From a virus: a stretch of 48,207 bases of DNA. The translations under genes and the position numbers were made by a program. The notes beneath the pieces are model-generated. The model was given only the letters and a program-made list of their open reading frames with translations. It was not told the origin of the DNA and did not search any database. The DNA lies in the IMG/VR virus record IMGVR_UViG_3300034092_001658, positions 1-48,207 of that record; one strand, written 5' to 3'. Below, one piece after another: positions 1-48,207 of the stretch (the stretch's first letter is position 1; each line of letters opens with the position of its first letter).

Positions 1-246
1 TTTTATAATCTTCAGACCCCATTTATTAAGAAATTCTTTTGGACCGATTCCTAACTCCATTATTGATAAGTTTTTTTTATTGTAAATCATCATCATTTTT
101 TCTTCAGACCCTGCCATTGTACAAAACCAATGAGTTGCAGGTTCTTCTCCTGTTGGTGAACAAGGTATTTTCATCACATTTTTATTTACCCAAGATTCTC
201 TTACTTGTTCTACCTTATCGTTCTCTGTTAAAATATTTATTCTCAT
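1..246 (-). CDS. Unrecognised protein, N-terminal part (runs off the left edge)
   Basis: An open frame without stops starts at the ATG complementary to 244-246 and reads leftward to the window edge, giving about 82 residues that begin MRINILTENDKVEQ. It follows the fibre gene by only 12 bases on the same strand, so it is probably the next gene of the same late operon. The visible part has no signal peptide, no low complexity and one Met-Met-Met run. I do not recognise a family. Its position after a fibre gene makes a virion or tail-associated protein plausible, but that is inference from context only. Confidence 0.7.
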   Translation of the reverse strand, partial: MRINILTENDKVEQVRESWVNKNVMKIPCSPTGEEPATHWFCTMAGSEEKMMMIYNKKNLSIMELGIGPKEFLNKWGLKIIK

Positions 247-258
247 ATTATCTAATTT

Positions 259-2610
259 TTATTGGTTAATATTTTTTATTGTTAATGCATCACTTCCGTC
301 GTAGTAAGATAACCTATCTGTTAATGCAGAATTTTTAAAAATATTACAAGTATACAACTCATAAACCGATGGTGTTTGACTAACACTAGAAACCGTAATA
401 ATAACATTATCAACACCATCAGTCCCGCCAATTTGACTACCTAATATTGTTATTGTATCACCAATAACATATAGTTTACCTGAATTATTTACACTAACAT
501 TAATAACACTTCCACTAATCACATCAATTTGAAATAATGCGTTAACACCATTACCATTAGTTGTACCACCAACATTACCATAACTAGAATCTGTAGCGGT
601 GTTTCCTGTTGCAAAATAAGTAATACCACTTATGTTTCCATAATTTGTGGTGAAATCGATATTATCTACATAGGTATCAACAATATTCCATTGGAAGTAT
701 TCCCCAATTGTGTTATTGTAAAAGTTATCAGGAATTGTATTGTTGTAAAAGTATTCACCAATAGTATTATCATTAAAATAATTTCCAATTCTATTTCCCT
801 GATTATATGAACCACCAAAACCAAATCCATCTTGTATTTCATTACTTCGAAAATCTGTACCCAGTGTATTGTATAAAAATGAACCATAACAAGTATTAAA
901 TGAAAAATAATCCCCAATATTGTTATGTGATGTATTACCACTAAAAGTATTTGGTGAACACCCAAACCCTATATTATTAAATCCAAACTCCTCAAATATA
1001 TCATTACCCTTAAAATCTGTTTTAATTTGGTTACTCCAAAAATTACCTTGAATGTCGTTACCCTTAAAATTATTCATAATTTGGTTGTTTTCAAAAGTAA
1101 GTAAGTTGTCAACTCCACCAATTGTGTTTAGATTGAAACCATTTAATATTGAATTTTTTCTAAACATAAAATATATTGTATTAGTATTAAAATCATCTCC
1201 TATACTATTTGAGTAGAAAGAGTTTGGTATGATATTGTCATAAAAATTATCACCTATAAAATTGTCATTGAAGGACTGATTAATAATAAGATTGCTATAA
1301 AAGTCACCAACAATAGTATTGTTTCGGAATCCACTATCTATGAGGTTATTATTAAAGCTGTCCCCAATATTATTGTTAATGAAATCACCATTTATATTCG
1401 TTAAGAAATTATTTGTGAAATATGAACCTATTCGGTTAAAATCAAAATCTTGTCCATCAGCATTTCCTAACATATTATTTTGAAAATAGTTACCAATCTG
1501 ATTTGAGTCCATATCACAATCAATAATATTATATTGAAAATATGAACCTATAATATTTCCGTCAAAATTATTTGTTATTATATTATATTGACAATACGGT
1601 CCGACTATATTTGAGTTCATAACATCATTGAAGGTATTACTCACCACATTTCCACCAAATGTGTTATTTTCATATGGTCCGCTTAAAAATACGTTATTTG
1701 ATAATATGAAAATATTATAATCAATATTATTCCCCAAGTATGTGTTATAATTATTCCCATCATTAAATGTATAATACTCCGCAAATTCATCATTAGTTGT
1801 TCCTGTGATATTACATTGGAATGGATTCATATAATCAGGTAATCTTATCCCCGCAGAATAATAGACATTACTCACATTTGCTAATGTTCTACCTGTGACA
1901 TACATTTCAACATTACTAACTATCGATGAAATTTCATAATATTGGAAACTAGCTATCCCATTAATACCCGGTGAGTAAACTCCAAAAATATCACCAACAG
2001 TAAAATCAGTTGTGAATGATGTTCCTGATTGTGCTGTAGTAACTTGTCCGGTTGTACCATCCAAATTAATTTTACCATTATAGAATTGTTCTGAAAAATA
2101 ACCAACATATCTTATAAATTGAACCGCTCTGAAATCATAGTCGGCTCTGTTATTAAATTGGTCAATTCTTTCAGTAATTCTACCTTTAGCCGGTCCACCT
2201 GTTACTTCAGTTATATTCCAAGTTATATCATAAGATATTTTATCTTGTGGGTGTAATGTTGAATATACCGTAGGAGAGAATCCTGTTGTTGATATTGCTA
2301 ACAATAATATAGGTTCTGTTGACCCTGTCTTATAATTACCGGTAGCTATTGGGGTACCATTAACATCATAGTTTGGTTGGTCGTAACACGTTTGGAAGTC
2401 AGTCATTAAATAATAACTTCCTGCGGTTAGTGTTTCACCTGTGGCGAATGAATATAACTCATCGTAAGTTCCTTCGTTATAGTTTGAATTAGTGAATGCC
2501 GAATATGCTATATGGTATGTGTCACCGCTCAATTCTACGGGAAATAATGTATCGTTTGTTGGAAATTGTAAAAGAGATAATTCTCCGATTGTTTTACCTG
2601 TTAATGCCAT
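259..2610 (-). CDS. Tail fibre / adhesin with about 9-residue F-x-x-N-x-I repeats
   Basis: 783 residues. The first 40 residues (ALTGKTIGELSLLQFP...) look like a short attachment module found at the start of phage fibre proteins. Residues about 50-290 are non-repetitive and rich in Thr, Gly and Tyr. Residues about 300-650 are a long array with a period near 9 residues, of the form F-x-x-N-x-I-(G/P)-(D/E)-x, for example FYNNTIPDN then FYNNTIGEY. Such regular Asn/Ile/Phe spacing suggests a parallel beta-helix or solenoid shaft. The C-terminal 130 residues return to irregular beta-type sequence and could be the tip. No enzymatic motif is visible. It is first in a leftward run with two other surface-type genes, so receptor binding is the likely role. 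An ATATTTAT element lies 17 bases upstream of the start. Confidence 0.75.
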   Translation of the reverse strand: MALTGKTIGELSLLQFPTNDTLFPVELSGDTYHIAYSAFTNSNYNEGTYDELYSFATGETLTAGSYYLMTDFQTCYDQPNYDVNGTPIATGNYKTGSTEPILLLAISTTGFSPTVYSTLHPQDKISYDITWNITEVTGGPAKGRITERIDQFNNRADYDFRAVQFIRYVGYFSEQFYNGKINLDGTTGQVTTAQSGTSFTTDFTVGDIFGVYSPGINGIASFQYYEISSIVSNVEMYVTGRTLANVSNVYYSAGIRLPDYMNPFQCNITGTTNDEFAEYYTFNDGNNYNTYLGNNIDYNIFILSNNVFLSGPYENNTFGGNVVSNTFNDVMNSNIVGPYCQYNIITNNFDGNIIGSYFQYNIIDCDMDSNQIGNYFQNNMLGNADGQDFDFNRIGSYFTNNFLTNINGDFINNNIGDSFNNNLIDSGFRNNTIVGDFYSNLIINQSFNDNFIGDNFYDNIIPNSFYSNSIGDDFNTNTIYFMFRKNSILNGFNLNTIGGVDNLLTFENNQIMNNFKGNDIQGNFWSNQIKTDFKGNDIFEEFGFNNIGFGCSPNTFSGNTSHNNIGDYFSFNTCYGSFLYNTLGTDFRSNEIQDGFGFGGSYNQGNRIGNYFNDNTIGEYFYNNTIPDNFYNNTIGEYFQWNIVDTYVDNIDFTTNYGNISGITYFATGNTATDSSYGNVGGTTNGNGVNALFQIDVISGSVINVSVNNSGKLYVIGDTITILGSQIGGTDGVDNVIITVSSVSQTPSVYELYTCNIFKNSALTDRLSYYDGSDALTIKNINQ
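690..1650 (-). repeat. Imperfect ~27-base coding repeat (9-residue fibre repeat)
   Basis: This is the DNA behind the F-x-x-N-x-I array of the fibre gene. Copies differ at many third positions, so the repeat is old and kept at protein level rather than freshly amplified. The clearest consecutive copies are near 690-790. It is not a CRISPR array: spacing is continuous and in frame. Confidence 0.7.
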
Positions 2611-2626
2611 AATTTGTTTTTTATTT

Positions 2627-2636
2627 TATAAATATT
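2627..2636 (-). promoter_or_regulatory. ATATTTAT element upstream of the fibre gene
   Basis: On the minus strand AATATTTATA lies 17 bases before the ATG at 2610. It is one of a set of near-identical elements at the same kind of position (see findings). Candidate late promoter core. Confidence 0.4.
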
Positions 2637-2648
2637 TTTAATTTTATT

Positions 2649-3635
2649 TTAATACATTAAATAAAAATTATCACCAACAATAATATATTCATCATTTTCA
2701 GTTATAATTGGATTAATTAAAATGTCAATTGGTGTTGAAGGTGTAGGAGTTGGTGTAGGAGTACTTGTCAATGTAGGTGTAGGGGTACTTGTAAATGTAG
2801 GTGTTGGCGTTGGCGTAGGAATAAAAGGAATAACAATAATTTCATATGTACTTCCAACCGGAGTTCCTGATAATTGACTAAAAAATGGCTCTCCTGTGTA
2901 GTTGTTATAATCTTCATCTATTGTAACAATAGTTTGTCCTGATAAACTTCCCAAATTAACCGTAACACCTGTAAATATTGTAATTGGAGAACCACTATAA
3001 ACATTTAGAACATTTTCAAAAGTAACATTTATTTCTTCACTATATGGACGATTTAATACTAATGTATAATATGCAATTATAGACCCCGGTTCATATTCGA
3101 CAAAAAGAGTTAAATTTAATGGTTCTAATGTTGGCGTTGGAGTTGATGTCTGCGTAGGGGTATTTGTTTGTGTTGGTGTTAAAGTTGGTGTTGATGTTGA
3201 AGTTGGTGTTACTAAACAAGGATTAAGTGTAACAGTAGGTGTTGGAGTAGACGTTAACGTTGGAGTTACGGTTGATGTGTTTGTTGGTGTTGGTGTTGGA
3301 GTTAATAAACAAGGGTTTACCGTTACTGTTGGTGTTGGAGTACTTGTTTGAGTTGGAGTTAATGTAGGTGTACTTGTCGGGGTTAATGTCGGAGTTGGTG
3401 TTGGGGTAGGTCTTGGAACATTTAATAAGTTTGGACATTGAACCCCATTTACTGTAACAACAATAGTATAAGTACCGTAAACATCTCTAGGTGGAGATAA
3501 TAAATAAGGTCTAAACAAAAACGGTAATGTTTGTTGTCCCAAATTAATTACTACATTATCAACGTCAGGGGTAAAGATTATATTAGCAATCTCCCCATCG
3601 TAATTTATACTATTAATTATTATTGACTGTGACAT
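2649..3635 (-). CDS. Thr/Pro-repeat virion surface protein
   Basis: 328 residues. An N-terminal beta-rich part (1-75) is followed by a long Thr/Pro/Ser tract (about 78-170). A unit STPTPTVT(V/L)NPCL(L/V)TPT occurs twice inside the tract. A second globular stretch (about 172-270) contains TVNLGSLSGQTIVTIDED, which reads like an immunoglobulin-type or Calx-beta-like strand pattern. Another TPTPTPT tract and a short hydrophobic-aromatic C-terminus complete it. The architecture is globular domains joined by rigid glycosylation-prone linkers, as in surface-exposed phage decoration or fibre proteins. It lies between two other surface-type genes with a gap of 10 bases on the upstream side. No enzymatic motif. 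Function is inferred from composition and context. Confidence 0.6.
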   Translation of the reverse strand: MSQSIIINSINYDGEIANIIFTPDVDNVVINLGQQTLPFLFRPYLLSPPRDVYGTYTIVVTVNGVQCPNLLNVPRPTPTPTPTLTPTSTPTLTPTQTSTPTPTVTVNPCLLTPTPTPTNTSTVTPTLTSTPTPTVTLNPCLVTPTSTSTPTLTPTQTNTPTQTSTPTPTLEPLNLTLFVEYEPGSIIAYYTLVLNRPYSEEINVTFENVLNVYSGSPITIFTGVTVNLGSLSGQTIVTIDEDYNNYTGEPFFSQLSGTPVGSTYEIIVIPFIPTPTPTPTFTSTPTPTLTSTPTPTPTPSTPIDILINPIITENDEYIIVGDNFYLMY

Positions 3636-3645
3636 ATTAATTTAC

Positions 3646-5910
3646 TTATTGTATTATTGTTGTTGTCGTTGTTGTTACAGGTATTGTTGTTGTCGTGGTT
3701 GTTACCGGAATAGTTGTCGTTGTTGTAGTTGAGATATCACCTATTGTGTATGTAAAATCATCAGGAGGACAAATTTCTGTACTACAATCAGGACAATCAG
3801 GATTAAACATTCTAAATGTATTTTTCAATATATTAAAATTGTGTTTAACTTCCGGAGCTGATAATGGTGTTACATACATTCTAAATTGAGAAATTCCCCC
3901 TTCAAATGTTCCTGCAAAATTTTGTTCAATAACTATATTTGTGTTCATCCCATTAAATGTTGTTCCTGTCAAATCATTAACAGGGAAACATTCAGGGTCT
4001 TGTTGATATGGACCATAAGGTAATGTACAAGATGAAAATGTTAAATTTTCTCTTAAACCTTGAGTTCCACCACCCCATGATATATTAAAAGGAACACCAA
4101 CTTGTTTTTCCTTATCAGTACTTAACGCTCTTGGTATTATTTCTTGAAAATCTTCTATGGTATAAAATATTTTACCATTAATATAAATTTTTAATCTTCC
4201 TCTTCTGTATTTTTCCTCCTCTAACCATCTTGCATTTAAATTAACCAATTCAATTTTTGCTGGGTCGATGTTTAATTGTGAAGTATAAGGTACATTAATT
4301 AATGATACCGAGTTATGTGCTAATGATTCTAAATATTTTTCTTGAGTAATAATACCTAAACCACCTCTATACCATAAATCACAATCATCAAGCCAAGTGT
4401 ATCTTTCCCACACAGCGTCTAATTGAAACCAATGTTCCTCATCTAACCACGCAGGGTTTTCTGTGTAACAAGTTGGATAAATTCCTCCCGGTGAACAATA
4501 TTCTGTAACAGTATATCCTGTTGTATAAGTTAATCCACTAGTTGAACATGTTCCGCTAGTTTCACAACCACCGGTAAATCTTAAAACCTTAACACCTATT
4601 TGAGGATTTTTAGGGTCACCACATAATTTAAATGATAATGCGTTAGACATCGCATCAAACAATGGATTTGTTTCACACGTATATTCTATTGATGAGTATC
4701 CCGTAGGTACACAAGTGTTACAATTATTAAAATCATAACATGGATTACAATCACTACAAGTTTCTGTACACGTCGGTGTAGATGGTAAACAATTTGTTGG
4801 TGTTGATGTCGGTGTTGGTGTTGGAGTAGGCGTTGGTTCAATAATTGACGCACAAGTATGTGTCTGACATTCCCATCCACAAGATTCACACGGGTCTAAA
4901 TTACAATTACAACCACAAGTTATTTTTTGTTCAGGAATACCACGACATTCATGACATCCATAATTAACGTGTGGGTCGTGAATACCATATAATGACCTTG
5001 GAGGATAAACATAGATACATCTACTATCCGTCACCGTTCTATTACAACAAGCACAAGTTTGAATACAATTATATAAATCTGATGTTACACGAGTATATCC
5101 TGTAAAACAATTTGGTGTTCCGTTAGCGTGATGATAAAATTTATTTTCGGCTCTCGCACCTAAATAAAAGAATATGTTTTTATTTTGTGGATAAATTTTG
5201 TTTAATGTTGTTTCACCTGATGTTGGAATATATTCATTAAACAATCTTGGTTTTAACAACATTTCAACAGACCACCCTCTATTCATTCTTTCAGGAAATA
5301 TTTCGTAATCATAACCAAATAATTTATAAAACCCTTGATAGAATCCACCGTATAATTCGTGGTATCTTCCTTCATAAGGACTATATTTACTTACAACTTC
5401 ATATAAAACAGTTTTATTAAATCCGGAAAATCTAACATTAGGTGATTGAGTGTTTCCGGTTACTTGGAACAATTTCAATCTTCTATCAAAATACATTCTA
5501 TTAAACTTTAAGTCATCAGAAAATAACCCTTCGGTAAATGTAATAGTTTCTCCGGTCATTTTAGTAACCAAACCATTATCAATACCGGTCAATCCAATAT
5601 CACAAGAAGTATGTGATTTAAAACATGTTATATCTAATTCTTTAGGATTGTAAAAATTTTGAGAAACAAAAATATTATTTCTATTGTAGTCCTTATATGT
5701 TAATGTTAAATCTTGAACACTTAATGGATTATTAATGTCAAAATAAAATGGTAATCTATTACCATAGGTCTGAGCAATCAAATATGGGGAGAAAACAACC
5801 TCTTGATTGTATCCTCTCTCATCTGATGTTAAAGACATATCGTAGGATTCTAAAGCAAAATTTAGACCCCAATTTGGATAGACGTATTGATTTATATTTT
5901 GTTGTGCCAT
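3646..5910 (-). CDS. Large Cys-rich tail/adhesin protein with LamG-like domain
   Basis: 754 residues. Residues 1-270 are aromatic-rich and resemble structural tail proteins. Residues about 275-420 contain roughly 25 cysteines in pairs such as CACC, CGCNC and CGWEC, plus a TPTPTPT linker, so metal-stapled or disulfide-linked loops are likely. Residues about 470-720 include GRLKIYINGKIFYTIEDF and VGVPFNISWGGGTQG, a pattern I associate with concanavalin-like/LamG jelly-roll domains in phage fibres. The last 30 residues are Thr runs broken by IPV. It is first of the leftward surface operon and shares Thr/Pro tracts with its neighbour and with the protein at 41027-41530. Receptor or glycan binding is inferred. 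Confidence 0.6.
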   Translation of the reverse strand: MAQQNINQYVYPNWGLNFALESYDMSLTSDERGYNQEVVFSPYLIAQTYGNRLPFYFDINNPLSVQDLTLTYKDYNRNNIFVSQNFYNPKELDITCFKSHTSCDIGLTGIDNGLVTKMTGETITFTEGLFSDDLKFNRMYFDRRLKLFQVTGNTQSPNVRFSGFNKTVLYEVVSKYSPYEGRYHELYGGFYQGFYKLFGYDYEIFPERMNRGWSVEMLLKPRLFNEYIPTSGETTLNKIYPQNKNIFFYLGARAENKFYHHANGTPNCFTGYTRVTSDLYNCIQTCACCNRTVTDSRCIYVYPPRSLYGIHDPHVNYGCHECRGIPEQKITCGCNCNLDPCESCGWECQTHTCASIIEPTPTPTPTPTSTPTNCLPSTPTCTETCSDCNPCYDFNNCNTCVPTGYSSIEYTCETNPLFDAMSNALSFKLCGDPKNPQIGVKVLRFTGGCETSGTCSTSGLTYTTGYTVTEYCSPGGIYPTCYTENPAWLDEEHWFQLDAVWERYTWLDDCDLWYRGGLGIITQEKYLESLAHNSVSLINVPYTSQLNIDPAKIELVNLNARWLEEEKYRRGRLKIYINGKIFYTIEDFQEIIPRALSTDKEKQVGVPFNISWGGGTQGLRENLTFSSCTLPYGPYQQDPECFPVNDLTGTTFNGMNTNIVIEQNFAGTFEGGISQFRMYVTPLSAPEVKHNFNILKNTFRMFNPDCPDCSTEICPPDDFTYTIGDISTTTTTTIPVTTTTTTIPVTTTTTTIIQ

Positions 5911-5919
5911 CTTTTTTAT

Positions 5920-5928
5920 GATAAATAC
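5920..5928 (-). promoter_or_regulatory. GTATTTAT element upstream of the adhesin gene
   Basis: Minus-strand GTATTTATC sits 10 bases before the ATG at 5910. A minus-strand TATAAATA (5941-5948), identical to the T4 late promoter core, also lies about 30 bases upstream of this start, so this divergent gap holds candidate late promoters in both orientations. Confidence 0.4.
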
Positions 5929-5939
5929 ATTAAAACGAA

Positions 5940-5948
5940 GTATTTATA
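5940..5948 (+). promoter_or_regulatory. GTATTTATA element upstream of the 5961 gene
   Basis: Plus-strand GTATTTATA ends 12 bases before the ATG at 5961, so the divergent gene also carries the element in its own direction. The same bases read as TATAAATA on the minus strand. Confidence 0.4.
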
Positions 5949-5960
5949 TGAAAAAGTTAT

Positions 5961-6791
5961 ATGATAAATTTTAATACAGAGTACTATAGTAATAATTATT
6001 ACTTCTTTTTGAAAGAGAGAGCGGACAAAATCTCCTTATATTATTCTATTGCGGATACTTTAACTGAATCTCGAAAGAATGATGAGAGAATTGACTTCGA
6101 TAAAAAAGATTCTAAAAAAGTTAAAAATATTGTTGGAAATGTTTTAAAATCTAAAACAAAAGTTTCCAAAGACGCATTAACCAAAAAGTTAAAAAGTATT
6201 AAACCTAAAAAAGAAATTGATGAATTAGTTGATTCTGATGGAACAATGTTAAGTTCAAAAATACCATTTCTTAATCAAACTTTAACACCACACAAAACTA
6301 CTGACCAAACTGTTGCTATGGCAAGAATTACGAATGACCCGGTAACAAGAGGTTATAGAGTTTATTATGGTGAAAGTGAAGAAGGTTCTGATGAAGTTAT
6401 TAATGAGGTTGATTATTCTGAAGCATTTGGGTATGAAGAAACCAAAGATATGGATTTTAAAGATACGGTTAAAACACTTAAAGAAATGGGTGTTGAGAAT
6501 GCGATTGAAAGAGCGAAACAATTTGGTAAATTACCAAAACAAAAAAGAGAAGATGGTGAATTAAAACAAAGATTATCTGAAAAAGATAGTATTGAAGAAC
6601 AACAAAGAAAAAAAATGATTAAAATGGTTGAGGATATGTTAACCAAAAAATCATCAAATAATTCTGATGTAGTAAAAGATAAAGGAATAAGTAAAATATT
6701 ATTAAAAAATATTCAATCAATTAAAAAAATTGCTGATAAAGAAGGTATCAGTATCAATATGTTAATCAAAGCGTTAAAATCTAATGAATAA
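5961..6791 (+). CDS. Unrecognised charged protein
   Basis: 276 residues, rich in Lys, Glu and Asp, with no signal peptide or membrane segment. The N-terminus is aromatic (NNYYFFLKERADK). Residues about 25-80 are strongly basic (KKDSKKVKNIVGNVLKSK). The middle is acidic and residues 165-230 are probably coiled coil. It opens a five-gene rightward operon (5961-8827) with overlapping or near-touching genes and overlaps the next start by 8 bases. I do not recognise the family. Position between tail-surface genes and the terminator at 8851 suggests a virion or assembly role. Confidence 0.65.
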   Translation: MINFNTEYYSNNYYFFLKERADKISLYYSIADTLTESRKNDERIDFDKKDSKKVKNIVGNVLKSKTKVSKDALTKKLKSIKPKKEIDELVDSDGTMLSSKIPFLNQTLTPHKTTDQTVAMARITNDPVTRGYRVYYGESEEGSDEVINEVDYSEAFGYEETKDMDFKDTVKTLKEMGVENAIERAKQFGKLPKQKREDGELKQRLSEKDSIEEQQRKKMIKMVEDMLTKKSSNNSDVVKDKGISKILLKNIQSIKKIADKEGISINMLIKALKSNE

Positions 6792-7254
6792 AGATTTATA
6801 TGGAAATACCGTTCAATTACCTGAAGATGTTGTAGAATATTTACAACAATGCTTTGATTCTGCAAACACAGATGATTCAACCATTGAAGGATTTAAAAGA
6901 AATCAAGAATTAAGAGATAGTCGTGAAACCACTTATCAACAATTAAAACGAATGAAAAATTGGTTTGATAATTTTAATGGTCTTGAAAATGATTTACCTT
7001 TTATTTTGAATGGTGGACACTATGTAAAAAATTGGGTTAACGACACATTAGGTGGAATGAGAAATAATGTATATATGGGTAAGAAATCAAAATCTGAAGT
7101 TTTACCAAATCAATTTATACAAACTCACACTAAAGATAATTTAAATACAATGAATAGACAAAGTAAAAGTCATAGTTCAACCACCGGTAATATTAACAAA
7201 GATATCACAGAAAGTTTAAAAAGAATAAACGAATTAATAAAAAAAATAATTTAA
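6784..7254 (+). CDS. Unrecognised phage protein
   Basis: 156 residues, soluble, helical N-terminus (QLPEDVVEYLQQCFD), with a central aromatic segment (LPFILNGGHYVKNWVNDTLGGMR) and a basic C-terminal helix. Its ATG lies inside the end of the preceding gene (8-base overlap), typical of translational coupling. The conserved-looking Gly-Gly-His-Tyr segment may be the functional core, but I cannot assign a family. It is the second gene of the five-gene rightward cluster. Confidence 0.65.
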   Translation: MNKDLYGNTVQLPEDVVEYLQQCFDSANTDDSTIEGFKRNQELRDSRETTYQQLKRMKNWFDNFNGLENDLPFILNGGHYVKNWVNDTLGGMRNNVYMGKKSKSEVLPNQFIQTHTKDNLNTMNRQSKSHSSTTGNINKDITESLKRINELIKKII

Positions 7255-7255
7255 T

Positions 7256-7549
7256 ATGGCAAATTTAGAACCTTTAGATTTCGCACAACCCGAAAATGAA
7301 TTATCAGCAATTGCGGATATGCAAAGAAAAATGTTATTCCCAAAGAATGACTTTAAAATCACAAATCAATACTCAGCCGTTAACCCTGACGCTTTAGCCG
7401 ATGGTGATGAGCAAGGTAAAGGTACTGGTGGATTTTTAGATGTTTATAATCAAGGTGCGGGGGCAATACAAGACATTATGGAAAGAAAATCTGAAATAGT
7501 TGTTAATAAATACAAAGAAGTAAAACCATACACAACACCAAGTGCATAA
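7256..7549 (+). CDS. Unrecognised small phage protein
   Basis: 97 residues, acidic N-terminus and a Gly-rich centre (GTGGFLDVYNQGAGAIQDI). It begins two bases after the previous stop, and its stop codon TAA shares its last A with the next ATG. No recognised domain, signal or membrane segment. It is too short and plain to say more than that it belongs to the 5961-8827 operon. Confidence 0.6.
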   Translation: MANLEPLDFAQPENELSAIADMQRKMLFPKNDFKITNQYSAVNPDALADGDEQGKGTGGFLDVYNQGAGAIQDIMERKSEIVVNKYKEVKPYTTPSA

Positions 7550-8229
7550 TGAAACTTTACAACACATTTAAATCACTTATTTTAGAAATAGCGTCTGTTG
7601 ACTCTATAGTCGACGCTATAAAAAAACGAGATAAGATTATAATTTACTATGATGGGGATGAACCAGGTGGACGTGGATTACGTTTAATTGAACCGGTTTG
7701 TTTTGGTTATTCAAAAGCTGATAATCCTGTTGTAAGAGCGTGGGACTCTCAAGGAGCTTCTCATACCGCGTATTTAGGAGAACAACCTTTACCGGGATGG
7801 AGACTTTTTAGAGCTGACAAAATATTCTCTTTTAAACCAACGGGTGAAACATTTAACGAACCAAAACCAAACTACAATCCAAATGGTGATAAAAGTATGA
7901 ATCGTGTTATTATTAATGCCGATTTTTCTGAAGTCACACCACAACAAGCACCTGAACCAACTACACCAGAAACTGAAGTTGAAGTTAATGATGTAATTGA
8001 TGATGTAATTATCACCACAGTTAATGATATGATTAACAATATCATTGAAAAAGATGGTGCCGATTCATTAGAAGGTGTTGATTTATCTAAAGCCGCAGAA
8101 TCATATAAAAGAATATATTCCGGTATTGAAGATAAGATTCGTAGAAATTTATCCAATCAAGAGAAAAATGATTTAAGACCAAAAGTTTCAGAACTAATAC
8201 AACAATCTCAAAGTTTAATTAAAAAATAA
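7549..8229 (+). CDS. WYL-like domain protein
   Basis: 226 residues. Residues about 25-100 (KIIIYYDGDE...RLIEPVCFGYSKADNPVVRAWDSQGAS...GWRLFRADKI) follow the WYL-domain pattern: I-x-Y-Y, an Arg-rich strand, IEPV-x-x-GY, then R-A-W and a W-R-x-F-R-x-D-K-I segment. WYL domains are small SH3-like sensors, known in transcription regulators of defence and DNA-damage systems, that bind nucleic acid or nucleotides. Residues 125-226 are an acidic, Thr/Val-rich linker and a helical tail. There is no helix-turn-helix, so this is a stand-alone WYL-like module inside a group of unnamed, possibly structural genes. Family recognised from pattern; role unknown. Confidence 0.6.
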   Translation: MKLYNTFKSLILEIASVDSIVDAIKKRDKIIIYYDGDEPGGRGLRLIEPVCFGYSKADNPVVRAWDSQGASHTAYLGEQPLPGWRLFRADKIFSFKPTGETFNEPKPNYNPNGDKSMNRVIINADFSEVTPQQAPEPTTPETEVEVNDVIDDVIITTVNDMINNIIEKDGADSLEGVDLSKAAESYKRIYSGIEDKIRRNLSNQEKNDLRPKVSELIQQSQSLIKK

Positions 8230-8230
8230 T

Positions 8231-8827
8231 ATGACAAACGAAAATGATTTAATTCAAAAACTTATGATTTCCAAACAAATCATGGAAAAACATAATCAAA
8301 CCCCAAGAGGTGGTCTACCATCTATAGATACGTATGGTACACCTGAAGTAGCAACATACAATGCTCCTCCGGCAACTTATAACTTACCTCAAGATATGTT
8401 ACAAGAAGCCTCTGTACCGGTACAAACAGTTAGCCAACCAATGACTCAAGATAGAGTTATGGCTTCAAAATTACCGGATGAGATTAAACGATTAATGATT
8501 GAACACCCAATAGCTCAACCGGCAGGTATGGGTGGACCTACTCTATCCAATGATTTAATTGATAAGGCGGCAAGATTAATGAATGCAGATGCCAGAGGTA
8601 ATCAAGTAAGCCAACCAAAACAAAGAGTTCAAGAACAATCTCAACCTCAATCTAACTTTAATAACAAACAATTAAGAGATATGTTAAAAGAAGTTGTAGA
8701 AGAAGTATTACTAGAAAATGGGATTTTAGCTGAATCAACACAAAAATCAAATAACGAACTATTTTCTTTTAAAGTAGGAAAGCATATATTTGAGGGTAAG
8801 GTTACTAAGATTAAAAAAATATCTTAA
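8231..8827 (+). CDS. Unrecognised protein with C-terminal helix-plus-strand module
   Basis: 198 residues. The N-terminal 150 residues are Pro/Gln/Ala-rich and probably flexible. The C-terminal 55 residues form a clear module: an amphipathic helix (LRDMLKEVVEEVLLENG) followed by short beta strands (FSFKVGKHIFEGKVTKIKKI). The helix resembles short peptides at the ends of several other proteins here. It is the last gene of the 5961-8827 operon and is followed after about 25 bases by a strong terminator. No enzymatic motif. Confidence 0.6.
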   Translation: MTNENDLIQKLMISKQIMEKHNQTPRGGLPSIDTYGTPEVATYNAPPATYNLPQDMLQEASVPVQTVSQPMTQDRVMASKLPDEIKRLMIEHPIAQPAGMGGPTLSNDLIDKAARLMNADARGNQVSQPKQRVQEQSQPQSNFNNKQLRDMLKEVVEEVLLENGILAESTQKSNNELFSFKVGKHIFEGKVTKIKKIS

Positions 8828-8850
8828 ACTTTATTTACTCTAAAAACTAA

Positions 8851-8877
8851 ACCCTCAAGGAAACTTGGGGGTTTTTT
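8851..8877 (+). terminator. Rho-independent terminator, GAAA tetraloop
   Basis: A 9-pair stem (ACCCTCAAG with CTTGGGGGT, one T-G pair) closes a GAAA tetraloop and is followed by six T. It ends the five-gene operon and separates it from the glycosyltransferase cassette. The gap 8878-8938 has no exact host-type or ATATTTAT promoter that I can see. Confidence 0.9.
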
Positions 8878-8938
8878 ATTTCTTAATAGTTGATATTATA
8901 ATACTCTTTAATTATACTTTCTGTGATAATATTAAACT

Positions 8939-10159
8939 ATGAAAGAAAAAATTAATGTTTTAGTTCTCCCATCAGACAAAACCGGTGTTGGGAAATTCAG
9001 GTCTATTGACCCTCACGTATTTTTACAAAATCTATATCCTGACGATTTTCACGTTGAGATTGATTATGAACCAAAAATAAACGATATCAAATATTGGGAT
9101 AAATACCAAATTATCCACGTACACCGAAACATCGGCAGTCATTACGACCAAACACCATCAATCATTAAGTATTTAAAGTCGATTGGTAAAGTTGTTATTA
9201 TTGATATTGATGATTATTGGTTACCTACTGTTGACCACCCAATCCACAGTATTATTGTACAAAACAAAATTCACGAAAAAATTGTAGCAAATTTAAAAGA
9301 AGCTGATTGGGTAACAACAACAACGGATATATTTGCAAATGAAATTCGTAAACTAAATAAGAATGTGTTGGTGTTACCAAATGCAATCGACCCTAAAGAA
9401 CCTCAATTTAATCAAGTGACACCACCATCAGATAAAATTAGAATTGGTTGGTTAGGAGGTTCATCTCACTTACACGATTTAGGTTTATTAGACGCGTTTG
9501 TTCAAAAGAATCAAGACATCAACGATAAATTACAATATGTAATTTGTGGGTTCGATACAAGAGGTTCTGTAACTGAAATTAATCCAACAACCGGAGAACA
9601 AAAGAAAAGAGATATTTTACCTCACGAAACAGTGTGGGTTAATTATGAGGGAATTTTCACAAATAATTATAAAACGTTAGACGAAAATTATGTTAAATTT
9701 TTAAAGGAATTTAAAGACGAAAACTATATTTCAGATAAAGAATTACCTTACGTTAGAGTTTGGACAAAACCTGTTAACTCTTACGCCATGAATTATTCAA
9801 AATTTGATATATCTTTAGCACCAATTAAAAACCACATTTTTAATAGAATGAAATCTCAATTAAAAGTAATTGAAGCAGGATTTTATAAAAAAGCATTAAT
9901 TGCTTCAGAGATTGGACCATACACCATAGATTTGGTTCATTGTTTAAAAAATGGTGAGTTTAACGATAATGGTAATGCAATTTTAATACCTGAATCAAGA
10001 AACCATAGTGATTGGTCAAAATCAATTAAAAAATTAGTTCAAAACCCTGAAATGATAACCGAATTAGGTGAGAGATTATATAACACCGTAAAAGACAAAT
10101 ATGACCTTAATAAGGTTACAGTTACAAGAGCGGAATTTTATAAAAGTTTAATTAAATAA
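8939..10159 (+). CDS. GT-B glycosyltransferase (GT4-like)
   Basis: 406 residues. The layout is that of a two-Rossmann GT-B enzyme. The N-terminal domain ends with a typical ADWVTTTTDIFANEI segment (120-136) and NVLVLPNAID (142-151). The C-terminal domain starts with KIRIGWLGGSSHLHDL (166-181). The nucleotide-sugar loop is SQLKVIEAGFYKKALIASEIG (306-326), with the E-x7-type acidic/Gly signature. Such enzymes move a sugar from an NDP donor to lipid, glycan or protein. It opens the rightward cassette after the terminator at 8851 and is followed 2 bases later by the cytidylyltransferase. Donor and acceptor cannot be read from sequence. Confidence 0.85.
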   Translation: MKEKINVLVLPSDKTGVGKFRSIDPHVFLQNLYPDDFHVEIDYEPKINDIKYWDKYQIIHVHRNIGSHYDQTPSIIKYLKSIGKVVIIDIDDYWLPTVDHPIHSIIVQNKIHEKIVANLKEADWVTTTTDIFANEIRKLNKNVLVLPNAIDPKEPQFNQVTPPSDKIRIGWLGGSSHLHDLGLLDAFVQKNQDINDKLQYVICGFDTRGSVTEINPTTGEQKKRDILPHETVWVNYEGIFTNNYKTLDENYVKFLKEFKDENYISDKELPYVRVWTKPVNSYAMNYSKFDISLAPIKNHIFNRMKSQLKVIEAGFYKKALIASEIGPYTIDLVHCLKNGEFNDNGNAILIPESRNHSDWSKSIKKLVQNPEMITELGERLYNTVKDKYDLNKVTVTRAEFYKSLIK

Positions 10160-10161
10160 AA

Positions 10162-10617
10162 ATGAATACAAAAAAAACAATCGGTTTTACCGCAGGTAAT
10201 TTTGACTTACTTCATCCGGGATATATCTATACATTTGAAGAAGCTAAACGTCATTGTGATTATTTTATGGTTTTTTTACAAAGAGACCCATCTGAAACTA
10301 GATTCACAAAATATAAACCTGTCGTTCCTTTATATGAACGATATAAAACATTAATGTCAATTAAATATGTTGATGAAGTGGTCACATATCAAACTGAAGA
10401 AGATTTGATTCAATTAATGGAATTTTACAAACCTGACGTTAGAATTTTAGGCGATGATTATATTGGAAAAAGATTTACCGGAGACCATTTACCTATTAAA
10501 GTAATTTATACAACAAGGTCTCACAATTGGTCAACAACTAAAATTAAAGATTTAATTACAAGACAAACAATCATACAAAATCCGGATATTATTAAAAATT
10601 TAGAATCAAATGATTAA
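10162..10617 (+). CDS. Cytidylyltransferase-like protein (TagD/GCT type, HPGY variant)
   Basis: 151 residues, the usual length for glycerol-3-phosphate or ethanolamine-phosphate cytidylyltransferase-like enzymes. The N-terminal nucleotide-binding motif reads GNFDLLHPGYIYTFEEAK (12-29), so the second His of the classical HxGH is Tyr21. The C-terminal signature is NWSTTKIKDLI, equivalent to the RxxxISTT segment. ILGDDYIGKRFTG matches the central conserved strand. Enzymes of this class make CDP-activated polyols or alcohols for cell-wall or glycan polymers. The Tyr variant occurs in an HxGY subgroup I recall, so activity is possible but substrate is open. It overlaps the exonuclease start by 8 bases. 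Confidence 0.8.
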   Translation: MNTKKTIGFTAGNFDLLHPGYIYTFEEAKRHCDYFMVFLQRDPSETRFTKYKPVVPLYERYKTLMSIKYVDEVVTYQTEEDLIQLMEFYKPDVRILGDDYIGKRFTGDHLPIKVIYTTRSHNWSTTKIKDLITRQTIIQNPDIIKNLESND

Positions 10618-11320
10618 AACACCATTAACTAAAATATTATTTTTAGATATTGAAACAGTTGGAATTGAAAAAGATTACGACACTTGTTTAGAAAAAAGAC
10701 CTGAATTGGCAAAACAATTTGACAAATATTATGATTGGTTTTTAAAACGTTTCCCTGAAGACAAGGAAATTGAATCAGACCAAAAGAATAAAGTATTTTC
10801 AACAAGAACCGCATTAGTTCCTGAATTTGCAAAAATTGTTTGTATGAGTGTCGCCTTTGTAATGGAAAATGGCGAGATTAAAAAACAAACGTTTTCAGGG
10901 GATGACGAAAAAGTGTTACTAAAAGAATGTCAAAATTTATTAGAACGTTGTGGAAAATTAGATTTTTTCCTATGTGGTCATAATTTAAAAAACTTTGATA
11001 TTCCAATGACCGCCAAAAGAATGATAATCAATGGATTATTACCCCCATCGATTCTACCATCTTATGATACAAAACCGTGGGAAATAAAAGCAATTGATAC
11101 CAGAGAAATTTGGCAATACGGAGCATACACCGCAATTGGTTCATTAGATTTAATGTGTACATCAATGGAAGTTCCTTCACCAAAAGAAGGTGATGTTACC
11201 GGAGATAAAGTACACGACGCATATTGGAATAAAAATATGTTAGAAGAGATATCAGCATACTGTGAACGTGATGTACTAGTATTGATTGATTTAATAAAAA
11301 AATTAAAAAATTTAGAATAA
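10610..11320 (+). CDS. DEDDy 3'-5' exonuclease (PolB-exonuclease-like)
   Basis: 236 residues. Exo I is LFLDIETVG (D13, E15). Exo II is CGHNLKNFDIPMTAKR (D130 in N-x-x-x-F-D). Exo III is YCERDV (Y217, D221), giving a DEDDy active site. All four acidic residues are present, so it should be an active single- or double-strand DNA 3'-5' exonuclease. The stand-alone form resembles the family described as related to the exonuclease domain of PolB. It lies between cytidylyltransferase and dUTPase and is the first of two DNA-metabolism genes inside the sugar cassette. The stop shares one base with the next ATG. Confidence 0.88.
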   Translation: MIKTPLTKILFLDIETVGIEKDYDTCLEKRPELAKQFDKYYDWFLKRFPEDKEIESDQKNKVFSTRTALVPEFAKIVCMSVAFVMENGEIKKQTFSGDDEKVLLKECQNLLERCGKLDFFLCGHNLKNFDIPMTAKRMIINGLLPPSILPSYDTKPWEIKAIDTREIWQYGAYTAIGSLDLMCTSMEVPSPKEGDVTGDKVHDAYWNKNMLEEISAYCERDVLVLIDLIKKLKNLE

Positions 11321-11916
11321 TGTTAAACGAAGATTTAGATTTCTTAAAAAACAAAGCCGAGGAATTAAAAAAATTGGCAAATATTGATTTAGATGATTTA
11401 AGTTATGAGGACATAATGAGTGAGTTTGGTTTGGATTTAAAGCAACTTGAAGACGATATGATGAATTCAAGAACTAGGCTTCCATTAGGGTTTGTAAAAC
11501 TTCATCCTGACGCAGTAACACCAAAATATAATTATGATAGTGATTCAGGGTTTGACCTACACTCTATTGAAGAGGTTACAATTGAACCTTTTGGTAGAGC
11601 ATTAGTCCCAAGTGGATTATCATTTGATATTAAAGACGGATATGAACTTCAAGTAAGAACTAAAAGTGGATTAGCAATCAATCAAGGACTTATGGTTTTA
11701 AACTCACCGGGGACTGTTGATAATGGTTATACAGGTGAAGTTAAAGGTATTATATTTAACACCAACCATCACCCCGTAACTATCCATAAAGGAATGAAAT
11801 TTGGCCAAGCGGTATTATGTCCCGTTGTAAATGGGGGTTGGGTTCATTTGGACCAAAGAAAAGAAGTAATTGATAAAGAAAGAGGTAATAACGGATTTGG
11901 GTCAACAGGAATTTAA
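11320..11916 (+). CDS. dut: dUTPase with N-terminal extension
   Basis: 198 residues. All five motifs of trimeric dUTPases are visible: 1 SDSGFDLHS (74-82), 2 RTKSGLAINQG (113-123), 3 GTVDNGYTGEVKG (131-143), 4 KFGQAVLCPV (160-169), 5 RGNNGFGSTG (188-197). It hydrolyses dUTP to dUMP and pyrophosphate, keeping uracil out of phage DNA and feeding dTMP synthesis. A 50-residue acidic, helical extension precedes the normal start of the fold. A typical dUTPase is about 150 residues, so the extension is an addition with unknown role. It starts on the last base of the exonuclease stop codon and is separated from the next gene by one base. Confidence 0.93.
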   Translation: MLNEDLDFLKNKAEELKKLANIDLDDLSYEDIMSEFGLDLKQLEDDMMNSRTRLPLGFVKLHPDAVTPKYNYDSDSGFDLHSIEEVTIEPFGRALVPSGLSFDIKDGYELQVRTKSGLAINQGLMVLNSPGTVDNGYTGEVKGIIFNTNHHPVTIHKGMKFGQAVLCPVVNGGWVHLDQRKEVIDKERGNNGFGSTGI

Positions 11917-11917
11917 A

Positions 11918-12640
11918 ATGGAAATAAATAATGTAAATGTAGGTATTTGTTTAATAATTAAAAACGAAACCCAATATTTGGATGAATGGTTAGAACATTA
12001 TCGTAAATTAGGTGTTGATAAATTTTTTATTTATGATAACAATTCTTCAACACCAATTAAAATTGACGATAATGATGTTGAAGTTATTTTATGGGATAAT
12101 GAGTTATTTGGTTCTCAAAATAACGCATATTTAGATTGTTGTCAAAAAAATCTATCATTTGATTTTATAGGATTTTTTGATACTGATGAGTTTTATTTTT
12201 CAAAAAGTATGAACATTAAGTCAGACATTAATCATTTTAAATCTTTATATGGTGATTTTGATGGATTTGCAATCTATTGGAGATTATATGGTAAACAATC
12301 TCCTTATTTCACAGAAAGACAATCTATTGAAATGTATACCCAATATTATGAAGATGGTCATATAAAAAGTTTATTAACCCCTAAAAAAGTTGTAAGTTTT
12401 GGTCAACCCCATTTTGCTAGTTTACTTAACGGTAAATATATTGATGAATTAGGTAGAATTGTTTTTTCCCCAATAGGAGAACATACTAGTGATTATGTGT
12501 GGATAAAACATATTTGGGCTAGAAGTGAAGAAGAATTCAAAGAAAAATTAATAAGAGGTGATGTTAATTGGAGAAAACAAATAAACACAGATTTTAACGA
12601 ATTTTACAATTATAATGATAGATGTGTTTTAAATGACTAA
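11918..12640 (+). CDS. GT92-like glycosyltransferase
   Basis: 241 residues from the ATG at 11918, one base after the dUTPase stop; an upstream ATG at 11870 would overlap dUTPase by 47 bases and adds sequence not typical of the family. The N-terminus VGICLIIKNETQYLDEWLEHYRKLG and FFIYDNNSS is the hallmark of GT92/DUF23-like, GT-A fold enzymes, and FDTDEFYF holds the DxD metal site. Bacterial members are found in capsule and LPS loci. Acceptor unknown. It is second of the glycosyltransferases in this cassette. Confidence 0.82.
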   Translation: MEINNVNVGICLIIKNETQYLDEWLEHYRKLGVDKFFIYDNNSSTPIKIDDNDVEVILWDNELFGSQNNAYLDCCQKNLSFDFIGFFDTDEFYFSKSMNIKSDINHFKSLYGDFDGFAIYWRLYGKQSPYFTERQSIEMYTQYYEDGHIKSLLTPKKVVSFGQPHFASLLNGKYIDELGRIVFSPIGEHTSDYVWIKHIWARSEEEFKEKLIRGDVNWRKQINTDFNEFYNYNDRCVLND

Positions 12641-12652
12641 CAGATAAAATTT

Positions 12653-14161
12653 ATGATAACAATAATATATTCAACACATAAAGATGAACAATTTAATAAC
12701 AAATTTAAACAACATTTGTTACAAACTGTTGGTCTAAAAGATGTTCAAATTTTGGAATATAAAAACAATAATGAATTTAGTTTGAGTGAGATTTATAATA
12801 AAGGTATATCTCATTCAAATTTTGATATTGTGGTTTGTTGCCATAATGATATAAAATTAGAAAATGGGTGGGGTAAAAAACTTTTAAAAGATTACTCTGA
12901 TAATCCTGAATATAGTATTATTGGAAAAGCAGGTACATCATATTTTCCTGAATCAGGGGTGTTTTGGGAAAAAATGCAACAAACTATGGTGGGACAAGTT
13001 TACCATCAACCTGATAAAGATAAGTGGTTAAGTAAATATTCCCCAAAATTACCAATAATTGTTCCCGTAGTTTCAATAGACGGTTTATTTTTATCATTTA
13101 ATAAGACAAAAATAAAACATACGTTTGATGAAAGTATTGGTAGATTTCACTTTTATGACCATTTATTTTGTTTACCAAATTATTTAGACGGAGTTAAGAT
13201 TGGTGTCACATCATCTTTTGAAATTATTCATCAATCAATCGGAAGACCAAATCAGGAGTTTTACGAAACCAAAGAAAAATTTGTGGAGAAATGGAAACAC
13301 GTTTTACCATTAGATTTAAAACCTGAAAAAATTTACATTCCGGAAATAAAAGAAAAACCAATTAAAAATATTGGTAAAGTAGCCGTTATCATCCCAACCA
13401 AAGGAAATATTGAAATGTTGAAAGAATGTGTTGATTCATTTTACATTCATTGTAACTCTGAATTATTTGACATTTTCATTGCTGATACCGGTTCAACAGA
13501 TGACGAAAAAGAAACATTAAAAAGTAATATAAAAGATTATAATAACATAAAATTAATTGAATATGATTATTATAATTTTGCAAAAATTAATAATGATGTT
13601 GTTAAAAATCACGTAACTGATGAATACGAATTTTTATTATTCTGTAATAATGATATTAAATTATTGAATAATGTAATTTATGGAATGTTAAACATTTTTA
13701 AAACAACACCTAAAGTTGGTACGATTGGATGTAGATTACATTTTGAAGACAATACCATCCAACATGACGGTGTCATTTGTTTATTTGATAGTAAACAAAA
13801 TTTATTAATATCTCATCACGGATTAAATAGTTATTACAATTTTTCAAATAATAACAGAAAAATATTAGGTTCTACGGCAGCATTACTTATCATTAAAAAA
13901 GAGGTATTTATTAAATGTGGTTATTTTAATGAAAATTACACCACTTGTTTTGAAGATGTTGAATTGAATTTAAAGTGTTTAATGTTGGGTTTAGATAACT
14001 ATTGTAATAGTAATTTAGTTTCTTATCATTATGAAAGTCAAACAAGAAATAACGATGATGAAAAATCTAAAAAACAATTTAATGATTATAACAATATATT
14101 AAAACCATTTGTTATTAACAATTATGATAAGTTAAAAACTCATATACAAATAATAAAATAA
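12653..14161 (+). CDS. Two-domain GT2-type glycosyltransferase
   Basis: 502 residues with two GT-A-like halves. The first (1-215: IYSTHKDEQFN, VVCCHNDIKLENGW) resembles the StrF-type Glyco_tranf_2_5 fold. The second (about 243-490: VAVIIPTKGNIEMLKECVDSFY, IADTGSTDDE, LFCNNDIKL, ending YHYESQTR) is a classical GT2 domain similar to rhamnosyl or O-antigen chain transferases. Dual-domain enzymes can add two sugars in turn. It starts 12 bases after the preceding glycosyltransferase and is followed by an aminotransferase. No membrane helices, so it acts in the cytoplasm. Confidence 0.8.
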   Translation: MITIIYSTHKDEQFNNKFKQHLLQTVGLKDVQILEYKNNNEFSLSEIYNKGISHSNFDIVVCCHNDIKLENGWGKKLLKDYSDNPEYSIIGKAGTSYFPESGVFWEKMQQTMVGQVYHQPDKDKWLSKYSPKLPIIVPVVSIDGLFLSFNKTKIKHTFDESIGRFHFYDHLFCLPNYLDGVKIGVTSSFEIIHQSIGRPNQEFYETKEKFVEKWKHVLPLDLKPEKIYIPEIKEKPIKNIGKVAVIIPTKGNIEMLKECVDSFYIHCNSELFDIFIADTGSTDDEKETLKSNIKDYNNIKLIEYDYYNFAKINNDVVKNHVTDEYEFLLFCNNDIKLLNNVIYGMLNIFKTTPKVGTIGCRLHFEDNTIQHDGVICLFDSKQNLLISHHGLNSYYNFSNNNRKILGSTAALLIIKKEVFIKCGYFNENYTTCFEDVELNLKCLMLGLDNYCNSNLVSYHYESQTRNNDDEKSKKQFNDYNNILKPFVINNYDKLKTHIQIIK

Positions 14162-14182
14162 ACAAAAAAAAAATAATTAAAA

Positions 14183-15331
14183 ATGAAAAGAGAAACAATA
14201 CAACTGTTCAAAGTTTTTATGTCTGAAAACGCAGCACCTGAAGTTGCCAAAGTATTAAACAGTGGATATATTGGTCAAGGTGAAAAGGTTGAACAATTTG
14301 AATCTAAATTACAAGATTTCTTTATGAAAGATTACATTGTAACATTAAACTCCGGTACTAGCGGACTTCATTTAGCTTTAGATTTATTAAAAAAATCTTC
14401 AGGTAAATGGCCAGGATTAGAAGATGGTGATGAGGTATTAGCAACATCATTAACGTGTACAGCGTCAAATTTTCCAATTTTAGCAAACAATTTAAATATT
14501 AAATGGGTAGATGTTGACCCAACAACATTAAATATGGATTTAGATGACTTGTCAAGAAAAATAAGTCCAAAAACCAAAGCCATTATGTTAGTACACTGGG
14601 GTGGTTATCCAAATGATTTAGATAGAATTAAAGAAATTCAAAATAAATGTTTTGAGTTATATGGGTTTAAACCGGCGGTTATTGAAGATGGTGCTCACTC
14701 ATTTGGTTCTAAATATAAAGGCAAATATATTGGTAACCATGGTAATATGACTATGTATAGTTTACAAGCTATTAAACATATCACATCCATTGATGGTGGT
14801 TTATTATTATTACCTCACCAAGAATTATATGATAGAGCGAAATTATTAAGATGGTACGGTATCGACAGAAATTCAAACAGAAAAGATTTTAGATGTGAGG
14901 CGGATATTCAAGAGTGGGGTTTTAAATTTCATATGAATGATGTTTGTGCAACAGTTGGTATGGAAAATTTAAAACACGCAGAGGAAATTGTTGGTAGACA
15001 TCAATCTAACGCAAAATTTTATGATGAAAATCTACAAAATATTCCGGGATTAACAACATTAACTAGACATGAGGGTCATGAATCAGCATTTTGGATTTAT
15101 AGTATGTTAGTTGAAAATAGAGACGGTTTTTATAAACACATGAAAGATTGTGGTATTGTAGTTTCTCAAGTTCACGAAAGAAATGATAAACACACTTGTG
15201 TTTCTGATTATAAATCATCATTACCTACTTTAGATAGAATTATTGGGAAAGTTGTTTCAATACCTGTTGGATGGTGGGTTACAGATGAAGATAGACAATA
15301 CATTGTTGATTGTATTAAAAAAGGTTGGTAA
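14183..15331 (+). CDS. DegT/DnrJ/EryC1/StrS-type sugar aminotransferase
   Basis: 382 residues, the usual length. It shows YIGQGEKVEQFE near the start, LNSGTSGLHLAL (phosphate-binding SGTxAL-type loop), VDVDPTTLNMD, an AVIEDGAHSFGSKYKGK segment (catalytic Asp169 region) and the PLP lysine K198 in SLQAIKHIT. The family transfers an amino group from glutamate to an NDP-keto sugar, giving amino-deoxy sugars for glycans. No dehydratase or epimerase for the keto-sugar is in this window, so the phage must draw on a host intermediate or encode it elsewhere. The acetyltransferase at 16986 is a natural partner. Confidence 0.92.
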   Translation: MKRETIQLFKVFMSENAAPEVAKVLNSGYIGQGEKVEQFESKLQDFFMKDYIVTLNSGTSGLHLALDLLKKSSGKWPGLEDGDEVLATSLTCTASNFPILANNLNIKWVDVDPTTLNMDLDDLSRKISPKTKAIMLVHWGGYPNDLDRIKEIQNKCFELYGFKPAVIEDGAHSFGSKYKGKYIGNHGNMTMYSLQAIKHITSIDGGLLLLPHQELYDRAKLLRWYGIDRNSNRKDFRCEADIQEWGFKFHMNDVCATVGMENLKHAEEIVGRHQSNAKFYDENLQNIPGLTTLTRHEGHESAFWIYSMLVENRDGFYKHMKDCGIVVSQVHERNDKHTCVSDYKSSLPTLDRIIGKVVSIPVGWWVTDEDRQYIVDCIKKGW

Positions 15332-15332
15332 T

Positions 15333-16280
15333 ATGATTAATTCAGAACAAAGAAATCTTTTGAATGAAATGATTTTGGATTTAAATAACTCCAAAATTTC
15401 AGAATATAAACCTAGTAGTGTGTGTTGGGAAAGTTTATCAAACCAATTTGAGATATTTTTCAATGAAATTGGTATTAATAATGTTCAAAACCAAATAAGG
15501 TATAATAATTTATTTTCTTTTATACATGATATTCCAGGATTGTCATTTCAGTCTGCTGTATGGAGTTACTATAGTTATTTGAAATTAAAAGATAAGTACA
15601 ATATATTAACTCTAACAACCGCTTTACCATCAGGTAATTCTAATTTAGATTATAACCCATCTGAAAAAATAGATGGTAGACCTAAAGATAGAGAAAATAA
15701 ATTAATTAATTGGGATTATTTAATTTCTTTAGATACGATTATGACTATCTTGGAATGTAATCCTGATTTATTAAACAAACCTGTAACTATTTGTGAAGTA
15801 GGTGCTGGATGGGGTCGAGTAGGTTATTATTTAACACAAATTAATAATAAAATATCTTATAACATATTTGATATCCCGCACACTTTATTAATATCGTCTG
15901 ATTATTTGTATAATAATGTTAAACACATTAAAGTATTTAAGTATTTAGAAACTAAACAAAATAATTTTACAACCAAAAAATTACTGTTAAAAAATCCGGG
16001 TATAAATTTTTATACACCAAATAAGTTAGAAGATTTTGAAGATAAGTGTTTTGATTTATTTATTAACATAGCGTCATTTCAAGAAATGAATATTGAACAA
16101 GTGACAAATTATTATAAAAAAATTAATCAGTTGTCAGATAATTTTTATAATCAACAAAGATATAAAGATTTAGATATGGAATATAATAAATATCCATTGT
16201 ACGATAACTGGAAAAAGGTGTTTGATAAAGACATAAACTTTCACCCATTATGGTTTGAGCAATATTTTAAAATAAGTTAA
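15333..16280 (+). CDS. Putative sugar O-methyltransferase
   Basis: 315 residues from the ATG at 15333, one base after the aminotransferase stop; an in-frame ATG at 15243 lies inside the aminotransferase and is unlikely. The SAM-binding motif I is ICEVGAGWGRVGYYL (153-167), followed by YNIFDIPHTLLISSDYLYN, the arrangement I associate with NanM-type sugar O-methyltransferases. The C-terminal part carries FINIASFQEMN. It would cap a sugar with a methyl group using S-adenosylmethionine. Located directly between aminotransferase and a GT-like gene, it fits a glycan decoration pathway. Confidence 0.75.
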   Translation: MINSEQRNLLNEMILDLNNSKISEYKPSSVCWESLSNQFEIFFNEIGINNVQNQIRYNNLFSFIHDIPGLSFQSAVWSYYSYLKLKDKYNILTLTTALPSGNSNLDYNPSEKIDGRPKDRENKLINWDYLISLDTIMTILECNPDLLNKPVTICEVGAGWGRVGYYLTQINNKISYNIFDIPHTLLISSDYLYNNVKHIKVFKYLETKQNNFTTKKLLLKNPGINFYTPNKLEDFEDKCFDLFINIASFQEMNIEQVTNYYKKINQLSDNFYNQQRYKDLDMEYNKYPLYDNWKKVFDKDINFHPLWFEQYFKIS

Positions 16281-16284
16281 AAAA

Positions 16285-16986
16285 ATGTTTGATTACATTG
16301 TTTGTTTTTATTTTGGAGAAAGAAGAGTTAGAACAACCAATTCATTATTATTATCTGATAGATATTTTTTTGTTAAAAAACATTTAGATTTTATAAAAAA
16401 TAATGAAACAGTTTTAAACGACATTAATAACGTAATTTTAGTTATTAATAATTCAAATGATGACGATTTAAAATCCGTTACAAATATTAAAAATGAATAT
16501 CCCTTCTCAGATAAAATTATTATCATAGGAAGGGATAATTCAAATTATTCTTATGGTGGGTGGAATGAATCATTAATTCATCAAATAAATTTAAATACCC
16601 CATCGTTACACGCATTTCTTTGTGAAGATGATTACATACCTTGTAATGATAATTTTCATAAAAAATTTATAGAATTTTTTAATTCCGATGTTATATATGT
16701 TTGTCAATTATTTATGAATAATCATGCGGCAATTTCAAATGGTTTCATAACTTATAACATAATAAAAGATTATTATAATAATACCAAAGAATTATTTGTG
16801 CTCACTAATAGTTATGATTATAGAAGTGCCGAAATTAACCAAGTTAACTTTTTAAATAATTTTAAAAATTTAAAGTGTGTTGACATCAGTGAAAAATATT
16901 GTTCAAAATTTTTAGATTTCAATAATAGTATTGTTGTTTATGGGAATAAAACCGGTGAAGAATTAATAAAACCAATTTTAGAATAA
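16285..16986 (+). CDS. GT-A-like glycosyltransferase or related protein
   Basis: 233 residues. Features typical of GT-A nucleotide-sugar enzymes are DNSNYSYGGWNESLI and, 25 residues later, FLCEDDYIPC with an acidic E-D-D site and a hydrophobic strand before it. The remaining sequence is aromatic and Asn-rich. It resembles glycosyltransferase-like proteins that share the YGGWN segment. It begins 4 bases after the methyltransferase and its stop overlaps the ATG of the acetyltransferase (TAATG). Assignment is moderate because the N-terminal strand lacks the classical P-x-x-N-x pattern. Confidence 0.6.
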   Translation: MFDYIVCFYFGERRVRTTNSLLLSDRYFFVKKHLDFIKNNETVLNDINNVILVINNSNDDDLKSVTNIKNEYPFSDKIIIIGRDNSNYSYGGWNESLIHQINLNTPSLHAFLCEDDYIPCNDNFHKKFIEFFNSDVIYVCQLFMNNHAAISNGFITYNIIKDYYNNTKELFVLTNSYDYRSAEINQVNFLNNFKNLKCVDISEKYCSKFLDFNNSIVVYGNKTGEELIKPILE

Positions 16987-17468
16987 TGATAAAATTTAAA
17001 AAATTAGAAGAAGACGACTTACAATTCTTAAACGATGTAAGAAACGAATATTGCGAAGAATTTTTACATGATAGTAGACAATTCACATTAGAAGAAACCA
17101 AACAATGGTTCCATAAATATAATCCGGACTTTTACATTATTACGTTAGACGATGAAAGAATTGGGTATTTTAGACTATCCAACTATTCTGATGTGAATAA
17201 AAATATTTACATTGGTGCCGACATTTCACCAAAATTTAAAGGTAAAGGTTTGGGTAAATTATCTTATGAAAAATTTATACCTTTTTTGTTTGAAACCTAT
17301 AATTTGAATAAAATAAGTTTAGAAGTATTGTCTAATAACATAATTGCTTTAAATTTATATAATAAACTTGGGTTTGTAACCGAAGGTGTTAAACGTCAAG
17401 AAGTTTATAAAAATAATCAATGGGTTGATTCCATTATTATGTCAATATTAAAAAATGAATATGAATAA
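16986..17468 (+). CDS. GNAT N-acetyltransferase (RimJ/PseH-like)
   Basis: 160 residues, normal GNAT length. Acetyl-CoA motif A is GADISPKFKGKGLGKLSYEKF (77-97) with the Q/R-x-x-G-x-G/A-type loop KGKGLG. Motif B is LEVLSNNIIALNLYNKLGFVTEGVKRQEVYKNN. The ending is typical of the RimJ/RimL and PseH groups. In a cassette with a DegT aminotransferase, N-acetylation of an amino-dideoxy sugar is the likely reaction, but ribosomal-protein or antibiotic acetylation cannot be excluded. Overlaps the next gene by up to 14 bases. Confidence 0.85.
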   Translation: MIKFKKLEEDDLQFLNDVRNEYCEEFLHDSRQFTLEETKQWFHKYNPDFYIITLDDERIGYFRLSNYSDVNKNIYIGADISPKFKGKGLGKLSYEKFIPFLFETYNLNKISLEVLSNNIIALNLYNKLGFVTEGVKRQEVYKNNQWVDSIIMSILKNEYE

Positions 17469-18192
17469 TTTAAAATTTGAACTTATTATAGCTTACTATA
17501 AAAGACCTAAAATTGTTTTAAATGCTTTAGAATCTATATTAAAATCCACATATGACAATTGGCATCTAACATTTGTTGATGATTCCGGTGACGATTCTTT
17601 TAAAGAGACCTTTTTAAATTATGGTTTTGATTCTTCTAAAATAACATATTCCCCAATATTAATGTCTGATGACGAAAAAAATAATATAGGAGGTTCAATA
17701 TTTGGTAAGTACGTTAACGACGCTATCCAAAATACCGATGCCGATATTATTATATTAATATGTGATGATGACGCAATATTTCCTGATTATATGGAAAATC
17801 TTAATAAATTTTATACTAAAAATCCTGATAAAATGTGGGGGTATTGTCATGTTGAATTTTATAACCCTGAAATTGAACATTATACCCAATCAACCAAAAC
17901 TAACGGAGACTCATCTTTAGGATTTTCAGATTTAAATGCTTTAACAATCCCAATAATGCCAGTTAATAAAATTGATAGTTCTCAAATTTCTTTTAGAAAA
18001 ACCGCATTTACTGATGGTAATGTTTGGTATCCACATCCGTATACCGTAAGTTTAGATGCCCACGTTTTTCGTAATATGTTTAAGGTTTGGGGATTATGTG
18101 AGTTCACAAATTGTTATGGACAATATAAAGGTTGGTTCGCAAATCAATTAGGGGTTAGAGTTAGAAAAAAAATAGGTACATTTATAAAATAA
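17461..18192 (+). CDS. GT2-type glycosyltransferase, tandem copy 1
   Basis: 243 residues from the ATG at 17461, which gives the same start (MNNLKFELII) as the next gene; an ATG two codons earlier (17455) is also possible. FELIIAYYKRPKIVLNALESI, the LTFVDDSGDD strand and IILICDDDAIFPDYM (DxD) define a GT-A, family 2 enzyme. The first 130 residues and the last 25 are nearly identical to the following gene, with residues about 135-215 divergent. This reads as a recent duplication with change concentrated in the probable acceptor region. The start lies inside the end of the acetyltransferase gene. Confidence 0.85.
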   Translation: MNNLKFELIIAYYKRPKIVLNALESILKSTYDNWHLTFVDDSGDDSFKETFLNYGFDSSKITYSPILMSDDEKNNIGGSIFGKYVNDAIQNTDADIIILICDDDAIFPDYMENLNKFYTKNPDKMWGYCHVEFYNPEIEHYTQSTKTNGDSSLGFSDLNALTIPIMPVNKIDSSQISFRKTAFTDGNVWYPHPYTVSLDAHVFRNMFKVWGLCEFTNCYGQYKGWFANQLGVRVRKKIGTFIK

Positions 18193-18204
18193 TAAAAAAT
18201 AAAT

Positions 18205-18936
18205 ATGAATAATTTAAAATTTGAACTAATAATCGCTTATTATAAAAGACCCAAAATTGTCTTAAACGCGTTAGAATCTATATTAAAATCTACATATGAT
18301 AATTGGCATTTAACATTCGTTGATGATTCCGGTGACGATTCTTTTAAAGAAACTTTTATAAACTACGGGTTTACACCTTCTAAAATAACATACTCACCAA
18401 TATTAATGTCAGATGATGAGAAAATTAAAATAGGTGGGTCAATATTTGGAAAGTACGTTAACGACGCAATACAAACCACAGATGCTGATATCATTATACT
18501 AATATGTGATGACGACGCATTGTTTCCGGATTGTATGGAAAACCTTAATAAATTTTATACCGAAAACCCTGATAAAATGTGGGGGTATTCTCATGTTAAA
18601 TTCTTCAATCCCGAAAAACAACATTATTCAGAATCAACCGATGTACCAAGCGATAGAACATTTAACACATCAAATTTAAATGATTACACATCACCAATTC
18701 AACCATCGTGTAGAGTTGATAGTTCTCAAGTATCTTTTAGAAAAAACGCTTTTACACAAACAAATTTATGGTACCCTTATCCACATACAAAAGATTTAGA
18801 TAGAAATGTTTTTGAAAAATTATATAAAAAAATAGGACTATGTCATTTTACTAACTGCTACGGACAATATAAAGGTTGGTTTGCAAATCAATTAGGTGTT
18901 AGAGCACGAACAGGTAAAGGAGATTTTATTAACTAA
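18205..18936 (+). CDS. GT2-type glycosyltransferase, tandem copy 2
   Basis: 243 residues, same GT-A layout as its left neighbour, with ICDDDALFPDCM as the metal site. It begins 12 bases after copy 1 ends. Within the first 130 residues I count only about a dozen substitutions relative to copy 1. The segment around 140-215 (ESTDVPSDRTFNTSN...) is largely different, and TNCYGQYKGWFANQLGVR is again shared. Both copies keep their DxD motif and full length, so both are probably active, likely with different acceptors or linkage positions. Confidence 0.85.
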   Translation: MNNLKFELIIAYYKRPKIVLNALESILKSTYDNWHLTFVDDSGDDSFKETFINYGFTPSKITYSPILMSDDEKIKIGGSIFGKYVNDAIQTTDADIIILICDDDALFPDCMENLNKFYTENPDKMWGYSHVKFFNPEKQHYSESTDVPSDRTFNTSNLNDYTSPIQPSCRVDSSQVSFRKNAFTQTNLWYPYPHTKDLDRNVFEKLYKKIGLCHFTNCYGQYKGWFANQLGVRARTGKGDFIN

Positions 18937-18954
18937 ACAACTAAAATAATTTAA

Positions 18955-19701
18955 ATGGCTACATACAGCAAATCAAAGAACGCTAAACCTACCCCTACTC
19001 CGGAAACTACAAGTAAACCGGTTAATAAGAAAGAATTAATTAACCAAATTATTAAAAGAAAAACTAAAGAAAAGTTTTTAACCAACAATCAAAAAAAATA
19101 TTATGATACTTTAATTGACAGTGAAATCACTGTTTGTTCCGGACCTGCGGGTGTTGGTAAAAGTTATATTACAATGAAAGCCGCGATTGACTTACTCGCT
19201 GACCCTGAAACACCATATGAAAAAATTATTATTGTTAGACCCGCTGTTGAAGCTGAAGAAAAATTAGGTTCACTACCAGGTAATGTTGAAGAAAAATTAG
19301 ACCCATACATTTTCCCATCATATTATTTATTAAATAAAATTATTGGGAAAGAATCTAGAGAAAAATTAAAAGAAATCGATGTTATTGAAGTATTTGCCTT
19401 GGCATTTATGAGAGGTATGAACATTGATAATTCTATTTTAATTTTTGAAGAGGGTCAAAATGCCACCCCAAGTCAAATGAAATTACTTTTAACTAGAATT
19501 GGGTTTAACAGTAAATTCTTTATATCCGGTGATGTAGAACAATCAGACAAATATAAAAATAAAACTCATAGTGGTTTATGGGACGCAATTGAAAAATTTA
19601 GAGATAGTGAATATATATCAATTTTTGAATTTAAAGATAAAAAAGATATCGTTAGAAATCCGTTGATTAGTAGAATATTAGACAAGTACGAAGAAAACTA
19701 A
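18955..19701 (+). CDS. phoH: PhoH-like P-loop ATPase
   Basis: 248 residues. Walker A is CSGPAGVGKSYITMKAA (GPAGVGKS 63-70). IIVRPAVEAEEKLGSLPG follows as in all PhoH proteins. Walker B reads ILIFEEGQNATPSQMKLLLTRIG (160-182), and FFISGDVEQSD is the sensor-like segment. In most PhoH proteins Walker B is D-E-A-Q-N; here it is E-E-G-Q-N. The family is widespread in phages and is thought to be an RNA-linked ATPase/helicase; its exact role in phage is not settled. The first 40 residues are a Thr/Pro/Lys-rich tail. It is followed by a strong terminator. Confidence 0.92.
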   Translation: MATYSKSKNAKPTPTPETTSKPVNKKELINQIIKRKTKEKFLTNNQKKYYDTLIDSEITVCSGPAGVGKSYITMKAAIDLLADPETPYEKIIIVRPAVEAEEKLGSLPGNVEEKLDPYIFPSYYLLNKIIGKESREKLKEIDVIEVFALAFMRGMNIDNSILIFEEGQNATPSQMKLLLTRIGFNSKFFISGDVEQSDKYKNKTHSGLWDAIEKFRDSEYISIFEFKDKKDIVRNPLISRILDKYEEN

Positions 19702-19721
19702 TTTTAATATATTTTATTATA

Positions 19722-19763
19722 AAAGATAGGTAAACACAATTTAGTTTACTTATCTTTTTTTTT
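19722..19763 (+). terminator. Rho-independent terminator after phoH
   Basis: Left arm AAAGATAGGTAAAC (19722-19735) pairs with GTTTACTTATCTTT (19744-19757) around an 8-base loop, with a single G-T pair. Nine T follow the C at 19754, and A-runs on the left make it potentially bidirectional. Confidence 0.9.
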
Positions 19764-19780
19764 ATATAACTTTTGTTGAT

Positions 19781-20383
19781 ATGAGAATTGGTATAGAAAT
19801 TAATGGAGTGTTAAGAGATACTTTAGGAAAAATTGAACAAACTTATCAGAAATTTTTAATCGATAAAACTGATGGTATTGAAGACGACGAGTCATTTGAA
19901 TATAAAATGACCTACCCGATAAATAGTTTAACATTAAACGACCATTTTTCATTTCCGGATGATGATGAATTATATTCATTTTTATATGAAGAATTTGCTA
20001 TGGAAATTTTTGGTCACGCACAATCCTCAGAATATAATACATTTATTGATTTAAACGAAATTTATATATCTTTAAGAGATAATCACGATTTATTAATTGT
20101 TTCGGATGAAATAGGAAAATCAAAACCCGCATCATTATTCTTTTTATCAAAATTTGGATGTCAATTAGAAAAAGTAAAATTTTATAGTAATTCAACAATT
20201 AATTCAATGTGGGATGAATTAGATATTTTACTTACATCCAATCCAGCCTTATTATTGGATTATCCGTCAGATAAAATATTAATAAAATATGAAACGGATT
20301 ATAATGAGAATATTACCACAATCCATTCTATAAAATCTATAAAAGAATTGGATGATAAATTAAAACAAATTTTAGAATGTTAA
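19781..20383 (+). CDS. HAD-like protein with altered catalytic motif
   Basis: 200 residues. The N-terminus RIGIEINGVLRDTLGKIEQ matches the HAD motif I layout (hhhDxDGVLxD) of 5'-deoxynucleotidase-like proteins, but the two catalytic Asp positions are Glu and Asn (E-I-N). Residues about 100-125 (HDLLIVSDEIGKSKPASLFFLSKFG) resemble HAD motif II/III, with Ser and Lys in expected places, and WDELDILLTSNPALL resembles motif IV. It appears to keep the fold while lacking the nucleophile. It might be a binding or regulatory relic. It starts 18 bases after the terminator T-run and overlaps the next gene by 7 bases. Confidence 0.6.
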   Translation: MRIGIEINGVLRDTLGKIEQTYQKFLIDKTDGIEDDESFEYKMTYPINSLTLNDHFSFPDDDELYSFLYEEFAMEIFGHAQSSEYNTFIDLNEIYISLRDNHDLLIVSDEIGKSKPASLFFLSKFGCQLEKVKFYSNSTINSMWDELDILLTSNPALLLDYPSDKILIKYETDYNENITTIHSIKSIKELDDKLKQILEC

Positions 20384-20655
20384 AAGTATTAGGAGAAAAC
20401 TATTATGTAGATTTGGATAAAATTGACGATTATGTTCAAATAAAAGCAAAAAAAACCGTCACGTCAGGTGACACTGAAGGGACTACCATAAGTATAATTA
20501 AATACGAAACAATTAAATTAATGTTAGAGATAGTTATGGATGAACCTGAAGAAATTGATGAGCAATTAGGGGCTAAAGGTACTAACAACTTATCAATCCC
20601 ATTTAAACTAGCGTTTAATACTCTATTGTATAAAAAATTAATAAATAAAATATAA
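20377..20655 (+). CDS. Unrecognised small protein
   Basis: 92 residues, acidic centre (VMDEPEEIDEQLG) and beta-type N-terminus. It overlaps the HAD-like gene by 7 bases and precedes a GT-B gene by 5 bases. No motif, signal or membrane segment. The ATG at 20377 is the only sensible start. Function unknown. Confidence 0.6.
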   Translation: MLKVLGENYYVDLDKIDDYVQIKAKKTVTSGDTEGTTISIIKYETIKLMLEIVMDEPEEIDEQLGAKGTNNLSIPFKLAFNTLLYKKLINKI

Positions 20656-20660
20656 TAAAC

Positions 20661-21722
20661 ATGACACAAGAACAAATTACAAAATTAGAACAGTCGATTC
20701 AAAACATGAAAGATAAAAAGTCAAGGATTTATCTTTTAGTTCAAGACACTAAAGGTAATGCAAAAGCTTCAGTCGCTTACATATACGAGTTAGGTATGGC
20801 ATTATTAAAAAATGGATACAACCCAATTATCTTACACGAAACACCTGATTATACTGGAGTTGGTGAATGGTTAGGTGAGGATTATATGACATTACCACAT
20901 AAAACAATTGAAGGCCAAAATTTAGAAATTGCACCTGAAGATTTAATTGTTATCCCTGAATTATACGGGTTTGTGATGAGTCAAATTTCAAAATTACCTT
21001 GTGGTAAAATTGTATTGTCTCAAGCCCATGACCATATCTTGGAAACATTACAACCAGGCCAGACATGGTCACAATTAGGGTTTTATAAATGTATAACAAC
21101 TTCTGAAGCTCAAAAAGAATATATCGAGAATATTATGAGAGGTATTTCGATAGATGTTTTAAAACCATTTATTTCTGATAAATTTAAACCACATACTTTA
21201 CCATCAAAACCTATTATTGCAATTCATGCTAGAGAACAAAGAGAAGCCCTTAACATGATTAAAAGTTTTTACATTAAATTTCCTCAATACAGATGGATAA
21301 CTTTTAGAGACATGAGAGGACTATCTATTGATGAGTTTGCAAGTGCTATGAAAGATTGTTTCTTATCTGTTTGGATTGATGAAACAAGCTCTTATGGTAC
21401 ATTCCCATTGGAATCTATGAAATGTAAAATACCTGTAGTTGGTTTAGTACCAAATTTAGTTCCTGAATGGATGAATGAAGACAATGGTGTTTGGGTTAAC
21501 AATAAAATCCAAATGGTTGATTTTGTCGCGGACTTTTTACAAAATTGGTTGGAAGACAGTATTAATGAAAATTTAGAAACTGAAATTATTAAAACTGCAG
21601 AAAATTTAAGTACTAAAGAAGATTTTGAAAAAATTTCATTAAACTTATTTGAAGGATATCTAACTAAAAGATTGGAATCATTTGAAGAACAATTAAATAA
21701 ACTACAAACAATAGAAGAATAA
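20661..21722 (+). CDS. GT-B-like glycosyltransferase
   Basis: 353 residues. The first domain includes SRIYLLVQDTKGNAKASVAYIYELGMALLKNGY, and KIVLSQAHDHIL and CITTSEAQKEYIENIM close it. The second has KPIIAIHAREQREALNMIKSFY and DEFASAMKDCFLSVWIDETSSYGTFPLESMKCKIPVVGL, the acidic E-x7-type sugar-nucleotide loop of GT-B enzymes (GTFPLESMKC). A C-terminal coiled coil (about 320-353) may mediate dimers. It lies two genes after PhoH and forms a pair with the GT2 gene that follows it by one base. Confidence 0.75.
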   Translation: MTQEQITKLEQSIQNMKDKKSRIYLLVQDTKGNAKASVAYIYELGMALLKNGYNPIILHETPDYTGVGEWLGEDYMTLPHKTIEGQNLEIAPEDLIVIPELYGFVMSQISKLPCGKIVLSQAHDHILETLQPGQTWSQLGFYKCITTSEAQKEYIENIMRGISIDVLKPFISDKFKPHTLPSKPIIAIHAREQREALNMIKSFYIKFPQYRWITFRDMRGLSIDEFASAMKDCFLSVWIDETSSYGTFPLESMKCKIPVVGLVPNLVPEWMNEDNGVWVNNKIQMVDFVADFLQNWLEDSINENLETEIIKTAENLSTKEDFEKISLNLFEGYLTKRLESFEEQLNKLQTIEE

Positions 21723-21723
21723 T

Positions 21724-22530
21724 ATGGAAAATTACTTTGACGTATCAGTTATATTACCGATTAAATCGGCAACCGCACCATTTTTTGAAGATTACTTTAA
21801 GAAATGTATTGAATCATTAAATAATCAAAAATTAAAAATTAATGAATTAGTTATTGTTCACACAAATGAAATACCTTTAGTTGAACTTTTAAAAGATTAC
21901 GATTTTGGTGACTTAAATGTAGTTAAATTAGAATGGGAAAAAGAACCTAATTACGCGGCACAAGTTAATCACGGTGTTAGAAATTCAAAATCTGAATGGG
22001 TTTCATTATTTGAATTTGATGATGAATATTCTAACATATGGTTTAAGAATGTTGACATCTACTCAAAAGCATACCCTAATATGGATGCGTTTTTACCAAT
22101 CGTTGTTGATACAGACCAACAAGGTAAATTTGCCGGGTTTACTAATGAAGCAACTTTCGCGGCAAACTTTACTCCGGAAATGGGTGTATTAACTCACGAT
22201 ACTTTATTAGATTATCAAAACTTCCAATCATCAGGAATGGTAATCAAAAAATCAAAATTTGTTGATTATGGATTAATCAAACCTTCGTTTAAATTAACGT
22301 TTGGGTATGAATTATTTTTACGATTAACACATAATTCAATTAACATTATGTCTATCCCAAGAATTGGTTATAAACATACTAATTTAAGAGATGGGTCAAT
22401 CTTTTGGAATTACAAAAATGGTAGAGATGTCTTAACTCCGGAAGAAGTTAAATTTTGGATTGAGTCCGCAAAAAAAGAATATTTTTTCATTAATGACAGA
22501 GCGATAAAATTTGAATCTCAAGAAGTTTAA
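21724..22530 (+). CDS. GT2-type glycosyltransferase
   Basis: 268 residues. VSVILPIKSATAPFFEDYFKKCIESL, NELVIVHTNE, NYAAQVNHGVRNSKSEWVSLFEFDDEYS (metal-binding F-D-D-E in place of D-x-D) and ELFLRLTHN follow the family-2 GT-A arrangement. No membrane helices. It ends in TAATG, whose last bases are the start codon of the sigma factor gene, so the sugar cassette and the late-transcription gene are translationally linked. Confidence 0.8.
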   Translation: MENYFDVSVILPIKSATAPFFEDYFKKCIESLNNQKLKINELVIVHTNEIPLVELLKDYDFGDLNVVKLEWEKEPNYAAQVNHGVRNSKSEWVSLFEFDDEYSNIWFKNVDIYSKAYPNMDAFLPIVVDTDQQGKFAGFTNEATFAANFTPEMGVLTHDTLLDYQNFQSSGMVIKKSKFVDYGLIKPSFKLTFGYELFLRLTHNSINIMSIPRIGYKHTNLRDGSIFWNYKNGRDVLTPEEVKFWIESAKKEYFFINDRAIKFESQEV

Positions 22531-23279
22531 TGACTGAAAATATTAATTTAACAGGGGATACAAATGTTGAGTTAAAAAAGAAAGGTAGAAAACCAACCCA
22601 ATTAAATTATTTTGATGTCCGAGAAGAAATGGCGGTAATAAGATTTTTAGAGTCCACGTCTTACGAAGAAAAAAATAAAATATACAATGAGTTTTTAAAA
22701 AAACCTTTAGACAAAATGATATCTTCAATCATACGAAGATACAAATTATATAGAAAAGACATGGATTTCACTGATATACATGTAGATACTCACTCGTTTT
22801 TAATGACAAAGATAGATAAGTTTAAACCTTCTAGAGAAAAGAAGGCTTATTCTTATTTTGGTACAATATGTAAAAACTATTTAATGGGTCAAATCATTAA
22901 AGACCAAAAAGAAACAAATAGAAAAATATCTTATGAAGATATTTCAACTAATTTGGAGAATAATGAAAATTTTTCCTATTACATAGAAAATGACGGACTA
23001 GATTCTGAAAAAGTAATTAAACACTTTTTAATTGAATTAGACAGATTCATTAAAGAAGAAAATTTATCAGAAAATGAAATTAAATTAGGACACGCACTTT
23101 ACGACATTTTTGAAAATTATGACTCGATATTTATTGGTAACGATAATAACAAGTTTAATAAAAATATTATTTTATTGTCTTTAAGAGAAATGACCAATCT
23201 TTCAACTAAAGAAATTAGGGGTTCAATGAGAAAATACAAAAATATGTATTACTCATTGATTCAACAGATGGTTAATTAA
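22530..23279 (+). CDS. T4 gp55-like late sigma factor
   Basis: 249 residues (T4 gp55 is 185). The segment FKPSREKKAYSYFGTICKN with YLMGQIIKDQKETNRKISYED (98-137) aligns with the sigma region 2 core of T4 gp55 (an F-D-x-x-K...AYITQ...RIKKERK pattern). The N-terminus has helices that fit region 1/2. The C-terminus (LSLREMTNLSTKEIRGSMRKYKNMYYSLIQ) could contact DNA or the beta flap. The role is to direct host RNA polymerase to phage late promoters. It stands directly before the tail operon it would be expected to control. Candidate targets are the ATATTTATA elements. Confidence 0.8.
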   Translation: MTENINLTGDTNVELKKKGRKPTQLNYFDVREEMAVIRFLESTSYEEKNKIYNEFLKKPLDKMISSIIRRYKLYRKDMDFTDIHVDTHSFLMTKIDKFKPSREKKAYSYFGTICKNYLMGQIIKDQKETNRKISYEDISTNLENNENFSYYIENDGLDSEKVIKHFLIELDRFIKEENLSENEIKLGHALYDIFENYDSIFIGNDNNKFNKNIILLSLREMTNLSTKEIRGSMRKYKNMYYSLIQQMVN

Positions 23280-23293
23280 AAAATAATAAATTA

Positions 23294-23303
23294 AATATTT
23301 ATA
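23294..23303 (+). promoter_or_regulatory. AATATTTATA element before the 23307 gene
   Basis: The element ends only 3 bases before the ATG, closer than at most other genes, so here it might serve a different role or be chance. Confidence 0.25.
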
Positions 23304-23306
23304 ATT

Positions 23307-23687
23307 ATGGCAAGACCGACAAAAAAAGAAATTAATTTAAGTAAAGAATCAATGTTATCATTGATGCAGGAAATCTACAATGAACTTGTGGAACAAAGAA
23401 GTACTGCTATTAGAATTCAAAACAAAATGTTAACAATGATGAAAGGTCCTGAAGATATGACTTTAATTGGTCCGGTGATTGAAAAACAACAAAAAATTAT
23501 TAATGATTGTGTTGAAAAAAAATTAACCCTATCTAAACTACAATCAAGTATGTGGGAAAAAACAAACAACAATGATGATGGTGGAGGATTTTCTATTACT
23601 GATTTAGGAGTTGACGACGCAATGCTTAAAACTTTAATTGAGAAAGACGCGTCTAAATCAGAGGGTTCTTATAAAATGAAAAAATAA
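23307..23687 (+). CDS. Unrecognised helical protein after the sigma factor
   Basis: 126 residues, predominantly helical, with a basic start (ARPTKKEINLSKESML) and Met-rich helix (MLSLMQEIYNELVEQRSTAIRIQNKMLTMM is split over two turns). The second half holds a Gly/Asn linker (NNNDDGGGF) and a short acidic tail. Size and position recall small transcription accessory or assembly proteins, but I see no similarity to T4 gp33. It is followed by the large tail gene after 6 bases. Function unknown. Confidence 0.6.
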   Translation: MARPTKKEINLSKESMLSLMQEIYNELVEQRSTAIRIQNKMLTMMKGPEDMTLIGPVIEKQQKIINDCVEKKLTLSKLQSSMWEKTNNNDDGGGFSITDLGVDDAMLKTLIEKDASKSEGSYKMKK

Positions 23688-23693
23688 TTTGTT

Positions 23694-25607
23694 ATGGCGT
23701 CATTAGATTTAGGTGTTGATTATAAAAAAATACAAGACAAGGTTACTGCTACCAGAAATTATAATGAGTTAAAAACTCAATATGATGATACTAGAAAACA
23801 AGCCGGTGAAGCTTTTGAACAGAAAAAAGCCGCTGTTACAGGTCAACTTGGTAAAATCAAGGAACAAACTAAACGTTATCAAAAAGAAATAAAAAATCAA
23901 TTTGAACAACTTTTAGATTTAGCAAACACTACCGGAGGAAAAGGGAGCGGTTCTCCAAGTTATATTAAAAGATTATTAATCACCGCTCTTAAAAATATTG
24001 AACCTAAACTTTCTCAAATAGCTTTAGAAGAATCAATAAACGCGGTTGGTTGTGACCAACAACAAGAATATAATGGTAGTTCTACATATTATATTAAAGT
24101 AAAATCAGTTGATTTATTAAATATTTTAACTTTAGACCCGAAAACTGAAGGTAAACCTTTATATGAAAAAGACCCAATATTAGTTCAGAATTATCCATTT
24201 TCAATGAATAAAGAATTATATCAATTGATTCAAACGGGTCAACCATATTCTGTGGATAATGGTCAAAATTACATAGGTCAATCAGGTCAAGATTTATTTG
24301 ATATCCAATACGTTAATTTAAACGCAAACAATGAAACCGGTCCTTGGTTTAAAGTTACATTATCAGATAGAGTTAATGGTGTTAATAAAGTTGGGACATT
24401 TCTAGTTGATTATTATAAAACAATTAAAATTACCGAACCAACCAATATGATAGCGTCAATAATGGAATCGTTAAGTGGTGCAGTATCAATGAGTGTTGGT
24501 GCCGGTGTAGGTCAAGTTGAAGACCAAAGTAAATTTGATATATTAATTCAACGAATTCTTGGATTATGTTTTGATAATAGAAGTGAAATTGATGTTAGCG
24601 GTATTGCTAAAGTACCTGAACTTGATGGTGTTGACGAAACGTTTTTTGAATTTACTGATATTGATTTAAGAAAAATAGACCAAAGAGTAACTAATATTAA
24701 AAATAAAGTAATAGAATTAGAAGAGTGTGATAATATATTATTACCTGTTGATTATCCGGCAGTTATCGCTCAAATTAATAATTTAAATTTAATTGATAAT
24801 AATAGTGACTTTATAAACGCTGCGGATAATTTAACTCAAGTATTAGCAGATAACCCTCAATGGGGTGCGGGTATTCAAACCAATGCTCAAGCGGCCCTAA
24901 ATTTTAATTTTATTAAATTAATCGCTCAAGGTATTGCGGGAGCATTTTTAACACCTAAAATATTACTACCAATATACGTAATGTTAAAAGCTATAGGTCA
25001 AGAAACAACCGACGCAATAAAAGGATTTGTTGATTTTGTAAAACAATTTAAAAAATTCGCAATAAATTTTATTTCTAAAATAGGTGCATTATTTGTTCAA
25101 GAATTATTTGAATTAATTAAAAGAGATATTTTATTATTAATTCAAAGAGTTATAAGTGATATTGTTAAAGAAAAAATTGATAAAAGAATTTCAATGATTT
25201 TAAAACTTATTCAGTTATTGTTAATTGTTGCTTCTTTTATAAGTGATTGGAGGAAGTGTAAAAGTGTCGTTGATGAATTACTGGCCCTATTAGATTTAAT
25301 AACAAGTAGTTTAGGTTTTGGTAGTCAAATCCCTTTACCATTATTATTCGCGTCACAACTATTAGACGGGTATTCCGAATCAAGAGCTTTTGTTGGGGCT
25401 ATTGAAGAATTCCAAAAAAGCGGTATCCCAACGGGAGCATTACCTGATGGTAGTCCTAATTTAGATATTTTAGGTAAATTTGGACAAATGAAGGCTATGG
25501 CAAGAGAAGATTCCGATAATAATAAAGTTCAACTTGCTATCGGCCCATTAACTATAACTCCAGCCGGTTTAACAGTACCTTCGAGTGCTTTTGGTAAAAA
25601 ATTATAA
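23694..25607 (+). CDS. Large tail/baseplate protein, hydrophobic C-terminal half
   Basis: 637 residues. Residues 25-75 form a coiled coil rich in Lys, Glu and Gln. Residues 80-260 are mixed and contain a GSGSPS linker. Residues 400-545 have several hydrophobic helices (FIKLIAQGIAGAFLTPKILLPIYVM, LLLIVASFI). The end is Gly/Pro-rich. Length is near T4 gp29 (590, tape measure), and tape-measure proteins also combine coiled coil with hydrophobic segments, but I cannot show homology. It lies between the late sigma gene and the gp5-like hub, so a tail interior or hub role is most likely. Confidence 0.55.
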   Translation: MASLDLGVDYKKIQDKVTATRNYNELKTQYDDTRKQAGEAFEQKKAAVTGQLGKIKEQTKRYQKEIKNQFEQLLDLANTTGGKGSGSPSYIKRLLITALKNIEPKLSQIALEESINAVGCDQQQEYNGSSTYYIKVKSVDLLNILTLDPKTEGKPLYEKDPILVQNYPFSMNKELYQLIQTGQPYSVDNGQNYIGQSGQDLFDIQYVNLNANNETGPWFKVTLSDRVNGVNKVGTFLVDYYKTIKITEPTNMIASIMESLSGAVSMSVGAGVGQVEDQSKFDILIQRILGLCFDNRSEIDVSGIAKVPELDGVDETFFEFTDIDLRKIDQRVTNIKNKVIELEECDNILLPVDYPAVIAQINNLNLIDNNSDFINAADNLTQVLADNPQWGAGIQTNAQAALNFNFIKLIAQGIAGAFLTPKILLPIYVMLKAIGQETTDAIKGFVDFVKQFKKFAINFISKIGALFVQELFELIKRDILLLIQRVISDIVKEKIDKRISMILKLIQLLLIVASFISDWRKCKSVVDELLALLDLITSSLGFGSQIPLPLLFASQLLDGYSESRAFVGAIEEFQKSGIPTGALPDGSPNLDILGKFGQMKAMAREDSDNNKVQLAIGPLTITPAGLTVPSSAFGKKL

Positions 25608-25609
25608 TT

Positions 25610-25831
25610 ATGAATAATATTGAGAAATCCGAAAAAACAAAAAATATAATTAAAGATTATAAAAATTCATCAAACAAAGATTTATCGTTTGCTATGGATT
25701 TTATTCAAGAAGATTTTAAGTTAACTAAAGAATCATTAATAAATTTAACACATCATTTAGATAAATTAGAATTAACTTATAATACAATATTAAAAGAGTA
25801 TCAGTCAAGAACAAAGAAAAATGGTCAATAA
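25610..25831 (+). CDS. Unrecognised small helical protein
   Basis: 73 residues, charged and helical ([17 protein letters not shown]). It starts 2 bases after the large tail gene and overlaps the gp5-like gene by 11 bases, so it is tightly coupled to both. It may be an assembly chaperone for one of them. That is inference from position alone. Confidence 0.6.
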
Positions 25832-27386
25832 TCAAATAATTTTTCCCGGAATAGTACTTAACAATCAAGACCCTATGATGTTAGGGAGACTTCGTGTTAT
25901 ACCTGAAACTAAAAATTATCAAGATATTATTGCGTCAATTCCAGATTGGAATGAAGAAACTGACCCGTGGACATCAAGAGACCCTTTAATTTGTTTATCA
26001 TTATTACCTTTTTACGTTAGTCAAGTACCTCTTAAAGATGAATATGTTCATATAATTTATTCTAATAAAGATTTCCCATTTACTAATCAATTTTATGTTC
26101 AAGGGCCTTTTTCATCTCCAATGATAAGTCCATTTGAGAATTATCAAGGGGCTAAAAAATTCTTAGCATCAGGTGATAGAATTGCTCAAGGTATCTCAAT
26201 TAAAAACCAAGTAGGTGCTTATAGAAATCAAGGTAGTGTAGGAGTATTTCCTGAACCAGGTGACAATGCGTTGTTAGGTAGAGGAACTGCTGATGTGGTT
26301 GTTAAAGAAAATGAAGTATTAATAAGAGCCGGTAAAACTAAACGATTAGTAAAAGACCAACTACCTTTAGGTAATGTTAATAGAGCGTTTCTTCAATTAT
26401 CTAATTTTACACAACAAAAAATAACTAAAGACCCTGAAGGTGTAACAAGATTAGTTGAACAGGTAAAAGTTGTTAAAAAAATGATTATATGGAACATTGA
26501 TAATTTAGAAAATCTTCAAGGAGCGTTTAATGGTTCTGTTGGTTTATATAATGTGGTTCCAAGTGTTAGTGTAAATAGTGCAAATTTTAAATCAGATACT
26601 ATTACACAGTTGTCCGTTGGAACAAATTATGGGTCACCATTAGAGGAAATTAAATTTAATCAAAAAACATTTGATGAAGCATCTAGTATAATTAATAACT
26701 TTGTACAAGGTGTGTTTAGTGGTTTTATAAATATATCAGGTTATACTGTTAATAACCCCCAAAATTTTGCGCCAAACGTAACATTCCCATTAGTCGTTAC
26801 CCCTTCAAAATTAACATATACAACCGGTAATAAATTTTCACCTAACGACCTTGTTAGTGAAGTTGCGGAATATGTTAATTATGTAAGATTTTCTGATAAA
26901 ATAACATTAGACCCTGCAAGTAAAAAATACAAAGGATGGTTTTTAGTTTGGGAAAACAAATCAGGTAAACCAATTCTTGGTCCACAAGCCGATTTAAAAG
27001 AAGAAATAGTTATACCAACAGAGTTTATTCCTTCAGATATTACTTATAGTATTATGGGGTCTCAACGTATGTATTTCTTATCACAAGATTCCGCAGGGCC
27101 TAAAGGAAAAATTAGTTTAAGTCAAACTTTATATGGAATACCTCAAGATAAATTTATTGGAGATGAAAATAGTATTCTTAATCAAACATACCCTGTTGTT
27201 AGAGGAGATGAATTAATGGCGTTACTTAGAAAAATATTTTCATTTGTTACAGGACACGTTCATCCGGTGGCCACAATGGCACCTGTTCCGGTCGCAGCGG
27301 GTAACGGACAAACAACCGCAGAAATCAATGCAATCCTTGCAGATGCAGAAAATACCATCTTAAATCAAAATATTAGAATTAATTGA
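25821..27386 (+). CDS. gp5-like baseplate hub protein (OB-fold start)
   Basis: 521 residues. The N-terminus [24 protein letters not shown] matches the OB-fold opening of T4 gp5/VgrG hubs (G-x-V-x-x-x-x-D-P-x-x-x-GR-x-x-V). Residues 25-130 complete that fold. The C-terminus [23 protein letters not shown] resembles the hub segment F-x-x-x-HxHP found in this family. No lysozyme domain is visible: the E-x8-D-x5-T signature of gp5 is absent. It forms the central spike complex of the contractile tail. Overlaps the small gene before it by 11 bases. Confidence 0.75.
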
Positions 27387-27394
27387 TATTTATA
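27385..27394 (+). promoter_or_regulatory. GATATTTATA element before the 27409 gene
   Basis: Lies 14 bases before the ATG at 27409 and overlaps the stop codon of the hub gene. Its form is identical to the elements at 28888, 36486 and 39093. Candidate late promoter core. Confidence 0.45.
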
Positions 27395-27408
27395 TGTAAA
27401 ACATATTC

Positions 27409-28887
27409 ATGTCAATAATTAATTCATATTTCAGCAAGAACAATACCCTTATATCAAATAGCTTTACCAATACAGGTAGAAACCCTGTAATGGAACTATT
27501 TTATGGTAATGTTGCCACAACTCAATACCCAAATAACTATAGCCGTTTTATTTTTGATTTAGATTTAACTTTATTAAAACAACTAATTTTTAACGGAACT
27601 ATAACTACAGGGTGTACAGATAATATGACGCATACTTTAAGAATGACAAATACGTCTACTTTTGATGCCGAACTATTAAACACACTCACGTCTCAAATGA
27701 GAATGAGAGCCACTTCATTTGATTTAATCTTATTTAGAATCCCTTATTTAAATAATAATCCGTCAACACCTCAACTTTGGGATGAAGGTGTTGGGTATGA
27801 TTTTGCGGATTTAATTTATCAATATAGTGAATCAGATAAAAACTTTTCAAATAGACCATCAAATTGGTATCAAACAACAACTATTGGTGTTTGGCAACAA
27901 CAGGGAATTTATAATAATAAAAATTTAGGTCCTGTTCCTTTTAGTGGAATTACCATTGTGGATACACAACATTTTGAATTTGGTAACGAAAATATTGCTT
28001 TCGATATGACGGCAGAAATTAATGGTGTATTAAATGGTTCAATACCAAATGTATCAGGGTGGGGAATTGCATATAAACCTCAAGTTGAAAATCTTACAGG
28101 TCTTACCGATAACTATGAAGTTCAATTTTTTACTCGTCATACTCAAACATTCTACGAACCATATCTTGAAACAAGTTACAATGATTTAATTGAAGACGAT
28201 AGAAATCAATTTACTTTAGGTAAAGTTAACAAATTATATTTATACCTATTTGATAATGGTAACCCAATAAATTTAGATTACCCCCCAAATGTTGATATAT
28301 TAGATATGATGGGTGATGTTATTCCGGGATTATCCGGATTAACAACGTGTCAAAGAACTAGAGGTGTTTATGAGGTTGTTATCCCACCTCTTATGGGATA
28401 TCAAACTCCTTGTACATTTTCAGATAGATGGTACAACTTAAGTTATAACAACTTTCCACTTCCACAGGTATTAAATGATTTTACATTACAACCATTTAAA
28501 AATGCAATTCAAATTGGTGTTGTATCCGCAAACCCATTATTATACGGATTTGATTTTTACGGATTAAAACAAGATGAACAAATTGTAAATACGGATACTC
28601 GTAAAGTAGGTGTAATTATTAAACAAGCTTATACAACCCAAAATTTATTATTAAACGTGGATGCGTCATATAGAATTTATGTTAAAGAGGGGACAACTGA
28701 AGTACAAGTTCAAGGGTGGACAAAAATTAATAGAACACCTAACGAATACTATTTTATATTTGATAGTAGAGACAAAATACCAAATGAATATTTCATTGAT
28801 ATACAAGTAATTAGTAGCGGTGAAATAAACACATATAAACGACAAATTAAATTTCAAGTGGTAAATACAAAATATTTACAATTATAA
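27409..28887 (+). CDS. Virion structural protein (tail or baseplate)
   Basis: 492 residues, low in Lys runs, rich in Asn, Thr and aromatic residues, as is usual for beta-type virion proteins. Residues 30-230 (SRFIFDLDLTLLKQL, LRMTNTSTFD, WYQTTTIGVWQQQG) resemble repeated beta-sandwich structure such as DNRLRE-type stalk domains, recognised loosely. Residues 375-490 look like a second beta domain (NVDASYRIYVKEGTTEVQVQG). No signal peptide. It follows the hub gene and carries its own ATATTTATA element. Exact role not known. Confidence 0.6.
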   Translation: MSIINSYFSKNNTLISNSFTNTGRNPVMELFYGNVATTQYPNNYSRFIFDLDLTLLKQLIFNGTITTGCTDNMTHTLRMTNTSTFDAELLNTLTSQMRMRATSFDLILFRIPYLNNNPSTPQLWDEGVGYDFADLIYQYSESDKNFSNRPSNWYQTTTIGVWQQQGIYNNKNLGPVPFSGITIVDTQHFEFGNENIAFDMTAEINGVLNGSIPNVSGWGIAYKPQVENLTGLTDNYEVQFFTRHTQTFYEPYLETSYNDLIEDDRNQFTLGKVNKLYLYLFDNGNPINLDYPPNVDILDMMGDVIPGLSGLTTCQRTRGVYEVVIPPLMGYQTPCTFSDRWYNLSYNNFPLPQVLNDFTLQPFKNAIQIGVVSANPLLYGFDFYGLKQDEQIVNTDTRKVGVIIKQAYTTQNLLLNVDASYRIYVKEGTTEVQVQGWTKINRTPNEYYFIFDSRDKIPNEYFIDIQVISSGEINTYKRQIKFQVVNTKYLQL

Positions 28888-28897
28888 GATATTTATA
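28888..28897 (+). promoter_or_regulatory. GATATTTATA element before the 28911 gene
   Basis: Lies 13 bases before the ATG at 28911, directly after the previous stop. Candidate late promoter core. Confidence 0.45.
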
Positions 28898-28910
28898 AAT
28901 AAAAAAAATT

Positions 28911-29288
28911 ATGGGATATAATGTTAATGTAACCGCAACAACTTGTGAAGGAATATCACAATTAATTATTTTACCGGGTGATGTAGAATTTGACGAAAGT
29001 AAAATTTATCAATTACCTACCGGACAATGTGTATCGTTAACTTCAGGAGATACTGTTGGATTTTACGCAAATTCAATGATAATTGCGGGGCCATTTGACA
29101 CCTGTGACGAATGTGCTGAACCAACTATAGCTAATGATGGTGGTAATGGTGGATTAGTTTGTCAAGATAATTGTAGTGGAGGAACATTTACTATTGTCCC
29201 ACCACACCCTGTTTATACTAATGGACAAAATCAAGCTATCGTACAATTAAACGCAATCACAATTGGTGGTAATGGATTAAACTCATAA
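28911..29288 (+). CDS. Small Cys-containing virion protein
   Basis: 125 residues with six cysteines, three of them in the DTCDECAEP and VCQDNCSGG region, and a Gly-rich end. Strand-type sequence at the start (NVNVTATTCEGISQLIILPGDVEF). It resembles small decoration or fibre-base proteins in composition. It follows the 492-residue structural gene with an ATATTTATA element in the gap. No family recognised. Confidence 0.55.
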   Translation: MGYNVNVTATTCEGISQLIILPGDVEFDESKIYQLPTGQCVSLTSGDTVGFYANSMIIAGPFDTCDECAEPTIANDGGNGGLVCQDNCSGGTFTIVPPHPVYTNGQNQAIVQLNAITIGGNGLNS

Positions 29289-29292
29289 TAAT

Positions 29293-29970
29293 ATGAAAAG
29301 AGTAGTTAAATTATCAGAATCTAAATTAACTGAATTAGTTAAACGAATTATGTCTGAACAAGATAGTGAAAGATATATGTTTTTTAGTAATTTAGAACAA
29401 ATTCATAGACAAACAGGTTTATTATTAGAATTAAATAAAAACACTGTTGAAGGTATTTTAGATGGTGGACACGATTGGGCTCAAGACCACGTATCAACCG
29501 CAAAAGAAAGCCTTGACCAAGTTTTTGATTTTATGATGAATGAAACTAAAAATGAAGACAATATAACTGTTTTAGAACAAGATTATTCTTCAGACACTGA
29601 AAGACCTACAAGTGACAGAGAACGTCAAGTAAAGTCCTTATTTGGTGATAAATATGGACAGTATATTCCTAACGATGTTATTAGATATATAAGAAAGAGT
29701 CCTGCTCAATTCATTAAGAAAATCTATCAAATGTACGGAGACAAGGTTTATGATTATCTTGATAAAGCAAAAAGTCAAAGTAATGATGAGGTAGTTTCTG
29801 AAGGTAAAAAGAAACCCGGTACTAAATTATGTGCTCGTGGTAAAGCGGCTGCTAAATCAAAATTTAAAGTTTATCCTTCAGCTTATTCAAACGGCTTTGC
29901 GGTTCAAGTTTGTAAAGGAACTAAAGCAGGGTTAGACGGTCAAAAGAGGTGTTCATCACCATATTGTTAA
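29293..29970 (+). CDS. Internal-type protein with C-terminal Cys/Lys module
   Basis: 225 residues. It opens with a basic-then-acidic peptide (MKRVVKLSESKLTELVKRIM, then SEQDSE) of a kind seen at the ends of several proteins here. The last 55 residues (PGTKLCARGKAAAKSKFKVY, PSAYSNGFAVQVCKG, then CSSPYC) form a Cys/Lys module I have seen at the C-terminus of proteins from marine and freshwater phages; its role is unknown. Residues 95-160 look like a helical bundle. Position after structural genes and the peptide-like N-terminus suggest a virion-packaged protein. A terminator follows 7 bases after the stop. Confidence 0.6.
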   Translation: MKRVVKLSESKLTELVKRIMSEQDSERYMFFSNLEQIHRQTGLLLELNKNTVEGILDGGHDWAQDHVSTAKESLDQVFDFMMNETKNEDNITVLEQDYSSDTERPTSDRERQVKSLFGDKYGQYIPNDVIRYIRKSPAQFIKKIYQMYGDKVYDYLDKAKSQSNDEVVSEGKKKPGTKLCARGKAAAKSKFKVYPSAYSNGFAVQVCKGTKAGLDGQKRCSSPYC

Positions 29971-29974
29971 AAAT

Positions 29975-30006
29975 AAAAAACCCCCATTAATTGGGGGTTT
30001 TATTTT
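29975..30006 (+). terminator. Rho-independent terminator, perfect C5/G5 stem
   Basis: AAACCCCCA pairs with TGGGGGTTT around a 5-base loop with T-rich sequence beyond. It ends the long rightward late operon. Confidence 0.9.
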
Positions 30007-30028
30007 ATAAATAATATTTCTTATTATT

Positions 30029-30059
30029 TTTGGTTATTTAAAAAATTTGTGTATCTTTG
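30029..30059 (+). promoter_or_regulatory. Host-type (Bacteroidetes sigma-A) promoter
   Basis: TTTG (30029-30032), 19 bases, then TATCTTTG (30052-30059): an exact fit to TTG-N19-TAnnTTTG. The start point would fall near 30066, leaving a leader of about 13 bases before the ATG at 30079. Confidence 0.85.
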
Positions 30060-30078
30060 TCGTGTTAAAATTATTAAG

Positions 30079-30522
30079 ATGATAAAATACATAAAACGAA
30101 AATTAAAACGTAGAGCAGTTAGAAAAAAATTATTGCAGTTCCAAATAATTTATGATGTTGTTGACGCGGGTAAGTTAGCAGACATGAACGATTGTATGTT
30201 TATTTTTCGTAATACATTAAAACATCCAAGTTCTATCTATGAAATTGCTCCACTATCTTCACATAGAATTATCGAAAATAAAAAATTGGGAGTGTTTGTA
30301 GTATTAGATGATAAAAAAATAACAATCATTAATCACGTTTGTTATTATAGTAATATTTCCATGACCGATAGAGATTGGAATAAAATGGTTAGAATGTTCG
30401 ATAATAGAGTTCAAGAAAATCGTATGAGAAGAATTGAACAAATGAAATCTCAAGTAGAACATTCATTATCAAAGTTAAAGAATAAAATCTTACTTAAATC
30501 AAAAACCCCTACTATCGAGTAA
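30079..30522 (+). CDS. Small basic protein from a host-type promoter
   Basis: 147 residues from the ATG at 30079. A GTG at 30049 in the same frame lies inside the promoter -7 element and cannot be the start. The N-terminus is very basic (KYIKRKLKRRAVRKKLLQFQ), the middle is beta-type (KLGVFVVLDDKKITIINHVCYY), and a basic helix follows (ENRMRRIEQMK). This is compatible with nucleic-acid or ribosome binding. The stop codon lies inside the terminator hairpin. It is a single-gene unit with its own promoter, so early expression and a host-directed role are plausible. Family not recognised. Confidence 0.65.
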   Translation: MIKYIKRKLKRRAVRKKLLQFQIIYDVVDAGKLADMNDCMFIFRNTLKHPSSIYEIAPLSSHRIIENKKLGVFVVLDDKKITIINHVCYYSNISMTDRDWNKMVRMFDNRVQENRMRRIEQMKSQVEHSLSKLKNKILLKSKTPTIE

Positions 30523-30532
30523 GGGGTTTTTT
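30501..30532. terminator. Bidirectional terminator carrying both convergent stop codons
   Basis: AAAAACCCCT-ACT pairs with AGTA-AGGGGTTTTT (one bulged A) around ATCG. The plus-strand stop TAA (30520-30522) and the minus-strand stop TAG (complement of 30512-30514) are both inside the hairpin, so the two genes overlap tail to tail by 11 bases and share one terminator. Confidence 0.85.
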
Positions 30533-31213
30533 AAATTCTTCTTTTAATACCTTTTTAATTATATTTCTTAATGATTCATTTTTTGAAGGGGTTTTTAGTC
30601 CATTTGGGACAACATCTTCTATAAGGGTGTCTTTGGTTATCTCAACCCATTCATTAACCGTATTTACATCGTATGTATCAATGTGGTATGTACCATCCAC
30701 ACCTTTTTCCCACATACCAACAACGGTGTCTCTATTACCTTTTAATGTTTTACTTTTACTCTTATTATTAAATTCAGATTCAAGGGTATTTACAAATGGG
30801 TCTAATTCAGATTTAATCCATTTTCTCAAACCTAATTCAATAGGACCATTGTATTCTCCGGCACTAACGGTCGTTGTATTTTCATCAATAGGAACAATTT
30901 TCTTACCTTTACCAGGAGTTTGATTTAATACCCCACCTTCTTCATCATTCTGCTCCGGATGTTTTTTTACGTATTTGGCAATTTTTCTTGATTCTTTCTC
31001 TATTTTAGATATTTTAGATTTTGGAGTACTCATCTCACCATCATAACTATCAAACGCTAATTCAGCACTATCATATTTTGATGTAGGTACAGTAAATGGT
31101 TGTAGTTGCTCTTTATTGAACAATCTAACTCCCGGGCTCAAAGGAACTCTTACTTGTCCCGAGCCACGATGACCGGTTGCCTCTTTAATTTGATTTTTGT
31201 TATTTTTATTCAT
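30512..31213 (-). CDS. Unrecognised protein, charged, with C-terminal amphipathic helix
   Basis: 233 residues from the ATG at 31211-31213 (MNKNNKNQIKEATGHRGSG). An ATG 28 codons upstream overlaps the divergent gene and encodes Cys-rich, unlikely sequence. Residues 80-110 are basic (KSKISKIEKESRKIAKYVKKH). The C-terminus ESLRNIIKKVLKEEFKKP is an amphipathic helix like those in other proteins of the late region. No enzymatic motif. The stop codon lies in the shared terminator. It is a single-gene unit behind a TATATTTATA element and may be late. Confidence 0.6.
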   Translation of the reverse strand: MNKNNKNQIKEATGHRGSGQVRVPLSPGVRLFNKEQLQPFTVPTSKYDSAELAFDSYDGEMSTPKSKISKIEKESRKIAKYVKKHPEQNDEEGGVLNQTPGKGKKIVPIDENTTTVSAGEYNGPIELGLRKWIKSELDPFVNTLESEFNNKSKSKTLKGNRDTVVGMWEKGVDGTYHIDTYDVNTVNEWVEITKDTLIEDVVPNGLKTPSKNESLRNIIKKVLKEEFKKPLTR

Positions 31214-31218
31214 ATACT

Positions 31219-31227
31219 TATAAATAT
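31219..31227 (-). promoter_or_regulatory. ATATTTATA element before the 31213 gene
   Basis: Minus-strand ATATTTATA lies 5 bases from the ATG at 31213. The whole divergent gap to the 31242 gene is only 28 bases, so promoter sequences must be very compact or overlap the genes. Confidence 0.35.
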
Positions 31228-31241
31228 ACAAAATTTTAATT

Positions 31242-31472
31242 ATGGAACAACAACAAGAACTATTCGGAAAATTATTTAATACAATCCCATTGTACAACGA
31301 AGACCATTTAGATGTCCTACTATCAACAATGGATAAAGAACAATCAATCTATATCCTAACACAAGCAGTTAGTTTTGCATTTCATTCAGGGATATTTTCA
31401 TTGGGGGAATCTGAAATCATCTCAAAATCAATTAGAACTTTAAATAAAGTTGAAAAAAATGTTGTAGAGTAA
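31242..31472 (+). CDS. Unrecognised small acidic protein
   Basis: 76 residues, helical (QQELFGKLFNTIPLYNEDHLDVLLSTMDKEQS). It lies divergent to the 31213 gene and 36 bases ahead of the exported-protein gene. No motif. The host-type promoter of the next gene begins inside its last codons (31462). Function unknown. Confidence 0.6.
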   Translation: MEQQQELFGKLFNTIPLYNEDHLDVLLSTMDKEQSIYILTQAVSFAFHSGIFSLGESEIISKSIRTLNKVEKNVVE

Positions 31473-31491
31473 AAAATAATAATTACATTTG
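31462..31491 (+). promoter_or_regulatory. Host-type (Bacteroidetes sigma-A) promoter
   Basis: TTG (31462-31464), 19 bases, then TACATTTG (31484-31491), an exact consensus match. Start point expected near 31498, about 11 bases before the ATG at 31509. Confidence 0.8.
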
Positions 31492-31508
31492 TAAAAAATA
31501 TTTATATT

Positions 31509-31763
31509 ATGAAAAAATTATTAATTATCTTGTTATTATTAGTTAGTGGTTTGTCGTTTTCTCAAGAAAAGAAAAAAGTTTCAACCAAAAAAATAGACCA
31601 AACCGTTACTCAAAAAATGGACTCCTTATCTAAAGTTTATAAAGTAAAAGTTATTGGCTCATATAAAATAACCCATAACGATGTTTATGTTGAAGGAATT
31701 GTTTATGAAGACAAATCAGGAAATGTCCACGATAAAGAAACTAAAAGAATTAAAATTAATTAA
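31509..31763 (+). CDS. Small exported protein with signal peptide
   Basis: 84 residues. MKKLLIILLLLVSGLSFSQE is a clear Sec signal peptide, cleaved after SFS or SQ, in the Bacteroidetes style ending FSQ. The mature part is about 64 residues: a Lys-rich, Ser/Thr-rich start and a beta-type end (VKVIGSYKITHNDVYVEGIVYEDKSGN). It would sit in the periplasm or on the envelope. It has a perfect host-type promoter. Candidates are superinfection exclusion or envelope modification; not shown by sequence. It converges with the OmpA-like gene, 10 bases apart. Confidence 0.75.
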   Translation: MKKLLIILLLLVSGLSFSQEKKKVSTKKIDQTVTQKMDSLSKVYKVKVIGSYKITHNDVYVEGIVYEDKSGNVHDKETKRIKIN

Positions 31764-31773
31764 AAAAGGGTGA

Positions 31774-32904
31774 TTAAATACAACCTCCCTCTATTTTAAA
31801 TCCTGTTGACCCCATTCCAGGACCCCCAATAGGTGCATAAACAAAAAATAAATTATTACCTTTACTAGTATCATATACTAATTCATATGGTGTAGTTCTT
31901 TTTTCATAAAGTACGAACTCTCTAACACCATTATTATATTGCTCTAATAAATTAACGAATCCTAAAGAAACTTCACCAGTACCTGTATTAGCTTGTAATA
32001 TTGACTTTAATTTTTTCAAATCATTTTTGTTAATTAAATCTAATGAAATATTTTTTAATTTTTCGTTTTTAAAAATCAATGAAACTAATTCATCTATTGA
32101 TGAAACATTTTTAGTAATTATTTTACTACCACTAACTGCAGGGGATTTTTGGTTATATATTTTAGTTAAACTATCAACCCACGCAGGTATATAATTTATT
32201 ATATCATCCAAATATAATTCTGTAGATACATATCCGGTGTCTAATGTTATTTGTTTTTGAGTATCAGTAACAATTAATCTATCAGGCATTGTTCCCGTAT
32301 CAAAACTCAATTTACCTTTATCATTTAAGTCATTTTGATATTTTGAAGGTAAAATTGCAATATAATTATTCGATTTAGAACCTTGAACTCCTTCATAGTC
32401 AATGTTAAAGTTACACTTCTCAGTAGATTTTTCTGCGGATAAATTTAAAGTTACATATTGATATTTTGTATAGTCAGGGTGTTTAGAACCTTTGGTTTCA
32501 TCCCACTCAGGACCTTGAGCTCCTAAATTATTAATTTTAATAGATATTTTATCACCTAATTTTGATTTTATATATTTTTCAACTTCCGAAGCTCTTAATT
32601 TGGATAAATCTCCTGAGTTTAACCCTACACCTTCATTTGGAACTTTCGATTCTGATGAATTAATCACGATAGTGTTAAATGAACCTTTACCGGATTTTAA
32701 ATAATCATTAATTTGTTTTATTGCATTATCAATTTCAGTAGTATTATTTAACTCATATTCACCACTAGGAAACGAATTTGAAATATTAAATTTTATAGGT
32801 TCTGTAATATCTTCTTTAATTAAATAAAGTTTTTTAGTAGCACTTTCATGAAGTCCTAAAATTCTATTTTTTTCTTCACTTGAAATTTCAAATAAATTTT
32901 TCAT
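31774..32904 (-). CDS. OmpA-like-domain protein with prohead-type leader peptide
   Basis: 376 residues from the ATG at 32904 (MKNLFEISSEEKNRILGLHE); an upstream ATG at 32976 would cross the terminator and is rejected. Residues 1-35 form a charged amphipathic leader ending YLIKED, with an I-K-E site like the (I/L)-x-E sites cut by T4 gp21. Residues about 80-165 (NTIVINSSESKVPNEG, then LSKLRASEVEKYIKSKLG, GPEWDETKGSK) resemble an OmpA-type peptidoglycan-binding domain. No signal peptide, so packaging in the virion is more likely than export. It follows the capsid gene. Confidence 0.55.
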   Translation of the reverse strand: MKNLFEISSEEKNRILGLHESATKKLYLIKEDITEPIKFNISNSFPSGEYELNNTTEIDNAIKQINDYLKSGKGSFNTIVINSSESKVPNEGVGLNSGDLSKLRASEVEKYIKSKLGDKISIKINNLGAQGPEWDETKGSKHPDYTKYQYVTLNLSAEKSTEKCNFNIDYEGVQGSKSNNYIAILPSKYQNDLNDKGKLSFDTGTMPDRLIVTDTQKQITLDTGYVSTELYLDDIINYIPAWVDSLTKIYNQKSPAVSGSKIITKNVSSIDELVSLIFKNEKLKNISLDLINKNDLKKLKSILQANTGTGEVSLGFVNLLEQYNNGVREFVLYEKRTTPYELVYDTSKGNNLFFVYAPIGGPGMGSTGFKIEGGCI

Positions 32905-32918
32905 AATTTTTCTTTTAA

Positions 32919-32927
32919 TATAAATAT
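32919..32927 (-). promoter_or_regulatory. ATATTTATA element before the OmpA-like gene
   Basis: Minus-strand ATATTTATA lies 14 bases from the ATG at 32904, between the capsid terminator and the start. This makes the gene a separate late unit. Confidence 0.45.
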
Positions 32928-32932
32928 AAGAT

Positions 32933-32970
32933 AAAAAAAAAGAGGACAAATATTTGTCCTCTTTTTGGTA
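32933..32970 (-). terminator. Terminator after the major capsid gene
   Basis: A perfect palindrome GAGGACAAATATTTGTCCTC (32942-32961) has nine T on the minus strand after it and five T on the plus strand, so it works in both directions. It lies 26 bases past the capsid stop codon. Confidence 0.95.
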
Positions 32971-32986
32971 TATCATAAGATATTGA

Positions 32987-34903
32987 TTATCTCAATTCTC
33001 TTAAGTCAAATGTTCTAACACCATCAACGGTAATTCTTCCGTAAAAACGGTTATTTACCATCTTTTTCGCGTAACGAGTCATTATACCTTTAATCGGTGT
33101 AAAGTTGAATGGGTTGTACATTGTAGGTGTTAATTGTAATGGTACATACGGAGCGTAAATGTATCCTGTGTCTAACAATGATGTTCCTTTGTGTCCAATT
33201 AACACTTGGTTAGCTGGGAAGTAAGGGTCACGGTAAACTTGGTAACGACCTGCTAATGTACCTACTCTTTCAATACCCATGTTGTATTGGTCTTGCTCAG
33301 GAGACGCATTAGATACGTGGAAGTACTCTAAATCATCAAAGATAGCTGAAACTTCAGAAGAAACAACAATCCAGTTTGCTCCACCTCTTAATGTAGATTT
33401 GTGGATTTGTGCAGACAATTGGTTGATTGCTGTAATTAATGTTTGGTTCCAATCTTTTTGAGTATAAGAAGTTGTTTGAGAAATTCTTCTCCAACCATTG
33501 TAATCCCAACGTAAGTTCCATGCTGCACCTTTACGTAAATCTCTTAAGATTTCACGGTCGATTTCAGCCGCAACTTGTTCAGATAATAAAGCTGTTAATT
33601 CAGCTTCAGCATCGATGTTGTGGAAAGCCGCAACGTCTTGAGCTAACTCAGGAGACCATTGTGCTCTTAATTTTCTTTCTGTAACAGATACAGTAACTGA
33701 ATCTAAATCGAAAGAAACCTCACCGATTTTATCTTCAAATTCTAACTCTTCGTAACGTCTGAAAGCCGCTGCGAATGAAGTTCCTGATACCGCAGTTTCG
33801 ATAGTAGTACCTGTGTAACCATCTAAAGATGTAGAATCACAATCAGCACATACCGGACAAGATAAATCAACTTCTAACCAAATACATCCATCAGCGTCAC
33901 AAACATTTTTGAATGAACCACCGTTACCTGTATTAGATGCTGTACCCGCTGGGTTACCTGAAGGGAAGTAAGTTTGAGTAGTATTACCATATTTCACAAT
34001 ACCTCTACCATAGATTTGAGTCACAACTCTAAATAATAAAGAACCTGTACTAACTGTACATGGTGAAGTTGAAGAAACAGTTAAACCATTTCCTGTGTAA
34101 ACGATTAAGTCAGATAAGAATGATTCAGTATCCATTTCGTTACCATCAGGTCCGATTAATTTTCCTGCACCTGTATCAGCAAAACCACACATTTTAATGA
34201 TAACTTTTCTTGTGTTACCTGAAGCAATAACTGCTGCTCCATCAGTTGTTCCTGAAATGTTAGCATCAACTAAAACTCCACCTGTCCATTTTTGGATAGT
34301 TGTAGTAGCAGTGATTGCTGACCAACGACCTTTAGAATAATCAAATAATCCTGGAGGGTCTAATTGAGCCTCATTTCCTTCATAGAATAAATCATAAAGA
34401 TTTTTTTCGTATACAGGGTTATAAGTTCCTGAACCTGTAGTGTAACCTGCATTTGGATTACCACCTGTACCGTTAGGTGAAGGTAATGTACCATCATTGT
34501 AGTTACCCGGAGCTCCAACAGGTGCATAGTGCTCACCTGAATATTGTCCTGCAATACCATCTTTATATCCTTGGATTTTTGGTACAAAGTAGAATAATTT
34601 ACCGATTGGTAAGTTCATAGCTTGTACAGAAACGATGTCATTCGCTAATAATTTAGAGAATACTCTTCTTACGATAGGAAATACAACAGTTTCGAATGAA
34701 CCTGAAGACCCGTCAGAAGTTGCTTCGTTTATTAAGAAAGACGCTTGGTTCTCATATAACTGAGCTACGTTTTCTCTTAAGTGACCTTTAAGACCTTCTA
34801 GAAATCCTAATTTGTCCCATTTATTAATTGTGTCCTCTTTAATAACTTTAAGGTGTTTTAACCCGATGTTACCAACTAGACCTGATTCTAATAATGCTCC
34901 CAT
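32987..34903 (-). CDS. Major capsid protein, T4 gp23-like
   Basis: 638 residues (T4 gp23 is 521). The region 412-451 (LRAQWSPELAQDVAAFHNID and AEAELTALLSEQVAAEIDRE) closely matches T4 gp23 LKAAYSIELAQDLRAVHGMD and the sequence that follows. Residues 540-600 (GRYQVYRDPYFP, GYIYAPYVPLQLTP) match the C-terminal part. The N-terminal region is probably removed at E60, in SFLINE-ATS, an (I/L)-x-E site equivalent to the cut in T4 gp23. The middle (about 120-370) is an expansion with a Cys cluster, C335, C340, C349, C352 and C355. It forms the head shell and follows the scaffold gene by 33 bases. Confidence 0.95.
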   Translation of the reverse strand: MGALLESGLVGNIGLKHLKVIKEDTINKWDKLGFLEGLKGHLRENVAQLYENQASFLINEATSDGSSGSFETVVFPIVRRVFSKLLANDIVSVQAMNLPIGKLFYFVPKIQGYKDGIAGQYSGEHYAPVGAPGNYNDGTLPSPNGTGGNPNAGYTTGSGTYNPVYEKNLYDLFYEGNEAQLDPPGLFDYSKGRWSAITATTTIQKWTGGVLVDANISGTTDGAAVIASGNTRKVIIKMCGFADTGAGKLIGPDGNEMDTESFLSDLIVYTGNGLTVSSTSPCTVSTGSLLFRVVTQIYGRGIVKYGNTTQTYFPSGNPAGTASNTGNGGSFKNVCDADGCIWLEVDLSCPVCADCDSTSLDGYTGTTIETAVSGTSFAAAFRRYEELEFEDKIGEVSFDLDSVTVSVTERKLRAQWSPELAQDVAAFHNIDAEAELTALLSEQVAAEIDREILRDLRKGAAWNLRWDYNGWRRISQTTSYTQKDWNQTLITAINQLSAQIHKSTLRGGANWIVVSSEVSAIFDDLEYFHVSNASPEQDQYNMGIERVGTLAGRYQVYRDPYFPANQVLIGHKGTSLLDTGYIYAPYVPLQLTPTMYNPFNFTPIKGIMTRYAKKMVNNRFYGRITVDGVRTFDLRELR

Positions 34904-34936
34904 TTTTTTGGTTTTTATTAATTTTTTAGTTTATTT

Positions 34937-36463
34937 TTATTTTAATTTTGACATTAAATCTTTCATTCTCAAGAACTGTGGATTCTCATATGTTTTAGAT
35001 TCAATTAAGTTAACTGCCGACCCTGTTGAAGGTGCTTTAGCAATTGTTCTTTCTAATGATTCATTCATAGGTTGAGATGCAGTCCCTGTAAGTTCATCTT
35101 TAATGACTTTGTATAAGTTTTTAGATTCTTTAATGTTTTCAACACCGTCAAATCTTCTTAAGATATTTATTTTTTCTTGTTTTGATGTTGAATGTTCTGT
35201 GAACAAACGAGTAGCGTAAGCTAAGTTTGAATTAAACACTGCAACCTCATTCAATTTATTTCTAAATACGTTAAGAGCTTTTCTGTATTCTTCATTCTTT
35301 TCTCTTAAAACTTTTAATTCACTTGTGTTTTGGTTCTCTTTAATTGCGGTATTAAAAGATGAGTGAGCTCTTGGTTTTGGTAACCCACCTCTTCTGAAAT
35401 TACTTCCATTACCTAATGTACGAGAAGCCTCTTTAGGTTCAACTTTTTTAGTTGTATTAGCAATTTTAGTTGTTTGCTCTTTTGTTTCTGTTTTTTTAAC
35501 AGATTTCATTTTTCCTTCAAGATTTTCACCTTCTTTATATTCAAATTTAGCTTTACCTGTTCCCATTGTTGGATTAACTGATTTTTTCACAGTTTTAAAT
35601 CCACCATTTTGGTTTGGTTTTGCATCATATTTAAATTTACTAGGATTACCCATTCCGGTTCCTTTTGGTTTTACAGACATTTTAGATTCCATCATTGTGT
35701 CATCATCCATATCCATATCGTCTTGTTCTTCTATTTCCATGTCCATGTCGTCTTGCTCTTCTAACTCTGAATCATCTTCGTCATCAAAAGAAATTTCATA
35801 AACGATTTCTTCATCGTCCATATCTTCTTCTTCGTCAAACATCATTTCATCACTTTCTCCAAATTCAGAATCTTCGTCGTCATTATCAAATACTCTAGAG
35901 ATAATATCTTCGATACCTTCAGAATCCATGTCCTCTTCTTCGTCATCGAAGTCCATATCTTCTTCTTCGTCGTCAAATTCTTCGAACATTTCTAATTCAT
36001 CTTCACCTTCACCAACAATCATATATTCTTTGTTGTTCTCTTCGTCTTTTAAACTGATGTTACCAGAATCATCTTTAGTAACAACAATATTATCTTCAGG
36101 TCCCATCAATTGGAATACACGTAAGATTTCTTCATCATCTTCTACGTCAGTAAGGTCTATGGTGTCTTCATCATCCATATCCATATCCATATTATCGGTA
36201 TCCATGTCATCTTCCATATCCATATCAACATCTACGTCGTCCATTTCTGTATCGTCCATATCTGTATCCATATCCATGTCATCCATGTCAACCTCAGTGT
36301 CAATCTCCTCATCATCTTGTTCTGTAAGAGATTCTTTTACTAGTTCTTTGATTTCTTGCGACATTGTCGAAGCAAGTATTCCTTTTGCATTTTCCGCTAC
36401 CGCCTCTTCCAAATTTTTCATTTGGATGATAGCTTCTTCAACTAAAGATTTTTCTTTTGCCAT
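34937..36463 (-). CDS. Prohead scaffold, T4 gp22-like, with acidic expansion
   Basis: 508 residues (T4 gp22 is 269). The C-terminal half contains the family-typical NLAYATRLFTEHSTSKQEKI, followed by NILRRFDGVENIKESKNLYK. The N-terminal half is dominated by Asp/Glu/Met repeats (DMDMD and EEEDMD units, about residues 55-265), which make the protein very acidic like scaffold cores that are digested and lost during maturation. Many (I/L)-x-E sites for the protease are present. It has an ATATTTATA element upstream and lies between protease and capsid genes, as in T4. Confidence 0.85.
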   Translation of the reverse strand: MAKEKSLVEEAIIQMKNLEEAVAENAKGILASTMSQEIKELVKESLTEQDDEEIDTEVDMDDMDMDTDMDDTEMDDVDVDMDMEDDMDTDNMDMDMDDEDTIDLTDVEDDEEILRVFQLMGPEDNIVVTKDDSGNISLKDEENNKEYMIVGEGEDELEMFEEFDDEEEDMDFDDEEEDMDSEGIEDIISRVFDNDDEDSEFGESDEMMFDEEEDMDDEEIVYEISFDDEDDSELEEQDDMDMEIEEQDDMDMDDDTMMESKMSVKPKGTGMGNPSKFKYDAKPNQNGGFKTVKKSVNPTMGTGKAKFEYKEGENLEGKMKSVKKTETKEQTTKIANTTKKVEPKEASRTLGNGSNFRRGGLPKPRAHSSFNTAIKENQNTSELKVLREKNEEYRKALNVFRNKLNEVAVFNSNLAYATRLFTEHSTSKQEKINILRRFDGVENIKESKNLYKVIKDELTGTASQPMNESLERTIAKAPSTGSAVNLIESKTYENPQFLRMKDLMSKLK

Positions 36464-36485
36464 TTGTGTTTAAGTTATTTTAATA

Positions 36486-36495
36486 TATAAATATC
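36486..36495 (-). promoter_or_regulatory. GATATTTATA element before the scaffold gene
   Basis: Minus-strand GATATTTATA lies 22 bases from the ATG at 36463, in the 166-base gap after the terminator at 36580. Candidate late promoter for scaffold plus capsid. Confidence 0.5.
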
Positions 36496-36498
36496 TCC

Positions 36499-36537
36499 CA
36501 TTATCAAAAAAGCATTATTTTTGCTAATTTGATAATG
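36499..36537. other. Long imperfect hairpin in the scaffold leader region
   Basis: CATTATCAAA pairs with TTTGATAATG; an inner AGCA/TGCT helix is separated by an AA/AA internal loop. On the plus strand it is followed by AG and six T. No plus-strand gene reads into it, so it is either a terminator against antisense transcription or a regulatory structure. Confidence 0.6.
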
Positions 36538-36579
36538 AGTTTTTTATATTAATAAATATTACCAAAAAAATAAAAGCAT

Positions 36580-36604
36580 AAAAAAAGGAGACATTTCTGT
36601 CTCC
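36580..36604 (-). terminator. Terminator after the 36630 gene
   Basis: On the minus strand GGAGAC-AGAAAT-GTCTCC is followed by seven T. It lies 25 bases past the stop codon and separates the protease group from the scaffold-capsid unit. Confidence 0.9.
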
Positions 36605-36629
36605 TTAATTAATTATTGAATATAAATTC

Positions 36630-36839
36630 TTATTCTATCACTTCATCAATTTTACTTTCAACAATTGCTGTGATTCTCCATTCCATTGTATAATGCTCAA
36701 ATACTTTTGTTACTTTAGCCTCTACGTCAGTTGGGTTGTAACCACTCACTAATTTTTCTTCTCTTAATTTTTTAATCTTACCTGATGCCTCATCAACTGA
36801 GTCCAATGTAATTTTTGCAATGAAATACTTTTCGTCCAT
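36630..36839 (-). CDS. DUF4494-like small protein
   Basis: 69 residues. YFIAKITLDSVDEASGKIKK, a central VSGYNPTDVEAKVTKVFEH and the ending ITAIVESKIDEVI resemble the second half of DUF4494, a family common in Bacteroidetes, from memory. That domain has an ASGK-type loop, an A-x-x-A helix and a terminal E-x-x-I-x-x-V. The gene takes the place of T4 gp67/68 between protease and scaffold. It starts 17 bases after the protease stop. Function unknown. Confidence 0.55.
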   Translation of the reverse strand: MDEKYFIAKITLDSVDEASGKIKKLREEKLVSGYNPTDVEAKVTKVFEHYTMEWRITAIVESKIDEVIE

Positions 36840-36856
36840 AATTTTTTCTATTTAGT

Positions 36857-37582
36857 TTAATATCCTAAATAATCGTTTAATTTTTTCATTAAGTCAAGTG
36901 ATTTATTTCCTGAATCACCAACATGTCTTTCAATACTCATTTTTTTCTCTTCTTCTAAGTTCTCGTCATACAGATGTTTGTCATCTTTATTTAAGAATAG
37001 ATACGCTCCCGGAGTTGAAGGTGAGGACACCAAGTCAAAACAAATTAATTCAAAATCGTCTTGTACTTCATTTTGTTCACCAATCTTTTTAAGAGAACCT
37101 ACACCTCTTGACGATATACCTAAAGTAACACCTTGTCTTAAGTAATTTGCTGCCAAATCTCCTTTGGTTGAACAAATACCTCTTTCGTGGTATCCCGGTG
37201 ATGTCAATAATTTAATCTTTCCCATTAGGACATTACCTTCCCACCATACTTCGGTGATTGCGTGAGAAACTCTATCTAAATCAATTAAAGATGATTCCGG
37301 GTGATTTAACTCTGAAAGAGCTGTACCCTTTTTAATCATTTTTTTATAATTATCAGCTTCTCTTTTTAATATACGTTCAGGGTATAATCGACCATTTCTA
37401 TTTGGTGTATCATATTTTTGTAATACAGCATAAAATTCAAATGGTTTTGAGTGGTCTAACATTTCATTAGATTCTCTTATTAATGTTTCGTTACGATTAT
37501 CCTTTGGATTAATATATCCGGCATCGTATTCAACTAATATACCTTTTCCTGATTCGTTCGGTTGTAATATTCTTAAACTCAT
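36857..37582 (-). CDS. Prohead protease, T4 gp21-like
   Basis: 241 residues (T4 gp21 is 212). The serine-protease triad is visible: His94 in ALSELNHPES, Ser157/158 in LGISSRGVGS, and Asp183 in ELICFDLVSSPSTPGA as the third acidic candidate. YAVLQKYDTPNRNGRLYP at 51-68 is the standard N-terminal block of this herpesvirus-assemblin-like fold. It cleaves head proteins after (I/L)-x-E, including the capsid protein at E60. The C-terminal tail (EENLEEEKKMS) is a likely self-cleavage region. It sits between two unnamed genes as in the T4 20-21-22 order. Confidence 0.9.
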   Translation of the reverse strand: MSLRILQPNESGKGILVEYDAGYINPKDNRNETLIRESNEMLDHSKPFEFYAVLQKYDTPNRNGRLYPERILKREADNYKKMIKKGTALSELNHPESSLIDLDRVSHAITEVWWEGNVLMGKIKLLTSPGYHERGICSTKGDLAANYLRQGVTLGISSRGVGSLKKIGEQNEVQDDFELICFDLVSSPSTPGAYLFLNKDDKHLYDENLEEEKKMSIERHVGDSGNKSLDLMKKLNDYLGY

Positions 37583-37598
37583 TTTAAATGTTTTAATA

Positions 37599-37607
37599 AT
37601 AAATATT
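37599..37607 (-). promoter_or_regulatory. AATATTTAT element before the protease gene
   Basis: Minus-strand AATATTTAT lies 16 bases from the ATG at 37582 and overlaps the stop codon of the preceding gene. Confidence 0.4.
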
Positions 37608-38076
37608 AAACATTTTCGGTTTGTAACGTATCTTTAACGGATTTGATTTTTTTAGTTAGATAAAACTTAAAATAATTGTTGTCATAAAAGTTATCGTTGT
37701 AGATTTTATTTGTAATTTTTAATAATGTATCTTTAATTTGTTTTGATTTAAAATCGAGGTTTTCTTCTATAACATAGAAATTAACTTCTAAATTCATAAA
37801 TGATTTTTTACCCAAATTTAATCCACTTGACCTTAAATCTAAATCTACAATAAATTTTGTATCAAAAATTTTATTATTTAACGACTCGTAAACCGAGTGT
37901 TTAATACCCCTACTTAAATTTAAAACTGTTCTCGACCAATTATCGGATTCATAGATTGGTTCAACCCATGTTTGTACGTTTAAGTAAAGTGATTTCAAGT
38001 TTACAGAATCAACTGTCCCATAAACAACTTTCGCGGTTTTGAAACCTGTTAGTTGAGAGGTTTTCCCCTTTTTCAT
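37606..38076 (-). CDS. Unrecognised head-region protein
   Basis: 156 residues. Basic, with strands near the start (FKTAKVVYGTVDSVNLKSLYLNVQTWVEP) and a Lys-rich end (KFYLTKKIKSVKD). It falls between protease and the plus-strand bS21 gene, at the place of T4 gp68/67 core proteins, but I do not see similarity to those. A weak host-type promoter (TTTG-N20-TATCTTTT) lies on its upstream side. Function unknown; a head-assembly role is inferred. Confidence 0.6.
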   Translation of the reverse strand: MKKGKTSQLTGFKTAKVVYGTVDSVNLKSLYLNVQTWVEPIYESDNWSRTVLNLSRGIKHSVYESLNNKIFDTKFIVDLDLRSSGLNLGKKSFMNLEVNFYVIEENLDFKSKQIKDTLLKITNKIYNDNFYDNNYFKFYLTKKIKSVKDTLQTENV

Positions 38077-38106
38077 TAATTTTCATATTTTTCCTTTTAT
38101 TTTTAA

Positions 38107-38138
38107 AAAAGATAGGTAAAATAAGGGGTCAGGTCAAA
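38107..38138 (-). promoter_or_regulatory. Near-consensus host-type promoter, leftward
   Basis: On the minus strand TTTG (38138-38135), 20 bases, then TATCTTTT (38114-38107); the last base is T rather than G. It would drive the 38076 gene and possibly the protease group. The 14-base string AAAAGATAGGTAAA is also found at 19721-19734. Confidence 0.4.
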
Positions 38139-38159
38139 TTTTTTGTTATTTTGATATAT

Positions 38160-38363
38160 ATGTTATATATGTTAATAGTTAAATTAGATAAAAATACACC
38201 AATAGAGAAAGCACTGAAACTCTATAAAAGTAAAGTTATCAAGACACGTCAAAGTTCTGAACTTAATAAGCGAAAAGAATTTATCAAACCTTCCGTAAAA
38301 AAAAGAAACGTGTTAGCTAAGGCTAAACACGTTCAATTAAAATATTATTCGGATAACGATTAA
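38160..38363 (+). CDS. rpsU: Phage-encoded ribosomal protein bS21
   Basis: About 64 residues from MLIVKLDKN (ATG at 38169; an ATG at 38160 adds MLY). VKLDKNTPIEKALKLYKSKV, IKTRQSSELNKRKEFIKPSVKKR matches bS21: the I-x-x-ALK-x-(F/Y)K core, R-x-x-x-x-x-KR-x-x-F-x-KPS-x-KKR block. The basic tail is normal for Bacteroidetes bS21. In that phylum bS21 helps hide the anti-Shine-Dalgarno tail of 16S rRNA, so a viral copy can alter initiation. It is alone on the plus strand inside the leftward head genes, convergent with the 39079 gene and overlapping its end by 4 bases. No strong promoter is visible. Confidence 0.88.
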   Translation: MLYMLIVKLDKNTPIEKALKLYKSKVIKTRQSSELNKRKEFIKPSVKKRNVLAKAKHVQLKYYSDND

Positions 38364-39079
38364 AGATTCTCGTTTAAACTTTTAAGTTTAAAATACGTTA
38401 ATTTGTCGTACTTCTCTGATAACACTTTTGTAAGTGTTTCATCAATTCTAGTTTTCACTGAATTATCTTCGGACGAATTCTTCATTGCTTTTAATTTATC
38501 AACTACATTTTCTTTAAGGGTGTTATATTTCACGGATAATTCACCATCATCTTCAGATAACAATTTAACTATTTCAGCTTTGTCAGATTCACTTAAAGTA
38601 TCAATATAATTCTTAATAGTTTTATTTGCAACACTAACCATAGTTGATAATGGAAGTTCAATACCTTTGGATTCTGTAATTGGAAGTTTTTTCAAATTCT
38701 CAATAATTAAATTTTTACTTTTAATTCTTGATTCAATGGTTAAAACATCTGTTGAAAATAAGTTATCGATATTTTCGTATGAGTTATTAGATTTAGTATT
38801 TCTAACCCACATATTTAATTTTTTCAAATCTGCCGGTAAAATTTTATTCACAGCATTTTCATATAGAGTAATACATTCGTGGATGTATTCTCTTGAATAT
38901 GATTCACTCAAACCTTTTTTAGAGTTTAACTCATCATACATATAGAAAATCTTACTAACATTTTTATTCTCTAATACAAGTTTTTTAAATGTTTTTAATT
39001 CGTCTTTAAATGTGTCGTTTTTATACGACTCAAGTAATACGTTTTCTATCTTCGATTTTAATATACCAAACTTTGTCAT
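38360..39079 (-). CDS. Unrecognised helical head-region protein
   Basis: 239 residues, almost wholly helical, Lys/Glu/Ser-rich, with many (I/L)-x-E type sites (IHE, LLE, LSE). The N-terminus MTKFGILKSKIENVLLESYK is amphipathic and similar in style to prohead-targeted leaders. It lies just downstream of the portal gene and could be a prohead core protein (T4 gp67/68 position). Homology not seen. An ATATTTATA element is 13 bases upstream. Confidence 0.6.
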   Translation of the reverse strand: MTKFGILKSKIENVLLESYKNDTFKDELKTFKKLVLENKNVSKIFYMYDELNSKKGLSESYSREYIHECITLYENAVNKILPADLKKLNMWVRNTKSNNSYENIDNLFSTDVLTIESRIKSKNLIIENLKKLPITESKGIELPLSTMVSVANKTIKNYIDTLSESDKAEIVKLLSEDDGELSVKYNTLKENVVDKLKAMKNSSEDNSVKTRIDETLTKVLSEKYDKLTYFKLKSLNENL

Positions 39080-39092
39080 TTTCTTTTTTAAT

Positions 39093-39102
39093 TATAAATA
39101 TC
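39093..39102 (-). promoter_or_regulatory. GATATTTATA element before the 39079 gene
   Basis: Minus-strand GATATTTATA lies 13 bases from the ATG at 39079 and abuts the portal stop codon. Confidence 0.45.
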
Positions 39103-40969
39103 AATCATTTAAGATTTTATCCAATTCTTTTTCCATATCACCTAAAGAATTTCTTGCTCGAGATAAATCAATGTAAGAATCGTCTTCAGTTAGATTACCA
39201 CTTTCCAATAAGATATTCAAATTATCTCGTTTGACTGATTCAGGAGTTATTTCAGCTTCACCACCCGGTGCCGGTGCTCCACCCGGTTCAGGTGCTCCAC
39301 CCGGTTCAGGTTCTCCACCTAAGTCAAGTCCTCCACCTAAGTCAGATTCAAGACCTCCTCCACCTCCTCCACCAGGTGGTGGGGCAGGAGCAGCCGCTCC
39401 AACGGCCGTAGTTCCGGATTTACTCGCGTATAATTTATCTATAGTATCAAATACACCCGTATGAGTAATTATGGTTGCGGTATTAGTTAATTCCGCACCA
39501 ACCGCTTTTTCAATACGTTGTTGTTGTAAATCTAATTTAATTTCTTCATCAGAGAATCCTAATACGTGTTTCTTAGCCCATGTAACAGATACCGGAGCGA
39601 TACCTTCGATAGCCGCAACAGCATCTTTATACAATAAAATTTTCTCTTTCCAAATATCAATTTTTAATAAATCTGCTTGAGATGATGGGTTTGTAAGAGC
39701 CAATGTAAAGTTTGACAATTCATCCTCAAATCCTAATAAGAATAAATGAATAATTGCAACTTTATTTAATTCGGCAATCATAGATTTTTGAATTCTATTA
39801 ATTGTTCTTGCGAAACGAATATCCATTAAAGATAAATTTTTACCATCACCCGTTACTTCCTCAAAACCTAAAAACGCTTTAGGAACACGAAGTGCTGTTA
39901 ATAATTTCTTTTGGATATATTCAATATCGGCAATCTCCGCCAAATTTTGTGCTCCCGGTAAGGTATCAATTGGACTTGGTGCCGCAGGGTCACGAACAGG
40001 AATAAAGTAATCTTGGTCAACAGCCATTTGATTAAATCTCATATCTACATTCCCTGTTTGAGAATCAACCACTTGACTTCTTTTAAATTTGTTAGCCACA
40101 CGTTGTACATATGGTTCAACATCTTTATCGTCCATATTACCAACATAAACTTTAAATACACGTCTTTCAGGAGCTCTTGAAGTTCTATAAATCAACATCG
40201 CATCTTCTGAAAGTAATAATTGTTTCCAAATACGTCTCGCTTTCTCCAACATAGAAGTACCATAAGGAAGTTTTCTATCATCACCTAATAATCTAAAATG
40301 GGCAATCTCCCATGAATTGAATTCCATGTCTTTAATTTTCCATTTGAAACGTAATCCTTTACTATCCGCAGGTTCTTCAACATTTGCTGATTTCGCAGCC
40401 ATACCTCTCTCCAAACGTTCTATTTCAATGTTTGGTAATTGCATACACCCAACAATGCCTTTTTCCGCATCCAATTTTAGATACACGAAGTTATCTCCAT
40501 ATTTACAAGTATTTCTTGTCCACATAGGTAAATTAGTATTTAAATCTAATACGTTGTTAAATAAGTCAGTTAAGATTCCTTTAATTCTTTTTGATTCAGA
40601 ATAAATCTGTAACATATATCCATTTTGGTCAACAGTTGTTGATTCTTCACCATAGATATCCAAAGCGGCAGAAATTTCAGGAGTATACTCCATCGATTCA
40701 TAATCATAAAATGAAGCTAAACGAGTTGGTTCATAATATACCGCTTGAGTATATAAATTACTTTCAATTTTAGTCCATTGATTGGCTAGATAATAAGTTT
40801 GTTGTGCCTGTAATTTTTCTCTCTCGTATTCGGCTTTAGACGTGGTTTTTAATAATTCCTTCTTATCTAACTGATATACGGGATAATCTTGATTCAATAA
40901 CGAATTTGGTCCAAATGCTTTGGATAACCTTTGCCAAACTGTTAAATCATTATTTTGATTGTTTTCCAT
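39101..40969 (-). CDS. Portal protein, T4 gp20-like
   Basis: 622 residues (T4 gp20 is 524). Family-typical segments are TPEISAALDIYGEESTTVD (95-113), WTRNTCKYGDNFVYLKLD, AMLIYRTSRAPERRVFKVYV, FNQMAVDQDYFIPV and IEYIQKKLLTALRVPKAFLG. It forms the dodecameric ring at the head vertex through which DNA is packaged. The C-terminal 110 residues are a Gly/Pro/Glu low-complexity extension (PPPGGGGGGG, then EPGGAPEPGGAPAPGG), absent from T4. It lies between a Thr/Pro-rich protein and a helical head protein. Confidence 0.93.
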   Translation of the reverse strand: MENNQNNDLTVWQRLSKAFGPNSLLNQDYPVYQLDKKELLKTTSKAEYEREKLQAQQTYYLANQWTKIESNLYTQAVYYEPTRLASFYDYESMEYTPEISAALDIYGEESTTVDQNGYMLQIYSESKRIKGILTDLFNNVLDLNTNLPMWTRNTCKYGDNFVYLKLDAEKGIVGCMQLPNIEIERLERGMAAKSANVEEPADSKGLRFKWKIKDMEFNSWEIAHFRLLGDDRKLPYGTSMLEKARRIWKQLLLSEDAMLIYRTSRAPERRVFKVYVGNMDDKDVEPYVQRVANKFKRSQVVDSQTGNVDMRFNQMAVDQDYFIPVRDPAAPSPIDTLPGAQNLAEIADIEYIQKKLLTALRVPKAFLGFEEVTGDGKNLSLMDIRFARTINRIQKSMIAELNKVAIIHLFLLGFEDELSNFTLALTNPSSQADLLKIDIWKEKILLYKDAVAAIEGIAPVSVTWAKKHVLGFSDEEIKLDLQQQRIEKAVGAELTNTATIITHTGVFDTIDKLYASKSGTTAVGAAAPAPPPGGGGGGGLESDLGGGLDLGGEPEPGGAPEPGGAPAPGGEAEITPESVKRDNLNILLESGNLTEDDSYIDLSRARNSLGDMEKELDKILND

Positions 40970-40997
40970 ATGAAAAATTTAAATATTTTTTTATTTT

Positions 40998-41006
40998 AAT
41001 AAATAG
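40998..41006 (-). promoter_or_regulatory. CTATTTATT element before the portal gene
   Basis: Minus-strand CTATTTATT lies about 28 bases from the ATG at 40969; a weaker member of the ATATTTATA set. Confidence 0.25.
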
Positions 41007-41026
41007 TTTAGATTAACCAAATATCA

Positions 41027-41530
41027 TCATGGGATTGTTGGTGTGGGGGTTGGCGTTGGATAATTAACCGGTGGTACAGGTATTGGGAACGGGTCACAAT
41101 CAACAATTAAGTTATCACCATTTTCTGCTATAATACGGATAAAGTCCTCAGTCGCTAAGTAACAAATCTCAACAATTGGTGAAGGTGTCATTGTAGGTGT
41201 TGGCGTAGGTGTTGGCGTACCCGTTGGTGGTGGTGTAGGTGTTGGAGTAGGTGTTGGTTCTGCCGTTGGTGTTGGTGGAAGAGCTCCACTAAATGTGTCA
41301 ATAGTTCTAGGTCTATTAAAATCAGGTTCAAATACTTTAACACTTAAAATATCTTGACCAGGAACAACCATTCTAGACCCTGCGAAAATTTTACCTGATT
41401 TTTTTCGATTTACAAAACCACCTGATTTACCGACACCCAAATTAAGAGTTGCATTAGCATACAAATCTGCATTTGCATCAAATGTTATACTATTATTTAA
41501 AGTAGAAGTTTTTCTATCGGTAATACCCAT
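41027..41530 (-). CDS. Thr/Pro-repeat protein between terminase and portal
   Basis: 167 residues. Residues 1-85 are globular (TLNNSITFDANADLYANATL, then IFAGSRMVVPGQDILSVKVFEPDF). They are followed by PTPTPTPT-PPPTGTPTPTPT, a short hydrophobic block (VEICYLATEDFIRIIAENGDNLIVDCD), then a further PTPTPTPT end. The Thr/Pro tracts match those of the proteins at 2649-5910 and suggest a shared type of exposed, possibly glycosylated linker. In T4 this interval holds tail sheath and tube genes, which are not here. Function unknown. Confidence 0.6.
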   Translation of the reverse strand: MGITDRKTSTLNNSITFDANADLYANATLNLGVGKSGGFVNRKKSGKIFAGSRMVVPGQDILSVKVFEPDFNRPRTIDTFSGALPPTPTAEPTPTPTPTPPPTGTPTPTPTPTMTPSPIVEICYLATEDFIRIIAENGDNLIVDCDPFPIPVPPVNYPTPTPTPTIP

Positions 41531-41542
41531 TTATGTTTATTT

Positions 41543-41552
41543 GATAAATATT
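41543..41552 (-). promoter_or_regulatory. AATATTTATC element before the 41530 gene
   Basis: Minus-strand AATATTTATC lies 12 bases from the ATG at 41530 and overlaps the terminase stop codon. Confidence 0.4.
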
Positions 41553-43320
41553 ATCTTGTACCAAATAACCAGCCATATTTCATATAATCGTCTCGACTTA
41601 TATTTCCATTACTAAATTGACCAATTCTTTCTCGAGTATTTGGTATTACGGGGTTAAACGCTAATGATTCACTTACATTGTCATTATTAGTGACCGCCCA
41701 AGAATCAATCATCGCTTTAGTATGTTCAGTAACTTTAGTTAATTTACTAAACGATGATTCAGCAACGTAGGTTGCCATCGCAATAGACATGATTAAATCG
41801 TCGTGATGACCTTTTTGGTGGTCAGGTCTACCATTCATATAAATAAATGTATTCATTTCATTATACAAACGAGAACTATAAATTCTAAATCCATGTCTCA
41901 TTACTTCTTCAAACGAAGCAATAATTTGAACTCTTTTATTATTAAAGTTTATTCCCGGAATTTTCTCCGCAGCTTTTGGGTCGTATTTCCATTTGTTTGC
42001 CGTGTCAACACCATCAACATATAAATCTTTATAATTCATTTCTTGAAGTTTTCTTGATGTTGAAACACCCATACCTCCAGTGATATCTATTACCACAAAA
42101 CAAGAATAGTTTGTCGCCCATTTGTGACAAATTTCCGCCATAGTGTCCGGAGGTAATTTACCCACATACTCAGCGACTTGTTCTTGAGTATCAAAATCGA
42201 CAATTTGGAATGAACTAAAATCTTCAGAATCCCCACGAGAAACGTCGACACCCATAATGTATTTATGTCCAATCACAGGTTCTTTCCAAATCCAAAGAGC
42301 ATTCCCCATTAACTTTGATATAGGTTCAAGAATCATATTTTCACGAATCTTTTGCATCATAAGAGAATCAAATACGTTATCCCCCGAACCTAAGAAGTTA
42401 CATTCTAACTCTTGGGATACTTTACGTTTATCGTATTTTAATTTCTTAACCATCGCCTCAAACCAAGATGAACAAGGTTTATACCCGGCATCCATAATAA
42501 TTCTTAACTCTTTATAATTTCTATTTTCATAAGGTATTTTAGACCAATCAAGAAATTCATCTGGTTTATAATCTTCTTTATTCAATAGGAAATGAATTAT
42601 ATCATCAGTTTTTACCAAGAATAAATCTTTAGTATAACGTGGGTCACGATACCAAAACATCTCGGTAATTTTGAAGTCATTCATATTACGTAATGCTTGG
42701 TCATATATTTCGTAGTAAATTGGGTCGTATCCGTTTGGAGTTGAAACAACAATTACTTTACCCCCCGTAGATAGGGACGCCATACAAGCAGCCCAAAAGT
42801 CACTGTCAGCTTCGATAAACGCCGCCTCGTCAAATACAAGTATTGTTGGTGTAAACCCACGCAAGGCATCTTTCGATGTCGCAACGGCTTTAACCTCACA
42901 ACCATTTGTTAATTTATAATGTTTTTGGGAATTTTTTGCTTTATCAAAATCTACACCTGTCCAAGACGGCCATTGAGCAACGAACGCTTTTATTTTATTA
43001 GCCATCTCCAGTGAAGTATCCAACTTATTGGCGATAATCAATATTTTTTCGGGGGTTTCTTTTCTTGCGAATACTAACTTTCGTGACATCCAAGCCGCGG
43101 TAACTGTTGATACCCCGGCCTGTCTGTACTTTAATGCAATGTTTTCATTGTATTCTTCGTAATCTTCTAATAAAGATAATTGGTCAGGAAAAAGTTCTAA
43201 TGGAACATATTTTTTAACCGTATTATCATATGTTTCTAAATACGTTCTAAGTGCGTATTCAACATCTCGATTACATTTTACGTATTCAATTAATACTTGT
43301 TCTTTTGTTAAATTTGACAT
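41551..43320 (-). CDS. Large terminase subunit, T4 gp17-like
   Basis: 589 residues (T4 gp17 is 610). The ATPase domain has a variant Walker A KYRQAGVST (64-72) and Walker B ILVFDEAAF (160-168), with the coupling motif VVSTPNG (191-197). The RNase-H-like nuclease domain has GVDVSRGDS (Asp359), VVIDITGGMG (Asp412) and GHHDDLIMS (Asp507/508). It packages DNA into the prohead through the portal and cuts concatemers. It lies right after an acidic gene and before the Thr/Pro-rich protein and portal. No separate small terminase subunit is recognised. Confidence 0.95.
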   Translation of the reverse strand: MSNLTKEQVLIEYVKCNRDVEYALRTYLETYDNTVKKYVPLELFPDQLSLLEDYEEYNENIALKYRQAGVSTVTAAWMSRKLVFARKETPEKILIIANKLDTSLEMANKIKAFVAQWPSWTGVDFDKAKNSQKHYKLTNGCEVKAVATSKDALRGFTPTILVFDEAAFIEADSDFWAACMASLSTGGKVIVVSTPNGYDPIYYEIYDQALRNMNDFKITEMFWYRDPRYTKDLFLVKTDDIIHFLLNKEDYKPDEFLDWSKIPYENRNYKELRIIMDAGYKPCSSWFEAMVKKLKYDKRKVSQELECNFLGSGDNVFDSLMMQKIRENMILEPISKLMGNALWIWKEPVIGHKYIMGVDVSRGDSEDFSSFQIVDFDTQEQVAEYVGKLPPDTMAEICHKWATNYSCFVVIDITGGMGVSTSRKLQEMNYKDLYVDGVDTANKWKYDPKAAEKIPGINFNNKRVQIIASFEEVMRHGFRIYSSRLYNEMNTFIYMNGRPDHQKGHHDDLIMSIAMATYVAESSFSKLTKVTEHTKAMIDSWAVTNNDNVSESLAFNPVIPNTRERIGQFSNGNISRDDYMKYGWLFGTR

Positions 43321-43335
43321 AAGTCGGTTTGGTTT

Positions 43336-44694
43336 TTAGAACCCAAGTGCCGACAAATCAAAATCATCCAAGTCGTCGTCACCGTAGTCGTCATCATCAT
43401 TATCGTCACCCATTTTTTCATCATACTCATCTTTTTTCAAATCATTAACGATTTCGTCAACCATTCTTTGAATAAATTGAGCACCTTGTGGGTTTCCTTC
43501 TAATATTAGTTTAGCTACTCTTAAAAACTCTTGTGCTGATAGTTTCGAGAATCTCACAAATAAATAATGTTGGATGTGTTTCATATCATCATCAAACAAT
43601 TTATCAGGATACGCCTCTAAAAATTTTTCCCAAAATATTGGACCTAATCTAGAATCCCATATTTCGGCAGGTAATGTATCTTCCGCCCCTAAAACCATTT
43701 CGGCTTGTTTTGGGTCATCAGGTAAACCATGTGTTCCAAATACTTCATAAACACCTTTCACTAATTCGTGAACTAATAATGGAAACGTCATAGCTCTTGC
43801 CTTAACTGTTGGTGGGTCTGTTTCATCATCCACTTCACTTTGACCCATTTGTCCACCACCTGAACCTGCCATACCTTCCATATCCGGGTATAACCAATAT
43901 AAGTGTTCCATAAGGGCTTGTGTAACACCATAATGATTAAGTAAGTTAGGGTCTAATCTACTTAATTCATCACTAACTAACACATACATATGACCACCTT
44001 TAAAAGCCGCTCCTTGTATTAACGAGTTAATTAATCTTCTTTTTGATTTTTCTAAATTAAATTTTTCAAATTCATCAGCAAAATCCTCTAATTCTTCAGA
44101 ATGGTCTTCCGCCTTTTTAAATGCGTCTTTAACTTCTTCATCACTAGGTTGTTGAGGTTCTGTCTGCATTCCTTGAGCCGCAGCCATAGGTCCGTGAACT
44201 AATTGAGCATCGAATTGTAATGACCCTTCAGGAATACCAAGTTCTTTAACAACTAAATTAACTGCTAATCTTTCAAGATATTCTTTATTTTGAGATTCAA
44301 CCTGTACAATTCTTTGCAAACCATTCATTACTGTCGACATTAGACCCATCATTGGATTGTTTCCTTGAATTGCGGTAGTATCCCCCAAATATCTTCTTAC
44401 TTTGTCTACAGAATCCTTAAAACGTTTAGAGGAGATTACTTCAATATAATCTTTATCACCATCTTTTGGTAAAGCTGGATTTTGATTAAATGGAGTTTGT
44501 TTTGAAGTAATTTTTCTTTCGATACCCGGTTCCATTCTTTCAGGACCTTCATAATCAATTGGTGCTTCAACTAAACTACTTTTAATTTCTTTAAGTAATG
44601 AACGTTCATTTTTAGTAATTGTACCTTCAGATAATTTTCTTTCTAATTTTGTTTTAGCTTTTAAAATCTCTTCTATTTTTATATTTAAACTCAT
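43336..44694 (-). CDS. Unrecognised protein upstream of terminase, acidic tail
   Basis: 452 residues. The N-terminal 60 residues are a charged helix. Residues 140-330 are helical with several His/Tyr/Trp (MEHLYWLYPDMEGMAG, LLVHELVKGVYEVFGTHGLPDD) and a small Gly-rich loop. The C-terminus is extremely acidic (DDNDDDDYGDDDLDDFD). Ends 16 bases before the terminase start. It might be a large version of a packaging or head-completion protein; acidic tails can mimic DNA. Family not recognised. Confidence 0.65.
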   Translation of the reverse strand: MSLNIKIEEILKAKTKLERKLSEGTITKNERSLLKEIKSSLVEAPIDYEGPERMEPGIERKITSKQTPFNQNPALPKDGDKDYIEVISSKRFKDSVDKVRRYLGDTTAIQGNNPMMGLMSTVMNGLQRIVQVESQNKEYLERLAVNLVVKELGIPEGSLQFDAQLVHGPMAAAQGMQTEPQQPSDEEVKDAFKKAEDHSEELEDFADEFEKFNLEKSKRRLINSLIQGAAFKGGHMYVLVSDELSRLDPNLLNHYGVTQALMEHLYWLYPDMEGMAGSGGGQMGQSEVDDETDPPTVKARAMTFPLLVHELVKGVYEVFGTHGLPDDPKQAEMVLGAEDTLPAEIWDSRLGPIFWEKFLEAYPDKLFDDDMKHIQHYLFVRFSKLSAQEFLRVAKLILEGNPQGAQFIQRMVDEIVNDLKKDEYDEKMGDDNDDDDYGDDDLDDFDLSALGF

Positions 44695-44696
44695 GA

Positions 44697-45728
44697 TTAA
44701 TCAATTTTAAGACCTATACTATCAAACGATAACCAAGTAGGTAATTCTTTTTTAATAGCTTTAGGTGCCGGTTTAGCACCCGGTTTAGGTTTGTAAGGAG
44801 AATCTGTTCCCGGTCTTGTACCTGGTTTAACTTTTGGTTTTACAGGCGCCGTTTTAGTATCTTCGTCAATTTCTTTTTTAGCTTTAGGAGCTGGTTTAAC
44901 ACCCGGTTTAGGTTTGTATGGTGAATCTGTTCCCGGTTTTGTCCCCGGTTTAACTTTTGGTTTTGCCGGAGCAGTTTTTGTGTCCTCACCAATTAAACTT
45001 AAAAAATCTTTTTTAGACATTTTAGGTGTTATATGTTTTTCAACTAATCTCATAATTTGTTTTTCTATTTCGTTTTCACCAATATTAACACTTGGAGATA
45101 TTTTAGTCAAATTATTTTTCATTCCACCTGCCAATGCCGCACCTACTTTTTTAGTATAATCGTCAAAACTAAAATTTTCTTTTGGTTCTTTTTTCTTTTC
45201 AGGTAATTTATTAAATTTGGTATCTTTAGCAAACTCATCAGCCATTCTACACCACTTATCTCTAATTTTTTTAGATTGTGTTTTATCATTACATCTTGCA
45301 AAGAAATATTTTTGTTGACTTTTAGATTCAAATTTTTCTTGAAGTTGGTTATCCGAATCATCATCCATTCCATCAGGTCCTTGTACTTGTACAGGGTCTT
45401 GACTTACTTCACCTTTATCTTCGTCATCTTTATCTACTTCAGTATCTTCACCTAAATCTTTTTGTTCATTAGGTATCGCAGTTATACTACCATCAGTATT
45501 TTTATTAATATTATAACCTTTAGGCGCCGCAGGTAAGTTACCACCTTTTTCACCAATTTTATACCCTTTTTTGGCAGGTTCTGTTACAGCACTAACTTGT
45601 TCTTGTAATCTATTGAATAATGCGTTAATTTGTTTATCCGACAAATATTGTAATGTTGAAGCTTTAAATCCTTCTTTAATAAGTTTCAATTTTTTTTGAT
45701 TAGTGTTCATATACAACTTTTTTTTCAA
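44697..45728 (-). CDS. Lys/Pro-repeat protein with DUF3008-like core
   Basis: 343 residues, or 337 if started at the internal ATG (45710), which reduces overlap with the upstream gene from 29 to 11 bases and gives MNTNQKKLKLIKEG. Residues 125-175 (ESKSQQKYFFARCNDKTQ, WCRMADEFAKDTKF, NKLPEK) resemble the SKxQQKFFG-type segment of DUF3008. The C-terminal 90 residues are two copies of a 41-residue unit (EDTKTAPxKPKVKPGT(K/R)P and so on). It probably packs with DNA or protein through its basic repeats. Two bases separate it from the next gene. Confidence 0.6.
   Translation of the reverse strand: MKKKLYMNTNQKKLKLIKEGFKASTLQYLSDKQINALFNRLQEQVSAVTEPAKKGYKIGEKGGNLPAAPKGYNINKNTDGSITAIPNEQKDLGEDTEVDKDDEDKGEVSQDPVQVQGPDGMDDDSDNQLQEKFESKSQQKYFFARCNDKTQSKKIRDKWCRMADEFAKDTKFNKLPEKKKEPKENFSFDDYTKKVGAALAGGMKNNLTKISPSVNIGENEIEKQIMRLVEKHITPKMSKKDFLSLIGEDTKTAPAKPKVKPGTKPGTDSPYKPKPGVKPAPKAKKEIDEDTKTAPVKPKVKPGTRPGTDSPYKPKPGAKPAPKAIKKELPTWLSFDSIGLKID
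44750..44997 (-). repeat. Two-copy 41-residue tandem repeat (about 123 bases each)
   Basis: Both copies carry TAPxKPKVKPGT, then PGTDSPYKPKPG and KPAPKA. They differ at few positions, so the duplication is fairly recent. Confidence 0.8.
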
Positions 45729-46110
45729 ATTCTAAAACGATGTCTCGTTCATATAATTTATTTTTTACTGATTCTTCTGTTTCACCAAACGAAAATACTA
45801 ATCTAGTTTGTCTATCAAAATCAACGTCATCACTTTCATTTTCATACCCCAAAGCAATTATCCCATCCATAGAATCAATCATCGAAAAATAATCAGAGTT
45901 TTGAATTACTGACATGGTTATCATATCATTCTTCAAAACTCCTACTTTTTTTATGTGTTCTAAATCAGGTGGGAGTGGGTATCTGTTGGATGGTTTAGCA
46001 TCCCAGTTTTCACCCCAAATGTTTTCCAAACTATCCGAGAAAATAAATTCATATATGTTATCCCCTTTATAATTTGGTCCTAATTCGTTAACATATATTA
46101 AATAACTCAT
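45700..46110 (-). CDS. Conserved-looking phage protein upstream of terminase
   Basis: 136 residues. It begins SYLIYVNELGPNYKGDNIYEFIFSD and contains ENIWGENWDAKPSNRYPLPP. I recall proteins of this form near terminase genes in aquatic phages, without a known role. It is beta-rich with no signal or membrane helix. It overlaps the gene on its upstream side by 4 bases (ATGA) and the downstream gene by 11-29. Likely a head-completion or neck protein by position; unproven. Confidence 0.65.
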   Translation of the reverse strand: MSYLIYVNELGPNYKGDNIYEFIFSDSLENIWGENWDAKPSNRYPLPPDLEHIKKVGVLKNDMITMSVIQNSDYFSMIDSMDGIIALGYENESDDVDFDRQTRLVFSFGETEESVKNKLYERDIVLEFEKKVVYEH

Positions 46111-47456
46111 AGTATCTCACCTTTAGTGTTTACTCTAAGTTGTTTATTATTCATTTCAAATACCAAGTTATGTTTGTTAGTTTTACCAACTAATTTCGCT
46201 CCCGGATATTTTGTTATTAATTTTGTAGAAGCAACTTCTTGAGAAATACTTTCAGAAATTTGTTTGATTTTAGAAATCTTATTTTTTCTATCTTCTTTAA
46301 TTAAATTAACTTTTTGTTTTTTATTTTCAATTAATTGTTTTTCTTTTTGGTCTATTTTAAAATAACCTCTTAATACTTCATCAACTTTTGATTCTGTGAA
46401 CATACCTTCAAACATACCTTCTAAACGGTCAGCGTGGCTGTCTTTCATTGAATGAGGTCTTAATCTTCTATGTCTTGGGTGAGAAGGTAATTCGTCTTCT
46501 ACTTCAAAATCAAATTCAAAATCATCAGGATTATCTTCGTCAACGTCATCATACATAAATCCTTCGGCCATTTCAGGTTCTACATCCATATCAGCTTGGA
46601 TATCTTCAACTTCACTATCATCAGTTAAATCTTCACCATCCATATCGTCACCACCTAAATAATCGTCAGCTTCAATATCTTCAAATTTATTCATTATTTC
46701 TTCTTTATCTTCCTCATCTAAAGATGCTAAATCTAAAGCTGATAAGATTGAGTTAATAACATACTTAATGTCTTTAGAAGTCATTGGTTCGTCTTCTTGA
46801 GCATCTTCAAACGCTCTTAATTTTTGAGCCAATTTACCGGTTAACTTTTGAATAACTTTTAACGTAACAATTTCGTCATCTTCAGTATCCATTTCGTCAT
46901 CACCTAAATCAAGTTCTTCTGTATCATCAATATCAAATTCGTCTTCAGGTGCCGGAGCAGGTGCCGGAGCGGGAGCCGGAGCGGGAGCCGGAGCGGGAGC
47001 CGGAGCAGGTGCCGGAGCGGGAGCTGGAGCCGGTGCCGGTGCTTGTTCTTCTGTTTCTCCACCTTTCATTTTTAAAATATACTTGGTAGCATCATTTTCA
47101 TAAAATAAATTAACGTTAGCCTCTTGACCTTCATTAACATTTACTTCTTTTGCAATTAAGTTAAGCCTTTTGAACGCTTGAGAATAAGATGAATAATACT
47201 TTCTATTTTTCATTGGCTCTAAATAATCCACTTCATCAGTAGATTCAGTCAAACTTCTTTTAATGATATAACCATTTTTTTCTTTAATAATTTGATAATT
47301 TCTACCGTCGGCTAATGTTCTATTATAGTCAACTGATGTGTTCTCATTTATCGGTGTAGGTATGTTTTCATTGTATTTTGCGATTTCCATGATACGTTGA
47401 ATTTTCTCCATACCTTGTAATTTTTCGCTACCAATCGGTTTTAAATTATTTCCCAT
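46107..47456 (-). CDS. Acidic protein with Ala-Pro run
   Basis: 449 residues. Residues 1-130 are globular, with a start (EKLQGMEKIQRIMEIAKYNEN is split around residue 20) of amphipathic type. Residues about 139-170 are a pure Ala-Pro run. Residues 175-315 are acidic (DDTEELDLGDDEMDTEDDE), interrupted by a helical block (VIQKLTGKLAQKLRAFEDAQ). The C-terminal 100 residues are basic and helical, followed by a small beta domain (ISQEVASTKLITKYPGAKLVGK). The bipolar charge and linkers suggest an assembly or DNA-contact protein. It opens the leftward head operon, with an ATATTTATA element upstream. Confidence 0.6.
   Translation of the reverse strand: MGNNLKPIGSEKLQGMEKIQRIMEIAKYNENIPTPINENTSVDYNRTLADGRNYQIIKEKNGYIIKRSLTESTDEVDYLEPMKNRKYYSSYSQAFKRLNLIAKEVNVNEGQEANVNLFYENDATKYILKMKGGETEEQAPAPAPAPAPAPAPAPAPAPAPAPAPAPAPAPEDEFDIDDTEELDLGDDEMDTEDDEIVTLKVIQKLTGKLAQKLRAFEDAQEDEPMTSKDIKYVINSILSALDLASLDEEDKEEIMNKFEDIEADDYLGGDDMDGEDLTDDSEVEDIQADMDVEPEMAEGFMYDDVDEDNPDDFEFDFEVEDELPSHPRHRRLRPHSMKDSHADRLEGMFEGMFTESKVDEVLRGYFKIDQKEKQLIENKKQKVNLIKEDRKNKISKIKQISESISQEVASTKLITKYPGAKLVGKTNKHNLVFEMNNKQLRVNTKGEIL
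46953..47045 (-). repeat. GC-rich Ala-Pro coding repeat
   Basis: Alternating GCN and CCN codons in a GC content far above the rest of the genome. Synonymous codons vary, so it is not a simple slippage tract, but it should be prone to length change. Confidence 0.9.
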
Positions 47457-47485
47457 TTGTTAATTTTTTATAAAATTATTTTATA

Positions 47486-47494
47486 TATAAATAT
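47486..47494 (-). promoter_or_regulatory. ATATTTATA element before the 47456 gene
   Basis: Minus-strand ATATTTATA lies 29 bases from the ATG at 47456, in the 194-base divergent gap. Candidate late promoter for the head operon. The rest of the gap (47495-47595) holds only a weak hairpin near 47523-47550. Confidence 0.45.
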
Positions 47495-47595
47495 ATTCGG
47501 AATCAAAAATGTTGTAATCCCGACAGGTTTATTATTGATAATACCTATTTTTTATTTAAAAAAGATTTATATCAACGAATTTTATTTATAAATAG

Positions 47596-47625
47596 TTGTG
47601 AATTAAAAAAAAAATATTATCTTTG
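47596..47625 (+). promoter_or_regulatory. Host-type (Bacteroidetes sigma-A) promoter
   Basis: TTG (47596-47598), 19 bases, then TATCTTTG (47618-47625): exact consensus. Start point near 47632, about 19 bases before the ATG at 47651. Confidence 0.85.
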
Positions 47626-47650
47626 TATAAATATTAAAACATCAACAGAT

Positions 47651-48040
47651 ATGAAAAAATTAATCACCATTATTCTTTTTATTTTTATTTCAAGTTTATC
47701 TTTTGGTCAACATGCAATAAAAGCCGGTAAATATTATGAATTAGATAAAGTGTTTACACGAGATTCCATATCAGTTAAATTATTAATGGATACCTACAAA
47801 TTAGATATCACTAAATTATCCGCTGTTAAATTTTTTGGGGAATTTGAGTTATCTGACAATTTACATCATAATTACTCTCATTCAGAATACACATATATTT
47901 TAGAGAAAAAAACTGGAGTAGTTACATTAAAATCACTTAATTATAATGAAAATCTATTAAAACTTAATAAATACGTTATGGTTTTTTGTTTTGACGATAA
48001 TACTACAGAGAAAAAAACTATCACCATTAAAATATTTTAA
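47651..48040 (+). CDS. Exported protein with signal peptide
   Basis: 129 residues. MKKLITIILFIFISSLSFGQ is a Sec signal peptide of Bacteroidetes style (ends SFGQ). The mature 109 residues are beta-rich (VKFFGEFELSDNLHHNYSHS, YTYILEKKTGVVTLKSLNYN), with no Cys and no lipobox. It would act in the periplasm or outer envelope. It has its own host-type promoter and terminator, so it is a self-contained unit inserted between head genes. It resembles an independently acquired gene with a host-directed job such as superinfection exclusion; not shown. Confidence 0.75.
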   Translation: MKKLITIILFIFISSLSFGQHAIKAGKYYELDKVFTRDSISVKLLMDTYKLDITKLSAVKFFGEFELSDNLHHNYSHSEYTYILEKKTGVVTLKSLNYNENLLKLNKYVMVFCFDDNTTEKKTITIKIF

Positions 48041-48041
48041 T

Positions 48042-48070
48042 AAAAAAAAGGGTCTTTAAGACCCTTTTTT
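48042..48070. terminator. Bidirectional terminator
   Basis: GGGTCTTTAAGACCC (48050-48064) with eight A before it and six T after it. It ends the 47651 gene rightward and contains the stop codon of the leftward gene at 48056. Confidence 0.9.
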
Positions 48071-48207
48071 AGTTATTTGTGGAAGTTTAATAATTAATCT
48101 TCTATTAGGTGCCGTTTGATTTTCATCTGTTACGTCAGGCCATTTTTTACCCTTAGCAAATTGGTCAGTTTCTCCAATACCTTTAGGTATAAAATTTAAT
48201 TTAATTC
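48056..48207 (-). CDS. C-terminal 49 residues of a leftward gene, perhaps OmpA-like
   Basis: An open frame enters from the right edge and stops at TAA (complement of 48056-48058) inside the terminator hairpin. The visible end contains GETDQFAKGKKWPDVTDENQ and TAPNRRLIIKLPQI. The NRRLIIKL segment is similar to the last strand of OmpA-type domains (NRRVxI-x-x). The rest lies outside the window, so family assignment is tentative. It forms a convergent pair with the exported-protein gene. Confidence 0.6.
   Translation of the reverse strand, partial: IKLNFIPKGIGETDQFAKGKKWPDVTDENQTAPNRRLIIKLPQITKKGS

Follow-up and report, generated by a model that had tools for sequence, protein, structure and literature searches.

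Why should a phage keep its own gene for ribosomal protein bS21 on the opposite strand among its head genes, and does that gene answer to the control that governs rpsU in related bacteria? The locus that raises both questions lies in an IMG/VR virus record, analyzed here as a whole (48,207 bases, 30% GC; hereafter, the window) and likely a fragment of a larger genome. The reading that we favor, with a probability of roughly one in two, is that phage bS21, made late, would replace host bS21 in the 30S subunit, hide the anti-Shine-Dalgarno (anti-SD) sequence and escape the host feedback.

The identity and position of the gene are firm. Its open reading frame (ORF) scored over the curated cut-off of Pfam PF01165 (E 3.5e-10, 39.9 bits against 27), matched PHROG 21469 "ribosomal protein S21" (E 2.1e-5) and holds the bS21 core and the KPSVKKR block, as originally predicted for the plus strand. 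The best solved match was bS21 of Flavobacterium johnsoniae (7JIL chain z, E 2.9e-7), and 9I5V, another bS21, was also among the best solved relatives. The predicted structure has three helices (mean pLDDT 85.5, pTM 0.43), and all 16 Foldseek matches obtained with it were chains of ribosome structures, with a best E value of only 0.05 and none at 0.001. The phage setting was likewise borne out, with the terminase large subunit (TerL), portal, protease and major capsid protein around bS21. The features of the locus are collected in Table 1.

Table 1. Features of the bS21 locus (window positions; distances are to the start of the gene named)
Feature	Positions	Strand	Basis or remark
Major capsid protein	32987..34903	-	PHROG 138, E 1e-67
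Candidate promoter motif GATATTTAT before 508-aa gene	36487..36495	-	Distance 32
Prohead protease (Peptidase_S77)	36857..37582	-	Pfam, PHROG
Candidate promoter motif AATATTTAT before protease gene	37599..37607	-	Distance 25
156-aa conserved neighbor, divergent	37606..38076	-	No family match; kept in relatives
AAGGGG patch of the original prediction	38123..38128	+	40 nt ahead of ATG 38169; differs among near-identical relatives
GTCAAA box	38133..38138	+	36 nt before bS21; conserved, unexplained
GATATATAT, degenerate candidate promoter element before bS21	38153..38161	+	At -16; widened pattern
Upstream ATG, originally predicted start	38160..38162	+	Frame varies among relatives; probably not the start
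Phage bS21 gene	38169..38363	+	64 aa plus stop; PF01165, 7JIL chain z, dN/dS, start from relatives
TTAA common to the stop codons of bS21 (+) and 239-aa gene (-)	38360..38363		4-base overlap, stops interlock
239-aa conserved neighbor, convergent	38360..39079	-	No reliable Pfam or PHROG match
Candidate promoter motif GATATTTAT before 239-aa gene	39094..39102	-	Distance 23
T4-type portal protein	39101..40969	-	Pfam, PHROG
Terminase large subunit (TerL)	41551..43320	-	Pfam, PHROG

The gene order of the window runs capsid, protease, 156-aa gene, bS21 (rightward), 239-aa gene, portal and, farther on, TerL, with bS21 alone on the plus strand between leftward head genes whose protease, portal, TerL and capsid identities were confirmed. 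In its succession of portal, two small genes, protease, scaffold-sized gene and capsid, the region resembles T4. The original prediction of an antisense gene inside a head operon stood in part, as bS21 lies on the opposite strand in a gap between leftward genes but is not nested inside any gene. The term operon is too strong, given that RNA mapping in the related phages studied in PMC9723584 indicates no single-operon transcription of the region. The 239-aa protein had no matches in the phage collection, and no family could be given to it from matches that were weak and mutually inconsistent. Comparison with two of the three immuto genes between portal and protease, those other than the 73-aa gene, showed no homology (hhalign probability of 11 and 0.3%). 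A scan of positions 37500 to 39200 found no terminator between bS21 and the 239-aa gene, and the window held no Rfam match at the gathering score and no tRNA genes in its 48,207 bases. What looks like an intrinsic terminator, AAAAGATAGGTAAAC...GTTTACTTATCTTTTTTTTT, was seen at 19721 to 19765, before the gene at 19781, and a similar half, AAAAAGATAGGTAAA, lacks a partner upstream of bS21 (about 38106 to 38121). Elsewhere, glycosyltransferase and DegT/DnrJ/EryC1 aminotransferase genes (12653 to 15331) suggest modification of cell-surface sugars, as reported for related phages. The gene adjoining that of the capsid (31774 to 32976) has a subthreshold OmpA-family match (E 3.4e-4, 21.4 bits against a cut-off of 27.2), and PHROG 15511, a family without known function, is matched in part by two genes, at 2649 to 3635 and 41027 to 41530.

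The translation start was originally placed at ATG 38160. Comparison with relatives makes ATG 38169, nine bases later, the most likely start instead, from which the protein opens MLIVK (MLIIP in F. johnsoniae). Among the leaders of 46 distinct relatives that hold the element preceding bS21 (see below), the upstream ATG is in frame in 26, followed at once by a stop in 13 (for instance, L066, L068 and L070 to L074) and out of frame in 7; it is therefore not conserved as a start codon, and we judge its use as one unlikely.

To follow the locus in relatives, we kept the best 80 of 556 viral stretches matching bS21 and the best 80 of 295 relatives of the 239-aa gene. bS21 was present in 79 of the 80 loci reached through the latter (best 80 of 295), the remaining one ending 70 bases downstream, and 77 of these 79 kept the 4-base overlap of stop codons. 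The bS21 search (best 80 of 556), pooled with a further one, gave 53 distinct viral bS21 proteins, of which 34 have the overlap, 14 are followed by an ORF in the same direction and 4 are convergent with other spacing, while 1 lies on a contig that ends too early for its downstream neighbor to be classified. The layout persists where the 239-aa protein is only 24 to 28% identical (L192, L208, L230 and L226), and with interlocking stops at TerL identities of 60 to 64% to that of the window (four records: L192, L208, L226 and L235). Nine larger virus records behind these loci carry one bS21 copy each, and two loci (L035 and L064) sit in records of 318 and 322 kb. Nine representatives make 36 pairs, of which 12 had saturated synonymous sites; in the 24 whose dS could be measured, dN/dS ranged from 0.013 to 0.185, with a median of 0.11, a pattern indicating that bS21 is under purifying selection; it was also more conserved than both neighbors in 16 of the 20 representatives where both could be measured. 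The cultured phages that matched best in TerL and capsid were a Microcystis phage and the Flavobacterium immuto phages (for immuto, TerL 26% and capsid 40% over 55% of its length). Flavobacterium phage immuto 13-6C has related head genes in a similar order from portal to capsid, all on one strand, and bS21 is absent from it. Six records of the phage collection matched bS21, all unannotated and none an immuto phage.

The original prediction had proposed a tree of host and viral bS21 proteins as a check. Built on an alignment of 64 columns, with 70 phage rows and 32 host rows (every other distinct host protein) for a total of 102, it did separate phage from host by one weakly supported branch (91/67), but the short alignment resolves little else beyond placing the window bS21 within well-supported sets of 7 and 49 phage rows. 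The host sample is nearly all Flavobacteriaceae. Some host contigs bear Rhizobium, Limnohabitans, Pelagibacter or Lentimicrobium bin titles, and we take these to be misbinned. According to PMC9723584, which cites other work, Tyr54 of the F. johnsoniae protein stacks on A1534 in the 16S tail. The window protein has His54 at this position, so that an aromatic residue facing the 16S tail is kept. Raw position 54 is occupied by Tyr in 32 of the 53 distinct phage proteins and by His in 17; the remaining 4 have some other residue there, and in two of them (L177 and L226) an indel shifts a Tyr off the raw position. A consistent difference was found at residue 5, which is Pro in all 65 distinct host proteins, while 42 of the 53 distinct phage proteins have Lys.

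Phage and host genes also differ in their leaders. Evidence points to autoregulation of rpsU in F. johnsoniae: the anti-SD is exposed in ribosomes that lack bS21, and these translate rpsU via an exceptionally strong extended SD, below -13 kcal/mol (PMC9976891). We computed pairing with the 16S tail of two Flavobacteriaceae genomes, those among four in which 16S could be located. Host genes were the best 80 of 575 by likeness to F. johnsoniae bS21, and the set is for that reason nearly all Flavobacteriaceae. All 80 leaders, 43 of them distinct, paired at -13 kcal/mol or below (-17.4 to -22.8), versus 0 of 267 other host ORFs (7 at -7 kcal/mol) and 0 of 80 host mock windows (8 at -7). In the 70 of these 80 host leaders that contain GGAGG, this run ends 7 to 11 bases before the start. 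In phages, none of the 66 distinct bS21 leaders reached -13 kcal/mol, 4 reached -10 and 11 reached -7 (median, -2.9), with 0 and 14 of 88 phage mock windows at -13 and -7, respectively. The leader of the window bS21 pairs at -1.8 kcal/mol, far from the -13 of the extended SD of autoregulated rpsU. Since that extended SD drives the autoregulation and the phage leaders are without it, the phage gene looks uncoupled from control of the host type.

The strongest phage leader (L304, -12.5 kcal/mol) belongs to a group of four (L304, L305, L303 and L286; -10.2 to -12.5) with an AGGAGG run that has the end of its GGAGG 16 nt upstream of the start. The run stands directly before the GATATATG element at a spacing that suits the upstream ATG (in L304 and L305, a stop comes directly after this ATG); it could be a start-stop regulatory site or due to chance. 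None of 48 window genes had a leader pairing at -7 kcal/mol or below. The lack of an SD before bS21 may thus reflect the general style of the phage rather than selection, as all 48 scored genes are alike in this, and from these leaders a selective loss cannot be told from a general SD-less style. The original prediction had offered two purposes for the protein, tuning initiation toward A-rich leaders or keeping SD use suppressed late in infection. The leaders of the window are indeed A rich (over 48 starts, A makes up 54% of the preceding 20 bases on average), but that of bS21 itself has 30% A; suppressed SD use fits better, considering the SD-less window genes and the aromatic His54. Among titles and abstract openings (open-access literature, few subscription papers and no preprints), none concerned the SD status of phage bS21 genes. 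PMC9976891 speculates on a phage protease directed against host bS21 and on autoregulation as a counter-defense, and in both of these mentions of phages it leaves phage leaders aside.

Three further elements of the bS21 leader were considered. The AAGGGG patch, originally noted as a possible hint of SD use, does exist, but its counterparts in near-identical relatives read AAGGTG (L014), AAGGCG (L021) and AAGTCG (L022), and it was rejected as an SD site for its wrong distance and lack of conservation. GTCAA is conserved in 67 of 88 distinct phage leaders, at no more than 45 nt from the start. GTCAAA was discarded as a general promoter box, since of its 44 window sites only 3 precede a start by 120 nt or less. 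One of these is the site of bS21 itself, and the copy before the capsid gene falls within the tail end of the upstream coding sequence; the box before bS21 may belong to the divergent leftward gene. The third element, ATATTTAT, is a candidate promoter. It has 23 occurrences in the window, both strands taken together, and lies within 60 bases upstream, on the sense strand, of 10 of 49 genes (0.7 expected from an even spread; 2 antisense). In the head cluster it precedes the protease, 508-aa and 239-aa genes (at 25, 32 and 23 bases), while the capsid, portal, TerL and 156-aa genes have none within 60 bases. Before bS21, the clade of the window has GATATATAT and other relatives have GATATATG, the pattern that catches GATATATAT having been widened after the relatives were seen. 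Four distant relatives (L208, L192, L178 and L237) have the canonical ATATTTAT there, and three (L182, L219 and L226) have no such element. In 15 related loci with antisense bS21, 1 to 4 large ORFs per locus have ATATTTAT versus at most 0.2 expected, whereas of three loci with bS21 in other settings, two (L195 and L176) have it before no ORF and one (L163) before 1 of 5. It preceded 0 of 202 ORFs in 40 host contigs (1.2 expected). The motif alone cannot show late timing, because it is degenerate before bS21, was widened post hoc and is missing as ATATTTAT at the capsid, portal, TerL and 156-aa genes.

Late expression in the phage of the window is suggested instead by RNA from related phages, in which bS21 and the capsid gene are among the 100 most transcribed genes (PMC9723584). 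Under the favored reading, phage bS21 made at this stage would take over from host bS21 in the 30S subunit and hold the anti-SD tail of 16S rRNA in the platform pocket, with His54 standing for Tyr54; ribosomes would stay committed to SD-less mRNAs, the kind that the phage appears to make. Synthesis of the phage protein should escape shut-off as ribosomes fill, because its gene is without the extended SD signal. Phage bS21 would moreover close the host feedback loop and repress host rpsU, which would in turn favor replacement. We infer incorporation into ribosomes and every regulatory step, including the effect on host rpsU. Replacement of host bS21 is plausible and was already proposed in PMC9723584. 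The bS21 of pelagiphage HTVC008M enters Escherichia coli ribosomes, although these had about 5% activity in vitro (PMC6375957), a result that counts against the favored reading, as does the loosening of anti-SD control by Y54A in F. johnsoniae (PMC9976891). A bolder version, which we hold only tentatively, is that the phage turns the host feedback on the host itself. An excess of bS21 in Flavobacteriales would fill ribosomes, hide the anti-SD and damp rpsU; SD-free phage bS21 could saturate the ribosomes in this way and silence host rpsU, the pool being converted to phage bS21 with no need to destroy the host protein. The contrast between leaders (80 of 80 sampled host leaders against 0 of 66 in phages) predicts that phage bS21 lowers rpsU'-gfp expression in F. 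johnsoniae and that a reporter with the phage bS21 leader stays insensitive to it.

Another explanation, somewhat unlikely in our view, is that phage bS21 is functionally equal to that of the host and tops up ribosomes for SD-less late mRNAs, with no preference for the phage. This agrees with phage leaders without strong SD pairing, with the conservation of the core residues and the aromatic position, and with the 2-fold-lower protein yield from an SD-less template by F. johnsoniae ribosomes whose bS21 lacks the C terminus (PMC9976891). However, phage and host proteins fall on opposite sides of a branch, albeit weakly supported, and differ consistently near the N terminus (residue 5), and the host feedback loop should already provide bS21. 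It is improbable that this small basic RNA-binding protein acts outside the ribosome, in head assembly or packaged in the virion, a role in keeping with a place among head genes fixed over deep divergence; PMC9723584 raised packaging as a possibility. What is conserved is the bS21 core, together with the aromatic position that faces the 16S tail, other arrangements exist (the 14 of 53 distinct proteins with a same-direction ORF next), and immuto 13-6C has related head genes without bS21. Moreover, 512 of 900 published genomes have none of six structural genes within ten genes of bS21, versus 388 with one (PMC9723584). Poisoning, by which phage bS21 would enter ribosomes and lower host translation while another factor spares phage messages, seems quite improbable too: the residual activity of about 5% that speaks for it was obtained in a distant host, E. 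coli (PMC6375957), and expression is expected alongside capsid genes, when the phage needs translation (PMC9723584). A neutral passenger gene, for which we found no evidence, is contradicted by the low dN/dS values and by the stronger conservation of bS21 relative to its neighbors, and is very improbable.

The gene, its position and the idea of ribosome takeover are already published for freshwater Bacteroidetes jumbo phages encoding bS21 (clades a to e; Chen et al. 2022, PMC9723584), and the phage of the window is for this reason a further case of a known phenomenon. In those phages, as in the window, bS21 lies on the opposite strand, flanked by two hypothetical genes inside the TerL, portal, protease and capsid region, position 54 is aromatic, and GC content is low (31.0 to 33.7% versus 30%). 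Their complete genomes, of about 293 to 331 kb, have 5 to 25 tRNA genes, compared to none in the 48-kb window. PMC9723584 reports no bS21 next to TerL sequences with less than about 70% similarity to those of its own set, whereas the layout described here reaches TerL identities of 60 to 64%; a term search of its main text gave one general remark on SD and nothing on promoters, leaders or autoregulation. Pelagibacter phage HTVC008M, of another host group, likewise encodes a bS21, one that was tested in ribosomes (PMC6375957), a likeness drawn from description. Compared to F. johnsoniae rpsU (PMC9976891; 7JIL), the window gene shares the bS21 family, the start MLI, the KPSV block and an aromatic residue facing the anti-SD tail, and differs by lacking the extended SD, by His54 and by K5 for P5; its product is 44% identical to a 57-residue F. 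johnsoniae fragment and 33 to 41% identical to seven full host proteins. To the known systems, our analysis adds the SD contrast between host and phage, a candidate promoter and the layout at deeper TerL divergence, and the proposed mechanism would tie the specialized ribosomes known from bacteria to takeover by phages.
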